A DNA stretch of 64,000 nucleotides from positions 4,092,001-4,156,000 of the forward strand of contig NZ_JACHMF010000001.1 in NCBI RefSeq assembly GCF_014204895.1. Direction: 5' to 3'. The notes beneath the pieces were generated by a model that worked only from the letters and a program-made list of their open reading frames with translations, had not been told where the DNA came from and ran no database searches. Positions 1-64,000 of the stretch are shown here, piece after piece (the stretch's first letter is position 1; the number at the start of each line of letters is the position of its first letter). The stretch is from Paractinoplanes abujensis (GTDB lineage: Bacteria; Actinomycetota; Actinomycetes; Mycobacteriales; Micromonosporaceae). The position numbers and the translations under genes are program-made.

Positions 1-1036
1 CGGCGGACAGGCGCAGGGCTTCACGGTCGCGGTACCGGACGACGACGTCGTCGAACACGATGCGGCCGGTCGGCGCGGGCGCCGTGCCCGGAGCGGGCAC
101 CGGGGTTTCCAGCAGGGCGAAGGCCTCCTCGGCGGCGGCCAGGCCCTCAGCGCTGGCGTGGTAGTGCGCGCCCACTTGGCGCAGCGGCAGGTACGCCTCC
201 GGGGCCAGGATCAGCACGAGCAGCGCGGTGGTGAGGTCGAGGTGGCCGGAGACCAGGCGCAGGCCGATACCGACCGCGACCAGCGCCACCGACAGCGTGG
301 CCAGCAGCTCGAGGACCAGCGAGGAGAGGAACGCGACGCGCAGGGTCCGCATGGTGAGCCGGCGCTGCTCGGCGCTGACCCGGCGGATCGTCGCGGCCTG
401 GGCGCCGGCCCGTCCGAAGACCTTGAGCGTGGTCAGCCCGGCCACCACGTCGAGGAAGTGGTGCGACAGGCGCGAGAGCAGCCGGAACTGGCGGCGGTTG
501 GCCGCCTCGGTGTGCATTCCGACCAGCGCCATGAAGACCGGGATCAGCGGCAGGGTGACCATGATGGTCACGGTGGCGGTGAGGTCGGCCGGCAGCAGCC
601 GGGCCAGCACGACGGCCGGGACGAGGGCGGCCAGCACGAGCTGCGGCAGGTAGCGGGCGAAGTAGGCGTCCAGCGCGTCCAGCCCGCGGGTGATCAGCGT
701 GGTGACCGCGCCGGTGTCCGGACCGCGGCCGGGGCCGAGCGCGGCCAGGTGGGCCAGCAGTCGTCCGCGCAGTTCGCTCTTGACCGCGGCCGACGAGCGG
801 GCCGCGGTGGCCTCCTGCGCCCACGCCACGACGGCCCGGGCGGCGACCACAGCGGCCAGCGGAAGGAGGACGCCCGGACCGGCGCCGTCGAGGAACACGG
901 CGGTGATGCCGTGGGCGAGCAGCGTCGCCTGGGCGACGATCAGCCCGGCCAGCAGGACGCCCAGGGCCACCGTGGCGACGAGGTAGGTGCGGGTGGTGCG
1001 GGCGTACCGCAACAGCCGCGGGTCCAAGGGCTTCAC
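1..1036 (-). CDS. cydD: Thiol reductant ABC exporter subunit CydD (partial, 5' end of gene)
   Basis: CydD is half of the CydDC ABC exporter that moves cysteine/glutathione-type reductants (mycothiol in actinobacteria is an inference) out of the cytoplasm and is needed for assembly of cytochrome bd. The 345 codons present hold the hydrophobic transmembrane half, with a long helix-rich region containing the LTTLKVFGRA coupling segment, and then the first strands of the ATPase domain; Walker motifs lie beyond the left edge. Start is the GTG at 1036, which overlaps the cydB stop (GTGTGA) by 4 bases, so translation is probably coupled. No ATG fits better. Context, the third gene after cydA and cydB, makes CydD certain over other ABC exporters. 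Confidence 0.9.
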   Translation of the reverse strand, partial: MKPLDPRLLRYARTTRTYLVATVALGVLLAGLIVAQATLLAHGITAVFLDGAGPGVLLPLAAVVAARAVVAWAQEATAARSSAAVKSELRGRLLAHLAALGPGRGPDTGAVTTLITRGLDALDAYFARYLPQLVLAALVPAVVLARLLPADLTATVTIMVTLPLIPVFMALVGMHTEAANRRQFRLLSRLSHHFLDVVAGLTTLKVFGRAGAQAATIRRVSAEQRRLTMRTLRVAFLSSLVLELLATLSVALVAVGIGLRLVSGHLDLTTALLVLILAPEAYLPLRQVGAHYHASAEGLAAAEEAFALLETPVPAPGTAPAPTGRIVFDDVVVRYRDREALRLSA

Positions 1037-2028
1037 ACCGGGATCCGTTCGATCGTGAGACGCTTGCGGAACACCCAGTACGTCCAGCCCTGGTAGGCCA
1101 GCACGATCGGGGTGAAGGCAACCGCGACCCAGGTCATCACCTTGAGCGTGTACGGCGTGGACGCCGCGTTGTCGACGGTGAGGCTGTTGGCCGCGGCGAT
1201 GCTGGACGGCATCACGTCCGGGAACAGCGTCACGAACAAGCCGGCGACGGCGATCACGAGCGTGGCCCCGGTGGCGAGGAAGGCCCAGCCTTCGCGGCGG
1301 GCGCGGGTGGCGAGCGCGGCACCGGCCAACGCGAGCGCGGCCGCTGCGAACAGCAGCCAGCCGGCGACGTCGTGATGGGTGCTCGCCGTCCAGGCAAGGA
1401 ACCCACCGGCGATCAGGATCGCGGCCGGGGCAAGGCGCTCGGCCAGCCGTCCCGCCCGCTCCCGCATCTCGCCGCCGGTCTTGAGAGCCAGGAACACCGC
1501 GCCGTGCAACAGGAACAGCGTCAGCGTGGTCAGTCCCCCGAGCAGCGCGTACGGGTTGAGCAGGTCGAAGAAGCTGCCGACGTACTCGTGGTTCGCGTCC
1601 AGGCGTACGCCTCGCACGATGTTGCCGAAGGCGACGCCCCACAGGATCGCCGGAACGAGGCTGCCGCCGATGATGCAGGCGTCCCAACGCTTGCGCCAGG
1701 TGTCGTCGTCGCGCTTGCCCCGGTACTCGAAGGCGACCCCGCGCAGGATCAGCGCGACCAGGATGAGCAGCAGCGGCAGGTAGAAGCCGGAGAACAGGGT
1801 GGCGTACCACTCGGGAAACGCGGCGAAGGTGGCACCGCCGGCCACCAGCAGCCACACCTCGTTGCCGTCCCACACCGGGCCGATCGTGTTGATGAGCAGG
1901 CGGCGCTCGCGGTTGTCGCGGGCGAGCACGGGCAGCAGCATGCCGACGCCGAAGTCGAAGCCTTCGAGCAGGAAGTAGCCGGCCCAGAGGACCGCGATCA
2001 GCGCGAACCAGACGGTGGTGAGTTCCAT
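1033..2028 (-). CDS. cydB: Cytochrome bd ubiquinol oxidase subunit II CydB
   Basis: 331-residue integral membrane subunit of the high-affinity terminal oxidase that oxidises quinol and reduces oxygen to water, used at low oxygen. The N-terminus MELTTVWFALIAVLWAGYF followed by LLEGFDFGVGMLLP is the CydB family signature, and about eight hydrophobic helices follow. The usual family length is 330-380, so it is complete. Start is ATG 2028, only 10 bp below the cydA stop; longer in-frame starts would run into cydA. The C-terminal stop overlaps cydD. Likely regulated with cydA from the promoter upstream of 3427. Confidence 0.96.
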   Translation of the reverse strand: MELTTVWFALIAVLWAGYFLLEGFDFGVGMLLPVLARDNRERRLLINTIGPVWDGNEVWLLVAGGATFAAFPEWYATLFSGFYLPLLLILVALILRGVAFEYRGKRDDDTWRKRWDACIIGGSLVPAILWGVAFGNIVRGVRLDANHEYVGSFFDLLNPYALLGGLTTLTLFLLHGAVFLALKTGGEMRERAGRLAERLAPAAILIAGGFLAWTASTHHDVAGWLLFAAAALALAGAALATRARREGWAFLATGATLVIAVAGLFVTLFPDVMPSSIAAANSLTVDNAASTPYTLKVMTWVAVAFTPIVLAYQGWTYWVFRKRLTIERIPV

Positions 2029-2038
2029 GACCGGCCTC

Positions 2039-3427
2039 TCAGTAAGCGAACGCCAGCGGGCGGTCGGGGTCGTCGGTGTGTTCCTCCACCGCAGGGGCGC
2101 CGGCTCGCGCGTACCGGACGAAAAGCCCGACCTCGACGACGGCAAGAACTCCGTAGAGGACTGTGAGCACGATCAGCGAGGTGGCCACCGTCCCGGCGCC
2201 GACCGACGGGGACACACTGTCCGCGGTCTTGAGCACGCCGAACACGCTCCACGGCTGCCGGCCCATCTCGGTGAAGATCCAGCCGAACGAGTTGGCCGCC
2301 AGCGGCATCCCGATCGAGGCGATCGCCGCGAGCCACAGCCACCGGTTGGTCGGCGCCCGGCCACGCCGGGTGGCCCAGAGCGCAGCCAGCGCGACCAGCA
2401 CGGCCAGGCCGCCGAACCCGATCATCAGGCGGAACGACCAGTACGTGACCGGCACGTACGGCTTGTAATCGCCGGGGCCGTACTTCTCGGCGTACTCGGT
2501 CTGCAGGTTGTTGATCCCCTCGACCTCACCGCTCGGGCTGCCGGTAGCCATGAACGACAGCAGCGACGGGATGCGCACGCTCGCCAGTTCCTCGTCGCCG
2601 TCGAGCGACCCGATGGTGAAGATCGAGAAGCTCGCGGGCTTCGACGTGTCGTAGAGCGCCTCGGCCGCGGCCATCTTCATCGGCTGCTGCTCGGTCATGA
2701 TGCGCGCCTGCAGGTCACCGGTGATCAGCACGCCGACGCCGGCGATGAGCACGACCCAGGCGCCGAGCTTGAGGCTGGGCCGGAACACCTCGACCTGGTT
2801 GCGGCGCTTGAGGTGCCACGCGCTGACCGCGAGCAGCACCGCGCCGCCGGTCAGGAAGCAGGCCGTGATCGTGTGCGGGAACGTGACCAGCGTGGTCGAG
2901 TTGGTCAGCACGGCCCAGATGCTGTGCAGCTCCGCGCGGCCGGACTCGGTGTTCACCTCGAACCCGACCGGGTGCTGCATCCAGGAGTTGGCGGCCAGGA
3001 TGAAGTACGCCGAGAGCAGCGTCCCGGCCGAGGCCAGCCAGATCGTCGCGAGGTGCACCTTGCGGGGCAGCCGGTCCCAGCCGAAGATCCACAGGCCGAG
3101 GAACGTCGACTCCAGGAAGAAGGCGAGCAGCCCCTCGATCGCGAGCGGGGCGCCGAAGATGTCGCCGACGAAGCGGGAGTAGTCGCTCCAGTTCATGCCG
3201 AACTGGAACTCCTGCACGATGCCGGTGACCACGCCCATCGCGAAATTGATCAGGAACAGCTTGCCCCAGAACTTGGTGGCGCGCAGGTAGTGCTCCTTGC
3301 CGGTGCGCACCCAGGCGGTCTGCAGGCCGGCCACCAGGGCCGACATGCCGATGGTGATCGGCACGAACAGGAAGTGGTAGACGGTGATGATGCCGAACTG
3401 CCATCGGGCCAGATCGAGCGCGTCCAC
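2039..3427 (-). CDS. cydA: Cytochrome bd ubiquinol oxidase subunit I CydA
   Basis: 462-residue haem-carrying subunit of cytochrome bd oxidase (haems b558, b595 and d) in the plasma membrane. It starts DALDLARWQFGIITVYHFLF, the classic CydA N-terminus with the conserved early His in the first helix; the Q-loop region around SLLSFMATGSPSGEVEGIN and the late motif GWIFTEMGRQPW are also typical. Start is GTG 3427, preceded by an AAAGGA ribosome site; an upstream in-frame GTG at 3469 would add a non-family leader. First gene of cydABD. One good and one weaker DosR/DevR-like box lie 58-95 bp upstream, predicting hypoxic induction. Confidence 0.97.
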   Translation of the reverse strand: MDALDLARWQFGIITVYHFLFVPITIGMSALVAGLQTAWVRTGKEHYLRATKFWGKLFLINFAMGVVTGIVQEFQFGMNWSDYSRFVGDIFGAPLAIEGLLAFFLESTFLGLWIFGWDRLPRKVHLATIWLASAGTLLSAYFILAANSWMQHPVGFEVNTESGRAELHSIWAVLTNSTTLVTFPHTITACFLTGGAVLLAVSAWHLKRRNQVEVFRPSLKLGAWVVLIAGVGVLITGDLQARIMTEQQPMKMAAAEALYDTSKPASFSIFTIGSLDGDEELASVRIPSLLSFMATGSPSGEVEGINNLQTEYAEKYGPGDYKPYVPVTYWSFRLMIGFGGLAVLVALAALWATRRGRAPTNRWLWLAAIASIGMPLAANSFGWIFTEMGRQPWSVFGVLKTADSVSPSVGAGTVATSLIVLTVLYGVLAVVEVGLFVRYARAGAPAVEEHTDDPDRPLAFAY

Positions 3428-3484
3428 GGCGGGGTCCTTTCCACGGATGCCCCCGAGTCTGGTGATCACACCGCCGGCCGGTCA

Positions 3485-3521
3485 GGGCCGAAAGTCCCGT
3501 CCGGTCCTGGGCCATGGTCCC
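3485..3521. promoter_or_regulatory. One strong and one weaker DosR/DevR-like box upstream of cydABD
   Basis: Positions 3485-3498 read GGGCCGAAAGTCCC, the reverse complement of GGGACTTTCGGCCC, a close match to the actinobacterial dormancy-regulator consensus GGGACTTTNGTCCC. A second, weaker copy at 3508-3521 reads GGGACCATGGCCCA on the minus strand. Their centres are 23 bp apart, about two helical turns, as in many DosR promoters with paired sites. They sit 58-95 bp upstream of the cydA start. Found by eye; no scoring matrix was run. Confidence 0.6.
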
Positions 3522-3614
3522 GACCGGGCGGCGAGCAGGCGAGGCCCGATCGAGGCGCGGCGCAACCGTGAGCGGAGCCGCTCCTGCATCAGGTCCGTGG
3601 CTTCTTGCATTCCC

Positions 3615-3950
3615 TCACCACGACGCCTTGCGGACGCCGGGCAGCTCGCCCTCGTGGACCATCTGGCGAAAGCGCACCCGGGACAGCCCGAAGCGGCTGA
3701 GCACTCCCCGCGGCCGCCCGTCCACCATGTCACGGCTACGCCGCCGCGACGGGCTCGAGTCGCGGGGCAACGCGGCCAGCCGGCGCACCGCCTCGGCCCG
3801 GGCGTCGGGGTCCGTCGCCGGCGCGGCAATGGCCCGCTTGAGCTCGGCCCGGCGCTCGAAATGCCGGGCGCTGAGCTCGGCGCGGCCATCAGAGTTGCGC
3901 CCCGCGTGCCCGCAGCCGGGCCACGACAGCCTCGATGCCGTCCCGATCAA
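3615..3950 (-). CDS. rpsN: 30S ribosomal protein S14, C-minus (zinc-independent) form with abnormal N-terminus
   Basis: The last 85 residues are clearly S14: [36 protein letters not shown] and the C-terminus [11 protein letters not shown]. No CxxC zinc ribbon is present, so this is the zinc-free paralogue made under zinc starvation. The normal N-terminus (about MAKKSKIARNEQ...) is missing. The frame has no ATG or GTG; the only ordinary start is TTG 3950, which lies inside rpmB and gives a non-family leader. An ATG sits at the rpmB stop (3889) but in another frame. Either the start is unusual, or a small deletion/frameshift has damaged the gene. rpmG (L33), normally between rpmB and rpsN in such operons, is absent. 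Confidence 0.6.
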
Positions 3951-4125
3951 TGATCTTGATCCCGGTGGTGCTGACGTTCAGGCGCACGTGCCGGCCTTCG
4001 GCGGGCAGGTAGTACCGACGACGTTGCACGTTGGGATTCCAGCGCCGCCGCGTGCGGCGGTGCGAGTGCGAGACGTTGTTGCCGAACGACGGTTGCTTGC
4101 CGGTGACATCACAGACGAATGACAT
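3889..4125 (-). CDS. rpmB: 50S ribosomal protein L28, Zur-regulated type
   Basis: 78-residue L28 with the family pattern [20 protein letters not shown], then [17 protein letters not shown] and a C-terminal VARLRARG. The length equals actinobacterial alternative L28. It carries one Cys only, so it lacks the zinc-binding CxxC pairs of the housekeeping form. It would replace zinc-loaded L28 on ribosomes when zinc is scarce, freeing zinc. Start ATG 4125 lies 16 bp from the Zur-like box. Diverges from the MRF gene and precedes rpsN. Confidence 0.95.
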
Positions 4126-4140
4126 GCCGTGACTTTACAA

Positions 4141-4155
4141 TGAAAATCGTTTCCA
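4141..4155. promoter_or_regulatory. Zur box between rpmB and the MRF gene
   Basis: TGAAAATCGTTTCCA is a near-perfect palindrome of the form bound by actinobacterial Zur (TGAAAATNATTTTCA type). It lies in the 44 bp between divergent starts at 4125 and 4170, so a single dimer site could repress both the rpmB-rpsN and the MRF-rpmE2 transcripts when zinc is sufficient. The site is read directly; the Zur assignment is inferred from motif plus gene content. Confidence 0.75.
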
Positions 4156-4169
4156 ACAAGATGGGGGGC

Positions 4170-5423
4170 ATGACCGACCCTCGTCCGCATGTGACCGTGC
4201 TCGCCGGCTTCTCTCCCGCAGCCACCGACGTCGTGGCCCGTAGCCTGCTGGTCACCGACCCGTCGCTGATCCTCATCACGCACGACCTCGCCGGGATCGT
4301 CGACGGCGTCGTACGGCGCACGGTCCGCACCGCGACCCGGGTCCTCGAGGAGGACCACACGGAACTGGTGCACGGTTGCGTGTCCTGCACCTTGCGGGAA
4401 GACGTCGTCCCCACCCTCGTGCGGACGAGTCGCCGGCACCCCGGCAGCGACCTGGTCCTGGCACTGCCGCCCGCCGTCGAACCTGAGGCCGTCGCCGCCG
4501 TCTGCGCCGTCTCGACCTGCGACGGCATAGCCGTCACGGACGCGGTTCGTCTCGACTCCTACGTCACCGTCGTGGATGCCACCACGTTGATCGACGACCT
4601 GACCAGCACCGATGATCTCCGCGACCGCGGCCGGCACGCGGCCGGCAACGACCGCCGTGGCGTGGCCGAGGTGATCAGCCGTCAGATCGAGTTCGCCGAC
4701 ACGGTCGTGCTCTGGGGTACCTCGCAGGCTGACGTGCTCGAGCGTGACCACATCACGGCACTGCTGCACCGGTTGGCCCCGTGGGCGACTCGGGTCCGCG
4801 CGGACGGCAGTCCTGCGGCCGGCGAAGCCGATCTCGCCGCCCGCCTGCTGCGTACCGGCCGGCACGACCCGGCCGTGCCGGGCATGGCCGGGCGAGCCCT
4901 GGAGGGCTACCCGATCGGCCTCCACGACCCGGTCGGCGATCACCGGGTCAACGCGATGCTGTTCCACAGCCGCCGCCCGTTCCATCCGCAACGACTGCAC
5001 GACGCCTTGGACGACCTGTCCGGCGAGGCGCTACGCGGTCGCGGCCAGCTGTGGATCGCCTCGCAGCCCGGCACGGCCGTCAGCTGGGAGTCCGCCGGCG
5101 GCGACCTGATGCTCGGCAACCTCGGCCGATGGCTCGTCAGCCTGCCCCAGCAGCGCTGGGACGAGGCGAGTGACATGCGACGGCTGGCCGCCGACGCCAC
5201 CTGGGACCCGTACTACGGCGACCGTGCCACCGTCCTGTCGTTCATCGGCTTCGACCTCGACGTGGACGCCATGACCGCGCTGCTGGAGAGCTGCTTGCTC
5301 ACCGACGCCGAGATCGCCGGCGGGGTCGACGGCTGGCGCACCCTGCCCGACCCGTTCGCCGGCTACTTCCCGCTCGAGGGCGACCAGGAGCCGGCCACGG
5401 TCACGGAAGGAGCCGCATCGTGA
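4170..5423 (+). CDS. mrf: COG0523 GTPase-family protein, ribosome hibernation factor-recruiting (MRF) type
   Basis: 417 residues related to the mycobacterial MRF protein, which under zinc starvation recruits a hibernation factor to ribosomes carrying C-minus proteins. Shared features include [16 protein letters not shown] (the metal-binding Cys motif of COG0523), [25 protein letters not shown] and [10 protein letters not shown] normal Walker A (GxxxxGKT) is not visible in the N-terminal [12 protein letters not shown]; this also holds for MRF relatives I recall, so it is probably a family trait. Start ATG 4170 has a GGGGGG site; two in-frame ATGs upstream overlap the Zur box. Co-directional with a 24-codon ORF and rpmE2. 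Confidence 0.88.
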
Positions 5424-5494
5424 CCGGGCGTCAGATCACCGAAGTGTGCTGCGAGCGCCGCTACCAGCACGTCACCCCAGGGGAGACATCATGA
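5420..5494 (+). CDS. Possible 24-residue ORF coupling MRF and rpmE2
   Basis: GTG 5420 overlaps the MRF stop (GTGA) and is preceded by GGAAGGAG. The ORF encodes [18 protein letters not shown] plus six residues and ends TCATGA, overlapping the rpmE2 ATG. It has adjacent cysteines and basic residues. I do not recognise it. It could be a real zinc-starvation microprotein, a remnant of a lost ribosomal gene such as rpmG, or just a coupling leader. The two stop/start overlaps are the main evidence for translation. Confidence 0.4.
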
Positions 5495-5748
5495 AGAAGA
5501 ACATCCATCCCGCGTACGGCTACGTGGTTTTCCGCGACCGCAGTGCCGACTATGCCTTCCTCACCCGTTCCACGGCGACCAGCGACAAGACGATCGTCTG
5601 GGAGGACGGCAACACCTACCCGGTTGTGGACGTGGAGATCTCGGCGGCCAGTCACCCGTTCTGGACCGGCCGCACCCGCTTGCTGGACACGGCGGGCCGG
5701 GTGGAGAAGTTCCGCGCCAAGTACGCCCGCGCCCGCGGTCAGAAATGA
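5491..5748 (+). CDS. rpmE2: 50S ribosomal protein L31 type B (C-minus)
   Basis: 85-residue type B L31: [27 protein letters not shown] and the C-terminal VEKFRAKYA are diagnostic. No cysteine is present, so it replaces zinc-binding L31 in zinc-poor cells. Start ATG 5491 has GGGGAG upstream and overlaps the stop of the 24-codon ORF. Last gene of the predicted Zur-controlled plus-strand transcript. Confidence 0.96.
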
Positions 5749-5757
5749 GCCGAGCCG

Positions 5758-6036
5758 TTACTCGGTGGCGGATCGGACCGACGTCACGACCAATGGGATG
5801 CCCTGCTGGCAGGTCGTCACCAGATCGGGCACGACCCGGCCGGTCACCGTGAGGCGTGCGCCGGCCCGGATCACCGCGCGGTCACCTCCGACCAGCAGAT
5901 AGCCCTCGAGCAACAGGCATTGATGCTCGGCCCCGGCCGTCACGGTCCCGGTCAAAGTGCGCACTTTCGCGGTCACCCGGCCATCCTCCGTCCGTACGGG
6001 CATCACCGCCACATCTTCACGAACCTCGATGGACAC
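5758..6036 (-). CDS. Small protein, possible OB-fold, unknown function
   Basis: 92 residues with alternating beta-rich segments (VSIEVREDVAVMPVR, KVRTLTGTVTAG, RLTVTGRVVPDL) that look like an OB-type barrel. Two cysteines; no signal peptide or membrane span. GTG 6036 is the chosen start because upstream residues are arginine-rich and unlike a protein. Convergent with rpmE2 and divergent from the subtilase; the LexA-like site at 6057-6068 is in the shared promoter region. Function unknown. Confidence 0.65.
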   Translation of the reverse strand: MSIEVREDVAVMPVRTEDGRVTAKVRTLTGTVTAGAEHQCLLLEGYLLVGGDRAVIRAGARLTVTGRVVPDLVTTCQQGIPLVVTSVRSATE

Positions 6037-6056
6037 GAATAGGCTCCGCTCAATGT

Positions 6057-6068
6057 GAACGATTGTTC
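6057..6068. promoter_or_regulatory. LexA-like (SOS) box between divergent genes
   Basis: GAACGATTGTTC is a perfect GAAC-N4-GTTC palindrome, within TGTGAACGATTGTTCGCA. It resembles the Gram-positive/actinobacterial LexA consensus CGAAC-N4-GTTCG, with T in place of the first C. It lies 19-30 bp upstream of the subtilase GTG and 21-32 bp upstream of the small ORF at 6036, where it would overlap a promoter. Confidence 0.45.
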
Positions 6069-6086
6069 GCAACCGGGAGGATGCCC

Positions 6087-9071
6087 GTGTCACCCAGAAG
6101 ATCCGTTCAGTTCGCCGTCGCGGCCGCGGCGTCGGTGGCACTCGTGGCCGGCGGCGCCGGCGCTGCCCGCAGCGCACCGGCGGTGGCCACGAGCCTCTAC
6201 ATCGTGCAGTTGGCAGCACCGCCCGTCGCCGCGTACACCGGCGGTGTGACGGGTATTCCCGCGACCCGCCCCGCTCCGGGCGGCAAGGTCGACCTGGCCA
6301 GCAACGCCGTCAAGGCGTACCGGGCGCATCTGAGATCCGAGCGGCAGCGGACGCAGAAGCGGGTCGGCCTGTCAGCCTCGGAGGCGGTCTACGAGTACGA
6401 CGTCGCGTTCAGTGGTTACGCGGCGCGGTTGTCGGCCGGCGAGGCGCAGGCACTGCGACAAAGTCCCGGTGTGCTCGCCGTGTCGAAGAACACCGTGCAC
6501 AAGGCCGACACGATCTCCACACCGGAGATGCTGGGGCTGACCGGTCGCGGCGGCGTGTGGCAGCGCGAGTTCGGCGGCCCGTCCAAGGCCGGCCTCGGCG
6601 TGATCGTCGGCGTGCTCGACACCGGCATCTGGCCGGAGAACCCGGCCTTCGCCGCGCTGCCCAGCCCACGGCCGGACCAGCGCACCATCGACGCGAAGTG
6701 GCGCGGCGTGTGCCAGCGGGGCGAGGAGACCGACCCGGCGCGCACTGTCACCTGCAACAACAAGCTGATCGGAGCCCGCTACTACACCGAGGGCTCGCTC
6801 GACGAGACCAACGAACGCGAGTTCCGGTCGCCGCGCGACTACAACGGCCACGGCTCGCACACGGCCGGTACGGCTGTCGGCAACCATGACGTCCCGGCCA
6901 CGATCGACGGCCGCGTCGTCGGCGACGCGTCGGGCATGGCCCCGGCCGCCCGCCTCGCCGTCTACAAGGTGTTGTGGGACCAGGGCACCGGAAGCGGCAG
7001 CGGGTCGACCGTCGACCTGGTGGCGGCGATCAACGACGCCGTGGCCGACGGGGTCGACGTGATCAACTATTCGATCTCGGGTTCCACGTCGTCGTTCGTC
7101 GACCCGGTCGAGCTGGCCTTCCTCAACGCGGCCAACGCGGGCGTGTTCGTCGCCGCTTCGGCCGGCAACAGCGGCCCGGCCGCCGGCACCGTCGCGCACA
7201 ACTCGCCGTGGATCACCACCGTGGCCGCCAGCACCCACGACCGCGGCGCCGAGAAGTCCGTGACGCTGGGCAACGGCGTCACCTACCAGGGCGTGGGGCA
7301 GGGACCGGCCGTGCCGTCCGCCCCGCTGATCGACTCGCCGCAGGCCGGCCTGGCCGGGGCTCCGGCCAACGAGGTCGGGCTGTGCTACTCCGGCCGGCTC
7401 GATCCGGCCAAGGTGGCCGGCAAGATCGTCCTGTGCCTGCGCGGCGGTAACAGCCGTACCGACAAGAGCCTCGCTGTGCGACAGGCCGGCGGCGTCGGGA
7501 TGATCCTCTACAACAACCCCGACAACTCGGTCAACGCCGACTACCACTTCGTCCCGACCGTCCACGTCAACAGCGCGGCCGGGCTGGCGATCAAGGCGTA
7601 CGCGGCCGCGGCGGGGGCCACCGCGTCGCTGTCGGCCAGCACCCAGGTCAAGGTCCGGGCACCCGAGATGGCGGCCTTCTCGTCCCGCGGTCCCGCCCTG
7701 GCGGGCGGCGGCGACCTGCTCAAGCCGGACATCACGGCGCCCGGCGTCGACGTGGTGGCACCGGTCGCCCCGCCCAACAACAACGGCCGTACGTGGGACG
7801 CGTACTCCGGCACCTCGATGTCGAGCCCGCACATCGCCGGCCTGGCCGCCCTGATGGCCGGCGAGAACCCCGGCTGGTCACCGATGTGGATCAAATCGGC
7901 GATGATGACCACGGCCGGTCAGACGGACAACGCCGGTCAGCCGATCCAGCGGGCCGGCACGCCGGCGACGCCGCTGGACTTCGGCGCGGGGCACGTGCGG
8001 CCCGGCCGGGCCTACCGTCCGGGCCTGGTCTACGACTCGGCCTACCCCGACTGGATCCGCTTCGTCTGCGGCGCCGGGGCCACCGGTTCGGCCTGCGATC
8101 AGTACGGTTCGAGGGACCCGAGCGATCTCAACTACCCGTCGATCGCGGTCGGTGACCTGGCCGGCAAGCAGACCATCACCCGTACGGTGAAGAACGTCAG
8201 CAAACTGCCGGGGCTCTACGAGGCGAAGATCCAGGCGCCGGCCGGTACGACCGTGACGGTCACGCCCCAGCGGTTCGCCATCCTGCCCGGCAAGTCGGTG
8301 TCCTACAAGGTCACCGTCACCCGCACCGACGCGCCCGTCGGCCAGTGGTCCTTCGGCGCGCTCACGTGGGTCAACAAGGCCGGGTCGGGCGGGCTCGTCT
8401 CGTCCGACGTCCGCAGTCCGATCGCCGTACGGCCGGTTGCCCTCGCGGCCCCGGCCGAGGTCGAGGGCACCGGCGTCAGCGGGTCGGCGACGCTGCCGGT
8501 CACGCCCGGGTTCTCCGGCACGCTGACCGCCGCACCGGCCGGCCTGGTCGCCTCCACCGTCGAGCGGCGCCGCCTGGTCGGCACGGAGACCGATTTCGAC
8601 ACCGGCGCGCCGGCCGAGACACCCGCGGTGACCAAGGTGACGCTCACCGTGCCGGCCGGCACCCGCCTGGCCCGGGTGGCCACCTTCGACGCCGATCACC
8701 CGGCCGGCACCGACCTGGACCTGTTCGCCTACCGCGCCGGCACCAACACGCCGGCCGGGTCGAGCGGCGGCGGGACCGCGGAGGAGGAGATCACACTGCC
8801 GGCCGGTTCGTACGACATCTACGTCGTGCAGTTCGCTGTTCCGGCCGGAGTGACCGAGCAGGACGCGGTGCTGCACTCCTGGGTCGTCGGCGACACCGCC
8901 GCGGGGAACCTGACGGTCACCCCGGCCACCCAGCCGGTCACGCGGGGCGAGCCCGCCCGGGTGACCGCCGCCTGGACCGGCCTTACAGCCGGGACCCGGT
9001 ATCTGGGCGCGGTCGTCTACGGCGACGGCACGGCGCCCATCGGTCAGACCGTGCTGACAGTCAACCCGTGA
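6087..9071 (+). CDS. Secreted subtilisin-like serine protease (S8) with PA domain
   Basis: 994-residue exported protease of the large plant-subtilase-like type. A signal peptide (SPRRSVQFAVAAAASVALVA) is followed by an I9 propeptide with LYIVQL and AYRAHL. The catalytic triad is Asp about 178 (VGVLDTGIWPE), His about 255 (NGHGSHTAGT) and Ser about 577 (SGTSMSSPHIAGL). A PA insert with GKIVLCLRGG lies around residues 440-480. An Fn3-like domain (LNYPSIAV...RTVKNVS) and a C-terminal beta-rich prepeptidase-type region follow. GTG 6087 is preferred over ATG 6081 because GGGAGG is correctly spaced for it. Monocistronic, ending in a strong hairpin. Substrate not known. Confidence 0.95.
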   Translation: MSPRRSVQFAVAAAASVALVAGGAGAARSAPAVATSLYIVQLAAPPVAAYTGGVTGIPATRPAPGGKVDLASNAVKAYRAHLRSERQRTQKRVGLSASEAVYEYDVAFSGYAARLSAGEAQALRQSPGVLAVSKNTVHKADTISTPEMLGLTGRGGVWQREFGGPSKAGLGVIVGVLDTGIWPENPAFAALPSPRPDQRTIDAKWRGVCQRGEETDPARTVTCNNKLIGARYYTEGSLDETNEREFRSPRDYNGHGSHTAGTAVGNHDVPATIDGRVVGDASGMAPAARLAVYKVLWDQGTGSGSGSTVDLVAAINDAVADGVDVINYSISGSTSSFVDPVELAFLNAANAGVFVAASAGNSGPAAGTVAHNSPWITTVAASTHDRGAEKSVTLGNGVTYQGVGQGPAVPSAPLIDSPQAGLAGAPANEVGLCYSGRLDPAKVAGKIVLCLRGGNSRTDKSLAVRQAGGVGMILYNNPDNSVNADYHFVPTVHVNSAAGLAIKAYAAAAGATASLSASTQVKVRAPEMAAFSSRGPALAGGGDLLKPDITAPGVDVVAPVAPPNNNGRTWDAYSGTSMSSPHIAGLAALMAGENPGWSPMWIKSAMMTTAGQTDNAGQPIQRAGTPATPLDFGAGHVRPGRAYRPGLVYDSAYPDWIRFVCGAGATGSACDQYGSRDPSDLNYPSIAVGDLAGKQTITRTVKNVSKLPGLYEAKIQAPAGTTVTVTPQRFAILPGKSVSYKVTVTRTDAPVGQWSFGALTWVNKAGSGGLVSSDVRSPIAVRPVALAAPAEVEGTGVSGSATLPVTPGFSGTLTAAPAGLVASTVERRRLVGTETDFDTGAPAETPAVTKVTLTVPAGTRLARVATFDADHPAGTDLDLFAYRAGTNTPAGSSGGGTAEEEITLPAGSYDIYVVQFAVPAGVTEQDAVLHSWVVGDTAAGNLTVTPATQPVTRGEPARVTAAWTGLTAGTRYLGAVVYGDGTAPIGQTVLTVNP

Positions 9072-9078
9072 GGTGACG

Positions 9079-9109
9079 CGGGGACCCGGCCGCGCCGGCC
9101 GGGTCCCCG
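9079..9109 (+). terminator. Terminator-like hairpin after the subtilase gene
   Basis: CGGGGACCCGGC (9079-9090) pairs perfectly with GCCGGGTCCCCG (9098-9109) around a short loop. It begins 8 bases past the stop codon. There is no U-tract, as is usual for high-GC actinobacterial terminators. Confidence 0.7.
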
Positions 9110-9210
9110 CCGCCCGCAGCCGCTCCGCCTGACAAATACGAGGTGGGCAACGACCCCACCTTCTCCACGTCGGCGTGGTGCGGTGCCCATCCCCGTACCC
9201 GCTCGACCGG

Positions 9211-9410
9211 TCAGGCCTGGACCGCCGCGACGAGTGGCTGGGGGCCGGCATCCAGAGGATGGACACCGCGAGGATCAAGCACAGCACCGCATAACCTGCG
9301 ACGTACCAGCCGGGGTGGCCCTTGGGTTCGTGGTCCCCCGTCCAGAAGTACCGGAACATCTGCCAGCAGGCCAGCGGCACGACAACCAGCAGGACGCCGA
9401 CGACCGCCAT
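9211..9410 (-). CDS. Possible small two-span membrane protein, 3' end uncertain
   Basis: From ATG 9410 the frame reads two convincing hydrophobic helices, VGVLLVVVPLACW and YVAGYAVLCLILAVSILWM, separated by a short polar loop (FWTGDHEPKGHPG). After about 60 residues it turns into arginine/proline-rich text and runs antisense through the subtilase gene to 7878 without a stop. A one-base shift near 9230 would give a natural end (LVAAVQA, stop at 9211). Either a sequencing/indel frameshift or chance. Function unknown. Confidence 0.35.
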
Positions 9411-9636
9411 CGCCCGGTCGTTGCACCCGGTGAACGAGCAGGCGGCGAGAGCGGCTACGGCCCGATTCCTCGCAAGGGCGGTGCCCTGCACCGCCCACCC
9501 GCAGGCTTCGCGAGTGATGCACGCCTCTACCGGGTCGGGCACGGCCGGCTCTGCGTCGTCGAGCGCGTTATCTCGGGCCGGGACGTGGGTGAACAACCCC
9601 TCGGCATCCCATGGCTCGGGCGTACGGCCGGTTCGG

Positions 9637-11190
9637 CTACGCGGGCACGCTCAGGTGCTCGGCGCGGGCGTTCAACTGCTCTTCGAGCCGGACCTGCTCG
9701 GTGACGTCGTAGGCGTACTTGATCACCTTCACCGGCCGGCCGGACAGGTCCAGAATCGGGTTGTAGCTGGACTGGAGCCAGACGTCACGGCCGTCCTTGC
9801 CGCGCCGGTGGAAACGGCCGGAACGGAACTCACCGTTGCGCAGACGCGCCCACAGGTCCCGGTACTCGTCGGAGGCGGCGTACTCGTCGGTGCAGAACAT
9901 CGAGTGGTGCCGCCCGACGATCTCCTCCAGCGCATACCCGACGGTGTTCAGGAAGTTCTCGTTGGCCGTGAGGATCCGGCCGTCCAGGTCGAACTCGATC
10001 ACCGCCTGGGAGCGGTCGATCGCGGCCAGCCGACCGGCGTACTCGACGTTGCGCAGCTTCTCGGCCGTCACGTCGTTGGCGAACTTCACCACCTTCACCG
10101 GCTTGCCGTCGGCGTCGAGGATCGGGTTGTACGTCGCCCGGATCCACACCTCCCGGCCGTCCTTGGCGATACGCCGGTACTCGGCGGAGTGGAACTCCCC
10201 CCGGCCCAGCTTCTCCCAGAAGGCCCGGTACTCCGGCCGGTCCGCCTCCGCGGCGTCGACGAAGATCCGATGATGCCGGCCGACGATCTCCTCCAAGCGG
10301 TAACCCATCAGGCCGAGGAACACGTCGTTGGCCTCCAGCACGGTTCCCTCGAGGTCGAACTCGATGACCGCCTGCGAGCGCCGGATCGCGGTCACCTTGC
10401 CCTCGAAGTCGGCGTTGCGGGTCTTGGCCTCGGTCACGTCGCTGGCGAACTTGACCACCTTCCACGGCTTGCCGTCAGGGCCGAAGATCGGGTTGTAGGT
10501 GGCCTGAAGCCAGACGTCGCGGCCCTGCTTGCCGTAGCGGTGGAACTCCCCTGAGACGAACTCGCCCTGCCGCAGCCGGCGCCAGAAGTCCGCGTACTCG
10601 GCGGACTCCGCCGTGTCGGGCGACACGAACATCCGGTGGTGCCGGCCGATCACCTCGTCCGCGCCGTACCCGACCACGGCCAGGAAGTTCTCGTTGGCGT
10701 CCAGGATGTGGCCGTCGAGGTCGAACTCGATCACCGCCTGGGAGCGGGAAATCGCCTGGATCTTGCCCTGCGCGTCGGCTGCGGCCCGCTTGCCCTCGGT
10801 CACGTCGAGGGCGTGCTCGATCACCTTGACGACCTGGCCGGCGCGGTTCTTCACCGGCACCCAGCTCGAGCGGATCCACCGGTCGCCGCTGCCCTGCCAG
10901 AGCAGCCGGAACTCACCCGTATGGTTGCTGCCGGAACGCAGCTGTTCCCACAGACCGGCGTACTCGGCCGACCCGGACACTTCGGGCGATACCAGCGAGC
11001 GGTGTTCGGTGCCCACGATCTCGGCCGGGTCGGCGCCCACCAGCTCGGCGAAGGCATCGTTGGCCCGCAGGATCCGGCCCTCCGGGCTGTACTCGGCCGT
11101 GGCCGATCCGCGTTCGTACGCCTCGACCTGGCTCTGGAGCTCGGCCAGAAGCTCGTCCGCGCTCCCCGTGGTGGTTGTCTGATCCGACAC
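9637..11190 (-). CDS. Orphan sensor protein with four tandem PAS domains and no output domain
   Basis: 517 residues, consisting of four PAS-PAC units of about 122 residues with nothing else. Units 2-4 each begin SRSQAVIEFDLDG or the close variant RRSQAVIEFDLEG. They carry IGRHH or VGRHH just after the PAS core, continue with GREVWIRATYNPI-type strands and end VKFASDVTEAK. Unit 1 is more divergent. The C-terminus is a short helix (EEQLNARAEHLSVPA). There is no kinase, GGDEF, methyl-accepting or DNA-binding domain, so it must act through a partner or as a ligand/redox buffer. GTG 11190 has a GGGAGGA site. Divergent from the GlnR-like regulator. Ligand not known; haem or flavin is possible. Confidence 0.9.
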   Translation of the reverse strand: MSDQTTTTGSADELLAELQSQVEAYERGSATAEYSPEGRILRANDAFAELVGADPAEIVGTEHRSLVSPEVSGSAEYAGLWEQLRSGSNHTGEFRLLWQGSGDRWIRSSWVPVKNRAGQVVKVIEHALDVTEGKRAAADAQGKIQAISRSQAVIEFDLDGHILDANENFLAVVGYGADEVIGRHHRMFVSPDTAESAEYADFWRRLRQGEFVSGEFHRYGKQGRDVWLQATYNPIFGPDGKPWKVVKFASDVTEAKTRNADFEGKVTAIRRSQAVIEFDLEGTVLEANDVFLGLMGYRLEEIVGRHHRIFVDAAEADRPEYRAFWEKLGRGEFHSAEYRRIAKDGREVWIRATYNPILDADGKPVKVVKFANDVTAEKLRNVEYAGRLAAIDRSQAVIEFDLDGRILTANENFLNTVGYALEEIVGRHHSMFCTDEYAASDEYRDLWARLRNGEFRSGRFHRRGKDGRDVWLQSSYNPILDLSGRPVKVIKYAYDVTEQVRLEEQLNARAEHLSVPA

Positions 11191-11238
11191 GTCCGTGTCC
11201 TCCCGCTCGCAGTACCAACCCCTATGCTGATCGGTCGC

Positions 11239-11271
11239 GGGACGGACAACCTGAGTGGCCTGTCCGTTCCC
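11239..11271. promoter_or_regulatory. Inverted repeat upstream of the 4xPAS gene
   Basis: GGGACGGACA (11239-11248) and TGTCCGTTCCC (11261-11271) form a near-perfect inverted repeat with a 12-base spacer, 49 bp upstream of the PAS gene start and 180 bp upstream of the divergent regulator. It could be an operator or a leader hairpin. Confidence 0.4.
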
Positions 11272-11452
11272 CCAGCCGTCGAGCGTAGGGAGGGCCGGCC
11301 CGCGGACTGGCCGTCCAGCGCGGAGGAGCGAGAGCGATCCGCTGCCGCTGGTCTGATGTTGCGAGTGTCGTCTGCGTGCATCGGCGCGATATGCAGCAGA
11401 AACAGTTCGCGTTTAGCGTGGGCGCGGTCCGGGCCGCTACGGAAGGTACGTC

Positions 11453-12193
11453 ATGAGACTTTGCCTGCTGACAGACCGTCACCTCGACGTCCTGCCCGTA
11501 CTGGATCTGTTGCCGTTCGACGTCCAGGTCTCGCCCCATGACAAATGGGCCGAGGCTGTGCAGGATCCCCACCTGTCCGCCGTCTTGGTCGACGCCTCCG
11601 CCGAGTTGAGCCATGCACGTACCACCTGCCACGCTCTCCGCGCGAACGGGCTCAACGCCCCGGTGATCATCCTGGTTCGTGAAGCAGGCCTGGCCGCTGT
11701 CGGAGCCGACTGGTGCATCGACGACTTCGTACTGACCACCGCGGGACCGGCCGAGGTGGCAGCCCGCCTGAACCTGATCGCGGACCGGCACGCAGCCGGC
11801 AGCGAGGCGGCCGACGAACTGATCAGCATCGGCGACCTGACAATCGACCCCCACAGCTACACGATCAGGCTCCGTGGAGAGCTCCTGGCACTGACCTACA
11901 AGGAGTTCGAGCTGCTGAAATACCTGGCCCAGCAGCCCGGCCGGGTGTACAGCCGCGACCAGCTGCTGCGTGAGGTCTGGGGCTACGACTACTTCGGCGG
12001 CACACGAACCGTCGACGTGCACGTGCGACGGATCCGGGCCAAACTCGGCCCTCGCTGCGAGTCGATGATCGGCACTGTCCGGCAGGTCGGCTACAAGTTC
12101 ATCGCGCCGACGAACAGTGGTACAGAGCTGACCGGCCCGGCCCTCCGGCGTCCTGGTCTCGGACGGCGGAAGGTCCCCGCCGCAGCGAGCTGA
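11453..12193 (+). CDS. GlnR-like OmpR-family transcriptional regulator
   Basis: 246 residues. The N-terminal half is an atypical receiver with the GlnR-type motif GLAAVGADWCIDDFVLTTAG. The C-terminal half is a winged helix: LTYKEFELLKYLAQQPGRV, then WGYDYFGGTRTVDVHVRRIR and GTVRQVGYKF. In Streptomyces, GlnR activates and represses nitrogen assimilation genes without classical phosphorylation. The acidic pocket of normal receivers is not obvious here, as in GlnR. Start ATG 11453 has GGAAGG. Usual glnR neighbours are absent, so this could be a paralogue. It might control the nitrate genes of this window, but no GlnR box was located by eye. Confidence 0.85.
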   Translation: MRLCLLTDRHLDVLPVLDLLPFDVQVSPHDKWAEAVQDPHLSAVLVDASAELSHARTTCHALRANGLNAPVIILVREAGLAAVGADWCIDDFVLTTAGPAEVAARLNLIADRHAAGSEAADELISIGDLTIDPHSYTIRLRGELLALTYKEFELLKYLAQQPGRVYSRDQLLREVWGYDYFGGTRTVDVHVRRIRAKLGPRCESMIGTVRQVGYKFIAPTNSGTELTGPALRRPGLGRRKVPAAAS

Positions 12194-12369
12194 TCAATGC
12201 GCTGCAGGGCCAGGACGAGGCCGAGCAGGAACGCGGCGAGAACCAGCATGAGGGTGCCGGTCGCGACCATGGCCACGGTGTGGACGACGGTGGAGAGCGG
12301 CACGGCATGACGCCGGCGGGAGGACGTAACGCGGCCGCCGCTTCGTACCTGTTGACGTTGCGGCTGCAC
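12091..12369 (-). CDS. Possible small single-span membrane protein
   Basis: The frame contains one strong hydrophobic helix (VATGTLMLVLAAFLLGLVLA) followed by a basic tail, and overlaps the 3' end of the GlnR-like gene antisense. The start is uncertain: GTG 12369 has no clear ribosome site and inner ATGs exist. No family recognised; it may be spurious. Confidence 0.25.
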   Translation of the reverse strand: MQPQRQQVRSGGRVTSSRRRHAVPLSTVVHTVAMVATGTLMLVLAAFLLGLVLALQRIDQLAAAGTFRRPRPGRRRAGPVSSVPLFVGAMNL

Positions 12370-12429
12370 TGGTAGCGGCCCGGCCTAGCTGTACTGGTAA
12401 CGCATCTTGTCGTGCCTTCCGGCGGTACG

Positions 12430-12463
12430 GAACCCGCCCGGGACGGCTTGGCCGGGCGGGTTC
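12430..12463 (-). terminator. Terminator-like hairpin after the phytase-like gene
   Basis: GAACCCGCCCGG (12430-12441) pairs perfectly with CCGGGCGGGTTC (12452-12463), 12 bp stem with a 10-base loop, starting 12 bases beyond the stop codon of the minus-strand gene at 12475. Confidence 0.7.
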
Positions 12464-12474
12464 GTGGATGGTGT

Positions 12475-14661
12475 CTAGCGCAGGCCGGGGACGTCGACGA
12501 CGATCAGCTCAGTGTCGTCGGCACGGCCGGGAATGCGGCCGTCGTTGCCGGGGAAGTTGTTGTCGTTGGCCACCAGCACCTTGTCGCCGGAGAGCGGCAG
12601 GACCGACTCGACCGACTGCAGCGGGAACGAGAACAGCGGACCGACGCCGTACTCGTTCGGGCGGGCCGGGGTGGACACGCCGGACGGGTCGGCGATGCGC
12701 ATCAGGTCGACGGCGGTGCGTCGCGGGAGGACACCGGCGGCGCCGGCCTCGTCGAGGTCCGTGACGACCAGACGCTTGACCGCGGACTGCGGGCCCATCG
12801 CGTTGTCCCGCTCGATCAACAGCAGCTGCCGGCCGTCCAGCACCGCGGCGTCACCCACCACGAGCGACGGATCGTCGACGCGGAAGGTCCAGGTGCGGCC
12901 GGTGTAGCGGTTGGCCCGTACGTCGAACTCGTACACGATCCGGCGGCGCTGGTCGGGGTCGTCGGTGCGGGCGCCCTCGAGGATCGGGTAGAGCGTCTTG
13001 CCGTCGCGGCTGACCGCCATCGCCTCGAAGCCGCGGCTGGCCGGCACGGTCGCGGTCTCCCCCGGCGCCAGGTCCGGCGACTGGGGCGACTTGCCGCCGT
13101 CGGGCAGCGGGACGGGCGCCTGCAACACCTTGCCGGTGCGGTCGGTGCGGACCAGGTACGGCCCGAACTCCTCGCCCAGCCACAGGTCACCGCGGTAGTC
13201 CCGGGCCAGCGACTCGATGTCGAAGTCGGCCCCGGTCAGCAGCCGGTCCTTGGTGTTCGCGTTGACGATCGGGAACGGCACCTTGCGGTCGGGGTCGCGG
13301 AAGCTGATGAAGCCGCGGACGTCGACCTTGTGCGTGCGGTAGTCCGGGTCGATGCGGTAGGCGCGGAGCAGGAAGTCGGCCGAGTTGTTCTTCGCGCCGA
13401 AACCGTTGTCCGGCATGGCGAGCAGGTGGCGGCCGGACCGGTCACCGGCGTCGGCCGGGATCACGGCGGAGAAACCGGGGATCGGCTGGCCGGGGAACGG
13501 CGGGGTGATGCCGTTGACCGTGGCCGGGTCCAGCTGCGTGCCGGAGACCGGGCCGGGCTGGTAGGCCGTGGCGGACAGGATCGCCCGCCCCCGCAGCGTC
13601 GCCGTCGGGCGGATCGTGACGGCCAGCTTGTAGAGCCGGGTGATCTGGGTGGCGCTGCCGTTGTCGTCGGAGATCAGGTGCAGCACGCGACGGCCGCCGG
13701 GCAGCCGCTCGCCGAGCGCCATCCCCTCGACGTTGTCGAGCAGCGGGTTGGGCTGCGGCTGCTTCGCGGTCGCGCCGGAAGGCGGGCAGTTCACGAGGTC
13801 GACCAGCAGTTCCTTGCCGAGCCAGGCACGCGGGTCGGTAAGCGTCGTCAGCGACTCGACCCCGGTCACGTCGGGCGCGCCGGTGGCCGAGACCCGATAG
13901 ATCCGTACGGTGTTGCCGACGCCCGCGGTGAAGCCCCGCTCCAGGGCGAGCAACTGGTCGTCGCCGAGTGCCACCAGCTCGACCAGGCCCAGCGCCGGGT
14001 CGGTGCGGTACGCGTACTGAGAAATCGGTTTGTCCTTCTCGTACCGGATGATCCGGTGCCCGCCGCCGTCGCCGGCCAGCGGGCCCTCCATGCCGGCGTA
14101 GAGCACCCGGCGGTCCGGGGTGGTGGCCAACGCCTCGAAGGTCTGGTTGACCGCCGCCTGGCCGGCCGGCGTCACCTGGAACCGCGCCGGCACCGGCAGC
14201 GAGGCGATTTCCCGGCCGTCCGCGAGTCCGAACCGGCGGATCGACGGTTCCCGCTCGGAGCTGGCCAGCACGGTCCGCCCGGACCGCTCGACCACGAGCC
14301 CCTCACCGTCAAAATCGGTTCCCGTGTACGCCGTCCCGTCCGCTCGAGTCAGGAAAGTGACCCCGCGGACGGCCTTGCGGGCCAGGTCCACGTCGTAGAT
14401 GCGAGCCGGGGTGGTGCCGATGTTGTCGACCAGCGCCAGCGCCCGCGAGCCCCGGGCCGGCGCCAGCGCGGACAGCCCCGCGACCTGGGTGCCCTGGAAC
14501 GTGGTCTTGTCGAGCGCGTCGGAGAAGCCGAGCAGCGAGGCGTCGGGCCCGCAGGACTTCGGGTTGCCGGCCGTGGCGGGTGCGGCGGGCACCACCGCCA
14601 GCGCTGAGATCACAACGGTCGCCGCGGCGGCCGCCATCGTCTGTCGTGAGGTTGTCGTCAC
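12475..14661 (-). CDS. Secreted phytase-like/esterase-like beta-propeller protein
   Basis: 728 residues with a signal peptide (TTTSRQTMAAAAATVVISAL then VPAAPATAG). The mature protein has an N-terminal beta-rich part (TDFDGEGLVVERSGR, residues about 90-330) and a C-terminal domain of the esterase-like activity of phytase family. Diagnostic segments are AMPDNGFGAKNNSADF, DIESLARDYRGDLWLGEEFG, GFEAMAVSRDGKTLYPILE and LLIERDN. Homologues are predicted phosphoesterases; the exact substrate is not known. GTG 14661 is chosen since it begins the signal peptide, though its ribosome site is weak. Single gene with its own terminator. Confidence 0.87.
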   Translation of the reverse strand: MTTTSRQTMAAAAATVVISALAVVPAAPATAGNPKSCGPDASLLGFSDALDKTTFQGTQVAGLSALAPARGSRALALVDNIGTTPARIYDVDLARKAVRGVTFLTRADGTAYTGTDFDGEGLVVERSGRTVLASSEREPSIRRFGLADGREIASLPVPARFQVTPAGQAAVNQTFEALATTPDRRVLYAGMEGPLAGDGGGHRIIRYEKDKPISQYAYRTDPALGLVELVALGDDQLLALERGFTAGVGNTVRIYRVSATGAPDVTGVESLTTLTDPRAWLGKELLVDLVNCPPSGATAKQPQPNPLLDNVEGMALGERLPGGRRVLHLISDDNGSATQITRLYKLAVTIRPTATLRGRAILSATAYQPGPVSGTQLDPATVNGITPPFPGQPIPGFSAVIPADAGDRSGRHLLAMPDNGFGAKNNSADFLLRAYRIDPDYRTHKVDVRGFISFRDPDRKVPFPIVNANTKDRLLTGADFDIESLARDYRGDLWLGEEFGPYLVRTDRTGKVLQAPVPLPDGGKSPQSPDLAPGETATVPASRGFEAMAVSRDGKTLYPILEGARTDDPDQRRRIVYEFDVRANRYTGRTWTFRVDDPSLVVGDAAVLDGRQLLLIERDNAMGPQSAVKRLVVTDLDEAGAAGVLPRRTAVDLMRIADPSGVSTPARPNEYGVGPLFSFPLQSVESVLPLSGDKVLVANDNNFPGNDGRIPGRADDTELIVVDVPGLR

Positions 14662-14764
14662 GTGGATACCGTGCAAGAACGGCGGGAACACAGCGTGCCA
14701 TCGTTCCCGCGCAATGGTCACCACGCAGTGAACAACTTCTCCACCGTACGGGGACCCGCTCCGC

Positions 14765-15067
14765 TCATCCGGGGTCGCGGGTCTCCTCCAGGCTGGGCCG
14801 ATGGACGAGGCACTGCTGCACTTTCTCGCGCAGAACACCCACTTCCAGCCAGTCTGAGCTGCGCCCACCTCGGCGCCGGCCGCCCCGAGTACGGCGCCAC
14901 GGGCGGAGAGGGAGCATCTCGCGTCCGGACTGAACGTCGTTGAGGGCGTCATCCAGCCCGAGCAGGGTCAGCCGCAGGAAGTCGCGGAAGGCGACGAACG
15001 AGTCGAACTCGTCGACGGTGATCTTGCCGAAGTCGCGGAGGCTCACGCCCGCGGGAACGGCAGTCAC
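14765..15067 (-). CDS. Hypothetical protein
   Basis: 100 residues. The first half is protein-like and acidic (SLRDFGKITVDEFDSFVAFRD, LTLLGLDDALNDV); the second half is arginine-rich and less convincing. GTG 15067 has GAGAGG ten bases upstream. No family recognised. Lies upstream of the phytase-like gene in the same orientation with a 103 bp gap. Confidence 0.4.
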   Translation of the reverse strand: MTAVPAGVSLRDFGKITVDEFDSFVAFRDFLRLTLLGLDDALNDVQSGREMLPLRPWRRTRGGRRRGGRSSDWLEVGVLREKVQQCLVHRPSLEETRDPG

Positions 15068-15365
15068 ATTGCGGGAAGCCTCTCCATGCCCTGCGGGTAC
15101 TCATACCTGGAGCGTCATGAAAAATGCAGGTCAGCGCGCTTCACGACAGAGTTGAGAGGGTCATCGAGCCAGAGCGGGTCAGGCCGGCTCGGCCCGCGCG
15201 TCAGCCGGGGCCTCCTTTCCACTGCATGGGTCAGCACGGATCTCTACGAACGCACCCAGCGAACATGCTGTCGAGATGTCGGCTGGTGCTGGATGGTCGT
15301 CGACTGGCCCACCGCCCCGGCAAGCAAACCTAGGGCGCTGTGCAATGTTTGCGCTGGACAACGGG

Positions 15366-17141
15366 TTACTGACCCGCCTGGTGCGTTCCCAGGCGATGGG
15401 CGGCGTTGACCAGGCCGACCAGGCTGAACGCCTGGGGGGTGTTGCCCAGCTGCCGGCCGGTGGCCGGGTCGTACTCCTCGGCGAGCATTCCGACGTCGTT
15501 GCGCAGGGCGAGCAACTGCTGGAACAATCGGTTTGCCTCGTCGGCGCGTCCGATGCCGTGTAGAGCCTCCACCAGCCAGAACGTGCAGGCCAGGAAGGCG
15601 CCCTCGGTGCCCGGCAGCCCGTCGACGCCTTCGTGCTCGGGCCGGTAGCGCAGCAGGAACCCGTCCTGGCACAGCTCCTTCCGGACCGCGTCGACGGTGC
15701 CTACGATGCGCGGATCGTCGTAGGGCAGGAACCCCACCACGGGCAGGAGAAGCAGGGAGGCATCGAGTCCGGTGGAGCCGTAGTACTGGGTGAAGGTGTT
15801 GCGGTGCGGGTCGAAGCCGTGCGCGCACACGTCGGCGTGGATGGTGTCGCGCAGGCGACGCCATCGGTCGACCGGCCCGTCGAGTCCGTGGTGGTCGACA
15901 GCGGTGACGGCACGGTCGAAGCCGGCCCACGCCATCACCTTGGAATGCACGAAGTGCCGGCGGGGCCCGCGGACCTCCCACAGCCCGTTGTCCGGTTGCT
16001 GCCAGTTGCTCTCGAGGAATTCCAGCAGCGCCCGTTGCACGTCCCAGCCGTCGTCGGAGGCCGTGAGACCGGCTGCGCGGCTCAGATGCAGCCCGTCCAG
16101 GACTTCTCCCCAGACGTCGAGCTGGAACTGCCGGGCGGCGGCGTTGCCGACCCGCACCGGGCCGGCCCCTTGGTAGCCGGGCAGCCAGTCCAGGGTGGAT
16201 TCCGGCAACCGGCGAGCGCCGTCGAGGCCGTACATGATCTGCAGGTCGGCCGGGTCGCCGGCGACCGCCCGCAGCAGCCATTCCCGCCACGCCTTCGCCT
16301 CGGCGACGTAGCCGGTGCCCAGCAGCGCCTGCAGGGTGAACGTGGCGTCGCGCAGCCAGCAGTAGCGGTAGTCCCAGTTGCGTGACCCGCCGAGTTGCTC
16401 GGGCAGTGAGGTGGTCGCGGCGGCAACGATGCCGCCGGTCGGCGCGTAGGTGAGAGCCTTCAGCAGGATCAGACTGCGGCGTACGGCGTCTCCCGCCGGC
16501 CCGGTGTAGCGGTGCCGGGCGATCCAGTTCTCCCAGAAGCCGCGGGTGTCCGCCAGGGCCTGTTCCGGTTGCGCCGCCTTCGGCCGCGGCAGGTGGGACT
16601 GCTGATGGGTCAGGACGAAGGTGACCCGTTGCCCGGCCGTCACGGTGAACTCCCCCGCGGTGGTCCGGTCGTGGCTGTCCAGAGGCACGTCGGTGTGCAG
16701 CCAGACGGCGTCCGGTCCGGCGATGGCGGTGATGCCGTACTGGTGGTGGCGGACCCAGGGTACGACGTTGCCGTAGTCGAACCGCAGTGTGAGATCGGTG
16801 CGCATGTGCACGGTGCCGGCGAGGCCCTCGACGATGCGGACGATGTCGGCGGCCTCGCCCCGCGGCGGCATGAAGTCGGTGAGCCGAACCGTGCCGTCGC
16901 CGGTGTCCCACTCGGTCTCGAGGATCAGTGTGTCGCCGGCGTACCGGCGGCGGGTCGCGGCGCCCGCTCCGAGCGGGGCGATGCGCCAGCGGCCGTTGCT
17001 GTCGTCGCCGAGCAGGGCGGCGAAGCAGGCCGGCGAGTCGAAGCGCGGCAGGCACAGCCAGTCCACCGAGCCGTCCCGGCCGACCAGGGCCGCGGTGTGC
17101 AGGTCACCGACCAGGGCGTAGTCCTCGATGGCGGCGGCCAT
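15366..17141 (-). CDS. Glycoside hydrolase family 15 protein (glucoamylase/trehalase type)
   Basis: 591 residues, cytoplasmic, typical for bacterial GH15. It starts with the family N-terminus IEDYALVGDLHTAALVGRDG and SVDWLCLPRFDSPACFAALL. The (alpha/alpha)6 barrel follows with NWDYRYCWLRDATFTL, and the putative catalytic acids sit in DNGLWEVRG and TEGAFLACTFWLVEAL. Members release glucose from alpha-glucans or trehalose; without assay the substrate cannot be told apart. Start ATG 17141; GTG 17150, overlapping the stop of the dehydrogenase gene, is an alternative and implies coupling. Last gene of the NDH-2/glucose dehydrogenase/GH15 operon. Confidence 0.93.
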   Translation of the reverse strand: MAAAIEDYALVGDLHTAALVGRDGSVDWLCLPRFDSPACFAALLGDDSNGRWRIAPLGAGAATRRRYAGDTLILETEWDTGDGTVRLTDFMPPRGEAADIVRIVEGLAGTVHMRTDLTLRFDYGNVVPWVRHHQYGITAIAGPDAVWLHTDVPLDSHDRTTAGEFTVTAGQRVTFVLTHQQSHLPRPKAAQPEQALADTRGFWENWIARHRYTGPAGDAVRRSLILLKALTYAPTGGIVAAATTSLPEQLGGSRNWDYRYCWLRDATFTLQALLGTGYVAEAKAWREWLLRAVAGDPADLQIMYGLDGARRLPESTLDWLPGYQGAGPVRVGNAAARQFQLDVWGEVLDGLHLSRAAGLTASDDGWDVQRALLEFLESNWQQPDNGLWEVRGPRRHFVHSKVMAWAGFDRAVTAVDHHGLDGPVDRWRRLRDTIHADVCAHGFDPHRNTFTQYYGSTGLDASLLLLPVVGFLPYDDPRIVGTVDAVRKELCQDGFLLRYRPEHEGVDGLPGTEGAFLACTFWLVEALHGIGRADEANRLFQQLLALRNDVGMLAEEYDPATGRQLGNTPQAFSLVGLVNAAHRLGTHQAGQ

Positions 17142-17146
17142 GCGGG

Positions 17147-18208
17147 TCACCGTGCCTCGCCGGTCAGGGTGAGCACGACCTTGATGTCGTCCGGCCGGGC
17201 GGTCAGCGCCTCGTCGAAGTGCTCCAGCGGGACGCGGCGAGTGATCAGCCGGCGCAGCCAGTCCAGGTCGGCGTGGGCGAGCGCGTCGGCCGCGGCCCGG
17301 TAATGGCGCAGGTTGGCGTTCACACTGCCGACGACGACGTCGTTCTCCAGCACGATCTGCCGGTTGTCGGCTCCGGCGTCGATGCTGATCGTCCGGCCGG
17401 GCGTGGAGACCCCGGTCAGGCAAGTGATGCCGTACGTGCCGGTGTTGGCGATCGCGTCGAACACGACCGATCCGGCTCCGGTGGCCTCGATGACGACATC
17501 GGGTTGCAGTTTGCCGGCCACGGCGGCGACCGGTTCGTGGTGGTAGGTGGCGCCGAGCGCGGCGACGGCGTCCGCCTTCGGCCCGTCGGTGACCCGGTCC
17601 AGGACATGGACGTCGAGGCCGCGTTGCGTGCCGAGCAGGGCGGCCAGCAACCCGATCGGGCCGGCCCCGGTGACCAGCACAGTGCGCGGCTCGTACCAGG
17701 AACGGGCGCCGATCCGGTCGATCTGCTCCCAGGCCTTCGCGACCACGGTGGTCGGCTCCATCAGCATGCCGACATCGACCAGCCGCTCGTCGAGCTTCAC
17801 GGCGTAGTCGAGCTCGACCGTCCACAGCTCGGCGGCGTACCCGTCGACCTCTTTGATGCCTCGTTCGGTGTAACGGCCGTTGCGGCACATGTCGAACTCG
17901 CCGTGCGCACATGCTCCGCACGGCACGGGGTCGGGGCGGCGGACCACGCCGACGACGAGGTCGCCGTCGGTGAAGTCGCTGCCCGCGGGGGCGTGGCGGA
18001 CCCGGCCCAGCGATTCGTGGCCCAGGATCAGGCGGTCACGCCCGGGCGGGGACCAGCCGTAGTCGCCGGCGACGATTTCCCGGTCGGTGCCGCAGACACC
18101 GAGCGCCAGGCCTTCGACGAGCAGTTCACTGTCGCCGGCGACGGGGTCGGGGAGCTCGTCGACTCGAGCAGTGCCGTGGGTACCGGGTTGCACGGTCAGC
18201 GCACGCAT
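17147..18208 (-). CDS. Zinc-dependent glucose 1-dehydrogenase (MDR family)
   Basis: 353 residues. It starts MRALTVQPGTHGTARV. The catalytic zinc site begins LGVCGTDREI with HE in ILGHESLGRV, the structural zinc lobe has PCGACAHGEFDMC, and the Rossmann motif is VLVTGAGPIGLLAALLG. The whole follows archaeal/actinobacterial glucose dehydrogenases, oxidising glucose to gluconolactone with NAD(P). Good GGAGGA site before ATG 18208. It sits 14 bp after the NDH-2 gene and runs into the GH15 gene, suggesting that GH15-released glucose is oxidised here (inference). Confidence 0.88.
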   Translation of the reverse strand: MRALTVQPGTHGTARVDELPDPVAGDSELLVEGLALGVCGTDREIVAGDYGWSPPGRDRLILGHESLGRVRHAPAGSDFTDGDLVVGVVRRPDPVPCGACAHGEFDMCRNGRYTERGIKEVDGYAAELWTVELDYAVKLDERLVDVGMLMEPTTVVAKAWEQIDRIGARSWYEPRTVLVTGAGPIGLLAALLGTQRGLDVHVLDRVTDGPKADAVAALGATYHHEPVAAVAGKLQPDVVIEATGAGSVVFDAIANTGTYGITCLTGVSTPGRTISIDAGADNRQIVLENDVVVGSVNANLRHYRAAADALAHADLDWLRRLITRRVPLEHFDEALTARPDDIKVVLTLTGEAR

Positions 18209-18222
18209 GGGTGTCCTCCGGG

Positions 18223-19527
18223 TCAGGCGGTGGTGTGCAGGGTTTCGGGGTCGGCAGTGTCCAGCGGCACCGCTGAGGCGGGGACCAGCCCGAGCTGGGT
18301 GTCGGGTCGGTGGCCGGCGGCGGCGAACAGCCAGGCCGTGGCGGTGCGGACCCGGTTGGCCGGTAGCGCGACGAGGTGGTAGCCGCGGGTCACGGTCAGG
18401 GCCGGCAGACCGGTCAAGGCAAGACCCAGCGGGTTGGCGGCGGCCCGGCGCCCGCCGAGGTCGACGGCGAAGCCGAGGCTCGAGTGCCGGTACGCCCGGC
18501 GCCGGCCCCGGCGCAGCTCGGCGACGATGTTGTCGGCGGCCAGGACCCCTTGCCGCTGAGCGTGCTGGGCGGTCATCGCCGTGAGCTCTCCCGGCCGGGT
18601 CAGGTCGGGGACGGCGGCAGCATCGCCGCAGGCATAGATGTCGCGGTGATCGGGCACGCTCAGGTACGCGTCCACGACCAGCCGGCCGTGCTCGGTGCGC
18701 AGGCCGAGATCGTCGACCAGCGGGTCCGGGCGGACGCCGACACACCACACCAGCGTGCGGCTCGACACGAACGTGCCGTCGTCCAGGCGTATGCCGTCAG
18801 CGGTGGCCTCGGTGACCGAGGTGCCGGTACGAATCTCGACCCCGCGTTCGTGCAGGGTTCGAGCGGCGGCGTCCGACAGCCGCCGGTCCAGGTGGCCCAG
18901 CACACGCTGACCGTGGTCGACCAGCAGCCAGCGCGGGTGCACCCCGGCCAGCGTCGGATGCCGCGCGGCCACCTGCGCGGTGAGCAGTTGCCCCTGCGCA
19001 GTCACCTCCGTGCCGGTATAGCCCGCGCCCACCACGACGAACGTGCACCGCGCCTGCCGCTCCGCCACGTCGTCAGCGGTAGCGGCCATCTCGATCTGGC
19101 GGATGAGGTGATCGCGCAGGTAGAGCGCCTCGGGCAGGCCGCGGAAGCCGTGGGCGTTGTCGGCAACGCCCGGGATGGGCAGCAGCTTGTTCACGCTGCC
19201 GACGGTCAGCAGCAGCCGGTCGTAGGCCAGTTCCGCGGCGCGGCCCTCCGGGTCGCGGTAGCGCACCCGGCGCCGGGCCGGGTCGACCCCGGTGGCCTCG
19301 CCGAGCACGACCCGCACGCCGCGCAGGCTGTCGGCGAGCGGGACGGTCACCTGCCGCGGCTCGAGGACACCGCCGGCCACCTCGGGCAGCAGCGGCAGAT
19401 AGAGGAAGTAGTCGGTCGGGTTGAGCACCGTGATGTCCGCGGAGCCCCGCAGCCGCTTGGTCAGGCGGCGGGCGGCGTGATAGCCGGCGAACCCGGCTCC
19501 GACGATGACGATGTGCGTCTTGCCCAC
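18223..19527 (-). CDS. NDH-2 type NAD(P)H:quinone oxidoreductase
   Basis: 434 residues with two dinucleotide folds: HIVIVGAGFAGYHAARRL for FAD near the N-terminus and CTFVVVGAGYTGTEV for NADH at about residue 165. The FAD-closing motif IYACGDAAAV is at about 300. A GVLEPRQVTVPL segment and length fit single-subunit non-proton-pumping NADH dehydrogenases that reduce menaquinone. GTG 19527 has an AAGGAAGG site. First gene of the operon with glucose dehydrogenase and GH15. NDH-2 enzymes support redox balance at low oxygen, matching the nearby bd oxidase and nitrate reductase. Confidence 0.9.
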   Translation of the reverse strand: MGKTHIVIVGAGFAGYHAARRLTKRLRGSADITVLNPTDYFLYLPLLPEVAGGVLEPRQVTVPLADSLRGVRVVLGEATGVDPARRRVRYRDPEGRAAELAYDRLLLTVGSVNKLLPIPGVADNAHGFRGLPEALYLRDHLIRQIEMAATADDVAERQARCTFVVVGAGYTGTEVTAQGQLLTAQVAARHPTLAGVHPRWLLVDHGQRVLGHLDRRLSDAAARTLHERGVEIRTGTSVTEATADGIRLDDGTFVSSRTLVWCVGVRPDPLVDDLGLRTEHGRLVVDAYLSVPDHRDIYACGDAAAVPDLTRPGELTAMTAQHAQRQGVLAADNIVAELRRGRRRAYRHSSLGFAVDLGGRRAAANPLGLALTGLPALTVTRGYHLVALPANRVRTATAWLFAAAGHRPDTQLGLVPASAVPLDTADPETLHTTA

Positions 19528-19758
19528 GCTGGTCCTTCCTTGTCACACGCTTGATCACGGTCGAGTTTCTTCATCGCAACGGTGACCGACAGCGTCATAG
19601 GTGTCAGCGGGCGAGGCGTATCCGTCCCAGCCGGCGCAGCGCCTTGCCGCAGTGCTCATCGCGCCCCGCTTCGGCGATCGCCAGCACGTCCGCGCCGGTG
19701 CCGGACCGGCTCACGAGCCGGCATCGATCCGTCATGCCGGGGCCCGGCACCACCGCGA

Positions 19759-19968
19759 TCACCGGGACTCCGGCACGTCACGCGTGGGAGCCGGGAGGCT
19801 GCCTCCGCGATGACGGCGTCCCCGGGTAACGCCAGCGGCGATAGCCTCCACGGTTTGTTCCAGGTAGTTGAAGTCCGGTACGGCCACCGCTTCAGCGCGG
19901 GCATGCAGATTGTCCGCGGTCACGGTGTCGTCGATGCGGGCCACGTGGTGTTCGCCCGTGCGGTCCAT
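19759..19968 (-). CDS. Small hypothetical protein with strong ribosome site
   Basis: 69 residues, start ATG 19968 preceded by GAGGAGGTGCCAG, a near-ideal ribosome site. The first 45 residues are protein-like (RIDDTVTADNLHARAEAVAV then PDFNYLEQTVEAIAAG) and acidic; the C-terminus is basic. No family recognised. A perfect palindrome TTGCACTATGCAA lies about 55 bp upstream and may be the operator. Confidence 0.55.
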   Translation of the reverse strand: MDRTGEHHVARIDDTVTADNLHARAEAVAVPDFNYLEQTVEAIAAGVTRGRRHRGGSLPAPTRDVPESR

Positions 19969-20023
19969 CTGGCACCTCCTCATCGTCCAGACGGTGATTC
20001 CCCCGCAACATGCGCACAACCAT

Positions 20024-20036
20024 CTTTGCACTATGC
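20024..20036. promoter_or_regulatory. Palindromic operator-like site TTGCA-CTA-TGCAA
   Basis: A perfect 13-base palindrome in an AT-rich patch upstream of the 69-residue ORF and 57 bp beyond the 3' end of the MarR gene. MarR dimers bind such sites, so the MarR product is a candidate. A similar TTGC-ACATA-GCAA lies near 50485. Confidence 0.35.
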
Positions 20037-20092
20037 AATTAGTTACAGCACGGTAGTTCCCGGCGGCCGGAAGGAGGTGCTGACGCGCGCGG

Positions 20093-20638
20093 TCAGGCCG
20101 TCGAAGAATCGGCGACGGGCAGGCCCGAATCCCGGCCCTCGGTATCGGCGTCGTCGCGGTGGGCCGCCCACCCAAGCCACCAGTCGTGCTCGCCCACCTC
20201 ACCGGCGGCGGTGGCGAACGCCGTCAGCGCTTCAGTGACCGCGGGCTGCCACAGTTGTGCCGTCGCGGCCACCAGCCGCTCGAGGTCCGCGCGCCGGCGG
20301 GTGAGGACCTGGTCGACAACCTCGCGGCCCGCCGGGGTGAGCCGGACTCGCACCACCCGGCGGTCGGACGTGGAACGCAGCCGCCGGACCAGGCCCTTGC
20401 GGATCAGGCGGTCCAGCATGCGGGTGCCGGTCGACGGGTTGACCTGCAATTCCTCGGCAATGTCGATACTGCGCTGCGGGCCCCGTACGGCCAGCACCAC
20501 CAGCGCCCGGAATTGCGGCAGCGTGACCTCGCCCTCGACGGAGGCCAGCGACCGTGCGGTCAGCCCGACGAACGCGCGGCTGGCCAGCATCAGAGCTTGC
20601 ACGGCGGCTTCATGGGCGTCCGAGGAAGAAGGTTGCAT
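20093..20638 (-). CDS. MarR-family transcriptional regulator
   Basis: 181 residues. Winged-helix core typical of MarR: LTARSLASVEGEVTLPQFRA, DIAEELQVNPSTGTRMLDRL, IRKGLVRRLRSTSDRRVVRV and LTPAGREVV. A 35-residue C-terminal extension with WWLGWAAHRDD is not part of the core. ATG 20638 lies by its own AT-rich promoter (TTGCATAAGCCCATCATTGCA). Ligand and targets unknown; adjacent candidates are the small ORF below it and the molybdoenzyme above. Confidence 0.92.
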   Translation of the reverse strand: MQPSSSDAHEAAVQALMLASRAFVGLTARSLASVEGEVTLPQFRALVVLAVRGPQRSIDIAEELQVNPSTGTRMLDRLIRKGLVRRLRSTSDRRVVRVRLTPAGREVVDQVLTRRRADLERLVAATAQLWQPAVTEALTAFATAAGEVGEHDWWLGWAAHRDDADTEGRDSGLPVADSSTA

Positions 20639-20707
20639 AAGCCCATCATTGCACCGCCCGCAGCCGTACCGGTCCTGTGCCAGGACGGGTGACGGACCCG
20701 ATCCGGC

Positions 20708-21178
20708 TCAGCGGGACACGATGAGCGCCTGCGGGGCGGCGGCCTTCATGCGGGTGTTGAGCCAGGACAGCTGGCGGGAGTTCTGCGCCGAGGCGAACTC
20801 GCAGACCTCGATCAGATCGTGGTCGCGCAGGCCCTGGGCGGCCTGCCGGACGACGGTCCACGTGGTTTGCACCAGCGTGCCCAGGACGTGCAGGTCCTGC
20901 AGGTCGCGCAGCAGCCCGACCGGGCCGCTGCGCACCTCGGCCAGACCGGCGGCGTGCAGCCGCTCGGGTTCGTCGACCCCGGCGCCACGCCGCTGCTCGC
21001 CGTACCGGGCAACGATCGGGGTCAGTCGTTCGACATGCTCGTCGCTCATCGCCGCCAGGGCCTGGCAGGTGAACAGCACGTCCGGGTGCTGGGCATGCCC
21101 CTGCCCGACCGTGCGCAACGAGGCGGCCAGCGTCTGCTCGGCCCGGTGGACCAGGCCGAGATAGATGACCACGTACAT
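20708..21178 (-). CDS. Helical protein coupled to a molybdoenzyme, unknown function
   Basis: 156 residues, nearly all helical (LGLVHRAEQTLAASLRTVGQ, LFTCQALAAMSDEHVERLT). It contains repeated His/Glu positions that could suit a ferritin-like four-helix bundle, but no clear metal motif. Its ATG overlaps the molybdoenzyme stop (TGATG), indicating coupled translation and a likely partnership, perhaps as chaperone or electron-transfer helper. Such a pair recurs in actinobacteria as far as I recall. Function not established. Confidence 0.7.
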   Translation of the reverse strand: MYVVIYLGLVHRAEQTLAASLRTVGQGHAQHPDVLFTCQALAAMSDEHVERLTPIVARYGEQRRGAGVDEPERLHAAGLAEVRSGPVGLLRDLQDLHVLGTLVQTTWTVVRQAAQGLRDHDLIEVCEFASAQNSRQLSWLNTRMKAAAPQALIVSR

Positions 21179-23664
21179 CAGCGACTCCCCGGCTCGGCGG
21201 CACAGGACGGATCGTTCGGGTACGCCGGCACCGGCACCGCCCGGCTGACCGTGAGCGCTCCCCCAGCCGTCGCGGGCGCAGCACCCGGTTGCGCCGGTGC
21301 GGAGGCGGCCGTGGTCGGCGCCGGGGCCGGTCCCCCGCCGTCGCGAATCTTCCGCACGCGGCAGGCGGCGGTCTTGAAGTACGGCTGCTTGGACACCGGG
21401 TCCCACACGGTCATGGTCAGCTCGTTGGCCTGGCGGGGCACCTCGCCCGGCAGGCCAGGGGTGCCGTAGTGGAACGGCGCGAACACCGCCCCCGGCATCA
21501 CCTGACCGACCCGCGCCTGCGCCTCGAACGCGCCGCGGGGCGATTCGACCCGGACGATGTCGCCCTCGGCGATGCCCAGCCGTTCGGCGTCGACCGGGGA
21601 CAGTTCGACCCACATGTCGGGGGCCGCCTCGCGCAGTGAGCGCGAGCGGGCCGTCTTGGTGCGGGTGTGGAACTGGTAGACGGTGCGACCGGTGGTGTAC
21701 AGCAGCGGGTAGTCCTCGCTCGGCATCTCGTGGGCCGGTGTGTACTGCGCTCCCTTGAGGAACGCCCGGCCGTCCGGTCGCAACGCGCGGTGTTCCTGCT
21801 CGGTCACCGCCCCGCCGGTGAGCAGGTCGTGGCCGTACGTCTCGCAGGTCTCGGTGGCGGTCGGGAACACCGCGTCGGCGTAGAGCCGGTCGGTGCCCTC
21901 GGGCGCGTGCTCGTTGACCGGCCACGGGATGCCGGTCGGCCCGCGCAGCTTCTCGTACGTCAAACCGGTGTAGTCGACGGGCCGGCCACGCGTGACCTCG
22001 CGCCAGGCATCGAACGCCTCCTCGGCCGTCCGCCACGTGATCAGGGGTTCACCGTCGCGGTCGCGGAAATCCATCGCCTCGGCGTACGCGAGGAAGATGT
22101 CGAGATCGCTGCGGGCCTCACCGGGCGGTTCGACGGCCTGGTCGGACAGGTGCACAGTGCGGTTGACGTTGGTGAACGTACCGGTCTTCTCGCCCCAACC
22201 GGCCGCCGGCAGCACCACGTCGGCCAGTCGCGCGGTCTCGGTCAGGAACAGATCCTGGACCACCACGAAGCACTGGTCACCGTCGAGGATCCGGCGGATG
22301 CGCGCCGACTCCGGCATCGACACCGCGGGATTGGTGGCGGAGATCCACAGGAAGCCGATCGAACCTTCCTCGGCATAGCTGAAGATCTGCATGGCGTGGG
22401 TGGGCGGCGCCCAGTGCGGGATCACCAGCGGGTCCACGTTCCACAGCTTCGCCAGCTGCTCGATGTGCTGCTCGTTGTCCCAGTTACGGAAGCCGGGCAG
22501 GTCGCCGTCGGCCCCGCACTCGCGGTTGTTCTGCGCGGTCGGCTGCCCGTTCATCTGCAGGATGCCGGAACCGGGCCGGCCGATCAGCCCGCGCAGCAGG
22601 TGCAGATTGTTGACCGCGACCGCCGACGCCGTGGCCTGGTGCGACTGGTAGAAGCCCTGCAGGACGGTGGACAGCACGTTCCCGCTCTCCCCGAAGATGC
22701 GCGCCGCCCGGCGCAGGTCGTCCGGCGCGACGCCGCAGATCTCGGCCGTCCTCTCCGGCGTGTACGCCTCGACGATGTCCCGCAGGTCGTCGGCCCCCAG
22801 GGTGTGCTCACGCACCCAGTCGTGGTCGACCCAGCCGTGCTCGAACAGCTCACGGGTCAGGCCGTTCAGCAGGGCCAGGTTCGTGCCGACGCGGGGGGCC
22901 AGGTGCACGCCGCCGGTGCGCTCGGCCTCCTCGGCCACCTTGGTGCGCCGCGGGTCGACGCAGACCAGCCGGGGCGGGTCCGCGGCCCGGGTGCGATCGA
23001 GGATGCGGGCCCACAACACGGTCTGCGTCTCGGCCATGTTGTGCCCGTACAGGAAGATCGCGTCGCAGTGCTCGATGTCGGTGTACGAGCCGGGCTGGCC
23101 GTCGGCGCCGAACGACTCCTTCAGCGCCGCCGCCGCGGTGGCCGTGCACAGCCGGGTGTTGCCGTCCATGTGCGGCGTCCCGACTCCGGCCTTGCCCAGC
23201 ACCGCGAGGGTGTAGTACTCCTCCAGGAACAGCTGGCCGCTGGTGTAGAAGCCGTGCGACAACGGTCCCTGCTCGCGCAACAGCCGCTTCGACACCTCCA
23301 CGACCCGGCCCATCGCCGTCTCCCAGTCACAGTCGACCAGCAGGCCGCCGTCGCGGATCATCGGCCGGGTCAGCCGGTCCGGCGCGTGCGCCCACGCGGT
23401 GCTGCCGTACAGGCCCTTGGGCCCGAGCCGGCCGTGATTGACCACGTCGGTGGCCCGGCCCCGGATCCCCACCATCCGGCCGTCCTTGACGGCGATGTCG
23501 CAGCCGCACCCGTTGCTGCACAGCAGGCAGGCACTGCCCACCCACCGGTCGACCTGATCCTCGGTCACGCCGTCCGCCAGGTGCTGGTCGACCCGGGCCG
23601 GCCACACCGTGCCCCGGGCGTGCGGCATGCCGGCGCCCCAGATGTCAGCCACCCTGTCTGCCAC
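21178..23664 (-). CDS. Molybdopterin oxidoreductase, assimilatory nitrate reductase-like
   Basis: 828 residues of the DMSO-reductase superfamily. N-terminal iron-sulfur region ACLLCSNGCGCDIAVKDGR, but the fourth cysteine expected in a CPKG motif is Gly (HGRLGPKGLYG). Mo-bis-MGD region has NTRLCTATAAAAL, with Cys as likely Mo ligand as in Nap/Nas enzymes. Conserved segments SGQLFLEEYY, GHNMAETQTVLW and C-terminal FAPFHYG follow. GTG 23664 has GAGGGG; a Pro/Ala-rich tail closes the protein. Could be nitrate reductase or another oxidoreductase of the NasC/NarB/FdhF group; substrate is unproven. Confidence 0.85.
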   Translation of the reverse strand: MADRVADIWGAGMPHARGTVWPARVDQHLADGVTEDQVDRWVGSACLLCSNGCGCDIAVKDGRMVGIRGRATDVVNHGRLGPKGLYGSTAWAHAPDRLTRPMIRDGGLLVDCDWETAMGRVVEVSKRLLREQGPLSHGFYTSGQLFLEEYYTLAVLGKAGVGTPHMDGNTRLCTATAAAALKESFGADGQPGSYTDIEHCDAIFLYGHNMAETQTVLWARILDRTRAADPPRLVCVDPRRTKVAEEAERTGGVHLAPRVGTNLALLNGLTRELFEHGWVDHDWVREHTLGADDLRDIVEAYTPERTAEICGVAPDDLRRAARIFGESGNVLSTVLQGFYQSHQATASAVAVNNLHLLRGLIGRPGSGILQMNGQPTAQNNRECGADGDLPGFRNWDNEQHIEQLAKLWNVDPLVIPHWAPPTHAMQIFSYAEEGSIGFLWISATNPAVSMPESARIRRILDGDQCFVVVQDLFLTETARLADVVLPAAGWGEKTGTFTNVNRTVHLSDQAVEPPGEARSDLDIFLAYAEAMDFRDRDGEPLITWRTAEEAFDAWREVTRGRPVDYTGLTYEKLRGPTGIPWPVNEHAPEGTDRLYADAVFPTATETCETYGHDLLTGGAVTEQEHRALRPDGRAFLKGAQYTPAHEMPSEDYPLLYTTGRTVYQFHTRTKTARSRSLREAAPDMWVELSPVDAERLGIAEGDIVRVESPRGAFEAQARVGQVMPGAVFAPFHYGTPGLPGEVPRQANELTMTVWDPVSKQPYFKTAACRVRKIRDGGGPAPAPTTAASAPAQPGAAPATAGGALTVSRAVPVPAYPNDPSCAAEPGSR

Positions 23665-24019
23665 GACGCTCCCCTCAGGCCATCCACACCGACCGCGGTC
23701 GCACTGCTGCACGACCTTTGCCAACACTGTGCCCCACCCCAGGGGCTACAGCAATATTTGCCATAAACAACTATTCATAGCATGGCCATGCGCAGGTTGC
23801 GCTACCAGGCGAGGTCCCGGCCCAACTGACCTGCACTCAGACCCCCGAACGGCTCAGCACGGCCGCATGGGGTTCCGCAGCCACCTCAGCCGCCCCGCTG
23901 CCACAGGCAGCCCGTTGCGCGTACCGCTCGGTGCGGTCGACGCCGCGTGAGGCTCACCCCCGGCGTGCTTGCGTAGCGGCAGCCGGGCGACGTTCACTCG
24001 AGTCCTCGGAGCCGCCGCG
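23665..24019. other. Intergenic region with AT-rich palindrome
   Basis: No credible gene. It holds the promoter side of the molybdoenzyme gene, including an AT-rich stretch at about 23748-23780 with the palindrome GCAATATTTGC. The rest, up to the end of the peptide transporter gene, shows nothing I can interpret. Confidence 0.6.
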
Positions 24020-25477
24020 TCATCGCACGCCGTCCATCAGGCGAACGATCCAGCGAGCAGCAATCGCGAGAGCCAGCCCGAGCGCGATGGCAAGGGCACC
24101 CAGCACACCGAAGTACAAAGTCTCCCGATCCACGTCGTAGAAGCGGGCCAGGCTGCCGGACAGGGCGGTGCCGAGTGCCACCGAAAGGAAGAACAACGCA
24201 ACCATCTGCGTATGGAACGCGCGAGGTGCCAGCTTCGTCGACAAGGACAGCCCGACCGGCGAAAGGAGCAGCTCAGCGATCGTGAAGACCAGCAGGATCC
24301 CGACCAGAGCGAGCAGCGGAGTGCTGTTGGGGCCGCCACCGGCCAGAGGCAGGAACAGCAAGAAGGCGAGCCCCATGACCACCGTCCCGGCGGCGAACTT
24401 CACCGGCGTGCTCGGCTGCCGGTTCCCGAGACGGGTCCACACCCCAGCGAAGACGCCGGACAGCACAATGATGAAAATTGGATTGACGGCCTGAACCCAC
24501 GACACCGGCATCTCCCAGCCCAGAATGGTCCGGTCGAGTCGTTGATCGGAATAGATCGTCACCACCGTGAACTGCTGCTGATAGAGCGACCAGAAACCGA
24601 CGCTGGCCAGAAACATGGGAATGAAGGCCAGTACCCGCCGCCGCTCCTGGGCGGTGATCTCGCGACTGGTGAGGATCACCGCGAAGTAAGCGACGGCCGC
24701 CACCGCGCTGAGCAGGACCACGATAGTCGCCAACCGGTCCGCAGTGATCACACCCAACACCACCAGAACGGCGACCAGCACCAGGGCGACGCCGGACACG
24801 AGCACAACCGCTGACCGGTGCCGCGCCGGCAACGGATGCGGCACTTCGCTGGCCGCCTCCGGCAGCCGACGCCGTCCGAACGCATACTGCGCCAAGCCGA
24901 TCGCCATGCCGACTGCCGCAAGTCCGAAGCCGTAGTGAAAGCCCACGTTCTTCTGCAGCGAACCGGTGAGCAGTGGGCCGGCCAGCGCGCCGACGTTGAT
25001 GCCGAGATAGAACAGTGAAAAGCCGGCGTCGCGCCGGTCGTCGCCTTCGCGATACAGCGTCCCTACCAGCGACGTGGCGTTCGCCTTGACGCCGCCACTG
25101 CCTACGGCGATCAGCACCAGGCCGGCGGTCACACCCAGAAACCCGGGGAACACCGCAAGCGCGATGTGCCCCGCCATGACCAGGACCGCGCTGAGAAACA
25201 GCACTCGTTCGGACCCAAGGAGGCGGTCAGCCACCCAAGCGCCCAGCACCGTGGAAAGGTAGACGGCACCGCCGTAGGCGCCGACGATGCTCGTCGCGGT
25301 GTCCCGATTCAGGCCGAGTCCACCGTCGGCCGCCGAGTAGTACAAGTAGATGAGCAGGATGCCCTGCATGCCGTAGAAGGAGAATCGTTCCCACAGCTCG
25401 ACGCCGAACAGATTCGCCAGCGGCTGGGGCTGGCCGAAGAAGGTCTTCTCATGGTTCTCGATCGGCGCTGTAGTCAT
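24020..25477 (-). CDS. Proton-dependent oligopeptide transporter (POT/PTR2 family)
   Basis: 485 residues with about 14 membrane helices. The N-terminal signature LANLFGVELWERFSFYGMQG is the POT ExxERFxYY-like motif (here ERFSFYG). The second family signature is around FYLGINVGALAGPLLTGSL. Imports di- and tripeptides with protons. Start ATG 25477 is chosen over an upstream in-frame GTG because the family N-terminus begins soon after it. Divergent from the hybrid histidine kinase; no operon partner. Confidence 0.93.
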   Translation of the reverse strand: MTTAPIENHEKTFFGQPQPLANLFGVELWERFSFYGMQGILLIYLYYSAADGGLGLNRDTATSIVGAYGGAVYLSTVLGAWVADRLLGSERVLFLSAVLVMAGHIALAVFPGFLGVTAGLVLIAVGSGGVKANATSLVGTLYREGDDRRDAGFSLFYLGINVGALAGPLLTGSLQKNVGFHYGFGLAAVGMAIGLAQYAFGRRRLPEAASEVPHPLPARHRSAVVLVSGVALVLVAVLVVLGVITADRLATIVVLLSAVAAVAYFAVILTSREITAQERRRVLAFIPMFLASVGFWSLYQQQFTVVTIYSDQRLDRTILGWEMPVSWVQAVNPIFIIVLSGVFAGVWTRLGNRQPSTPVKFAAGTVVMGLAFLLFLPLAGGGPNSTPLLALVGILLVFTIAELLLSPVGLSLSTKLAPRAFHTQMVALFFLSVALGTALSGSLARFYDVDRETLYFGVLGALAIALGLALAIAARWIVRLMDGVR

Positions 25478-25711
25478 GACTGGCTCCACGATGAGTCTCG
25501 GCCGCGCTTGCGGCATCGTGCAGCGGCACTACCACCTAGGCCCGAGGACTAAACAGCGCGGCACTGCAGCCATGAAGCGGTCCGCCGGACCCCTGTGCGA
25601 GACGGCATGAGGTGCTGGTTGTCAGGCCCTTGTGCCGCTGTCCGGGCGTGTCCCTCGAGGGCCGGCTGACGGTGCGCTCAGTATTTATGGTTCGCCGCCG
25701 AAGTAGGGACC

Positions 25712-27676
25712 ATGCCGGATCAGATGTTTCTCCTGGCGAATCTTGTCATCATGGTCGCTTACGTGTCGATCATGGTGGCAATCCTCGTCCCGGTCGGCCG
25801 GGCCGGACAGCTGCGCACCAACAAGCTGGCCGTGGCCACCTCGATGATCTTCTTCAGTTGCGCCGTGGGACACGCTCTGCACGCGATAATGGCGTATCAC
25901 GCCATCCTGCGCGGCTCGGAAACGCATCACATGACGGCGGAGACGCTCGGCTGGTCGTGGACCTCAGCACTGTGGGACGCAGGCACCGCCGCCGTTGGCG
26001 TCTACTACTGGACTCTGCGCCGCAGCTACGGAGTTCTGCTCGGCCAAGGAGCCATCTACGTCGACCCGTGGGGACAGCATCGCCTGGACGAGGCGGTCGC
26101 CCGCGAACGCGCCGCCCGCGACGTCGCCGAAGCGCAACGCGCGACGCTGGCAACCGTGGTGGAGCACAGTGACGACGCGATCATCGGTCTCACCCCTGAA
26201 GGATTGATCACCGCCTGGAATCGAGGCGCGGAGAAGGTGTTCGGTTACACCGCCGCGGAGATGCTCGGCCGGCCCGCCACCCTGCTGGCCGACCAGCAAG
26301 GAGCCGAACACCAGCACGAGCTGCTGGCCGACGTCCGTCACGGCGCGGGCGGGCGTTCCTACGAGGCGCGCCGGCTGCGTAAGGACGGCACGCCGGTGGA
26401 CCTGGCAGTAACCGTCACCGCGATCGCCGATCAAGCCGGCACGGTGATCGGAGTTTCGGCGATCGCCCGGGACATCACCGCGGCCAAGGAGGCCGCCGAA
26501 CGCCGGCATGCCGTCGAGGAACGCACTCACCAGGCCCAGCGGATGGAAAGCCTGGGCAACCTGGCCGGCGGAGTCGCGCACGACTTCAACAACATCCTGG
26601 CGATCATCGGCAATTACACCGACTTCGCCATCGAGGAAACCACCGACAAACCGCAAGTCCAAGACGACCTGAAGCAGGCCCGCACCGCGGTGGAACGGGC
26701 CAGCAACCTGACCCGGCAGCTGCTGACCTTCACCCGCGGCGACGCCATCCAGCCGCGCGACATCGACCTCAACGCCTCGATAGCCGAAGTGCACGCCATG
26801 CTGGAGCGCACCATCGGCGAGCACATCACTCTGATGGCTCTGCCGATGCAGCAGCCGCTGGTCGTGCACGCCGATCCCGGCCAGATTCAGCAGGTGCTGC
26901 TCAACTTGGCCATCAATGCCCGCGACGCGATGCCCGAGGGCGGCACCCTGGTGATGGAAGCCGGCATCGCCACCCTCGACGGCGACGAGATCAACATGCA
27001 GCCGCCGCTTCCGGCCGGCACCTACTCACGGCTGCTGGTCAGCGACACCGGCCACGGTATGTCCGCCGACACCGCCGCGCGGGTCTTCGAGCCGTTCTAC
27101 ACCACCAAACCCCGCGGCAAGGGCACCGGACTGGGCCTGGCTACCGTCTACGGCATCGTCACTCAGGCCGGTGGCAGCATCAATATCTACTCCGAGCCCG
27201 ACCTCGGCACGACCTTCCGCATCTACCTACCCCTGGTGGCCAACCCAGCCGCCGTCGACACACCTGTCAGCCGACAAGAACCCGCTCGCGGCGACGGGTA
27301 CACCGTCCTGGCCGTGGAGGACGAACCAGCGCTGAGCCGCGTCGTAGCCCGTATCGCCGGCAACCACGGCTATCACGTCATCGTCGCCGCGAACGGCGCC
27401 CAAGCCCTGAAGCTGCATGAACAGCACGGCTGTGATCTCCTGCTCACCGACGTGATCATGCCCGAGATGTCCGGGCCCCGACTCGCCGACCTCCTCCACG
27501 AGCGCGACCCGGAACTGCCGGTGGTCTACATGTCCGGCTACAGCAACGGGCTGCTCGGCACCACCCACGTCCTCGACGAAGACATCACCTTCCTGGAAAA
27601 GCCCTTCACCGCTTGGGAGCTACTACACAAACTTTCGGCGGCGCGCCGAGCCAACAGCAGTAGCAGGCGCCAGTAG
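25712..27676 (+). CDS. Membrane-bound PAS hybrid histidine kinase with C-terminal receiver
   Basis: 654 residues. Residues 1-110 form three or four membrane helices with several His (GHALHAIMAYH). PAS domain about 150-265 (AIIGLTPEGLITAWNRGAEKV), HisKA with phospho-His about 290 in AGGVAHDFNNIL, ATPase domain about 400-510 with NLAINARDAMPEGG and GKGTGLGLATVYGIV, and receiver about 530-645 with phospho-Asp about 580 in LLTDVIMPEMSG. The architecture is of FixL/CckA-like hybrid kinases. No cognate DNA-binding regulator is adjacent. ATG 25712; ribosome site AGTAGGGA is moderate. Signal unknown. Confidence 0.93.
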   Translation: MPDQMFLLANLVIMVAYVSIMVAILVPVGRAGQLRTNKLAVATSMIFFSCAVGHALHAIMAYHAILRGSETHHMTAETLGWSWTSALWDAGTAAVGVYYWTLRRSYGVLLGQGAIYVDPWGQHRLDEAVARERAARDVAEAQRATLATVVEHSDDAIIGLTPEGLITAWNRGAEKVFGYTAAEMLGRPATLLADQQGAEHQHELLADVRHGAGGRSYEARRLRKDGTPVDLAVTVTAIADQAGTVIGVSAIARDITAAKEAAERRHAVEERTHQAQRMESLGNLAGGVAHDFNNILAIIGNYTDFAIEETTDKPQVQDDLKQARTAVERASNLTRQLLTFTRGDAIQPRDIDLNASIAEVHAMLERTIGEHITLMALPMQQPLVVHADPGQIQQVLLNLAINARDAMPEGGTLVMEAGIATLDGDEINMQPPLPAGTYSRLLVSDTGHGMSADTAARVFEPFYTTKPRGKGTGLGLATVYGIVTQAGGSINIYSEPDLGTTFRIYLPLVANPAAVDTPVSRQEPARGDGYTVLAVEDEPALSRVVARIAGNHGYHVIVAANGAQALKLHEQHGCDLLLTDVIMPEMSGPRLADLLHERDPELPVVYMSGYSNGLLGTTHVLDEDITFLEKPFTAWELLHKLSAARRANSSSRRQ

Positions 27677-27728
27677 GCCGCCCGTGCACCGGCAGCACCG
27701 GCGTACGGACGCGCTGTGCAGCCAGGCG

Positions 27729-28205
27729 CTACCGGACTTCCGTCGGTGCCACCCGGATGCCAACACGGGCTCGGACAGCGTCGACCTGATCCCAGCCGTC
27801 GCCGTCGAGCGTGGTCAGCGCGGCCGGAAACACCCCGTCTTGTTCTTTGAGGATGTGCACACGCAGCTCGTGCAGCACCTCAATCAGCGCGTCTGGCCAG
27901 GCCGGGTCCGTAGGTGTCGCGGTGGCCGCTGCTCGGAGGATCTGCTCGACGTGCCGGTGTTCGGCGCGCAGCAGAGCGACCTGATCCGGAAAGTCGTCGG
28001 TCAGGAGCGGGAACAGGCCTTCTTCTTCGACTGCGGTGTGCGGGGCCAGGATGTCAGCGATCCGGCGGGCCTGCGCCGCCATGGCGTCGATGTCTCCGGC
28101 GGCGTGGGCCGCGCGTACCGCGCTCATCAGACCGACGACCTCGTCGTGTTCGCGGGTGAGGTCACCGATCGCGGTGACCTCTTGGCAACCGCAGTACTCA
28201 CACAT
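27729..28205 (-). CDS. Hemerythrin-like (HHE) cation-binding protein
   Basis: 158 residues. Starts MCEYCGCQ and then an HHE four-helix domain with the metal-ligand pattern LTREHDEVVGL, LAPHTAVEEEGLFP, LRAEHRHVEQIL and ELRVHILKEQDGVFP. These bind di-iron and oxygen or NO, and related proteins repair or sense. The N-terminal CxxCxC is an extra metal-binding possibility. Its ATG overlaps the end of narK by 8 bases, so it is translated with the nitrate/nitrite transporter; protection against NO from nitrite reduction is a reasonable inference. Confidence 0.92.
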   Translation of the reverse strand: MCEYCGCQEVTAIGDLTREHDEVVGLMSAVRAAHAAGDIDAMAAQARRIADILAPHTAVEEEGLFPLLTDDFPDQVALLRAEHRHVEQILRAAATATPTDPAWPDALIEVLHELRVHILKEQDGVFPAALTTLDGDGWDQVDAVRARVGIRVAPTEVR

Positions 28206-29430
28206 GGGCGGTCTTGCCCTTGTTCGTGGTGGTGCGGCCGACGGAGACCACGTCCAGCAGCAGCGCGGCCGCGGCGACCAGCGCGAGCAGGACCAACCCG
28301 AGTGCGTACGACTCGAACTGGCCGTAGATGGAACCCATCACCAGCGGCGGCACGAACCCGCCGAGCCCGCCAGCGGCGCCGACGACACCGGTGACGGACC
28401 CCACCTGGTTCGCCGGCGCGACCTGAGCGACCAGGGCGAAGGTGGCACCACTCCCGGCACCGAGGGCGGCGGCCATGGCCAGGAACGCGATCGTGCCGAC
28501 GGGCGCCAGCCCCGGGGTGAACGCCTGCACGATCGCCCCGGCCACCACGACGATCAGCGAAGCCGCCAGGACCCTGCTCGGAGCGATCTTGTCGGACAGC
28601 CACCCACCGACCGGGCGCATCAGCACCGCGAGCAGCACAAAGCCGGCCATCCGGTTCGCGGCGTCGGCCGGCGTGAGCCCGTATGCCGTCTTGAGGTAGG
28701 CAGGCAGGTACACGGAGAACGCCACGTACCCACCGAACGCGACCGCGTACAGGGCAGAAGCTTGCCAGGTGATCCGCAGCCGCAGCGTGGCGGCGAGCCG
28801 GGCGGCCAGCGGAGCTGACGGCACCGGCCGGTTGGGGGCGTCGCGTAGCAGCAGCCACGAGGCGATCGCGTAGATGGCGAGCACGGTGGCGGTCAGCAGG
28901 AACGGGGTGGCTGTGTTGCCCGCGTCGACGAGTTTGACGGTAGTGAGGGCGCTGATGGCGGTGCCTCCCATACCGGCGCCGAAGACACCGACGGCGAAGC
29001 CGCGGCGGTGCGGCGGGAACCAGGCGTTGACGAACGGCACTCCCACGGCGAAGGTGGTGCCACCGATGCCGAGGAAGAACCCGCCGATCAGCAGAGCGGC
29101 CAGCGAGTCGTGGCCGAACAGGCCCAGGTACAGCACGGGCACGATGGTGGCCAGCGAGACGAGTGGGAACATGATGCGGCCACCGAAGCGGTCGGTCAGG
29201 GCCCCGACCGGGATCCGACCCACTGAGCCGACAACGACCGGTACCGCGACCAGCAGGGCCTGCTGGAACGAGCTAAGGCCGAGAGCTGCGGTGAACCGGA
29301 CGGCGAGCGGGCTCAGGAGAGCCCATGCCCAGAAGTTGACCGCGAATCCGATCGTGGCCACGGCCAGCATCATCCCGGCCCGGCCGGACGTGTCAGATCC
29401 CCGCACACTGCGGGCCGACGCACTGCTCAT
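28198..29430 (-). CDS. narK: Nitrate/nitrite transporter NarK
   Basis: 410-residue major facilitator with 12 helices. NarK-type segments include NFWAWALLSPL, VGRIPVGALTDRFGGR, GIGGTTFAVGVPFVNAWFPP with the conserved nitrate signature region, and GFAVGVFGAGMGGTAI. Imports nitrate and/or exports nitrite across the plasma membrane. ATG 29430. Followed with overlap by the hemerythrin gene. A DosR-like box lies 139 bp upstream. Confidence 0.95.
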   Translation of the reverse strand: MSSASARSVRGSDTSGRAGMMLAVATIGFAVNFWAWALLSPLAVRFTAALGLSSFQQALLVAVPVVVGSVGRIPVGALTDRFGGRIMFPLVSLATIVPVLYLGLFGHDSLAALLIGGFFLGIGGTTFAVGVPFVNAWFPPHRRGFAVGVFGAGMGGTAISALTTVKLVDAGNTATPFLLTATVLAIYAIASWLLLRDAPNRPVPSAPLAARLAATLRLRITWQASALYAVAFGGYVAFSVYLPAYLKTAYGLTPADAANRMAGFVLLAVLMRPVGGWLSDKIAPSRVLAASLIVVVAGAIVQAFTPGLAPVGTIAFLAMAAALGAGSGATFALVAQVAPANQVGSVTGVVGAAGGLGGFVPPLVMGSIYGQFESYALGLVLLALVAAAALLLDVVSVGRTTTNKGKTAHV

Positions 29431-29568
29431 GACAAGTCTCCGCTGTTGATCGTCGGTGAAACGGCTCGCATCTCATTGCTTTCTGCTGTCACCTGGGCAC
29501 GAGGGCGATGTCCGCGATGACGCATCTCGTACCAGGTCAGCATCCTGGACCGCGGGTCTGGCGCAGTA

Positions 29569-29582
29569 GGGACTTTGGACCC
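29569..29582. promoter_or_regulatory. DosR/DevR-like box upstream of narK
   Basis: GGGACTTTGGACCC matches the 14-base dormancy-regulator consensus GGGACTTTNGTCCC at 13 of the 14 positions by my reading, differing only in A for T in the second half. It is 139 bp upstream of narK; moeA ends 97 bp further on. Confidence 0.62.
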
Positions 29583-29678
29583 GGAGTCGCGGGACCCACA
29601 CCGCTCGAGACCGGCCCGGGCCGAGCCGCCGGCTGGGTTGCGCCGCCGCGGCAGGCCCGGATGGGCAGCGGCCCACAG

Positions 29679-30917
29679 TCAGCCGGTCAACGACAGTAGG
29701 TCGACAGCCTCGTGGTTCCAGCCGGGCGGTATCACGGCGAGAGCGTCGGCGTACGCTGCCGGGCCGAGGTAGCCAGGATGAGCGCCTTCGATGACGTGTG
29801 CCTGCTGTCCCCGCAGGTGCACCGGCACGAGGCGCGTCGCCTGCGGCGCCGCCCGTACTGTTCCCTGCAGGTCAGCAGACGGCAGAACCGATAGATCGCG
29901 CCCGTTGAGCCCGGTCAGCAACGGTTCTATGATCGTGACCGCGGCGACGACCGCGGCGAACGGATTGCCGGGCACGCCGACGAGCCAGTGCCGGCCCCGC
30001 TGGGCGAGAAGCTGCGGGTGGCCGGGCCGGCAGGCGACCCCGTCAACGTGGGTGAGCGCGCCTACCGCGGTGACAGTGTCGTGAAGCCCGTCAGCTGGCC
30101 CCACCGATGAGGACCCGCACACTATCGTGATGTCGTAGCGGTCGAGGGCATCGTCGACCGCGGCGGTCAGCGCCTCAGCCGGCCGGTCGTCGACCCTGAC
30201 GCCGTCGACCGTGACGTTCCAGTTCTTCAGCAGCGCGCTGAGGACCGGACTGATCGCGTCGCGAACCTTGCCGTGGGACGGCACGCCACTGTCGACGATC
30301 TCGTCACCGGTGATCAATATCCGAGCGGTCGACTGGCGGCGAACGGTGACGATGTCAGCTCCGACGCTCGCGGCCAAGCCCAGAGCCGCGGGCGTGAGCG
30401 GGTGCCCGGCAGGCAGAACGCATTGCCCGGTGGTTACATATTGACCACGTCGACGAACATGGTCGCGGCCGCTTGTAGAAGCGTCGACAATGTCGCCGCC
30501 CCTGACCGCTGCTTCGTACTCGACGACGCGGTCGGTGCCTTCGGGCACCGCAGCGCCGGTGGCAATCTCCATCGCTTCGCCGGAACCAAGCCGCCGAGGA
30601 GCGCACTCGCCGGCAAGGACCCGACCGATGACCTTCCAGGGGCCAACGCCGCGCACCGCGTAACCATCCATGGCGGCGTTGTCGAATCCGGGCAGCATGA
30701 CCAGCGCATGTACTGCCTCAGCGAGGGTTCGTCCCGCGCCATGGTGCACAGACAGTTGCTCGGTGCCGAGCGGTTCGGCGCGTCCGAGCCGATGGGCACG
30801 GGCACGGGCCTGGTGCCATGACAGCGCCGCCCCCGTGTGGCGCAGACAGGCCGACGGCTCGGCAGGAGTCATGGCGGCGGGCAGGTCGAGTCGCGGTGCC
30901 CGGGTGCCGGCGGTCAT
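29679..30917 (-). CDS. moeA: Molybdopterin molybdenumtransferase MoeA
   Basis: 412 residues. MoeA inserts molybdate into adenylated molybdopterin, giving Moco for nitrate reductase. Recognised by MLPGFDNAAMDGYAVRG, IATGAAVPEGTDRVVEYE, ARILITGDEIVDSG, SSVGPADG and LVGVPGNPFAAVV. Start ATG 30917 overlaps the cupin stop (ATGA). Placement at the end of the narGHJI transcript suggests a dedicated MoeA made along with the enzyme. An N-terminal extension of about 30 residues precedes the MoeA core. Confidence 0.95.
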   Translation of the reverse strand: MTAGTRAPRLDLPAAMTPAEPSACLRHTGAALSWHQARARAHRLGRAEPLGTEQLSVHHGAGRTLAEAVHALVMLPGFDNAAMDGYAVRGVGPWKVIGRVLAGECAPRRLGSGEAMEIATGAAVPEGTDRVVEYEAAVRGGDIVDASTSGRDHVRRRGQYVTTGQCVLPAGHPLTPAALGLAASVGADIVTVRRQSTARILITGDEIVDSGVPSHGKVRDAISPVLSALLKNWNVTVDGVRVDDRPAEALTAAVDDALDRYDITIVCGSSSVGPADGLHDTVTAVGALTHVDGVACRPGHPQLLAQRGRHWLVGVPGNPFAAVVAAVTIIEPLLTGLNGRDLSVLPSADLQGTVRAAPQATRLVPVHLRGQQAHVIEGAHPGYLGPAAYADALAVIPPGWNHEAVDLLSLTG

Positions 30918-31246
30918 GCGATTTTGGCGACGCTGAGCAGCACCACAGCGTCGTCAAGGGCCTCGAGGCTGTGGCGGGCGTCGGGTACGACGATCATTTC
31001 GCCGGCGGCGGCGTCGCAGGTGTCGTCGCCGGCGATCATCCGGACCGTGCCGTGCAGCACGTGCACGGTGGCCTCGCCCGGATTCTCGTGCTCGTCCAGT
31101 TGCTGTCCACCGGCCAGGGCGATGAGGGTCTGCCGCAGGGTGGTGGCGTGCCCGCCGTGCACGGTGTGCGCGCTACGGCCGCTGGAGGCGGTCCGGGCGG
31201 TGGCCAGGTGCTGTCCGGCGAGTTCGGTCAGCGACGACTTCTGCAT
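30914..31246 (-). CDS. Cupin-domain protein in the nar operon
   Basis: 110 residues, single cupin barrel: LDEHENPGEATVHVLHGTVR is motif 1 (with His/Glu ligands) and MIVVPDARHSLEA motif 2. May bind a metal or small ligand. Start ATG 31246 with GGGAG; six residues upstream from another ATG are less likely. It follows narI by 64 bp and overlaps moeA. Role in nitrate reduction unknown; cofactor handling or sensing are options. Confidence 0.88.
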   Translation of the reverse strand: MQKSSLTELAGQHLATARTASSGRSAHTVHGGHATTLRQTLIALAGGQQLDEHENPGEATVHVLHGTVRMIAGDDTCDAAAGEMIVVPDARHSLEALDDAVVLLSVAKIA

Positions 31247-31310
31247 GGTGTTCTCCCTGAACATCGGTAAGTCTGTGACGGGTCGGCCGCCGGGATCGGC
31301 GGTGCACCGG

Positions 31311-32033
31311 TCATGGCACGCGGTCCCAGCCCCGGCGCGGCGCCCGGCTGCCGAGCCGGGCGTCGCGGCTGCGATAGACGATGTAGGGGCGGGTGAGATA
31401 GCCCAGCGGGGCAGAGAAGACGTGCACCAGCCGGCTGAACGGCCAGAACGCGAACAGCACGAAGGCCGCCAAGGCGTGCAGCCGGAAGCCGATGGGCGCG
31501 GCCTCGATCAGGCCGGTGTCCGGCTGCAGGTAGAAGATCGATCGGAACCACGGTGAGACGGTCAGCCGGTAGTCGTGCGGATGGCCGGTCAGGTTGCCGA
31601 GAACGGTCGTGCCGAGCCCGAGCAGAATGGTGCCGATCAGGAGCACATACATGATCTTGTCGTTGATCGTGGTCGCGGAGAAGACCGGTCCGACGGTGCG
31701 ACGCCGGTAGATCAGGATGGCAGCGCCCCCGAGCGTGGCAATACCGGCAATGGTGCCGAGCCCGACCGCGACCGCGTGGTAGGCGTCCTCGCTGATCCCG
31801 GCGGCCTCGGTCCACGACTCCGGAATGAGCAGCCCGCCGATGTGCCCGACGGCGACCAGCAGGATGCCGAAGTGGAACAGCGGGCTGCCGATGCGCAGCA
31901 GCCGGCGCTCGTACAGTTGCGACGAGCGGGTGGTCCAGCCGAACTTGTCGTAGCGGTATCGCCAGATGTGGCCGCCGATGAAGATCGCCAGGCACAGGTA
32001 CGGTACGACGACGAACAGCAACGTGCCGGTCAT
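31311..32033 (-). CDS. narI: Respiratory nitrate reductase gamma subunit NarI
   Basis: 240-residue membrane cytochrome b that takes electrons from menaquinol. Five helices, with haem-ligand histidines in IGGHIWRYRYDKFGW, LFHFGILLVAVGHIGG, and the later FRLHALAAF and RLVHVFSAPLGYL. Start ATG 32033 overlaps narJ stop by ATGA. Complete by comparison with the family (about 225-245 residues). Confidence 0.97.
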   Translation of the reverse strand: MTGTLLFVVVPYLCLAIFIGGHIWRYRYDKFGWTTRSSQLYERRLLRIGSPLFHFGILLVAVGHIGGLLIPESWTEAAGISEDAYHAVAVGLGTIAGIATLGGAAILIYRRRTVGPVFSATTINDKIMYVLLIGTILLGLGTTVLGNLTGHPHDYRLTVSPWFRSIFYLQPDTGLIEAAPIGFRLHALAAFVLFAFWPFSRLVHVFSAPLGYLTRPYIVYRSRDARLGSRAPRRGWDRVP

Positions 32034-32653
32034 CGCGGAGCTCCTTCCGGGTGCGGCAGCGCGTACGGCGTCAGACCGACCTGCTCGACAGGCGGTCCTT
32101 GAGCGGCGAGGCGGGCCACGGCGGTACGTTGGTCGCCGATCAGGGGCGGCAGGGTTGCGGAGATCGAGTCGAGGACCTGCGACCAGGGCGAGGTGGCGTC
32201 GTGCAGCGCCAAGCGCAGCAGTTCCAGACCGGCGCGGTGCGCGAGGAGCAGGTCGACGCCCGCGCTGGGGTCGATGGCCGCGTACTCGAGGACCACGGCG
32301 AGGTGGTCCGGTAGTTCCTCGTCGGTCAGTTGCAGACCCGCCGCGGCATACGCCTGTTTGAGTTCGAGCAGGGCCATGCCGCGGTTACGAGTGTCGCCGT
32401 GCGCGTAGTAGGTGAGATACAGGCAGCAGCGTTTGCGGTGGTCGAAGGTGGCGACGTAGTCGGCAGCCAGAGTGCCCGGCGGGGTGGCGGTCAGGTGGTC
32501 GAGGAACCGTATCAGCGGGTCGCTGAGCGTTGCGGGCAGGCCGGCGGCGCCCTGCCGCAGCAGGCCGGCCCGCTCGTACAGGCTTTCGTCCGGGTATCCG
32601 ATCAGCAGTGACTGGATCTGCCAGGCCCGGCTCAGCATCGCTTGATCGGTCAT
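32030..32653 (-). CDS. narJ: Nitrate reductase molybdenum cofactor assembly chaperone NarJ
   Basis: 207-residue cytoplasmic chaperone that binds apo-NarG and is not part of the final enzyme. TorD/NarJ fold with the motifs YVATFDHRKRCCLYLTYYAHGD and RGMALLELKQAY, highly conserved in actinobacterial NarJ. Overlaps both narH and narI by four bases, showing tight coupling. Confidence 0.97.
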   Translation of the reverse strand: MTDQAMLSRAWQIQSLLIGYPDESLYERAGLLRQGAAGLPATLSDPLIRFLDHLTATPPGTLAADYVATFDHRKRCCLYLTYYAHGDTRNRGMALLELKQAYAAAGLQLTDEELPDHLAVVLEYAAIDPSAGVDLLLAHRAGLELLRLALHDATSPWSQVLDSISATLPPLIGDQRTAVARLAAQGPPVEQVGLTPYALPHPEGAPR

Positions 32654-34347
32654 GGCTTCGGCTCCACCTCGCCGTCCGGGTCGCCGCCGGCATCATCGGT
32701 GCGCCGGGGCGGGAACAGACCTTCGGGACGACCTTTGCCGTCCCAGTTGAGCAGGTTCACCCGGGCGGATTTGTCGGCCGGGTCGGTCAAGGCGCCGCTG
32801 GTCTGGCGTTCACGCAGCATGTGGAAGTTCTCCACGGCGATCGGGGTGGGTGCGCCAGACATCTCACCGAAGGGGCCGGAGCCGCCCATGCCAGGGCCGC
32901 CGTCGTAGTCGAGGCTGCACTCCGTGGCCAGTTCCTCGAGGCTGTGGGCCTGCTCGGCGTGCGCGGGCGGGATGACGTACCGCTCGTCGTACTTGGCCAG
33001 GGCGAGCAGCCGGTACATGTCGTAGATCTGCTCGCCGCTCATGCCCACCGCGGCCGGGATCGTCTCGTCGGTGTCGCGGCCCAGGTTGATGTCGCGCATG
33101 TACGAGCGCATCGCGGCGAGCTTGCGCAGCACCGCGTCCACCGGCCCCGGGTCGCCCGCGGTGAACAACTGGGCGAGATAGTCGACCGGGATGCGCAACG
33201 CCTCGATCGCGGCGAACAGGTTGCCGCGGTCCTCGGCGTCGTAGCCGGTGTCGCGGACTACATCGACGACCGGGGACAGTGGCGGGATGTACCAGACCAT
33301 CGGCATGGTGCGGTACTCCGGGTGCAGCGGTAACGCCACTTTGTACTTGTTGATCAGGGCGTACACCGGGGATCGTTGAGCCGCCTCGATCCAGTCGCGG
33401 GCGATGCCGGCCTTTTCGGCGGCGGCGATCACCGCCGGGTCGTTCGGGTCCAGGAACACCCGTCGTTGCGCCTCGTACAGGTCGTGGTCGTCGGCGACGG
33501 AGGCCGCCTCGAGCACCCGGTCGGCGTCGTAGAGCATCAGGCCGATGTAGCGCAGCCGGCCCACGCACGTCTCGGAGCACACGGTCGGAATGCCGACTTC
33601 GATGCGCGGGAAGCAGAACGTGCACTTCTCGGCCTTGCCGGTGCGGTGGTTGAAGTACACCTTCTTGTACGGGCAACCCGACACGCACATCCGCCAGCCC
33701 CGGCATCGGTCCTGGTCGACCAGCACGATGCCGTCCTCTTCGCGCTTGTAGATCGCTCCGGACGGACACGACGCGGCGCAGGAGGGGTTGAGGCAGTGTT
33801 CGCAGATCCGCGGCAGGTAGAACATGAACGTCTGCTCGAACTCGAACTTCACCTTGTCGGCGATGCCCTTGAGCAGCACGTCCTTGTCGCCGTGGTCGGG
33901 TGATCCACCCAGGTTGTCGTCCCAGTTGGCCGACCAGCTGATCTTCATGTCCTCGCCGGTGAGCAGAGACTTCGGCCGGGCGACTGGAGTGTGTTCCTGC
34001 AGCGGGGCGTTGGTGAGCGTCTCGTAGTCGTACGTCCAGGGTTCGTAGTAGTCCTGGATGCTCGGCAGCTTCGGGTTGGAGAAGATGCTGAACAGCTTCT
34101 TGATCCGGCCGCCACCCTTGAGGGTGAGCCGGCCGCGCCGGTTGAGCGTCCAGCCGCCTTTCCAGGTCTCCTGGTCCTCGTAGCGGCGTGGGTAGCCCTG
34201 CCCGGGCCGGGTCTCGACGTTGTTGAACCAGACATACTCGACGCCGGAGCGGTTGGTCCAGGCCTGCTTGCAGGTGACCGAGCAGGTGTGGCAGCCGATG
34301 CACTTGTCGAGGTTCATCACCATCGCCATCTGGGCCATGACGCGCAT
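32650..34347 (-). CDS. narH: Respiratory nitrate reductase beta subunit NarH
   Basis: 565 residues carrying one [3Fe-4S] and three [4Fe-4S] clusters that wire NarI to NarG. Cluster motifs are CIGCHTCSVTC, CEHCLNPSCAASCP, CRGWRMCVSGCP (Trp marks the 3Fe-4S site) and CTFCFPR, each typical of NarH. Start ATG 34347 shares one base with the narG stop (TGATG); a second ATG three codons on is possible. Length is normal. Confidence 0.97.
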   Translation of the reverse strand: MRVMAQMAMVMNLDKCIGCHTCSVTCKQAWTNRSGVEYVWFNNVETRPGQGYPRRYEDQETWKGGWTLNRRGRLTLKGGGRIKKLFSIFSNPKLPSIQDYYEPWTYDYETLTNAPLQEHTPVARPKSLLTGEDMKISWSANWDDNLGGSPDHGDKDVLLKGIADKVKFEFEQTFMFYLPRICEHCLNPSCAASCPSGAIYKREEDGIVLVDQDRCRGWRMCVSGCPYKKVYFNHRTGKAEKCTFCFPRIEVGIPTVCSETCVGRLRYIGLMLYDADRVLEAASVADDHDLYEAQRRVFLDPNDPAVIAAAEKAGIARDWIEAAQRSPVYALINKYKVALPLHPEYRTMPMVWYIPPLSPVVDVVRDTGYDAEDRGNLFAAIEALRIPVDYLAQLFTAGDPGPVDAVLRKLAAMRSYMRDINLGRDTDETIPAAVGMSGEQIYDMYRLLALAKYDERYVIPPAHAEQAHSLEELATECSLDYDGGPGMGGSGPFGEMSGAPTPIAVENFHMLRERQTSGALTDPADKSARVNLLNWDGKGRPEGLFPPRRTDDAGGDPDGEVEPKP

Positions 34348-37300
34348 CAGTACTCGACCTCCTGGGAGCGACGGCGGATGACAGTGACCTCGTCGCGTTG
34401 ATTGCCGGTCGGGCCGAGATAGTTGAAGGCGAAGGACAGCTGTGCGTACCCGCCGATCAGGTGGCTCGGCTTGATCAGCAGCCGGGTCAGCGAGTTGTGG
34501 ATACCGCCGCGCCGCCCGTTGGTCTCGGTGCGGGGCACGTCGATCAGCCGGTCCTGGGCGTGGTGCATGTAGACCGTGCCCTCCGGCATGCGGTGCGAGA
34601 CGACGGCGCGGGCCACGACCACGCCGTTGCGGTTGACCGCCTCGACCCAGTCGTTGTCGTGCACGCCGATCTTCGCGGCGTCCTCCTTCGATATCCAGAT
34701 CAGCTGCCCGCCGCGCGAGAGGGAGAGCATGAAAAGGTTGTCCTGGTACTCCGAATGGATCGACCACTTGTTGTGCGGCGTCAGATACCGCACGGTGATC
34801 CCCAGCTCGCCCTTCTCCCCCACCTGGGGCTCGCCGAACAGGGCGTTCATGTTCAGCGGCGGCCGATAGGTCGGCAGCCACTCCCCCAGCTCAGCCATCC
34901 AGTCGTGGTCGAGGTAGAAGCTCTGCCGCCCGGTCAGCGTGTGCCACGGCTTGAGCCGTTCCACATTGATGACGAACGGTGAGTAGCGCCGGCCCCCGGA
35001 CTCTGACCCGGACCACTCCGGACTGGTGATCACCGGGACCGGCCGGGACTGTGTGTCGGCGAAGGTGATCTGCTTGCCCTCGTGCTCGGCTGCCAGATCC
35101 GCCAACTCCACCCCGGTGCGTTTCTCGACCTGGTGGAAGCCCTGGGTGGCCAGGCGCCCGTTGGTGGTGCCGGACAGCGCCAGGATCGCCTCGCACGCCT
35201 GGACATCCCGGGCGATCGACGGCCGCCCGTTCGGGGCCACGCCGTTCTTGTGCCGCAGGTAGTCGAGCTCCGGGCCCACCTCGAACGTCACGCCCTTGGT
35301 GGTCGCGCCGAGGGTGTCCAGCAGCGGGCCGAGCGAGGCCATCTTGTCAGCGATCGCGGTGTAGTCCCGCTCGACGGTGACCAGCTTGGGCATGGTCTTT
35401 CCGGGCACCGGATCGCAGTCGCCGGCTTTCCAGTCGACGACCCGTCCGTGCGGATTGGCCATCTCGTCCGGCGTGTCGTGCAGCAGCGGAGCGGCCACCA
35501 CGTCCGTACGCGTGCCCAGATGGTCCTTCGCCAGAGCACTGAACGTCCGGGCGATCGTCATGAACGCGTCCCAGTCGGTGCGGGTCTGCCAGGGCGGGGC
35601 GATCGCCGGGTTGAACGAGTGCACGAACGGATGCATGTCGGTGGTGTTCAGATCATGCTTCTCGTACCAGGTGGCGGCCGGTAGCACGATGTCGGAATAG
35701 ATCGTGGTCGAGGTCATCCGGAAGTCGAGCGTCAGCAACAGGTCCAGCTTGCCGGTCGGCGCCTGCTCGTGCCACGTCACGTCGTTCGGACGGGCCTGCG
35801 GCGGCGCCTCGGTGGCACGCACACCGTGGTCGGTGCCGAGCAGGTGCCGCAGGAAGTACTCGTTGCCCTTGGCGCTGGAGCCGAGCAGGTTGGCCCGCCA
35901 GATCGTCAGTACCCGCGGGAAGTTCTCCGGCGCGTCCGGATCCTCGCAGGCGAACCGCAGATCACCGGACTTGAGCTGGTCGACGATGTGGTCGGCGACC
36001 GGCTTCCCGGCGGCCTCGGCGTCGCCGGTCAGCTCCAAGGGGTTGCGGTTGAAGTGCGGAACCGACGGCATCCAGCCCATCCGGGCTGACGCGGCGATCA
36101 GGTCCGCGGTGCTGCGCCCGGCGAACGTGCCGCCGTCCGGGCTCGCATTGAGCGCGGCGGCCGAGAACGGGTCGTAGCGGTACTGGTCGGTGTGCAGGTA
36201 CCAGTACGCGGTCTGGATCATCTGCCGGCCCGGCCGCACCCAGTCCGACGCCGTGCCCAGCACGCTGTACCCGGTGATGGGGCGGACCTTCTCCTGCCCG
36301 ACGTAGTGCGCCCAGCCGCCGCCGTTGACCCCCTGGCAGCCGGTCAACGTGGTCAGTGTCAGGAACGCCCGGTAGATGGTGTCGGAGTGGAACCAGTGGT
36401 TGGTCCCGGCCCCCATGATGATCATCGACCGGCCGCGGGTGTCGGCGGCGTTACGGGCGAACTCGCGGGCGATCCGCGCGGCGGCCGGCCCGGGCACACC
36501 GGTGATCGTCTCTTGCCAGGCCGGGGTGTACGCCTCGGCAGCGTCGTCGTAACCGGTCGGCCAGGTGCCGGGCAGCCCGTCGCGGGCCACCCCGTACTGC
36601 GCGAGAAGCAGGTCGAAGACGGTGGTGACCACATGTTCGCCGATCCGGCGCACCGGCACGCCGCGGCGCATCGGCGCCGCAGTTCCGTTCCCGGTGTCGA
36701 ACCGGGGCAGCACAACCGTCACCGCGGGATCCGGACCGCCTTCGGCGGACAACAAGGGGTGTACGTCGCCGAGGTCCAGGTTCCACTTTCCGGCGCCGGC
36801 GTCGCCGTACCGGTGTCCGAGCGAGCCGTTCGGGACCACCGGCATGCCGTCGCTGTCGAGCAGTACGGTCTTGAACGCGGCATTCTCCGTGTCGGCGAGC
36901 GCTCCGGGTAACTGGGCCGCGGTGAGCATCTTGCCCGGCCGGTAGGAGCCGTCGCCCGCATCGTCGAGGGTGACCAGGAATGGCAGGTCGGTGTACTTCG
37001 ACACGTACTCGGCGAAGTAGGGTTCCGGCCGGTCGGCGAAGAATTCCTTGAGCACGACGTGGCCCATGGCCATGGCCAGTGCGCCGTCGGTGCCCGGCGC
37101 CGGGGCGAGCCACTCGTCGGCGAACTTGACGTTGTCGGCGTAGTCCGGCGCGACCGCGATGACCTTCTGGCCGCGGTAGCGTGCCTCGGCCATCCAGTGC
37201 GCGTCCGGGGTGCGGGTGACCGGCAGGTTGGAGCCCCACATGATCAGGTAGCCGGCGTCCCACCAGTCCCCCGACTCGGGCACGTCGGTCTGGTCGCCGA

Positions 37301-38057
37301 ACACCTGCGGCGAGGCCACCGGCAGGTCGGCGTACCAGTCGTAGAACGACAGCATGGCCCCGCCGACGAGGTTGTAGAAGCGGGCGCCGGCCGCGTGCGA
37401 CACCATCGACATGGCCGGGATCGGCGAGAACCCGGCCAGCCGGTCCGGCCCCCACTTCTCGATCGTGTGCACGTGCGCGGCGGCGATCATCTCGACCGCC
37501 TCGTCCCAGCTCGCGCGGACCAGGCCGCCCTTGCCGCGCACCGACTTGTACGCGCGGGCCTTGTCCGGGTCGCCGGTGATCTCCGCCCAGGCCGCCACCG
37601 GATCGCCGAGACGCCTGCGAGCCTCACGGAACATTTCCAGGAGAACCCCGCGGACGTACGGGTATCGCACGCGCGTCGGTGAGTACGTGTACCAGGAGAA
37701 CGCGGCGCCGCGGGGGCAACCGCGTGGCTCGTACTCCGGGCGGTCCGGGCCGACGCTGGGATAGTCGGTCTGCTGGGCCTCCCAGGTGATGATGCCGTCC
37801 TTGACGTACACCTTCCAGGAGCATGAGCCGGTGCAGTTCACCCCGTGCGTGGACCGCACCACCTTGTCATGCGACCACCGGTCCCGGTAGAAGGCGTCCG
37901 CCTGCCGGCCTCCGATCTGGTACAGCGTGCGCCGGTCCGGCGAGACCTGTGCCTTCGTGAAGAACCGACGCGTCCCGACCAGGGCCTCGATGAGTGGATC
38001 GTCGAGACCGACCTGCCCGCGTTCGTCGGCGGACCCTCGTGATGTGCTGCTGACCAC
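34347..38057 (-). CDS. narG: Respiratory nitrate reductase alpha subunit NarG
   Basis: 1236-residue catalytic Mo-bis-MGD subunit reducing nitrate to nitrite on the cytoplasmic face. N-terminal FS0 cluster has the His/Cys motif HGVNCTGSCSWKVYVKDG; the Mo-ligand Asp region is YADLPVASPQVFGDQTDVPE; GSNLPVTRTPDAHW follows. Length is typical. GTG 38057 has GGGAGG seven bases upstream. First gene of narGHJI-cupin-moeA; a DosR-like box is 110 bp upstream, predicting oxygen-limited expression. Confidence 0.98.
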   Translation of the reverse strand: MVSSTSRGSADERGQVGLDDPLIEALVGTRRFFTKAQVSPDRRTLYQIGGRQADAFYRDRWSHDKVVRSTHGVNCTGSCSWKVYVKDGIITWEAQQTDYPSVGPDRPEYEPRGCPRGAAFSWYTYSPTRVRYPYVRGVLLEMFREARRRLGDPVAAWAEITGDPDKARAYKSVRGKGGLVRASWDEAVEMIAAAHVHTIEKWGPDRLAGFSPIPAMSMVSHAAGARFYNLVGGAMLSFYDWYADLPVASPQVFGDQTDVPESGDWWDAGYLIMWGSNLPVTRTPDAHWMAEARYRGQKVIAVAPDYADNVKFADEWLAPAPGTDGALAMAMGHVVLKEFFADRPEPYFAEYVSKYTDLPFLVTLDDAGDGSYRPGKMLTAAQLPGALADTENAAFKTVLLDSDGMPVVPNGSLGHRYGDAGAGKWNLDLGDVHPLLSAEGGPDPAVTVVLPRFDTGNGTAAPMRRGVPVRRIGEHVVTTVFDLLLAQYGVARDGLPGTWPTGYDDAAEAYTPAWQETITGVPGPAAARIAREFARNAADTRGRSMIIMGAGTNHWFHSDTIYRAFLTLTTLTGCQGVNGGGWAHYVGQEKVRPITGYSVLGTASDWVRPGRQMIQTAYWYLHTDQYRYDPFSAAALNASPDGGTFAGRSTADLIAASARMGWMPSVPHFNRNPLELTGDAEAAGKPVADHIVDQLKSGDLRFACEDPDAPENFPRVLTIWRANLLGSSAKGNEYFLRHLLGTDHGVRATEAPPQARPNDVTWHEQAPTGKLDLLLTLDFRMTSTTIYSDIVLPAATWYEKHDLNTTDMHPFVHSFNPAIAPPWQTRTDWDAFMTIARTFSALAKDHLGTRTDVVAAPLLHDTPDEMANPHGRVVDWKAGDCDPVPGKTMPKLVTVERDYTAIADKMASLGPLLDTLGATTKGVTFEVGPELDYLRHKNGVAPNGRPSIARDVQACEAILALSGTTNGRLATQGFHQVEKRTGVELADLAAEHEGKQITFADTQSRPVPVITSPEWSGSESGGRRYSPFVINVERLKPWHTLTGRQSFYLDHDWMAELGEWLPTYRPPLNMNALFGEPQVGEKGELGITVRYLTPHNKWSIHSEYQDNLFMLSLSRGGQLIWISKEDAAKIGVHDNDWVEAVNRNGVVVARAVVSHRMPEGTVYMHHAQDRLIDVPRTETNGRRGGIHNSLTRLLIKPSHLIGGYAQLSFAFNYLGPTGNQRDEVTVIRRRSQEVEY

Positions 38058-38166
38058 GTCTGACCTCCCGGCCGCACAGCGGCCGTCATCGCCACGGCTC
38101 TGCGATCGTCACATTAACGATGTTGGTGACGCGGCGCAGCAATTGCGTACTGCAAATATTTCCCTA

Positions 38167-38180
38167 GGGTCGAAGGTCCC
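38167..38180. promoter_or_regulatory. DosR/DevR-like box upstream of narG
   Basis: GGGTCGAAGGTCCC on the plus strand reads GGGACCTTCGACCC towards narG, with the GGGAC-N4-GACCC form of actinobacterial DosR sites. It is 110 bp upstream of the narG start. Next to it, at 38151-38162, GCAAATATTTCC is an AT-rich near-palindrome resembling one before the molybdoenzyme gene at 23664. Confidence 0.62.
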
Positions 38181-38310
38181 TTCGTGGCAGTCCCAAAGGC
38201 TCTTGTCGCTGCTCGCGGGCGCGCAGTCAGCCGGTACTGGTCACGTCGAGGAGGACGGGGCAGGTGTGGGGCTGCTCATCGAGTCGTTTCCTTCTCGTCG
38301 GTTCAGCGGG

Positions 38311-38565
38311 TCAGGCACCAGCCGGTGGCTGCGAGCAATGCCACGACGGCGTCAACCGCCACGTCGTCGACGGTGGTGACGACTGCGTCGACGGCGGCAT
38401 GGTGATCAGCCAGATTGCGGCCAGAAAGGCCAGCAGGGCAGGAATCAGCGCGAGGAAAGAGCTATGACCGCCACGAACCTCCACCGGCCCGGGACCTCTG
38501 TCGTGACGATTTCCACCTCCCCTATTCGCCAGGGGCTGGGCACACTCCGGTTTCTCATCCAGCAT
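38311..38565 (-). CDS. Possible small membrane protein
   Basis: 84 residues from ATG 38565, which has AGGAGG ten bases before it. One clear hydrophobic helix, SSFLALIPALLAFLAAIWLI, preceded by EVRGGH; the tail is Ser/Thr/Pro-rich. A GTG just before EVRGGH is an alternative start giving a shorter single-span protein. No family recognised. Confidence 0.4.
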   Translation of the reverse strand: MLDEKPECAQPLANRGGGNRHDRGPGPVEVRGGHSSFLALIPALLAFLAAIWLITMPPSTQSSPPSTTWRLTPSWHCSQPPAGA

Positions 38566-38689
38566 TGGCCGGGACCTCCTGCGTGTGGTCGGTACTGACG
38601 ATTGAGGCAGCCCCAGCGCAAGAAAAACCCGAATCGATACGGCGTGGCGTACCCGGGTTGTCGCCATCGGGACGTCGGCGTTTCCTGCG

Positions 38690-39115
38690 CTACTCGGCGC
38701 GCATGGCTTGCGCCGTAACGAGGAACTCCTCCCCTGCGAACATTTTGTAGGCGGCGTCGGTGGATAGGCCGTACTGCTCGGCGTAGGCCCCGTAGACGAA
38801 CTTCTGCACGTTGCCGGACAGGTGGATGCGGTCGCCGGCGGCCACATCTCTGCTGGGTTCGCAGAGCACCAGCAGCGACTCGTCACCGAAGTCGCGGGTG
38901 TCGAGGACGAACGACTGCTCGGTGATCACGCGGGTCACGATGCCGGTGATCGTGACGGTCCGGCCGATGAAATAGGTGTCACCGAAAAAGTTGCTGTTGG
39001 CCGGTGCGGTCGTGCTGCCCTGCGTGGGCGAGTCTTGGCCGCATCCGCTCACGATCAGCAAGCACAGTGTTGCGATCAGCGCCATCATTGTGCTGCGTGC
39101 TCGATGGCCCGCCAT
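38690..39115 (-). CDS. Putative lipoprotein with OB-like domain
   Basis: 141 residues. Signal peptide with lipobox (LIATLCLLIVSGC), Ser/Thr/Gln-rich spacer, then a beta-rich domain (TVTITGIVTRVITEQSFVL, GDRIHLSGNVQKFV) reminiscent of an OB fold. Probably anchored to the outer face of the membrane. ATG 39115. Function unknown; alone between nar and the AI-2E-type transporter. Confidence 0.75.
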   Translation of the reverse strand: MAGHRARSTMMALIATLCLLIVSGCGQDSPTQGSTTAPANSNFFGDTYFIGRTVTITGIVTRVITEQSFVLDTRDFGDESLLVLCEPSRDVAAGDRIHLSGNVQKFVYGAYAEQYGLSTDAAYKMFAGEEFLVTAQAMRAE

Positions 39116-39164
39116 AGTGACACTCCTTTGCTGATAAGGGTCGATGACGCGGTTACTGGCAGGG

Positions 39165-40238
39165 TCAGCCGGTCGCCGGTTCCTGGGGTGCGGGCTCAGC
39201 GCGTTCGTTACGTGTGTGGCGGTGCGCGACGGTGATGCCCTGATAGGCGACGGCGGTCAGGGGCACGGCAACGAAGGCGCCGGCGACGCCTGCGGCCAAG
39301 GTGCCGGCGGTGACCGCGATGAGGATGACGACCGGGTGCAGATGGATCTGATGCCTCATGATCAGCGGCTGCAGCAGATTGCCCTCGACTTGTTGCACGA
39401 CGATGACCGCGGCCAGTGTGAGCAACGCTATGCCTGGTCCGCGGGCCGCGAGGGCGACCAGGACGGCGAAGGCGCCGGTCACGGTAGCGCCCAGGATCGG
39501 CACGAAGGCGCCGAAGAAGGTGATCAAGGCGAGCGGGATGGGCAGCGGCACACCGAGCAGCACCAGGGCCAGACCGATACCGGTGGCGTCGATGAGAGCG
39601 ATGACCGCGGTGCCGCGGGCGTAGCTGCTCAGCGTCGTCCAGGCGGCTGCGCCGGCCTCGGCGACGGTGTCCCGGCGGCTACCGGTGTGGGTGACGGTCC
39701 ATCGCCACATGCCCGGACCGTCCTTGAGGACAAAGAACAGCAGGACGAGCACGAGCAGCAGTGCGGCGAGGACCTCGAGGGTGAGCCGTGCGCTTGCGAC
39801 GGGGCTGGGCAGCAGCTGCCGCAGGCGGATGAGCGCCTCGTTGGTGACGGTGTCGACCTGCCGTTCGCTCAGCAGCGCCCCGGGTCCGATGATCAGGTCC
39901 CGGAGTCGTTGCAGGCCTCGGGTCAGCTGGGCGGTGAGGTCGTCGAGCTGGGCGGCGCCGCGTTGCCAGGCCAGCAGTACGGGCACCGTCAGAGCCGCAA
40001 TGGGCACAAACACGGTGATGAGGGCGGCCAGGGCGCCCGGCAGGTGCAGGCGGCGCTGCCAGCGGTACAGCGGATGCAGCAGGGCTGCGAGGAACGCGGT
40101 GGCGGCCAGCGCGAGCGCCAGGGGTGCCAGCCGCACAGCGAGCCGGCCGGCCAAGTACAGGCCGGTCAGAACGATGATGAAGCTGCCGGCCCACACAACT
40201 GCGGTGCGGACCGGTCGAGGTAGCACGGGGTGTGACAC
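39165..40238 (-). CDS. AI-2E family transporter (YdiK/PerM type)
   Basis: 357 residues, about eight helices with the family's large central soluble segment (residues 90-150) and the C-terminal motif GAFVPILGATVTG followed by VEGNLLQPLIMRHQIHLHP. Family members are named for quorum-signal export but their true substrates are mostly unknown. GTG 40238 lies immediately after the HtrA stop, so both may be co-transcribed. Confidence 0.9.
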   Translation of the reverse strand: MSHPVLPRPVRTAVVWAGSFIIVLTGLYLAGRLAVRLAPLALALAATAFLAALLHPLYRWQRRLHLPGALAALITVFVPIAALTVPVLLAWQRGAAQLDDLTAQLTRGLQRLRDLIIGPGALLSERQVDTVTNEALIRLRQLLPSPVASARLTLEVLAALLLVLVLLFFVLKDGPGMWRWTVTHTGSRRDTVAEAGAAAWTTLSSYARGTAVIALIDATGIGLALVLLGVPLPIPLALITFFGAFVPILGATVTGAFAVLVALAARGPGIALLTLAAVIVVQQVEGNLLQPLIMRHQIHLHPVVILIAVTAGTLAAGVAGAFVAVPLTAVAYQGITVAHRHTRNERAEPAPQEPATG

Positions 40239-40241
40239 GGT

Positions 40242-41261
40242 CTATCGTTCCGCCGCGCCGACGGTGACCTTGACGCTCTGCTGCTTGCCGCCGCGCAACA
40301 GGCCTATGTCGACGGTGTCGCCGGGTTCGACGCCACGCAGCGCGCCGAGGAACGCCTCGACGCTGGTGACCTGTTCGCCGGCGAACGTGGTGATGACATC
40401 GCCGGCGCGGAGGCCGGCCTTGGCGGCGGGATCACCCGTGACCACGTCGCGGACCAGGACGCCGCGGTCGGTTCCGGTTCCGAGGGCCTGGGCGATCTGC
40501 GGGGTCAGGCGGCCGACCGCGACCCCGAGGTAGGGGTGGGTGACCTTCCCGTCGTCGAGCAGGTCGTCGGCGACGTCGAGGGCCGTCGCGGCCGGGATGG
40601 CGAATCCGATTGAGACCGCGCCTGTTGCCGGGGGCAGGTAGGCGTCGTTGATGCCGACCACGCGGCCGGACGTGTCGACCAGGGCGCCGCCGGAGTTTCC
40701 GGGTGAGATAGCCGCGTCGGTCTGCAGAAGGTCGACCAGAGGCCGGCCCTGACTCGCGGAGCCGGGAATTTCCCGGCCGACGCCGGAGACGATCCCGGCG
40801 GTCACGCTGTTACGAAATCCGAGTGGGCTGCCCATGGCCAGGACCGTCTCCCCCGGCAGGGGCAGCTCGGTACGCAACGGCACCGGCGGCAGGTCGGTGC
40901 GGGCAGCCCGCAGGACTGCGAGGTCAGTGACCGCGTCGGTGCCCTCGACGGTGGCGTCGACGCGTGATCCGTCGGCCAGGGCGAGGGTGACGGTGCGGGC
41001 GTCGCCGACGACGTGCTGGTTGGTCAGGACCAGTCCACCGTCGCGGAACACGACTCCGGAGCCGAGACCCTCGCCGACGAGCACCGTGACCACTGATGGT
41101 TCCACGGCGGCGACGATCTGCGGCAGGCCGGCGGCCGCCACGGCGGGCGGAGCAGCCGAGCTGGACGGCGGCGAAGCGGCCGGATTGTCATCAGTGCATC
41201 CCGCCAGCGGCAGGATGAGTACGAGGGATCCGAGGGCCAGGTTGGTGCGGATGCGAGCCAT
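40242..41261 (-). CDS. HtrA/DegP-like trypsin-type serine protease with PDZ domain (lipoprotein)
   Basis: 339 residues if started at ATG 41261: lipoprotein signal (NLALGSLVLILPLAGC), Ala/Ser/Pro spacer, and a trypsin-like domain with His (VLTNQHVV), Asp (VTDLAVLRA) and Ser (SPGNSGGALVD), then a C-terminal PDZ domain (YLGVAVGRL, GLRAGDVITTFAGEQV). Extracellular quality-control or stress protease. The start is supported by the lipobox, although GGTAGG upstream is weak. The frame remains open upstream into the sigma/STAS coding sequence with no stop, so part of the protein might be made as a fusion. Confidence 0.88.
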   Translation of the reverse strand: MARIRTNLALGSLVLILPLAGCTDDNPAASPPSSSAAPPAVAAAGLPQIVAAVEPSVVTVLVGEGLGSGVVFRDGGLVLTNQHVVGDARTVTLALADGSRVDATVEGTDAVTDLAVLRAARTDLPPVPLRTELPLPGETVLAMGSPLGFRNSVTAGIVSGVGREIPGSASQGRPLVDLLQTDAAISPGNSGGALVDTSGRVVGINDAYLPPATGAVSIGFAIPAATALDVADDLLDDGKVTHPYLGVAVGRLTPQIAQALGTGTDRGVLVRDVVTGDPAAKAGLRAGDVITTFAGEQVTSVEAFLGALRGVEPGDTVDIGLLRGGKQQSVKVTVGAAER

Positions 41262-42770
41262 GGCGTGGGGCCTACCCGAGCGTGGTGGGCGCTGACGCAG
41301 GAGAACCGGTCGTGATGGTGGGCATCGGGCGACGAAGCCCTGGCCCGGCGTCGCTGGTGACGACCGTCCGATGCCGTGCCGAGAGTTCAGGTGTGTCGAC
41401 GGTTGCACATCAGCGGCCGCGGCCGGGCGTGGCTCTGCGGTGTCGTGGGCGTGGCGACGACGTACGTGGGGGCCGGCCGTTGCGATGCAGGCCGGCCGAT
41501 GCGCTGCTCGCCTGGCTACGGGTTGGTCCGGATCATGTCGAGTGCGGCCGGTCGGCGTGTCGGCGTTTGGTTGGGCTGCTCGGGCGTGCGGTGCGGCCGT
41601 CGTCTCCGGCCGGGGGTGGCAGGGGATGATGTGGGTGACGGCCAGCCGGTGTAACAGCTGGTGCACTCGCGGGCCGAGGTTGACGACAACGAATCTGACT
41701 CCGGTGTGCCCGGCCGCCCGGTACGCGTCCAGCAGCGTGCGGGCGAGAGCACGTGGCGCCTGCCGCAGGTGTCGCAGGTCGACCACGATGGTTCGTGGCC
41801 GGCGGGTGAAGGCCAGGTCGACCAGAGTGTCGCGCAGCGTGGCGGCGCTCGTATCGTCCGGCACTGCCGACGGTGCCACGATGACGCATCGACCGGCGAC
41901 CTCACTGATCCGGCATGTCGACGAGGACGCTTCGGCCGCCGGCGGGCGGTGGTCGTGGCTCATGTGGGTGCGTAGCGCGGCCAGGCCGGCCGATAAGAGC
42001 CTGGACACGGTCATCTGGGAGATGCCGAGATCCGCTGCGATCTGCAGTTGGGTGCGACCGGCGTAGAAGTAGCGAGTGATGACCTCGCGGGTTCGCGGCG
42101 GGAGCCGGGTGATGTGAGCGCGTACCGCCATCCGGTCGCAGACGGCCTCGAGCGCGGTGTCCATGTCGCCGATGATGTCGTGGCGCTCGGTGTCGCCGTC
42201 CGGGCCGCAGGAACGATTGAGCGAGTCGGCGCGGTACGCCGCGGCACCGGCCTCGGCGGCGCGAACCTGATCGGGAGTCAGGTCCAGGACCGCGGCGATA
42301 TCGGCAAGCGATGGTGCGCGTTGCAGCCGTTGCGTCAGATCGGCGCGGGTGCGGGTCACTTCCAGCGAGGTCTCCTTCAGGGTGCGTGGCACGTGCACGC
42401 TCCACACCCGGTCCCGGAAATGGCGTTTGAGCTCGCCGAAGATTGTGGGGGTGGCGTAGCCGGTGAAGGGGATGCCCCTGGCGGGGTTGTAGCCGTCGAC
42501 GGCCTTCACCAAACCGAGCGCAGCGACCTGCAGCAGGTCCTCAAGGGCCTCGCCCCGATCGCGGTAGCTGCGGGCGTAGTGGTAGGCGAGATCGAGGTTG
42601 ATGCGCACCGCTTCATCGCGCAGCGCACGGCGCTGTTCATGGGAGCATTGCGGGTCACGCATGCGGCGAATGAGGCTGACGGTCTCGGCGTCGCGCCGCT
42701 CGGCTGCGGCGTGGGCGCCGGGACGCGACGGGCGCGACACTGGGCGGGCACGGTGGACAGCAGTCAGCAT
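41262..42770 (-). CDS. SigB/SigF-type sigma factor fused to a STAS-like domain (frame continues into HtrA)
   Basis: From ATG 42770 (GGGAG site) residues 1-270 are a sigma-70 factor of the SigB/F/G stress group. Region 2 has EDLLQVAALGLVKAVDGYNP and FTGYATPTIFGELKRHFRD, region 3 spans about 135-190, and region 4 is LPPRTREVITRYFYAGRTQ then ISQMTVSRLLS. Residues about 283-392 look like a STAS domain (TSAATLRDTLVDLAF, TIVVDLRHL, VVVNLGPRVHQLL) but lack the phospho-Ser position. Residues 393-503 are Arg/Pro-rich. No stop exists before the HtrA stop at 40242; the coordinates here end at the HtrA ATG. A lost stop or an indel near 41550 is the alternative to a real 842-residue fusion. Confidence 0.8.
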
Positions 42771-43078
42771 GGTGACTCCCGAAAGAAGCTGAGGACGCGG
42801 CCTGACAAGGCGTACGTCTCGTACGGCGAATGGAGGTGGCGCGGCGCACGAACAGACGCTCACGCGAGGCGGCGCTGAGCACGACCGACGAAGGCCGTCA
42901 ATCAGCAACCGACGCTCCGCCGTCGACGAGCCGATTACGGCTCACGGTGCCGTGACTTGACACCCGCGGTAGGGAGCTTCGCCCGTAGTTCTCACCCAAC
43001 CGGGTGTCGGTAAACCGTCAACATCGGTCTGTCACCGAACTGAGACATCATCGCCATTTCGACGCGTGGTAGACGCTC
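42771..43078. other. Intergenic region upstream of the sigma factor gene
   Basis: No gene. Contains an 8-base inverted repeat GACACCCG (42959-42966) and CGGGTGTC (43001-43008), 34 bases apart, that could belong to the sigma gene promoter region or to termination of the DUF1622 pair. Confidence 0.5.
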
Positions 43079-43369
43079 TCACACAGTCCGTCGAACAGGC
43101 TTGCCGCGAGACTGATCGTCACGGGAGAGTGCGGGACGGCGGCGCAGCGCCGAACCGACGAGTTGCCGCACGACGATGATGGCCGCAGCGGCGAGCAGTT
43201 GCTCAGCGGAGGCAGGCAACCCCAGTCGGATCAGCCCGGCCGCGACCCACAGATCCAGCGCGATCTGCAAGCCGATCCGCACGTCGTGCGACACCGCGAC
43301 CGCGACGGCACCGCTGATAAGACCAGCCACGACGCAGGCCAGCGATACGTACTGCAGCACGATGGTCAT
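43079..43369 (-). CDS. DUF1622-type small membrane protein B
   Basis: 96 residues with two hydrophobic segments (VLQYVSLACVVAGLISGAVA and IALDLWVAAGLIRLGL) and QLLAAAAIIVVRQLVGSALR typical of DUF1622-like C-termini. ATG 43369 overlaps the upstream gene stop (ATGA). Likely forms a membrane complex with its partner; function unknown. Confidence 0.78.
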   Translation of the reverse strand: MTIVLQYVSLACVVAGLISGAVAVAVSHDVRIGLQIALDLWVAAGLIRLGLPASAEQLLAAAAIIVVRQLVGSALRRRPALSRDDQSRGKPVRRTV

Positions 43370-43785
43370 CGCGACGGTTCCGCCGAAACAGCGGCGCCGG
43401 GATCGGCCGGGTCGGGCGCGCCTCCCTGCCGGCGGGCCAACTCGGCGCGCTCCTCCTTGATCTCACGGCTGAGGAAGAAGTTCAAGGCGGTACGGATGGC
43501 CGCCACCGCTGCCAGTTCGGCGATCTCCCGCAGGGTCGGAGCAATAGCCGTGCGCAGGATGTCCGACGCGAGCTGGAACTCCAGGCCGAGCGCCAGGAAG
43601 CGACCGAGACCCAGCCTGACCGGCACGAAACTCTCGGTCCGTCGATGCCGTACACCGTTGATGACGAAACGAACGAAAGCCACCATCGCGCCCACAAAGA
43701 TGATCAGCGCTCCCGCGGCCTCCACCACCCGTACCAGCAGGTCCACGGCGGCCGACAGCCATTGCTCGCCCAAGAGGTCGTCCAT
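43366..43785 (-). CDS. DUF1622 membrane protein A
   Basis: 139 residues. VEAAGALIIFVGAMVAFVRF is the first helix. RLGLGRFLALGLEFQLASDI then AAVAAIRTALNFFLSREIKEE is the conserved DUF1622 core. ATG 43785; further upstream frame is non-protein-like. Forms a two-gene unit with the next protein. Confidence 0.88.
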   Translation of the reverse strand: MDDLLGEQWLSAAVDLLVRVVEAAGALIIFVGAMVAFVRFVINGVRHRRTESFVPVRLGLGRFLALGLEFQLASDILRTAIAPTLREIAELAAVAAIRTALNFFLSREIKEERAELARRQGGAPDPADPGAAVSAEPSR

Positions 43786-44144
43786 GTGATCGCAGCTACC
43801 CGATCGGCGTCGGACTACGCGTTGTCGCCGCAGCCTGTGGCGCAGGGCCGGATCACTGCAATTCCTCGACCGGCAGCGGTCGCCGCACGTCACCTTGCAT
43901 CTGTCCGCGGCTAGTCACGCGAGGGATCAACCACAGGAAGCGGCACCCGAGCGACGACGATCTCAGCCGCGCCAGCTCACCCAATGATGTCGGACTGACA
44001 GTCATGATCGCCGCCGGATATGCGACGTCGGCCTGTCTGGACCTCGGTGCACGCGGTTACTCGATCGACGGATGTTGAGTCCTGCACAGTCCGGGTAGGG
44101 GCCGCGCCACGACGCAATGTCGACACCGCGCAAAGGAGACGGCT
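43786..44144. other. Intergenic region, nothing recognised
   Basis: 359 bases between divergent genes. Promoters for both sides must lie here, but no clear operator, RNA or ORF was seen. Confidence 0.5.
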
Positions 44145-44402
44145 GTGCACAGCGACCGCAACAACCAGCCACCCATCGCCGAGGCCTTCGCCGGGATGAC
44201 GGTCGCCGACCTGATCCGCGGGGGCGAACCCGACGTGCCTGACCAGTTCGCCGCCCGCCTTCTGCGGACCGGCTACCTCAAGATCGACTGCTCTGGTCTG
44301 TTCACCGGCGACGTCTACGCGCCCGCCGACGAGATCACCGCGGTGTACCAGAACACGGTGCGGCTCGGCAGGGGCCGCGCGTCCCTGATGCGCGAGAGCT
44401 GA
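44145..44402 (+). CDS. Small hypothetical protein upstream of the PAP2 gene
   Basis: 85 residues from GTG 44145 with AAAGGAG upstream. Soluble, with PIAEAFAGMTVADLIRGGEP and LLRTGYLKIDCSGLFTGDVY; no motif recognised. Same direction as the PAP2 gene 55 bp on, so co-transcription is likely. Confidence 0.65.
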   Translation: MHSDRNNQPPIAEAFAGMTVADLIRGGEPDVPDQFAARLLRTGYLKIDCSGLFTGDVYAPADEITAVYQNTVRLGRGRASLMRES

Positions 44403-44456
44403 CCGCAGGTGGTGGCCGTGGCGGCCACCATCTGTCCCGCCATCGAGGAGAGGCAC

Positions 44457-45917
44457 GTGGCCGAGCAGCGACGATACGGGACGCCCTCAGAAGTGCAGCA
44501 CCCGGAGAGAAAGACGGTGGCGCTGGTGGGCGGCGCCCTGGGGCTGCTGCTGTTACTGGCGGTGGTCCGTATGGCGTGGACGCCGCTGCACCGGGCCGAC
44601 CAGCGCGTCACCGACTCCCTCAACGCGATGGTGGCCGGCAACGACGTGGCGGTGAAGGTTCTGCGCGGGCTGACCGACTTCGGCGGCCACACCCTGCTGC
44701 TTCGGGTGCTGCTGCTGGTCCCTCTTTATCTGCTCATTCGACGGCAGTACCACCTGGCGGCTTATGCGGTGGTGACGGTGCTGGGCGCATTGATACCGGG
44801 TCCTTCATGGGAGTTTCTCGTCGGGTCGCTGGGCCCCGCGCTGGACGCACCAGTGGCTGTTGCCTCCGGTACGAGTTTTCCCAGCGGTCACGCCTTGGGC
44901 TCACTGGTCGCCTACGGTGTGTTGCTGCTGGTCTTCCTGCCCGCCATGGGCCGCAGGAAGACGCTGGCGATGGCAGCCACGGCGCTGGTGGTGGCCGTCG
45001 TCGGCGTCACCCGCGTAGCGCTGGGTGTCCACTCTCTCAGTGCCGTCGTGGCCGGCTGGCTGCTGGGGATCGCATGGCTGGCCATCACCGCCGCCGCGTT
45101 CCGGCGCCGGCGCGGCGATCGGCTGCCGGCGTGGCAGCCGATCAGCAGCGGCCTGGCACCTGAAGCCGGTGATGCGCTGCGCGCCGCCCCGCACGAGCCG
45201 GAAGTGCTGGCACATCCCTGGCGCACCGCCGGGGAGCTGACCGTGGCCTGGATGCTCGTGTTCGGGATGCTGTTCGGCGCCGGGTCGCTGCTCACCGGTC
45301 CGCTCGCCGGCTCGCGACTGGTCACGACCGATGAGGCGATCGTGAAGTGGATCGCCGGATCCCGTGATCCGGCACTGGGCCCACTCGCGGCGCTGGGCAG
45401 CAAAGTGGGCAACACCCACTGGATCATGGCGGCAGTGCTGACGGCCATGGTGCTCATTGTTGCGCTGCCCCGCCGCTGGCGTCCCGTGGTGTTCTTGGCC
45501 GTAGTCATGCTCGGCGAGGTGACCCTGTTCCTGGCCGCGTCCACCGTCGTGGGACGAGACCGTCCCGACGTCCCTCACCTCGGTCCGGAAATTCCACCGA
45601 CGGCCAGTTTCCCGTCCGGGCACGTAGCGGCACCACTGTGCCTGTACGGCGCGCTGGCGTTGCTGGTCTGGCACTGGTCACGCGGGTGGCTGCGCTGGGT
45701 CGCCGTCGGGGCCGGTGTCCTGGTCCCCGCCTACGTCGGTTTTTCCCGGCTGTACTGGGGCGTGCATCATCCGCTGGATCTGGGTGGCAGTCTGCTGCTG
45801 GCCATCTGTTGGGTCACTGCCTGTTGGTGGGCCATCCGTCCAGCGGCTTCACCGGGTTCGGGTGGGCAGGACGATGCCGCTCGACGGGCCACAACGGCCC
45901 TGCCGTCGAGCAGTTGA
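44457..45917 (+). CDS. Tandem PAP2-family phosphatase membrane protein
   Basis: 486 residues with two PAP2 (lipid phosphatase) modules. Module 1 (about 60-225) has SGTSFPSGHALGS and RVALGVHSLSAVVAGW but no clear KxxxxxxRP motif. Module 2 (about 275-470) has all three: VVGRDRP, TASFPSGHVAAP and RLYWGVHHPLDLGGS. Thus module 2 is probably the active one, dephosphorylating undecaprenyl or phosphatidyl phosphates at the outer membrane face. GTG 44457 has GAGGAGAGG. A fused duplication is unusual among PAP2 proteins. Confidence 0.88.
   Translation: MAEQRRYGTPSEVQHPERKTVALVGGALGLLLLLAVVRMAWTPLHRADQRVTDSLNAMVAGNDVAVKVLRGLTDFGGHTLLLRVLLLVPLYLLIRRQYHLAAYAVVTVLGALIPGPSWEFLVGSLGPALDAPVAVASGTSFPSGHALGSLVAYGVLLLVFLPAMGRRKTLAMAATALVVAVVGVTRVALGVHSLSAVVAGWLLGIAWLAITAAAFRRRRGDRLPAWQPISSGLAPEAGDALRAAPHEPEVLAHPWRTAGELTVAWMLVFGMLFGAGSLLTGPLAGSRLVTTDEAIVKWIAGSRDPALGPLAALGSKVGNTHWIMAAVLTAMVLIVALPRRWRPVVFLAVVMLGEVTLFLAASTVVGRDRPDVPHLGPEIPPTASFPSGHVAAPLCLYGALALLVWHWSRGWLRWVAVGAGVLVPAYVGFSRLYWGVHHPLDLGGSLLLAICWVTACWWAIRPAASPGSGGQDDAARRATTALPSSS
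45879..45911 (+). terminator. Terminator-like hairpin at the end of the PAP2 gene
   Basis: GCTCGACGG (45879-45887) pairs with CCGTCGAGC (45903-45911), with an inner GGCC/GGCC pairing. It overlaps the last codons and lies next to the stop at 45917. Confidence 0.45.
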
Positions 45918-46104
45918 GCTCCGCTCACCGAATGGGGCTCTCGTCGCCGTACCGTCTCCCCCGAAACGTCGTCCAGGCCGGAGCAAACAACTGTTGGTGG
46001 GCGAAGGTCATACGACCAGTCAGAGCTGGTACGGGGCGGGTGAGGGCCTCGGAACCCGGCGAACGCCCGACGGGCGCCGATGTCCGTAGCCCGGCACGGC
46101 AAGG

Positions 46105-47076
46105 TCAGGCCCATCCGTTCGAGCAGTCGGGTTCGCACGGCCGGCAGTCGCCGCTCCGACACGCCTCCAGCTGGGCGGTGCAGGCGAAGCTGAACAACAG
46201 GGCGACGCCGCTGGCGTTTCCCCACAGCAGCACCGCGATCACTGCGGCCAGCGGACCGTAGATCTGCGTGAAAGCAAGTCCGCTGTTGACGTACCAGGCG
46301 AGCGCCGCGGTTACTCCAAGCCACAATGCGGTGGCCAGCACCACCCCGGGCAGCAGCCAGACCGTCGACGGCTGGTGTCGCCGCGATGCGTGGCGAAACA
46401 GCAGCGCGACCGCAGCGACAGTCAGCAGCAATGCCACCGGCAGGTGCAGTGCCGTCCAGATCCGCTCGGTCCACACACCCCACCCGTACACGCGTTGCAA
46501 TGCGTCGCCGACCGCCTGACCCGCAACGATCATCACGAAGCCGCAGAACGCCGGGATGCCGGCTGTCGCGGTCAGGACCACCGCACGGCCGTACTTGTGC
46601 GCTGCGGGCCGGTCTCGGCGGATACCGTACAGCCTGTTCGCACCCCGCTCGATCTGCGCCATGGCCGCGACCACGGCTAATCCGGCTCCGGTCAGCCCGG
46701 TCGCGAGCGCGAACTCGCCGGTGTCGCCGTTCTCCTCCCCCAAAAGCAGCCGGCGCACCAGCGCGTCACTGCGTCCGGGTGTGAGAGCAAGTGCGGTATA
46801 GGCGACCACCCGGCCCGCGCCGCGCGCACCCGCCTCCTCGGCCAGGCCGGTCAGCGCGATGAAGAACGGCACTACGGCCAGGCACAGCAGTAATCCCACC
46901 GCCCGAGCGTGGCTGAAGCCGTCGCCGTAACGGAACCGCCGGAACGTGTCCGCAGCAAAACGCCTTGCACCGCAGCGGCGCACCACCCGGTACGGCGTCG
47001 CTCGCTCGTGCGTGCCGGTGGTTTCCGGCACCCTCCGGCTGCTGCTCACCGCACCCGCTTTCTTCCGGTCTGGCAC
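46105..47076 (-). CDS. YihY/virulence factor BrkB family membrane protein
   Basis: 323 residues, about six helices. YihY features: FRYGDGFSHARAVGLLLCLA and PFFIALTGLA near the start, then VAAMAQIERGANRLYGIRRD, and the C-terminal IYGPLAAVIAVLLWGNASGV. Formerly named ribonuclease BN; function in the membrane is not settled. The C-terminus carries several cysteines (CRSGDCRPCEPDC), which is unusual and could bind metal. GTG 47076 with GGAG. Confidence 0.9.
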   Translation of the reverse strand: MPDRKKAGAVSSSRRVPETTGTHERATPYRVVRRCGARRFAADTFRRFRYGDGFSHARAVGLLLCLAVVPFFIALTGLAEEAGARGAGRVVAYTALALTPGRSDALVRRLLLGEENGDTGEFALATGLTGAGLAVVAAMAQIERGANRLYGIRRDRPAAHKYGRAVVLTATAGIPAFCGFVMIVAGQAVGDALQRVYGWGVWTERIWTALHLPVALLLTVAAVALLFRHASRRHQPSTVWLLPGVVLATALWLGVTAALAWYVNSGLAFTQIYGPLAAVIAVLLWGNASGVALLFSFACTAQLEACRSGDCRPCEPDCSNGWA

Positions 47077-47185
47077 TCATCTCCTGAGCGCTCACTTTTG
47101 ATGGACCCATCGGCTCAGCAGGCGGGCATACCCGGTGGGCGGACGCGCCATCGCGCCGCCACCGGTGTACGCCTGCGTCAGGGTG

Positions 47186-47626
47186 CTACGGCATCGTTCG
47201 CGGATGCGGCGGCGGAACACTCGCCGGCGCCATGCCGTACGGCAAAGTCCAGAACGGCGTGTATCCGTAGTAGCCATAAAGGTCTTGGTAGTACGCGTCC
47301 TGGTCGACCAGATCCGGGTCGTACGGCGGGGCCTCAGCCACCCGTTGCCGGGACTGGTCGATCACCACCACGTTCTCGGTGATGTCGCGTACGGCTTCGA
47401 CCGGGATGAACGACGCCGAGGCGCCGAAGCCGAGGATGCCGCCGTGCTCGACACGCAGCAGCCGCACCCGGCGCTCGTCGCTGTCCACGAGCAATTCGTC
47501 GATCTTGCCGAGATCCTCACCGTCAAGGTCCTTCACCCGCCGACCACGGATGTCGTCGGCGGGGTCGGCGAAGGTTTGGTCGGTGTCACCGAGACGGGTC
47601 AGCGTGGCCGCGCTGCGTTCGCTCAT
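47186..47626 (-). CDS. PRC-barrel domain protein
   Basis: 146 residues. PRC barrel at about 20-95: DIRGRRVKDLDGEDLGKIDE, SDERRVRLLRVEHGGILGFG and FIPVEAVRDI. The C-terminal 45 residues are Tyr/Pro-rich (YYQDLYGYYGYTPFW). ATG 47626 with GGAAGGGA. These proteins tend to be stress-induced and may act in RNA or cell-envelope processes; no specific role known. Confidence 0.9.
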   Translation of the reverse strand: MSERSAATLTRLGDTDQTFADPADDIRGRRVKDLDGEDLGKIDELLVDSDERRVRLLRVEHGGILGFGASASFIPVEAVRDITENVVVIDQSRQRVAEAPPYDPDLVDQDAYYQDLYGYYGYTPFWTLPYGMAPASVPPPHPRTMP

Positions 47627-47816
47627 GGCAGGGTGTCCCTTCCGAAGTGGCGGCAGTGCGAGCGTCAGCCGGTGCGGATCCGCCTGCGCCGGCAACGCCT
47701 GCGTCGTCGATGGGCGGGCTCTACCCCACAGCGACGTGTCAGCGCTCATCCCGCCATGGAAACTTCGGTTGCACAGGGACAGCCAGTGCTACAAGCGGAC
47801 CAGTGGCCGGGCTCGC

Positions 47817-48266
47817 TCATTGCTGGCCGGCCGCATTCAACGGTCGCAGGACGCCGTGGACCGCCACCACTCGGCCGTTCACGTCGCAGACCGCGTCAGC
47901 GATCAACCGGACGGCGACACTGCCTCCGTGGCGGCGGAACCGGACGCGGACGTCCACCGGCCGCGCCTCGCGGCTGACCGCCCGCACCGCCTCATGGAAT
48001 GCGCCGACGTCGTCGGGATGGACATAACGGTGCAGCCCGGTCAGCTTCACGGGTCCTGTGTGCGGGTCGCGACGCAGGATCTCGTAGGTCAGCGGCGACC
48101 ATTCGGTACGGCCGGTCACCAGGTCCCACTCGGCCCACCCCAGGTCAGCGACGCGCTGCATCCGGTCGATCCGCGCCGCAAGGCGTCGATCGTGGTCGTG
48201 GTAACGCCAGCTGAGCAGCAGACCGGAGCCGAAACGCGTCGCCCGCAGGCTCACTGTCACCGGCAC
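47817..48266 (-). pseudogene. C-terminal PAS part of the ANTAR/GAF/PAS protein, separated by an in-frame stop
   Basis: Possible restart from GTG 48266 yields 149 residues: TVSLRATRFGSGLLLSWRYH then a PAS domain (DLGWAEWDLVTGRTEWSP, RYVHPDDVGAFHEAV). The frame is the same as the ORF ending at 48285, split only by a TAA at 48285-48287 followed by six codons. The joined protein would be a normal ANTAR-GAF-PAS-PAS sensor. So this is either a nonsense-disrupted gene, a two-polypeptide derivative with internal restart, or a base error. Confidence 0.65.
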
Positions 48267-48284
48267 GGGCCGGGGCTCCGCGGT

Positions 48285-49424
48285 TTACACGAGCCGTAAC
48301 GAGTTCACCTCGAACGGCTCACCGGTGGTGAGCGTATCGCGGTAGCCGGCGAACAGCGCCTTCAGCGGTGCGTGCGGGTACAGCTCGAGCAGCCGGCGAC
48401 CGGTCAGTTCGGCCGCCGTCCGGCCGGTCGAGTCGACCGCGCCGGGGCTGCACCGTTGCAGGCACCAGTCGAGGATGTCACCGCTGTCGTCGCGCACCGG
48501 GCACAGCAACGCGACCGACCCGGGCAGAGCGTGCAGGACCGTGTCGATCCAGTGCGCCGCCGCAACGGCATGCCGGCCGTCGGCTGCGCGCACCAATGCG
48601 GACAGCCGCCGGCCGGCGGCGTCGGCCATCGTTTGCAGGTAGCTCCGGGTGGCGGCGTCCACGTCAAGAGCCTGCGGCCACATCACCACAGCGACGCCCA
48701 ACACGTGATCGGCCAGGCGCATCGGCAGGCAGGCACGCATCTGCCCATCACCGATGAACTCGTAGCCCAGTGCGGCCGCCTCAGCCCGGCTGATCCACCA
48801 GGGGCGGCCTTCAGCGGCCGTGCGCAGGAAGGCGACCTTCAATGATCCCGGGACCCGGTGCCAGGCGCTGACGACCGTGGCCGGCAAGCCATGTGCTCCG
48901 ACCAAGCGGACTGCCCCGTCGGGTTCGACAATCGTCAGCATGACGGCGTGCGCGCCGAGCTGCTGCACCCCGTGTGTCCACATGGTCTCGGCGAGTTCGT
49001 TGGCGTCCGCGGCGGCGGCCATGGCCGCACAGCTCAAGTGGTACCGGGCGGCCAGCTCGGGCGGCAACGACACAACTGTCGAGGCGTTGAGCTCGACGGC
49101 ATCGTCGCGCGGCACGCCGAGGTCGATCTCGGTGTGCGGCGCCGACGGCCGGGTCGCCGGCACCGTGACGGGGGCGGCGATGCCGATCAGCCCCGCGGCG
49201 ACGTCGATGACCTTCATGTTGGTGTGCTGCGACATGGCAGCCAGGTGTTCGAACGCCTCCTCGGGCGAGCAGGCCAAGCGCCCGGCCAGCAGCCCTTTGG
49301 CCTGCTCGATGATGGCTTGCGAGCGCTGCCTGGCGCGCAACCCGTCAAGTTCGGCCCGTAGCCTGCTCACCGTCTCGGCCAGGTGCGCGTCACCGCGATG
49401 GCTACTCCCCCGCGACGACGCCAT
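48285..49424 (-). CDS. ANTAR-GAF-PAS signalling protein (5' part of a split gene)
   Basis: 379 residues. N-terminal ANTAR-like RNA-binding domain (RSQAIIEQAKGLLAGRLACS, EEAFEHLAAMSQHTNMK, about residues 35-85), GAF domain about 120-280 (TMWTHGVQQLGAHAVMLTIV, CLPMRLADHVLGVAVVMWP) and the start of a PAS domain (SVALLCPVRDDSGDI, TAAELTGRRLLELYP). ANTAR proteins act as antiterminators. ATG 49424 with GGGGGG. The reading frame ends at TAA 48285, right where the PAS domain should continue into 47817-48266. Confidence 0.82.
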   Translation of the reverse strand: MASSRGSSHRGDAHLAETVSRLRAELDGLRARQRSQAIIEQAKGLLAGRLACSPEEAFEHLAAMSQHTNMKVIDVAAGLIGIAAPVTVPATRPSAPHTEIDLGVPRDDAVELNASTVVSLPPELAARYHLSCAAMAAAADANELAETMWTHGVQQLGAHAVMLTIVEPDGAVRLVGAHGLPATVVSAWHRVPGSLKVAFLRTAAEGRPWWISRAEAAALGYEFIGDGQMRACLPMRLADHVLGVAVVMWPQALDVDAATRSYLQTMADAAGRRLSALVRAADGRHAVAAAHWIDTVLHALPGSVALLCPVRDDSGDILDWCLQRCSPGAVDSTGRTAAELTGRRLLELYPHAPLKALFAGYRDTLTTGEPFEVNSLRLV

Positions 49425-49579
49425 CGATGCACCCCCCAATTTCCCCTGCTGCCATATCACCTCGATCAGCCGCCGGTCACGTTAACTGCCGGAACTGGAC
49501 AACCGCTGACACGACGAGCCTCGTCTGCCAGCCGGCTCTCAGCCGCAGGCATGGCCGCAGTGGTCGTTGTCCGGGCAGG

Positions 49580-49657
49580 TCACCGATGCCCCAGCGCGAT
49601 GAAGTAGGTCAGTGCGACCGCGATGAAAGCCAGGCAGCCGATGAACATCACGCGCAT
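49580..49657 (-). CDS. 25-residue membrane microprotein overlapping the STAS gene
   Basis: MRVMFIGCLAFIAVALTYFI plus ALGHR: one transmembrane helix with basic ends. Its ATG (49657) lies inside the last codons of the STAS gene (stop at 49648), a 10-base overlap, implying coupled translation. Too short for most ORF callers. Many actinobacteria have similar single-span small proteins of unknown function. Confidence 0.55.
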   Translation of the reverse strand: MRVMFIGCLAFIAVALTYFIALGHR

Positions 49658-50082
49658 GACACGCCCTGCATGGCCGGTACGGCGGTGACCGGCTGCTGCG
49701 GGGCGATCGTCCAGGACCGCTGACCCCGTCCCTCATCAGTGAGCGGCCGGTTGGTCGCAGGATGAGCGTCGCTGAGGGCGGACAGCGTCCCGGTGATGGT
49801 GAGGGTCCGGAGAACGATGCCAGTCGGTTGGTCGATAAAGAGCTGCACCCCGTGGGCGCGGGCGTATCGCTGCCCGTCGAGCAGCGCCTGCACGCCGGCG
49901 GCGTCGATGAACCAGACCGCTGACAAGTCGATGATCATTCGCGGTGGTGCGCCATGCCGGAGGGCGGTGGCAATGACAGCTTCGACAACGTCGCTGGTGG
50001 ACATGTCGATCTCACCGGTGATGCGCAGCCGGATACTGCCGGCCTTGGGCGCCTCTTTGACGACGGACATCGGTGCTGTCAT
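49648..50082 (-). CDS. STAS-domain protein (anti-sigma factor antagonist-like), non-phosphorylatable
   Basis: 144 residues: IRLRITGEIDMSTSDVVEAV, RMIIDLSAVWFIDAAGVQAL. STAS core about 15-105. The usual phospho-Ser in the FIDSSG motif is Ala (FIDAAG), so switching by an RsbW-like kinase is unlikely. The C-terminal 35 residues are extra. ATG 50082 with CGGAGG. The nearest sigma factor is the one at 42.7 kb; partnership is speculative. Confidence 0.87.
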   Translation of the reverse strand: MTAPMSVVKEAPKAGSIRLRITGEIDMSTSDVVEAVIATALRHGAPPRMIIDLSAVWFIDAAGVQALLDGQRYARAHGVQLFIDQPTGIVLRTLTITGTLSALSDAHPATNRPLTDEGRGQRSWTIAPQQPVTAVPAMQGVSCA

Positions 50083-50550
50083 CGCAAACCTCCGGAGAGT
50101 GGTCCAACGGGCACCTGAAGCGCTGATAGCCGGTGTGGTGGTGTGGTGCTCGTCAGGTAGGGAACGGGAAGGGACATTGGTGCCCGCCAGCTGCCAGGCT
50201 TTGTTGACCACCGAGCACGGCTGAACGCCTATGGGGTGCTGTCGAGATGACGCCGGTGCACCGGTTCGTACTCCTCGGTGAGCATGCCGGCGTCGACGCG
50301 CAGACCTGGCCGCACCCTGCATATCGGTGACACCAGCCAGGCGGGCCGCCGAGGCACGGCAGAAGACGGCGCTCCGGCGATCATCGCTCCGACGCGCCAG
50401 CGCACTGCCACGAGAGGTAACCCTCGCCGGAGAAGCACACGTCTTCATGGCCATCAAAATACCGCTCGATGCGTCCAACAAACATTGCACATAGCAAGAT
50501 TTTTCGAAGGCGGAAGTTTCCGGCGCACCGCGCCGAGGTAGAGCAAGAAC
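50083..50550. other. Intergenic region with a GH15 gene remnant and a palindrome
   Basis: Contains the GH15 remnant described separately and, near 50485, the perfect palindrome TTGC-ACATA-GCAA in an AT-rich patch, plausible as the promoter/operator of the lipoprotein gene at 50551. No intact gene. Confidence 0.6.
50179..50303 (-). pseudogene. Degenerate 3'-end remnant of a GH15 glycoside hydrolase gene
   Basis: On the minus strand this 125-base stretch reads RVDAGMLTEEYEPVHRRHLD, then STP and a degraded VNKAWQL. It matches the end of the GH15 protein at 15.4 kb (RNDVGMLAEEYDPATGRQLG, NTP, VNAAHRL). DNA similarity to 15381-15507 is visible directly, for instance in GGTCGTACTCCTCGGCGAGC against TTCGTACTCCTCGGTGAGC. 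It is too short and decayed to be functional. Confidence 0.75.
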
Positions 50551-51216
50551 ATGCGACCTCTACAACAGCTCGAGCCAGCCGCTGCAAGGAGACCTGATGC
50601 CTCCCCTCAGCAGCCGTACGGCCGCAGCCGACAGCTACATCGGCATCCGGGACCGCTGTACCTTCTGGTCATCGCCCTCACCGCGGCCCTTACCGCCTGC
50701 GGTGATCCCCAGCAGGTCATCGCCAGCGGCGCGATCGGCGCCGAAGGTCGTAGCGGCGACATTCTGCTCCGCGGCGTACGAGTCGCCGCACCTCCCCAGC
50801 CGCAGTATCCGGCCGGCGCCGACGCCGACGTGTGGCTCACCCTGCTCAACGAGGGCAGGCAGCCCGACACTCTTACCGGTGTGTCGTCACCGGCCGCAAG
50901 CTCCGTGGTCATCCGCTCCGACGACGACTGCGACGGAACGCCCACCGTCGTCAGTTCACTGACCCTGCCGCCGGCCTCGAGCCGTCCCGGACCCGCCAAC
51001 AGTGACAACCCGTCAACGACCGCACCGTTCGAGTCCTACAGTCTGCGGCTGGTCGGCCTGACGCGCGAGGTCCTGGCCGGCACGACAATCAGCCTCACGT
51101 TCCAGTTCCAGCGCGCACCGGCGGTGACTCTCGACGTGCCGGTTCGGCCGCGGCAGGAACAAGCGAACCCCGGTCATCTCTGCGACTCTGCTTCGACGGC
51201 GCCATCCAGCAGCTGA
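50551..51216 (+). CDS. Lipoprotein with PCu(A)C/DUF461-like copper-chaperone fold
   Basis: 221 residues. A long N-terminus leads to the lipobox (LVIALTAALTACG) at about residue 50. The domain has DVWLTLLNEGRQPDTLTGVS then SPAASSVVI and a late TISLTFQFQRAPAVTLDVPV, as in the PCu(A)C family. The H/M copper ligands of true chaperones are not obvious, so metal binding is uncertain. The N-terminus may be over-extended; a start nearer the signal sequence is possible. Exported, membrane-anchored. Confidence 0.7.
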   Translation: MRPLQQLEPAAARRPDASPQQPYGRSRQLHRHPGPLYLLVIALTAALTACGDPQQVIASGAIGAEGRSGDILLRGVRVAAPPQPQYPAGADADVWLTLLNEGRQPDTLTGVSSPAASSVVIRSDDDCDGTPTVVSSLTLPPASSRPGPANSDNPSTTAPFESYSLRLVGLTREVLAGTTISLTFQFQRAPAVTLDVPVRPRQEQANPGHLCDSASTAPSSS

Positions 51217-51907
51217 GCCCCAGGATCCGCTGACCGGCCGGCGATGGCTGCCGCGGCCGACATCGCGACGTAGGAGAGCCGGACGTTGGATCTTTAAGCA
51301 CGGCCACCGTGAGCATGGACGCCTGACATTTCGCACCCGCAGGCAAACCCCGGTCGTCGGCAAGCCTGCGCAGAAGCCGTAGCAGGTCGGGCAACAGGAG
51401 CGCTTCTGCGGGCTGAGCCTTGCCCGGTTTGGCGATCACGAGGGCGACCAGAACGGCCACCCAAATCAAAGGAACGCTGCGGCGACGCTGATCAGGACTT
51501 GCCACCGCCACGCAAGACATGACCGCCGCATCCCTACCCACTGCTTCGAGCGTGCGCGTCAGCTCCACAGATGACAGCCCTGCGGCCGGGGACGTCTGCG
51601 GCGAGCGGTGCTGGAAGCAGTCTTGATCGTTGACGATCCACGTCAGATAACTAGGCCGAAGGACAAGCTTCAACGGGAGTGATGACGGTTCCTGCTCGCC
51701 CGGCCACCGCACTCGCACCTGGGCGCGCCAACACTGGCACCTGGAGCGGCTACAGCGCGACTCAGGACAGACGTACGCCGATCGCGGAGCTTTCGGTATC
51801 CGTGACATAGCCGTTACCAGTTGAACAATTTCGGCATCGGTCGACTGCGAGACGCCCAGCCTCTAGCCTGACAACGCGGGAAACACCGGGTTACGAAAGG
51901 CCACGCG
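51217..51907. other. Large gap with no convincing gene
   Basis: About 690 bases. A minus-strand frame (51095-51808) is open with a few protein-like stretches (VPLIWVAVLVALVIAKPG, LLPDLLRLLRRLADDR) but composition is mixed and no family appears. It may be a decayed gene. No repeats or RNAs recognised. Confidence 0.5.
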
Positions 51908-52255
51908 ATGTCCGACACCACGGTCGACGTCGACACCAGCGCTGACGGCACACTCGTCATCCACCCACGCGGCCACTTCGACGCCGGCGACGCCGTCCAC
52001 CTACGGCGGACCATCGTTCACGCGATCCGGCGCGAACGACCACTGCGCATGGTGCTCGACCTGCGTGATGTGGACGGGCTCGACCCCATCAATCTGGGCA
52101 CCCTAGCTGCCGCCTGCCAACTCGGCGACGACCATCACGTCGCCGTGTTCCTCGACAATCCGTCCGAGTCCACCGCCACCCAACTGATGGCGGCCGGCGT
52201 CCCTCCTCACCGCCTTCGTCACATCAACTCAACCGCTCGCACGATCGGCTCGTAA
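51908..52255 (+). CDS. STAS-domain protein, divergent
   Basis: 115 residues with the STAS fold: TLVIHPRGHFDAGDAVHLRR, RMVLDLRDVDGLDPINLGT. The phospho-Ser position is replaced (LDPIN), as in the other two STAS-like domains of this window. ATG 51908 preceded by GAAAGG. Possibly interacts with anti-sigma or structural partners; not in an operon. Confidence 0.82.
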   Translation: MSDTTVDVDTSADGTLVIHPRGHFDAGDAVHLRRTIVHAIRRERPLRMVLDLRDVDGLDPINLGTLAAACQLGDDHHVAVFLDNPSESTATQLMAAGVPPHRLRHINSTARTIGS

Positions 52256-52422
52256 CCCAAGGTCATGCTTCATCTGGTCGAGCTCCGTACAGGGCGCCGA
52301 TGACCACGCGGAGTTCGGCGGCCTGTTGGAGCGCGAGCAGCGGTCCTGCTTGGGCGTGACTTCTGACCCCGGCGCCGTGCGCGAGTTTCACTGGATGTGA
52401 GCCGAGCGCTCGCTCTGGTCGT

Positions 52423-52451
52423 CCGGCCGGGCCGGGCTCGGTCCCGGCCGG
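52423..52451 (-). terminator. Terminator-like hairpin after the xylanase gene
   Basis: CCGGCCGGG (52423-52431) pairs perfectly with CCCGGCCGG (52443-52451), 11-base loop, 16 bases past the stop of the minus-strand gene ending at 52467. Confidence 0.6.
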
Positions 52452-52466
52452 CCGCACGGGTCCGAC

Positions 52467-54197
52467 TCAGCCGCGCAGGACCCGGGTCAGGGCGGTGAAC
52501 GCGGCCTTGGGCGCCAGATTGCGGTCGAAGATCAGGTCGTCACCGACCTGAGGTGGGTAGGTGCCGGACTCGGTGGTGGACCCGTACCGGTCGGTGACCC
52601 CCCAGGTGGTGTACGAGGTGCAGTTCGGGGCGGCCAGGCAAGCGGTCAACGCGGTGGCGTACTGCTCGGCCTGCCCGGCCGCCGGATCGCCGTACACATC
52701 GATCTCGGACACTCGCGCCGACAGTCCAAGCCGGGCCAGGTCCGCGAAGTGATCCTGCAGGACGGCCGCGGTGACCCGGTCGCCGGCCTCATGGATGTGC
52801 GCCTCGAACCCGACCCCGTCGATCGGCACCCCCCGCTCCCGGAGCCGCCCGAGCAGGCCGAGCAGCGCGTCCCAGCGCTCACCGTCGGCTTCCAGGCCGA
52901 AATCGTTGAGGTATAGCTTGGCGCCGGGGTCGGCGGTCCGGGCCGCCGCGAACGCCTTGTCGATGTACGTCTCGCCCATCGCCCGCTGCCACAGGTGCCG
53001 GCGCAGTCCCGTTCCCCCGTCCTCATAGTCCTCGCTGTCGGTGGACAGCGGTTCGTTGACGACGTCCCATTCGGCGACCCGGCCGCGGTAGTGACCGGCC
53101 ACGGCGCTGATGTGATCAAGCATGATCTGCTCGCGCCGGCCGGCCGGAGCGTCCTGCATCCAGCGCGGGTTGGCCTCCCCGAAGACCAACGTGTGGCCGT
53201 GCACCGCCATGCCGTTGGCCGCCGCGAAGTCGGCCAGCAGGTCACCCCCGGTGAAGTCGTAGCGATCCGGCTGCGGGTGGACGAACTGCGGCTTCATCGC
53301 GTTCTCCGTGGTCAGCATGGAGAACTGGGCGGCGATGAGGCGGCGGTATCCGTCATCGGCCAGCAGCGGCTCGGCGGCCACGGCGACGCCGACGGGCAGC
53401 TTGCGGCGGGCCTCGGCGAGCACTCGCAGCGACCCGGGCCCGGGCGCCGGCTGGCCGAGCGTCGGGGCGTCGACAACAGTGGCGCTGCCCCCGTCCAGCC
53501 CGGCGGCCCGCAACGAGGTCAACGTCCAGCCGGCCGGACCGCTGGGTGAGGTCGACGGCGCGGCGTCGGCGCCGAAGAACACCCGTCCGGAGCTGAACAC
53601 CCCGGGGTCGGTGACGGACAGGCTTGTGTCCCCGAGCCGGACGGTGAGCTGCCCACCGGCCCGGGTGACGGTCACCGTGCCCGCGGCCGATGCAGCCGTC
53701 GTGGCCCGGCGGCGGATCGCCGGCTCGTTGCCCCGCCCGTCCCAGACCGCCAGGCTCAGCTCCCCGTCGGTGACGGTGACGGCCAGCCCGGGCGGATTGT
53801 GCCGCCACTCGTCGTACACCACCGGCACATCGCCATGCAGGGCGAGCACGGCCGACTGACCGGCCGGCCGATCTATCCCGGCGGTGATCTCCACCGGGCC
53901 GCTCACCGCGAGCCGCGGCCCGCGCAGATTGACCGGCGGGTTCGGCTGACCGCCAGAGCCGTCCTGCCGCACAATCCGCCCTCCCAGGCCGACGATCCTC
54001 ACCCCGCCCGGGCCGGCCGTGGCCCCCGCGAGATGGGTCCAGTCGTGACCGGTCAGAACATCCACGGCCCTGTCGTCATCAGGCGACGCGCCGTCGCCGG
54101 CACTGACCGCCACCCACCCGCCGACCACCGCCACCACGACTACGACCGCGACCGCCAGCCAGGCCCGGGGATGCATTCGCACGCTTTTTCTCACCAT
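52467..54197 (-). CDS. Glycoside hydrolase family 10 endo-beta-1,4-xylanase
   Basis: 576 residues. N-terminal membrane/signal segment (RAWLAVAVVVVVAVVGGWVA), a beta-sandwich region about 60-260 that may be a carbohydrate-binding or lectin-like module, and a C-terminal GH10 barrel. GH10 signs: FSMLTTENAMKPQF, VHGHTLVFGEANPRWM, acid/base Glu in EWDVVNEPLS, nucleophile Glu in RVSEIDVYG and TTWGVTDRYGS. The HTLVF variant replaces the usual HTLVWH. Secreted or surface-anchored hydrolysis of plant xylan. ATG 54197 or 54176; ribosome site unclear. Confidence 0.92.
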   Translation of the reverse strand: MVRKSVRMHPRAWLAVAVVVVVAVVGGWVAVSAGDGASPDDDRAVDVLTGHDWTHLAGATAGPGGVRIVGLGGRIVRQDGSGGQPNPPVNLRGPRLAVSGPVEITAGIDRPAGQSAVLALHGDVPVVYDEWRHNPPGLAVTVTDGELSLAVWDGRGNEPAIRRRATTAASAAGTVTVTRAGGQLTVRLGDTSLSVTDPGVFSSGRVFFGADAAPSTSPSGPAGWTLTSLRAAGLDGGSATVVDAPTLGQPAPGPGSLRVLAEARRKLPVGVAVAAEPLLADDGYRRLIAAQFSMLTTENAMKPQFVHPQPDRYDFTGGDLLADFAAANGMAVHGHTLVFGEANPRWMQDAPAGRREQIMLDHISAVAGHYRGRVAEWDVVNEPLSTDSEDYEDGGTGLRRHLWQRAMGETYIDKAFAAARTADPGAKLYLNDFGLEADGERWDALLGLLGRLRERGVPIDGVGFEAHIHEAGDRVTAAVLQDHFADLARLGLSARVSEIDVYGDPAAGQAEQYATALTACLAAPNCTSYTTWGVTDRYGSTTESGTYPPQVGDDLIFDRNLAPKAAFTALTRVLRG

Positions 54198-54360
54198 GCA
54201 GAGTGTGCAGTCACGTTGCACGGGCGCAGACGCAGCCCTCGACATGCGGCCTATGGTCAGTGAACGAGATCCAGACCCCACTGCTCGATGTTGCGGCGCG
54301 CAGGACAGAGCCCTTGACTCGCGTCCGACACATTCACACAACGCCCAACATGACGACACC

Positions 54361-54722
54361 GATCACCACCGCGCCGCAGCCGCCCGAGCGAAAATCAGCT
54401 CCTGCCAGACCAAGCTCGATAGATACCGAGCAGCGCTCGAGGCCGGTAGGACCCCGCCTTGGTACAGCAGTGGATCGCTCAGACCCAGGCCGAGAAGGCC
54501 ATCGCCGAGGCCGAACTAAGCCAGGCCACAGCCCGTCGCATCATGACCGCCGACGAGATCAATACCCTGGTCGAAGCAATGGCCAGCATCGTGACGATTC
54601 TCCGCCGCGCTGACCCCACCAGCAAAGCCGAGGTCTGCCGGCAACTCGGAATCAAGCTCACAAAAAAACCAGGCCTCCACCTGATACAGGCAGAGGCCAC
54701 AGCGCCCGGATCAGGCAACTAA
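54361..54722 (+). pseudogene. C-terminal remnant of a serine recombinase
   Basis: Two frames together give a typical large serine recombinase C-terminus: CQTKLDRYRAALEAG in one frame and, after a one-base shift near 54453, DPALVQQWIAQTQAEKA, ATARRIMTADEINTLVEAM then ADPTSKAEVCRQLGIKL. No catalytic N-terminal domain is present upstream. It marks an old, lost integrative element. The 87-residue ORF from 54459 is not a gene in its own right. Confidence 0.78.
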
Positions 54723-54958
54723 AAAACCCTGAAGCGCCCTACGAATCACCACTCCTCCGAAAGTCATGGAAGTGGATCATGTACTAAAGCGTGTCCGGAG
54801 CCCGACTTGAACCCCTACTACATATTGCAGTTAAGCGAAGACCTCTTGCTGCCATGAACCGCGGCTATGGCTCAGACTCGAACCTGCGAACCTTGAGTTC
54901 AGATCAAGGGGTCTGGCGCCTTTCATCTCCTGCCTTGAACCATCAACTATGGCCGGTT

Positions 54959-55756
54959 TCACGGGGAGCCGGGCGCCGTCCGGACCGTGACGACGATGAG
55001 CTGCCCCGTCCGCAGCTTGGTGCCGGCGCGAGGGATGGTGGCGCGAACGAGATCGTCGATGCCGGGGCGGGCCTCCTTCAGACCGGCGCGGGCATTCCGC
55101 TCGGCGGCCGGCTCGTCGTCGTCGACGCCGTACTCGCTGTCTTCCGACGCCCAATCCGGGGCGTACCCGGGCGCGTACCGGAAAAGCACCAGCTCCTCGA
55201 CGCCGGCCAGCACGCCGGGCGGTCCGGTCTCGTCGTACGGCGTCTCCGTGAGCTGGTCGGCCGCGGTCCCGGCGCGGATGGCCGGCATCGTGGGATGCGC
55301 CTTGAACCAGGCCGCCTCGGTCTTCCGCAGCACCGACAGGACGACGGGAGTCGCCGGGTCGTACGGCTGCCCGGCCGCCGGCGTCGTGGCGACAACGGCC
55401 CAGTTGCTGTCCATCATCGGCTGACGGTCCAGGGACGACAAGTCGTCGACGCTGGTCTCCATGTCCGCTGTGCGCAGGGCCTCCTCGGCGACATCGAGCC
55501 CCTCTCCGACGACGTCGGCCACCGTAGGCCCGGTGACCGTGGTCGTCTCCGGGGCAGCGCCGGCGCCCGCCGGACTGAAGACTGCCACGGCCGCCGCCAC
55601 CACGACGGCCACGAACACCGCGAACACGCCGTCGGCGGCGCGCCGCAGCAGCGGCCGGGCGCTCCGGGCCGAGCGAGGTCTTTCCCCGGTTCCGACCGCG
55701 CCCGGCCCCACACAGGCGGGGCCTACTTCGGGCGGCCGCGAATCGACGCCCCACAC
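54959..55756 (-). CDS. PASTA-like membrane protein, unknown function
   Basis: About 265 residues. Basic N-terminus, one transmembrane helix (VFAVFVAVVVAAAVAVFSPA), then extracellular regions with PASTA-like features (TVADVVGEGLDVAEEALRTA, VVATTPAAGQPYDPATPVVL; and a second GTKLRTGQLIVVTV). PASTA domains bind peptidoglycan or muropeptides. The start is uncertain: GTG 55756 is preferred since longer frames run into the divergent gene. Divergent from the membrane protein at 55852. Confidence 0.7.
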   Translation of the reverse strand: MWGVDSRPPEVGPACVGPGAVGTGERPRSARSARPLLRRAADGVFAVFVAVVVAAAVAVFSPAGAGAAPETTTVTGPTVADVVGEGLDVAEEALRTADMETSVDDLSSLDRQPMMDSNWAVVATTPAAGQPYDPATPVVLSVLRKTEAAWFKAHPTMPAIRAGTAADQLTETPYDETGPPGVLAGVEELVLFRYAPGYAPDWASEDSEYGVDDDEPAAERNARAGLKEARPGIDDLVRATIPRAGTKLRTGQLIVVTVRTAPGSP

Positions 55757-55851
55757 CGGCCGGGCACCCCGGCCGACCCGGTGCAGGAATAATGACGTAG
55801 GCCGATAGCTGAGGCGTGGGCGGCGGCCACGGGGGGGCGGAGGGGCAGCTG

Positions 55852-57432
55852 ATGGTCGACGAGACATCGGACATGGAGAACCTGCAGCCGGAACCAGACG
55901 AACCGAGACCGGGGAAGCCGGCAGCGGAGACCGACAGTCAGGAGCCGGCGGAGCGGCCGCGGACGGTCACCAATGCCGGCCTGATTCTGCTGACGCTTCC
56001 CGTCGTCGGGGTGATCGGCATGGTCGCCGCGGGAATCGCCGTCGCCGAGGCCCAGGACACGGCCGGCACGCTGGTGGCGCGGCTGACGGCCGATGGCGTC
56101 GAGGAGGGGCAGCGGCTCGTCGACGACATGCTGTCGGCCATGTGGTTGCAGCTCGGCGTGACCGCGGTGGTGGGGCTCGGCCAGGCGATCGTGCTCGGCG
56201 TTCTGGCGTTCCACGTGGTGCGGGGCTCCCGCCGGGCCCGTACGACGGTTTTCGCGCTGGCCGCGCTCAGTGCCGTGGCCGTGGTCTGGCTGATCGCGCT
56301 GACCGTCGCGCAGCAGCGGCTCCGAGCCCGGCTGGACGCGCTGTCCGACCTGCTCGGGTTCCGGACCGTCTACGAGACCGACGTGATCCCGGGCTGGTTT
56401 CCGCCGGTCAACTACGGCCTGTTCACGGTTTCGGCGCTCATGGTCGCCGCCGCGGTATGGCTCCTCACCCGCCCGGAGGCGAACGCCTACTTCGGTCCCC
56501 GGCCGGCGGCGCCGTCACCCGCGCGGGCCCGGCTGCGCCTCGTCCTCGGGGCGCTCGCCGCGGTGATCGTGATCTCGGTGCCGGCGACCGTCCTGTCGGC
56601 CGTCGAGCGGGTTCCGGACGTGCCGGATCTGCCGAAGTTTCCGAACCTAGGTGCGCTGCCCGAGCCCGGCGCCTCGCCCTTGACGGACCCGTCCCGCAAG
56701 GTCGTCTTCATGGTCGAGATCTTCGGCCTGGTCGGAAACGGCAACGTCGGCTACACCACCAGCGACCGCGGCTACGAGAACGAGCCGATGCCGGCCGGCC
56801 TGCCGGCGTTCGTGCGCGCCGGCGAGTTCACCCACGGTGAGGGCTCGGTTCTGACTCTCAACGCGACGGCGTGGGGACCGGCTGACTCTCCTCTGAGCGG
56901 GATTCCACCGCACCTGCGCTGCTCGATCCACATCAACGGGGTGCTGTCCGCCGTGGACAGCAATCTGGGCATCTGCAATGTCACGTTCCCGTTGGACGAG
57001 TTCACCGGTGTCGCGGTGAAGCCGAGTCCGGTGCCGTCACCGACGCCGTCGCAGACGAAGGCGGCCGCGCAGATCCCGGACTGCCAGTATCTGAGCCCCC
57101 AGCAGGTCGGCGATGTCGTCGCCCGGGCGGGCGGTCTGCCACGTCGGGTTCCCACGGTCGGGGAGGGGTTCCTCGGCTGCGAGTATGCGTTCAAGGGCGA
57201 CCGGTACGTCGAGATCGAGTGGACCGAGGGCAGACGGATGTTGCCGGGCACCGAGGACCGCGTCTTCAAGCTGGACGGCCGGCGCGCGATCTGGGACTCC
57301 GAGGAGACGTACCTGAGCCTGGAACTCCCCACCGGCATGCTGTTCATCCGCGCCGATCTGGAGATCTCGGAACGCAAGGCCCGGCAGATCGTGATGGAGC
57401 TGATGAAGCTGGTCCGTCCCCAGGTGTCCTGA
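55852..57432 (+). CDS. Multi-span membrane protein with extracellular C-terminal domains
   Basis: 526 residues. Acidic, Pro-rich cytoplasmic N-terminus, four or five helices (LILLTLPVVGVIGMVAAGIA, VVGLGQAIVLGVLAFHVV, VFALAALSAVAVVWLIALTV), a segment of MmpS-like beta structure (KVVFMVEIFGLVGNGNVGYT), a Pro/Ser/Thr linker, and a domain with paired cysteines (IPDCQYLSPQQ...GCEYAFKGDRYVEIEW) similar in style to DUF3558. Start ATG 55852 with GGAGGGG. No specific function. Confidence 0.78.
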   Translation: MVDETSDMENLQPEPDEPRPGKPAAETDSQEPAERPRTVTNAGLILLTLPVVGVIGMVAAGIAVAEAQDTAGTLVARLTADGVEEGQRLVDDMLSAMWLQLGVTAVVGLGQAIVLGVLAFHVVRGSRRARTTVFALAALSAVAVVWLIALTVAQQRLRARLDALSDLLGFRTVYETDVIPGWFPPVNYGLFTVSALMVAAAVWLLTRPEANAYFGPRPAAPSPARARLRLVLGALAAVIVISVPATVLSAVERVPDVPDLPKFPNLGALPEPGASPLTDPSRKVVFMVEIFGLVGNGNVGYTTSDRGYENEPMPAGLPAFVRAGEFTHGEGSVLTLNATAWGPADSPLSGIPPHLRCSIHINGVLSAVDSNLGICNVTFPLDEFTGVAVKPSPVPSPTPSQTKAAAQIPDCQYLSPQQVGDVVARAGGLPRRVPTVGEGFLGCEYAFKGDRYVEIEWTEGRRMLPGTEDRVFKLDGRRAIWDSEETYLSLELPTGMLFIRADLEISERKARQIVMELMKLVRPQVS

Positions 57433-57449
57433 ACGGCTCGGCCGTCTCG

Positions 57450-59712
57450 TCAGCGGGATCGTCGGCGTGGCCGCTTGCCGAAGACGAGCACGGCCACCGC
57501 CACACCGACCCCGACCACGATCAACGCCCCGACGGCGCCGACGAGCGGGACCACGACCTGGCGGAACCTCCCCGGGCCGGAGGCGCGGGCCTGCGTTCCC
57601 GGCGGTGGTCCGGGCTCGGCTCGGCCGCCGAGCCACACCAAGTTCTGGCCCTGCTCGGCGGTCATCTGCTGGTCTGCCTGGCTGACGACCCGGGGCAGGT
57701 CGGGCCGTCGGCCGGCGAACTGGTCCGCTGCCATCGGCGTACGCGCAATGGTGGTGAAATCGACGCCGCCGTAGATGTAGGTGGCCACCTCGACCACGTT
57801 GCCGCGTTTCGTGCGTATCTCGGCCTTGAACTCTCCGTCGGTGTACGACTTCACGAAGCGCCGCCAGACCTGCTTGGGATCCCACGGCCGGCGGGACGGC
57901 CACGCGTCGGCGTTGCCCTGGTCGATCAGGGTGGAATAGGCGGTGGTCGTGGTGCGGTTGCGGTCGCGGAAGAACTGGGCGGCGACCCGGCTCATGTAGA
58001 CGCGGCGCAGGTCGGCGTACTCCGGGGCGGTATTCACCGCCTTGGTGACCAGCGGCAGGATCGTGGTCCGGAACAGCGCCTCGTTGTGCTCGGACTCCGG
58101 CCCGGTCTGGGCCCGGCAGTCGCCGGCGCCGGAGCCGCCCGGGGTGGTGGAGCCGACGACTTCGGTCTCCATCTTGACGTCCAGTGGCGCGTCGATGATG
58201 TAGAGCTCGTCGTCGTCCTGGTGGACCAGGGCCGGTGCCTGGGACGATCCACTGCCGCATCGACAGGCACTTGTCGCCGGCCAGGTCATTCCAGAACCGT
58301 TTGCCGGTCGCTGATTTCGGGTGGATCAGCTTGGCGACGGTCTTTTTCATCTGCAGGTCGGCCTCGAGCAGCACCCGGCCGGCGTCGGTTCGGCCGAGCC
58401 GCGCGTCAATGATCCGGTCCGGTTGATCGGGATGCAGGTTGACGGTGAACGCGCTGGTGGGCAGCGCCATCCAGACGAAGAACGCGTCGGAGGCGAGCAG
58501 CGCGTTGCGGCGGCCTCCGTAGGCGGGGCTGTCCTCCGGGGCGGGTCGGGCGCTGAACGCGAAGCCGGGGCCGGCCCGCTTCGCGTAGGTGTCGGAGACG
58601 TAGCGCAGTTCGAGACTGGCGAAGTCGACCCCGCCGACCCGGGCTGCGGCGACGTCCACATCGCCGGTGGCCTCGGCGACGTCATCGACGACCTGCTGTT
58701 CGAAGGCGGCGTCCTCGGCGGTGTCGGCCGAGCCGGCGACGACGTCGGCCAACGGTCCGGCGACGGTCTGCGGTGCCGCGCCGGGCGCCACCATCGGGGT
58801 CCCGGCGGGCGGCGCCATCGGGGTGCCGGCGGGCGGCATGGTGATGGTGATGCCGCGCCGGGCGAGGGCCTTGATGTGGTCGGGGTCCGGCGGCGCCGAC
58901 ACGATGCGTACGGCGGCCGGCTTGATACGCAGGACGATCGCCGGCACCGGAGGCAGGCCGGCTGCGATGCGGGCCTTGTTGACGTCGGTCTCTCTGTTGG
59001 CCTTCTCGATGTCCTCGCGCATGGTCTTCGTCGGCATGCGGCGGCTCAACACCACGATCTGTCTGCCGTACTTGTTCACCGCCAGGACGTACGCCTTCAG
59101 CTGGTTCTTCGCCCTCTTCGACAGTTTGAGCGCGTCTTTGCTCTCATAGGCCCGGGTCAGGATCACGATTTTGGGCCAGGCGTCCGGCTTCAACGGGATG
59201 CCGGGGTCGATCCGCCGGTCGAACTGCCAGTCGGGTGACCCGGCGATGCCGAGGTCGGTCCAGTTCCAGTCCTCGAAGGCACGACCGCGGCGGTTGCTGT
59301 CGTACCCGCTGATGTGCGCCTTGACGAAGGACTCCCATTTGGCCTTACGGGCTTCGGCCGACTCGACGGCGTACTTCTCGGCGTGCCTCTCCTTCCACTC
59401 GGCAATCATGCACAGATAGCTGCCGTAGGCATATTTCTTGGGCGGCAGAATGTTCAGCAGTTCCGCCGGGGTCGGCGGGTCGAGTGTGGCCCAGACGCGC
59501 AGATGCTCGATGCCTTGATAGTCGAATTCCGGCAGGTTCTCCGTCGGGATGCTGGGGTCGTTCGGGTCATAGCCCGGAAGGGGATCGAACCAGCCGGCAG
59601 GCGGCTCCATCGGGTCGGCGAGAACCGGCATTGTCCCGGCGCCGACAGACAGCACCGTGCACAGCACGACGAGGAACGTGGCTATCCGGTGCGCGAGCGA
59701 CTGGCGGATCAC
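57450..59712 (-). pseudogene. Secreted/membrane protein of unknown function with a frameshift
   Basis: N-terminal frame from GTG 59712 (GGGGGGA site): signal peptide (RIATFLVVLCTVLSVGAG), then about 480 residues including a Pro-rich stretch with repeated PPAGTPMA. At about 58241 the coding sense moves to the next frame (PALVHQDDDELYIIDAPLDV onward), ending with a membrane helix (VVVPLVGAVGALIVVGVGVA) and basic tail. One extra C in the GTCCCAGG run would join WIVP to QAPALV. Either a recent mutation or a sequence error. No family recognised; about 750 residues when joined. Confidence 0.7.
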
Positions 59713-59769
59713 GTTGTCCCCCCGGCTGCGGATCCGTGGCCTCCGACGCCGCCACTCTATCCACACGTG

Positions 59770-60681
59770 TCACTGGATGTAGAGGTCGTACTGCTGGACC
59801 AGCAGATCGGGGTCCCGCCAGTCCACTCCCAGCTGGATCGCCAGATAGGGCTGTCCGAAGGCGCCGTCGTCGAGTCGGCGGCGCAGGTAGGGCCAGCCCG
59901 CGAACGGCGTCGTCTCCGGGTCGCCGTGCCGGTACTTCCAGTGCCCGCCCGCGCTCCGGCGCATGGTCTCCCCGCCGTACCAGGCGGCGACCTCACGAAA
60001 CGGCAGGTTCGCCGGGTCCCGGAAGGCGTCCGGCCCAGGCAGCACGCGCAGCACCAGCGCACCGAGGGCCACCAGGGACTCCCGCGAGAAGTCCCAGCCG
60101 GCGGCCGTACCGAAACGATCCGCCCAGGCGGGGAACGCGCGTTCCTGTGCGGCGAGCCAGTCCGCCAGGTACGCACTCTCGGACGCCTCGACCGTCGGCG
60201 GGTCGACACCGATGGTGGGCTGCTTGACCGGTTCCCATGACGGCTCGGCGAGCCGCTTCTCCCCTACGACCACATTCCATTCGGTGTACGACCGGGTCAG
60301 CGCCGGCCCACCGCCCCGCGCAGCCGTGAGCGCCAGTTCGAGCGGCGCCACCGCCGGCAGCTTCAAGGCCGGGTCGGCGTGGATCGGCGGCACCCGCCAG
60401 GTCGCCGGTTCGGTCTCCTGGTCCCAGCGCCCGCCGGCGAGTCGCATCAGCAGCTCCCCGGTGTACGCGGCGGCGCCCTCGACGATCCACTCTGCCTCCT
60501 CGTCGGCGTCGATGCTCTCCTGATCGCCGTACCGGCCGTGAAGGTACCGCTCGAGGACACCCAGGGACTCCGCCGAGAAGTCCAGAGACTGCCCCTCATC
60601 CCGGGTGAGGACGTCGTCGAGGTGGTCGAGCCGATCCGACAGCCGGATCAGCCACGCGAATTGCTGGTCAGCGGAGTCCAT
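59770..60681 (-). CDS. Hypothetical protein with an internal duplication
   Basis: 303 residues, acidic, Trp-rich, soluble. The two halves resemble each other: LDFSAESLGVLERYLHGRYG followed by AYTGELLMRLAGGRWDQ, and WDFSRESLVALGALVLRVL followed by AAWYGGETMRRSAGGHWKY. This suggests a duplicated helical domain. ATG 60681; upstream frame is Arg-rich. No family or function recognised. Confidence 0.78.
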   Translation of the reverse strand: MDSADQQFAWLIRLSDRLDHLDDVLTRDEGQSLDFSAESLGVLERYLHGRYGDQESIDADEEAEWIVEGAAAYTGELLMRLAGGRWDQETEPATWRVPPIHADPALKLPAVAPLELALTAARGGGPALTRSYTEWNVVVGEKRLAEPSWEPVKQPTIGVDPPTVEASESAYLADWLAAQERAFPAWADRFGTAAGWDFSRESLVALGALVLRVLPGPDAFRDPANLPFREVAAWYGGETMRRSAGGHWKYRHGDPETTPFAGWPYLRRRLDDGAFGQPYLAIQLGVDWRDPDLLVQQYDLYIQ

Positions 60682-60912
60682 GCCCAGAACGGTAACGAAA
60701 CGCTGTGGCCGTCGGAGCCGGGATCCCGCCGCATCCCCTGATGAGGACGGGCGGTTCGGCTCAGTCCCTGCCGCCAAGCTGATTTGCCCGGGCCGGGCAG
60801 TACGTCGAGTCCTGGTCGCCGTAGTGGGCGAGGTCGTCGGTGATGCCCGACTCCGTGGGCGGTCCTTCCAGCCGGCGCGAGCTACATCCAAGAGGATGAG
60901 GACCGTAGTACC

Positions 60913-61113
60913 TCAGTTCGTAAGTCCATTGGGGGTTGACGGTTCGGGGTGTGGATAAAGCTGGTCGATGATCCGGCTGATGAGGACGTCGCAGACTAGG
61001 TCGAGGGCCTTTTCAGTGGTGCCGCTGACCCAGTATTGGTCCTCATAGCCGTTGTTGCTGGCCCGGTAGGTGGCCAGGTTCCAGCGGTGGGCAGAGCCGC
61101 TGTAACAGCACAT
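60913..61113 (-). CDS. Small hypothetical protein or fragment
   Basis: 66 residues: AHRWNLATYRASNNGYEDQ, YWVSGTTEKALDLVCDVLIS. Lower GC than neighbours. Looks like the C-terminal piece of a larger protein; ATG 61113 is available but without a good ribosome site. Not recognised. Confidence 0.4.
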   Translation of the reverse strand: MCCYSGSAHRWNLATYRASNNGYEDQYWVSGTTEKALDLVCDVLISRIIDQLYPHPEPSTPNGLTN

Positions 61114-61536
61114 CTCTGCGATGCGGCAAATTCGCGGTTTAGTGAATCAGCCTCACCCGCCAGCTCGTGAGGTGTCCACGACGTACGTCGGCGGTGGACG
61201 GCAATAGTCGTGGCGTGTGTGACCGACGACCATGACGGATTGACGGCTCATGCCGTGGTAGTCGTCGGCTATCTGTGGCGCCACCCGCCACCCGCCGGGC
61301 GCACTTTTGGACAAGAGCAGCTGCGTCAGTTAGGGCGGTGCCGGACGGTGTTTGCGCCGTTACACCATACCGGCCGCGCACTCTTGTAGCCACAGGCTCC
61401 TTCATTCCCGGCATGGTATTCACCGCGTCGTTGTCGTACCCCAGAATTCCGGTGCGCAAGTGCGAGCGATGTCGACGGGGAACTCCGGGTGGCAGAGGCC
61501 GCCCGGAGCCCGTCGCTACGTCGCCTTGCGCTGTGG
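61114..61536. other. Gap with nothing recognised
   Basis: 423 bases of lower GC than average near its left end, with no supported ORF, RNA or repeat. Confidence 0.5.
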
Positions 61537-62281
61537 TCAGGCCGCGAGGATGGCGGCGAACCGTTGCTGGGCCAGGTCGAACTGACGCTGGACGTGCGCC
61601 TTCACATCCGGGTTCAAGGGCGTGTCCGGCCAGTCGACGAGTTCCCGCAGGGTTGGCAGGGCGGCGTCGTACTTGCGCGCCGAGCGGGCCACCAGGGCGA
61701 CGGTGGCGTGGATGATGCCGACCCCGTTATCGGTGAAGTCGGAGACCTTGATGACCCGCGCCCACGGCTCGCCGTCAAGGGCGGTCGCGAGGTGGGTGAC
61801 GTAGTGCTCGATCCGGTCGACGCCGTCGGGTCGCTGCGGTGTGGTCACCGCGGCGACCAGCCGCGCCACCCGCGGCGTGTACCGTGCAGCGACCACCGCC
61901 AGGGTCTGCTCGACCCGGGGGCGGGCCGTGCCGGGTGATGCCGGTGATGGCCTGGGACTGGTCTTCCACGGCGTCATGGAGCAGACCGGCAGCCAGCACG
62001 TCCGGGTCGGTGATCCCGTAGTGGCACAGCATCCGCAGGGTCACCCGCAGCACGTGGTTCACGTAGGGCTCCCGCGTGCGACGCTGCTGGGCGTGCAGCA
62101 CACCAGCCGAGCCGGCCGCATCCGCGATCGTGGCGCGAGCCGCCAGCGGCAACTGATCGAGTTCCACGGCGAGACGGCGCCAGAGACCCGCCGTACCGCA
62201 GACCTCCGTGACGGCGTGCAACGGCATCACTCGAAGCTGCGCCGCTGTTACCAGAATCTGGTTCCTGTCGTGTGTGGTCAT
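61537..62281 (-). pseudogene. HD-domain (RelA/SpoT-like hydrolase type) protein with frameshift
   Basis: From ATG 62281 one frame gives EPYVNHVLRVTLRMLCHYGI and AAGLLHDAVEDQSQAITG, the HD motif of (p)ppGpp hydrolase-like domains. At about 61915-61930, in a C/G-rich run, coding moves one frame: RPRVEQTLAVVAARYTPRVA, VIKVSDFTDNGVGIIHATVA and on to the end at 61537. Joined length is about 245 residues. Divergent from the LysR gene. Could be a small alarmone hydrolase or other HD phosphohydrolase; the synthetase domain is absent. Frameshift may be real or an error. Confidence 0.72.
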
Positions 62282-62350
62282 ACCTCCATGATCGCTGCTG
62301 CGGATCTTCACAGGAACTATGAACTGGCTTCTCGGCTATAGGGTTGTTCT

Positions 62351-63271
62351 ATGACCGGGATCCGGGTGTCATCCGATGCGCTGTACGCGTTCGTGGTGTT
62401 CGCCGATCACCTCAATCTGACCCGGGCCGCCGAGGCACTCGCCATCAGCCAGCCCTCGCTGCACTCGAAAATCGCCACGCTTGCGCGGGAACTCGGGATG
62501 CCGCTGTACCAGCGCACCGGCAACCGGCTGAGGTTGACCCCCGGCGGGGAACGGGTCGCGCAGTTCGCCCGCGACCACCAGAACCGGCTTGATCTGTTCC
62601 TCAAAGACTTGCATGGCGTTCCCGCCGACCAGCCCCTGGTGACCGCCGCCGGTCACACCGCCTACCTGTATCTGCTCGGGCCGACTATCCGGCGCATGCT
62701 GGCCGAGCGGCCTGGCAGCATCCGCCCGCTGCACACCAACCGGACGCAGATGCAGGCCGCGGTTCGCACCGGCCGTGCCCAGCTCGGTGTGTTCAGCCTG
62801 CACGTGCTGCCTACCGACTTGGTCGCCACACCGATCGCCGCCTACTCGCAGATGCTGCTCATGCCCAAGAACCACCGCCTGGCGAGACGCAGAACGCTGA
62901 GGCTGCGAGACTTGGCCGGTAGTGACCTGATCGTCCCGCCACCGGCCCGCCCGCACCGGATCAACCTCGAACGTGCCCTCATCGACGCTGACGTGCCGTG
63001 GACCATCGCGGTGGAGGCCGAGGGTCTCCCGATGACCCTGGACTTCGCTGCTCTTGGAGTCGGGCTCGCTGTCGTTGCCGGCTGCGTCACCCCGGCACCG
63101 GGGCTGGTCACCCGTCCTGTGACCGACCTGCCCCGGGTCATTTTCCACGCCATCCACCGTCCCGGCGCCCTCGAGGACCCTCGCGTGGCCGGTCTGCTGA
63201 CGGCTATCCGGGATGGCATCCCGGTCACGGCGAGACCCAAAGCAGGCGGCACAACCCGGAGAGAAACGTAA
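62351..63271 (+). CDS. LysR-family transcriptional regulator
   Basis: 306 residues. Winged helix-turn-helix at residues 8-66 (VFADHLNLTRAAEALAISQP, PLYQRTGNRLRLTPGG) and a C-terminal PBP2-like effector domain (FAALGVGLAVVAGCVTPAPG). ATG 62351. Lies 69 bp from the divergent HD-domain gene, the natural target candidate. Effector unknown. Confidence 0.93.
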   Translation: MTGIRVSSDALYAFVVFADHLNLTRAAEALAISQPSLHSKIATLARELGMPLYQRTGNRLRLTPGGERVAQFARDHQNRLDLFLKDLHGVPADQPLVTAAGHTAYLYLLGPTIRRMLAERPGSIRPLHTNRTQMQAAVRTGRAQLGVFSLHVLPTDLVATPIAAYSQMLLMPKNHRLARRRTLRLRDLAGSDLIVPPPARPHRINLERALIDADVPWTIAVEAEGLPMTLDFAALGVGLAVVAGCVTPAPGLVTRPVTDLPRVIFHAIHRPGALEDPRVAGLLTAIRDGIPVTARPKAGGTTRRET

Positions 63272-63345
63272 ACGAACGGCACTCGATTCATTGCTTCGCC
63301 GCTGCGGGCATCCGCTGGCCGCGCCGCTCCCCTAGCCTGACATCT

Positions 63346-63840
63346 ATGACAAGCAACGATGAGGAGGACCCGGCCGCTGTCGCTCCGCGAGCAGGAATGG
63401 TCATCAGCGTCCGTGTCCGTCAGGATGCCGTTGTTGTTGATCCTGACCGGTTCCTCGCCGCTGCCCGGCGCGCCTGGCTGGCCGATCACCCCGGCGCCGG
63501 CGCGGCGGAGGCAGCCCATGCCGTCAGTGACGCCTATGACGCCGCCGAGGCTCTGATCGGACGCTACGGAAGCTTGGCTTCTGAGCATCCCGACGTCGCC
63601 GCCACCGGCACGGCGCGACCGACCATGCATGGCGGTTTCGGCCTGCTGCCGGGTGACCGGGTAAGCGACCGCCCCGACGGTTTGTCACCGGCAGGCGCTT
63701 TGACCACGTTCGAGCTGGACGTGCCGACGCTGCAGGACTACGGCTGCTTCCTGCCCGAGGATCTTGACGTCCAGATCGGGAACCCAATGAGTGGCACCGA
63801 CACCAGTGAGGGGTCTGCTGCACCGATAGGTGACATCTGA
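63346..63840 (+). CDS. Hypothetical protein next to an IS end
   Basis: 164 residues: VAPRAGMVISVRVRQDAVVV, DPDRFLAAARRAWLADHPGA then AAHAVSDAYDAAEALIGRYG, followed by a less structured tail. Soluble. ATG 63346. The stop at 63838-63840 is 38 bp from the transposase start, so the end may have been changed by the insertion. Not recognised. Confidence 0.6.
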   Translation: MTSNDEEDPAAVAPRAGMVISVRVRQDAVVVDPDRFLAAARRAWLADHPGAGAAEAAHAVSDAYDAAEALIGRYGSLASEHPDVAATGTARPTMHGGFGLLPGDRVSDRPDGLSPAGALTTFELDVPTLQDYGCFLPEDLDVQIGNPMSGTDTSEGSAAPIGDI

Positions 63841-63878
63841 GATGGCTTGCCGTGACGGCAGGCTGGAAGGATGTTGCT

Positions 63879-64000
63879 GTGCCCAAGCCCTACCCTCGTG
63901 AGTTCCGCGACGACGTCGTGCGGGTAGCCCGTGAGCGCGAGCCCGGCGTAACCGTCGAGCAGATCGCCAAGGACTTCGGGGTCCACCCGATGACCTTGTT
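63879..64000 (+). mobile_element. IS3-family transposase OrfA, 5' end (cut by window edge)
   Basis: GTG 63879 with GGAAGG site begins VPKPYPREFRDDVVRVARER and continues VTVEQIAKDFGVHPMTL, the helix-turn-helix N-terminus of IS3-type OrfA. The left terminal repeat is probably in 63835-63875 (TGAGATGGCTTGCCGTGACG) but cannot be fixed without the right end. Confidence 0.85.

Follow-up and report, generated by a model that had tools for sequence, protein, structure and literature searches.

In the window, by which the whole 64,000-nucleotide stretch of Paractinoplanes abujensis DNA that was analysed is meant, one open reading frame covers both a sigma factor with a STAS domain and an HtrA protease, and this is probably the result of two genes sharing one frame: a sigma-STAS gene with an open tail and an independent htrA, the fusion being a by-product. 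A tempting fusion becomes a probable by-product, and what takes its place is less expected, a clade of sigma-STAS proteins without a fixed C-terminal end. Sigma-STAS proteins themselves have been known since 2023; what is new is a separate clade of them that lacks a stop behind the STAS domain. Neither this clade nor the run-on of its members into different genes was found in the open-access literature, among the matches listed.

Domain structure of the open frame

The frame, on the minus strand, opens with ATG 42770, closes with the stop codon at 40242, has no stop in between and would encode 842 residues, as the first-pass annotation had stated, and the domains named there (sigma regions 2 to 4, a STAS domain and a trypsin-PDZ protease) were recovered by Pfam. 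The sigma matches (Sigma70_r2 at residues 55-123, r3 at 133-203 and r4 at 222-267) lie above their cut-offs, as do STAS at residues 291-387 (33.9 bits vs 22.6) and STAS_2 (29.5 bits vs 29.2); the protease is matched by Trypsin_2 (570-707) and PDZ_2 (746-837). The SigB/SigF-type sigma part (residues 1-269, 41965-42770, minus strand) was delimited by the r2, r3 and r4 matches and by model helices of high confidence, and TIGR02980, the NCBIfam model of SigB/SigF/SigG sigma factors, gave 229.2 bits at a cut-off of 234.35. GGGAG at 42776-42780, ahead of ATG 42770, is the likely ribosome binding site as read from the sequence. In the model the STAS domain (residues 291-387, 41610-41900, minus strand) shows strands alternating with helices, mostly at a pLDDT of 79-94. 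STAS antagonists usually carry DSSG as their phospho-serine motif; inspection of alignment A1 by eye showed QAPRA in its place in our protein, and serines at this site in one relative, P0126. The AlphaFold2 model built from the same alignment is of high confidence over most of the sigma and STAS parts and almost wholly below 50 in residues 395-540, while its HtrA part is poor because A1 held no HtrA rows. The best 50 Foldseek matches listed include sigma factors, Staphylococcus aureus SigB ranking second. Farther upstream than the sigma gene, at a distance of about 6-7 kb and also on the minus strand, lie genes for another STAS protein (49648-50490) and an ANTAR-GAF protein (48285-49460).

The htrA gene and its surroundings

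The protease is very probably translated from a start of its own, ATG 41261 (M504 of the long frame). The gene, htrA (40242-41261, minus strand), encodes a lipoprotein serine protease of 339 residues with one PDZ domain, as judged from Pfam and the alignment of relatives, and this ATG opens MARIRTNLALGSLVLILPLAGC, a typical lipoprotein signal. In HtrA numbering the lipobox cysteine is residue 22 and the triad is H83, D113 and S190, all conserved without exception in the 20 proteins aligned, which were hand-chosen relatives; these start at about our M504, with shorter N-termini in four (P0252, P0253, P0255 and P0266). HtrA relatives are stand-alone proteins of about 340 residues: 28 of the best 30 matches have 324-344 residues and the other two have 284 and 309. 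Among the best 120 of 7,895 matches to residues 504-842, the closest relative shows 81% identity over its full length, and a relative spanning both halves was absent from the best 120 of 6,647 matches to the 842-residue query. In two longer HtrA records (P0002 and P0003) the frame continues on the upstream side into sequence of another kind that encodes no sigma factor; for P0003 this part gives a weak match to a dehydrogenase. Run-on frames ahead of htrA are therefore not peculiar to sigma-STAS genes.

An AI-2E family transporter gene (39165-40238, minus strand; PF01594) starts 3 bases past the htrA stop and is likely to be on the same transcript. It is followed by a gene for a small putative lipoprotein with no Pfam match (38690-39115, minus strand); a similar one lies directly after htrA in A. 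auranticolor (L032:7561-8082). Behind this cluster there are nitrate reductase genes (31311-38057, minus strand), the large subunit being recognised by eye and the gamma subunit by Pfam, with a MoeA-type gene near them (29679-30917).

Gene order in relatives

At an E value of 1e-85 or better, htrA was found in 15 of 300 genomes, our own included, and all 14 others were compared over about 4-5 kb per side. The named relatives obtained by sequence search belong to Actinoplanes and other Micromonosporaceae, and a nearest-plasmid search gave no record that covers 80% of the query. A sigma-STAS gene lies directly upstream of htrA in one of the 14 (A. auranticolor, L127), 2.2 kb upstream in another (L128, a putative Jidongwangia) and downstream in three (L135, L137 and L138); in L136 a sigma match to residues 46-287 lies upstream, and in the other eight loci no sigma match was found around htrA. 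The sigma frame of A. auranticolor overlaps the htrA start by 244 bases out of phase, and the arrangement in the window resembles this overlap but is in phase. Among the 14 other genomes the single case of adjacency is thus out of phase, and the order of the genes near htrA differs from one to another. A conserved sigma-HtrA fusion was rejected in view of the stand-alone HtrA relatives, the lack of a joint match among the best 120 and the varying neighbours.

A clade of sigma-STAS proteins with open tails

Sigma-STAS matches at an E value of 1e-68 or better were found in 20 places in 15 genomes (354 searched), in open frames of 486-1221 codons. Past STAS no stop occurs in the frame of these 20 loci for 72-750 codons (median 187.5). 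All 20 of 20 thus reach at least 72 open codons, as against 20 of 40 cases in the other two forward frames. In a FastTree phylogeny of 77 sigma-STAS proteins with a midpoint root, the length of our own tail being set by hand, 19 long-tailed proteins fall into one clade of 20 with a support of 1.0, the exception within it being P0137, from a 1.6 kb contig; the remaining 57 have tail lengths of at most 21. This tree leaves out 45 of 122 sequences because their alignment over STAS comprised fewer than 70 residues; none of them is longer than 384 residues. All 14 hand-picked control sigma-STAS loci stop close behind STAS.

The tails of the clade could not be aligned; several of them may share a GR.RPPP motif close to their ends, which could be an alignment effect. 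In L164 (putative Couchioplanes) the sigma-STAS frame reads through, with no change of phase, to a short-chain dehydrogenase (PF00106, E 6e-37), and the long tails of L161 and L175 gave no Pfam match. Open yet unalike, and in phase with a protease gene in one species and with a dehydrogenase gene in another, the tails make this clade a natural example of the way in which fusions of domains can start. A single contig of A. auranticolor carries two sigma-STAS genes of the open-tailed clade (L032 and L033), with about 8 kb between them.

Over the first 72 tail codons of the 20 loci (1,440 codons in each frame) there are no stops in frame vs 9 and 14 in the other frames, and position-specific base use gives a chi-square of 99, compared with 7.5 (sd 4.4, maximum 25 of 200) in stop-free shuffles. 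A model trained on the other 19 loci scored the true frame best in 20 of 20, and in 11 of them, the window included, this frame also exceeded stop-free shuffles with p no higher than 0.05; training on one half and testing on the other gave 9/10 and 10/10. Behind other genes, taken as a control, the corresponding frame was best in 26 of 96 cases and in 18 of the 42 equally long open ones. With the sigma-STAS core as training set, the true frame ranked first in 14 of 20 loci, the window not among them. Sixteen loci are long enough for codons 73-118 to be scored, and there the true frame ranked first in 7; since the coding signal reaches to about codon 72 and is lost beyond it, proteins of this clade seem to have a translated tail of about 70 residues, and the rest of the open run seems due to chance. 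Comparison of the loci shows the lack of a stop, and from the base pattern we infer that the tail is translated.

Another possible explanation, which appears unlikely, is that the tails as a whole are open by chance, GC-rich DNA giving long open runs after the loss of a stop. This would agree with the tails not being alignable and with the shuffle probability of 72 open codons at a single locus (0.35-0.81), but the probability of all 20 being open together is about 1e-5 by shuffles. In the same loci, the next in-frame stop lay at least 72 codons behind 42 of 96 coding-like genes, nine of which proved to be sigma-STAS frames themselves, and behind 40 of the remaining 87 (Mann-Whitney 4e-6); both p-values are too small because the cut of 72 codons was fixed once the minimum was known and because the loci are not independent but related. 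The right frame being best in all 20 loci, as compared with the controls, also argues against chance.

The linker between STAS and HtrA

In the window the linker comprises about residues 387-503 (117 codons), and the sigma frame stays open for 456 codons behind STAS, the other two frames closing 31 and 25 codons past it. The coding base pattern (GC3 far above GC2) is clear in sigma-STAS, fades at about residue 391 and is clear again at about residue 541, and no periodicity was seen over the whole 118-codon linker (p 0.46). The first 72 tail codons (residues 387-458, 41397-41612, minus strand) carry a weak in-frame coding signal (chi-square p 0.04; leave-one-out score p 0.015), whereas the remaining linker (residues 459-503, 41262-41396, minus strand) is open without such a signal (score -3.27, p 0.86). 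The caveat in the first-pass annotation, that the linker looks non-coding and HtrA has a lipoprotein start of its own, was well founded. As 49% of Markov shuffles of the first 100 codons of the linker remain open for 100, the open linker is not beyond chance at this single locus, and significance is reached only clade-wide. The linker DNA aligns weakly with that of A. auranticolor (score 22.5; mean 11.6 and maximum 23 in 200 shuffles). Besides the lack of periodicity, two points in the linker count against the two-gene explanation: under the core-trained model our tail scores best in another frame, and neither a stop nor an intrinsic terminator separates sigma-STAS and htrA on the minus strand, the one terminator site found between them being on the opposite strand.

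A sequencing or assembly error, in which an indel in the linker hides the stop of the sigma factor, is improbable. The lack of a coding signal in the second half of the linker and the early closure of the other two frames would suit it, but the other 19 of 19 clade loci are open for at least 72 codons too. The same comparison disposes of the suggestion that the stop was lost by a local indel near 41550, and a local indel as the sole cause of the open frame was rejected. In addition, the identical 842-residue protein is present in the protein collection as two member sequences on two contigs, the longest of 1,408,246 bases; the genome searched here is a single contig of 9.33 Mb, and an error private to our assembly is therefore disfavoured, with the proviso that these records and our assembly may derive from the same strain or reads.

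A proposed sigma-B-type promoter before htrA

CGGGTAG at 41272-41278 (minus strand), 10 bases ahead of the ATG, is proposed as a sigma-B/SsdA-type -10 element of htrA, and the element before htrA fits the published sigma-SsdA promoter, GnTT-n14-CGGGTA (PMC10733313). The two nearest relatives examined share CGGGTAG before htrA, GGGTA being at -16 in the window, -15 in L127 and -14 in L128. The complete GTTT-N14-CGGGTAG precedes htrA in L129, L130 and L131 (GGGTA at -65, -63 and -65), and L133 has this promoter in front of a more distal part of htrA, the 5' end of the gene seemingly being lost. The arrangement at L133:4880-5200 looks like the outcome of a deletion that took away this end together with the export signal. 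Altogether a sigma-B-type element is found before htrA in the window and in 5 of 14 relatives, plus the displaced copy in L133; no comparable element in place was seen in 8 of 14 (L132 and seven at no more than 57% identity), the htrA starts of L132 and L133 probably being misjudged in this comparison.

The -35 part is poor in the window, which counts against the two-gene explanation, and for that reason we can only infer the promoter there. GGGTAG also shows no enrichment in the window (16 found vs 17.6 expected), which likewise counts against that explanation, as does the lack of an element in place in 8 of the 14 relatives; GTTT-N14/17-GGGTA does not occur in the window, and its single GNTT-N14-CGGGTA site is at 55187, far from htrA. 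Across the loci of 31 relatives and the window, which were chosen for htrA or sigma-STAS, GNTT-N14-CGGGTA has 18 sites vs 0.4 in shuffles, 16 of them distinct, as two were counted twice via overlapping loci. Such sites in the relatives also precede other genes, some of which resemble, by eye, those of an AI-2E transporter and a protein kinase. Our own genome contains GNTT-N14-CGGGTAG 15 times and the reversed pattern 3 times. As a control, 141 coding-like frames of these loci were screened for CGGGTA at 5-22 bases before some early start; 8 have it, among them a single htrA gene, that of L127. No clear ribosome site was seen before ATG 41261, and with the -10 element so near this ATG the htrA mRNA may be leaderless. 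These data suggest that sigma-B-type promoters drive htrA in Micromonosporaceae, which is directly testable.

Probable expression of the two genes and of the fusion

According to the two-gene explanation, the sigma-STAS frame would run about 70 or more residues past STAS to the next stop, and htrA would use its own ATG 41261 and its own sigma-B-type promoter inside the linker. Ribosomes on the sigma mRNA would continue in phase into htrA, giving the 842-residue by-product; as there is no in-frame stop from STAS to the end of htrA, some of this fusion is probably produced, provided that the transcript extends through both genes. As far as these sequence comparisons go, nothing found points to its conservation, function or selection.

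It is very improbable that the fusion is a working protein, in which the internal lipoprotein signal would sit in the membrane and the disordered tail would tether the sigma factor inside to an outward-facing HtrA, proteolysis setting the sigma factor free; the version in which extra HtrA also comes from the internal sigma-B-type promoter is just as doubtful. If true, a single gene would supply both a stress sensor on a tether and the output of that sensor, and the stop-free frame, the exact protein on contigs of another assembly and the basic residues before the intact internal signal, which might suit inside-out insertion, are in its favour. Against it are the lack of such a protein among the 120 best-listed relatives, the variation of partner, order and phase, the second half of the linker with no coding signal and the -10 element of htrA itself. 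The membrane-held sigma factor of the first-pass annotation is thus unsupported, given a stand-alone HtrA, an unconserved neighbour, a dehydrogenase in phase elsewhere and a -10 element of its own before htrA.

Comparison with known systems

HtrA shares with HtrA/DegS-type proteases a trypsin-like domain, one PDZ domain, an intact triad and an export signal, and differs from them in being a lipoprotein. The NCBIfam models DegP/Do, DegS and HtrA all match below their cut-offs, the Do family model TIGR02037 with 275.9 bits vs 416.2.

The anti-sigma antagonists SpoIIAA and RsbV are separate STAS proteins whose phospho-acceptor serine lies where the second STAS helix begins. The STAS domain is common to them and to our protein, but ours is fused to a sigma factor and lacks the phospho-serine motif, for which reason the classical phosphorylation switch would not apply.

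The closest parallel in architecture is sigma-SsdA of Actinoplanes missouriensis, a member of the same family of bacteria, which is described as a SigB/F/G-type sigma factor with a STAS domain, 379 residues long and ending with STAS (Tezuka et al. 2023, PMC10733313). A sigma-STAS fusion alone, regarded as unusual in the first-pass annotation, was therefore already known. Both proteins have a sigma domain and a C-terminal STAS domain, whereas SsdA ends at STAS as published and ours belongs to another clade and has an open tail. In A. missouriensis, ssdA adjoins sipA and, according to the same account, sigma-SsdA is inhibited by SipA via its own STAS domain (PMC10733313). Our sigma-STAS gene differs in having no SipA-like gene in the window, and a tblastn search of 41 sequences including the window with our own SipA-like protein matched only L002. 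At L002:1447-3386, elsewhere in our genome, a sigma-STAS gene (397 aa) faces a gene with STAS and HATPase domains (244 aa), which is the ssdA/sipA layout. By analogy with sigma-SsdA, the STAS domain encoded in the window would dock an RsbW-like anti-sigma factor.
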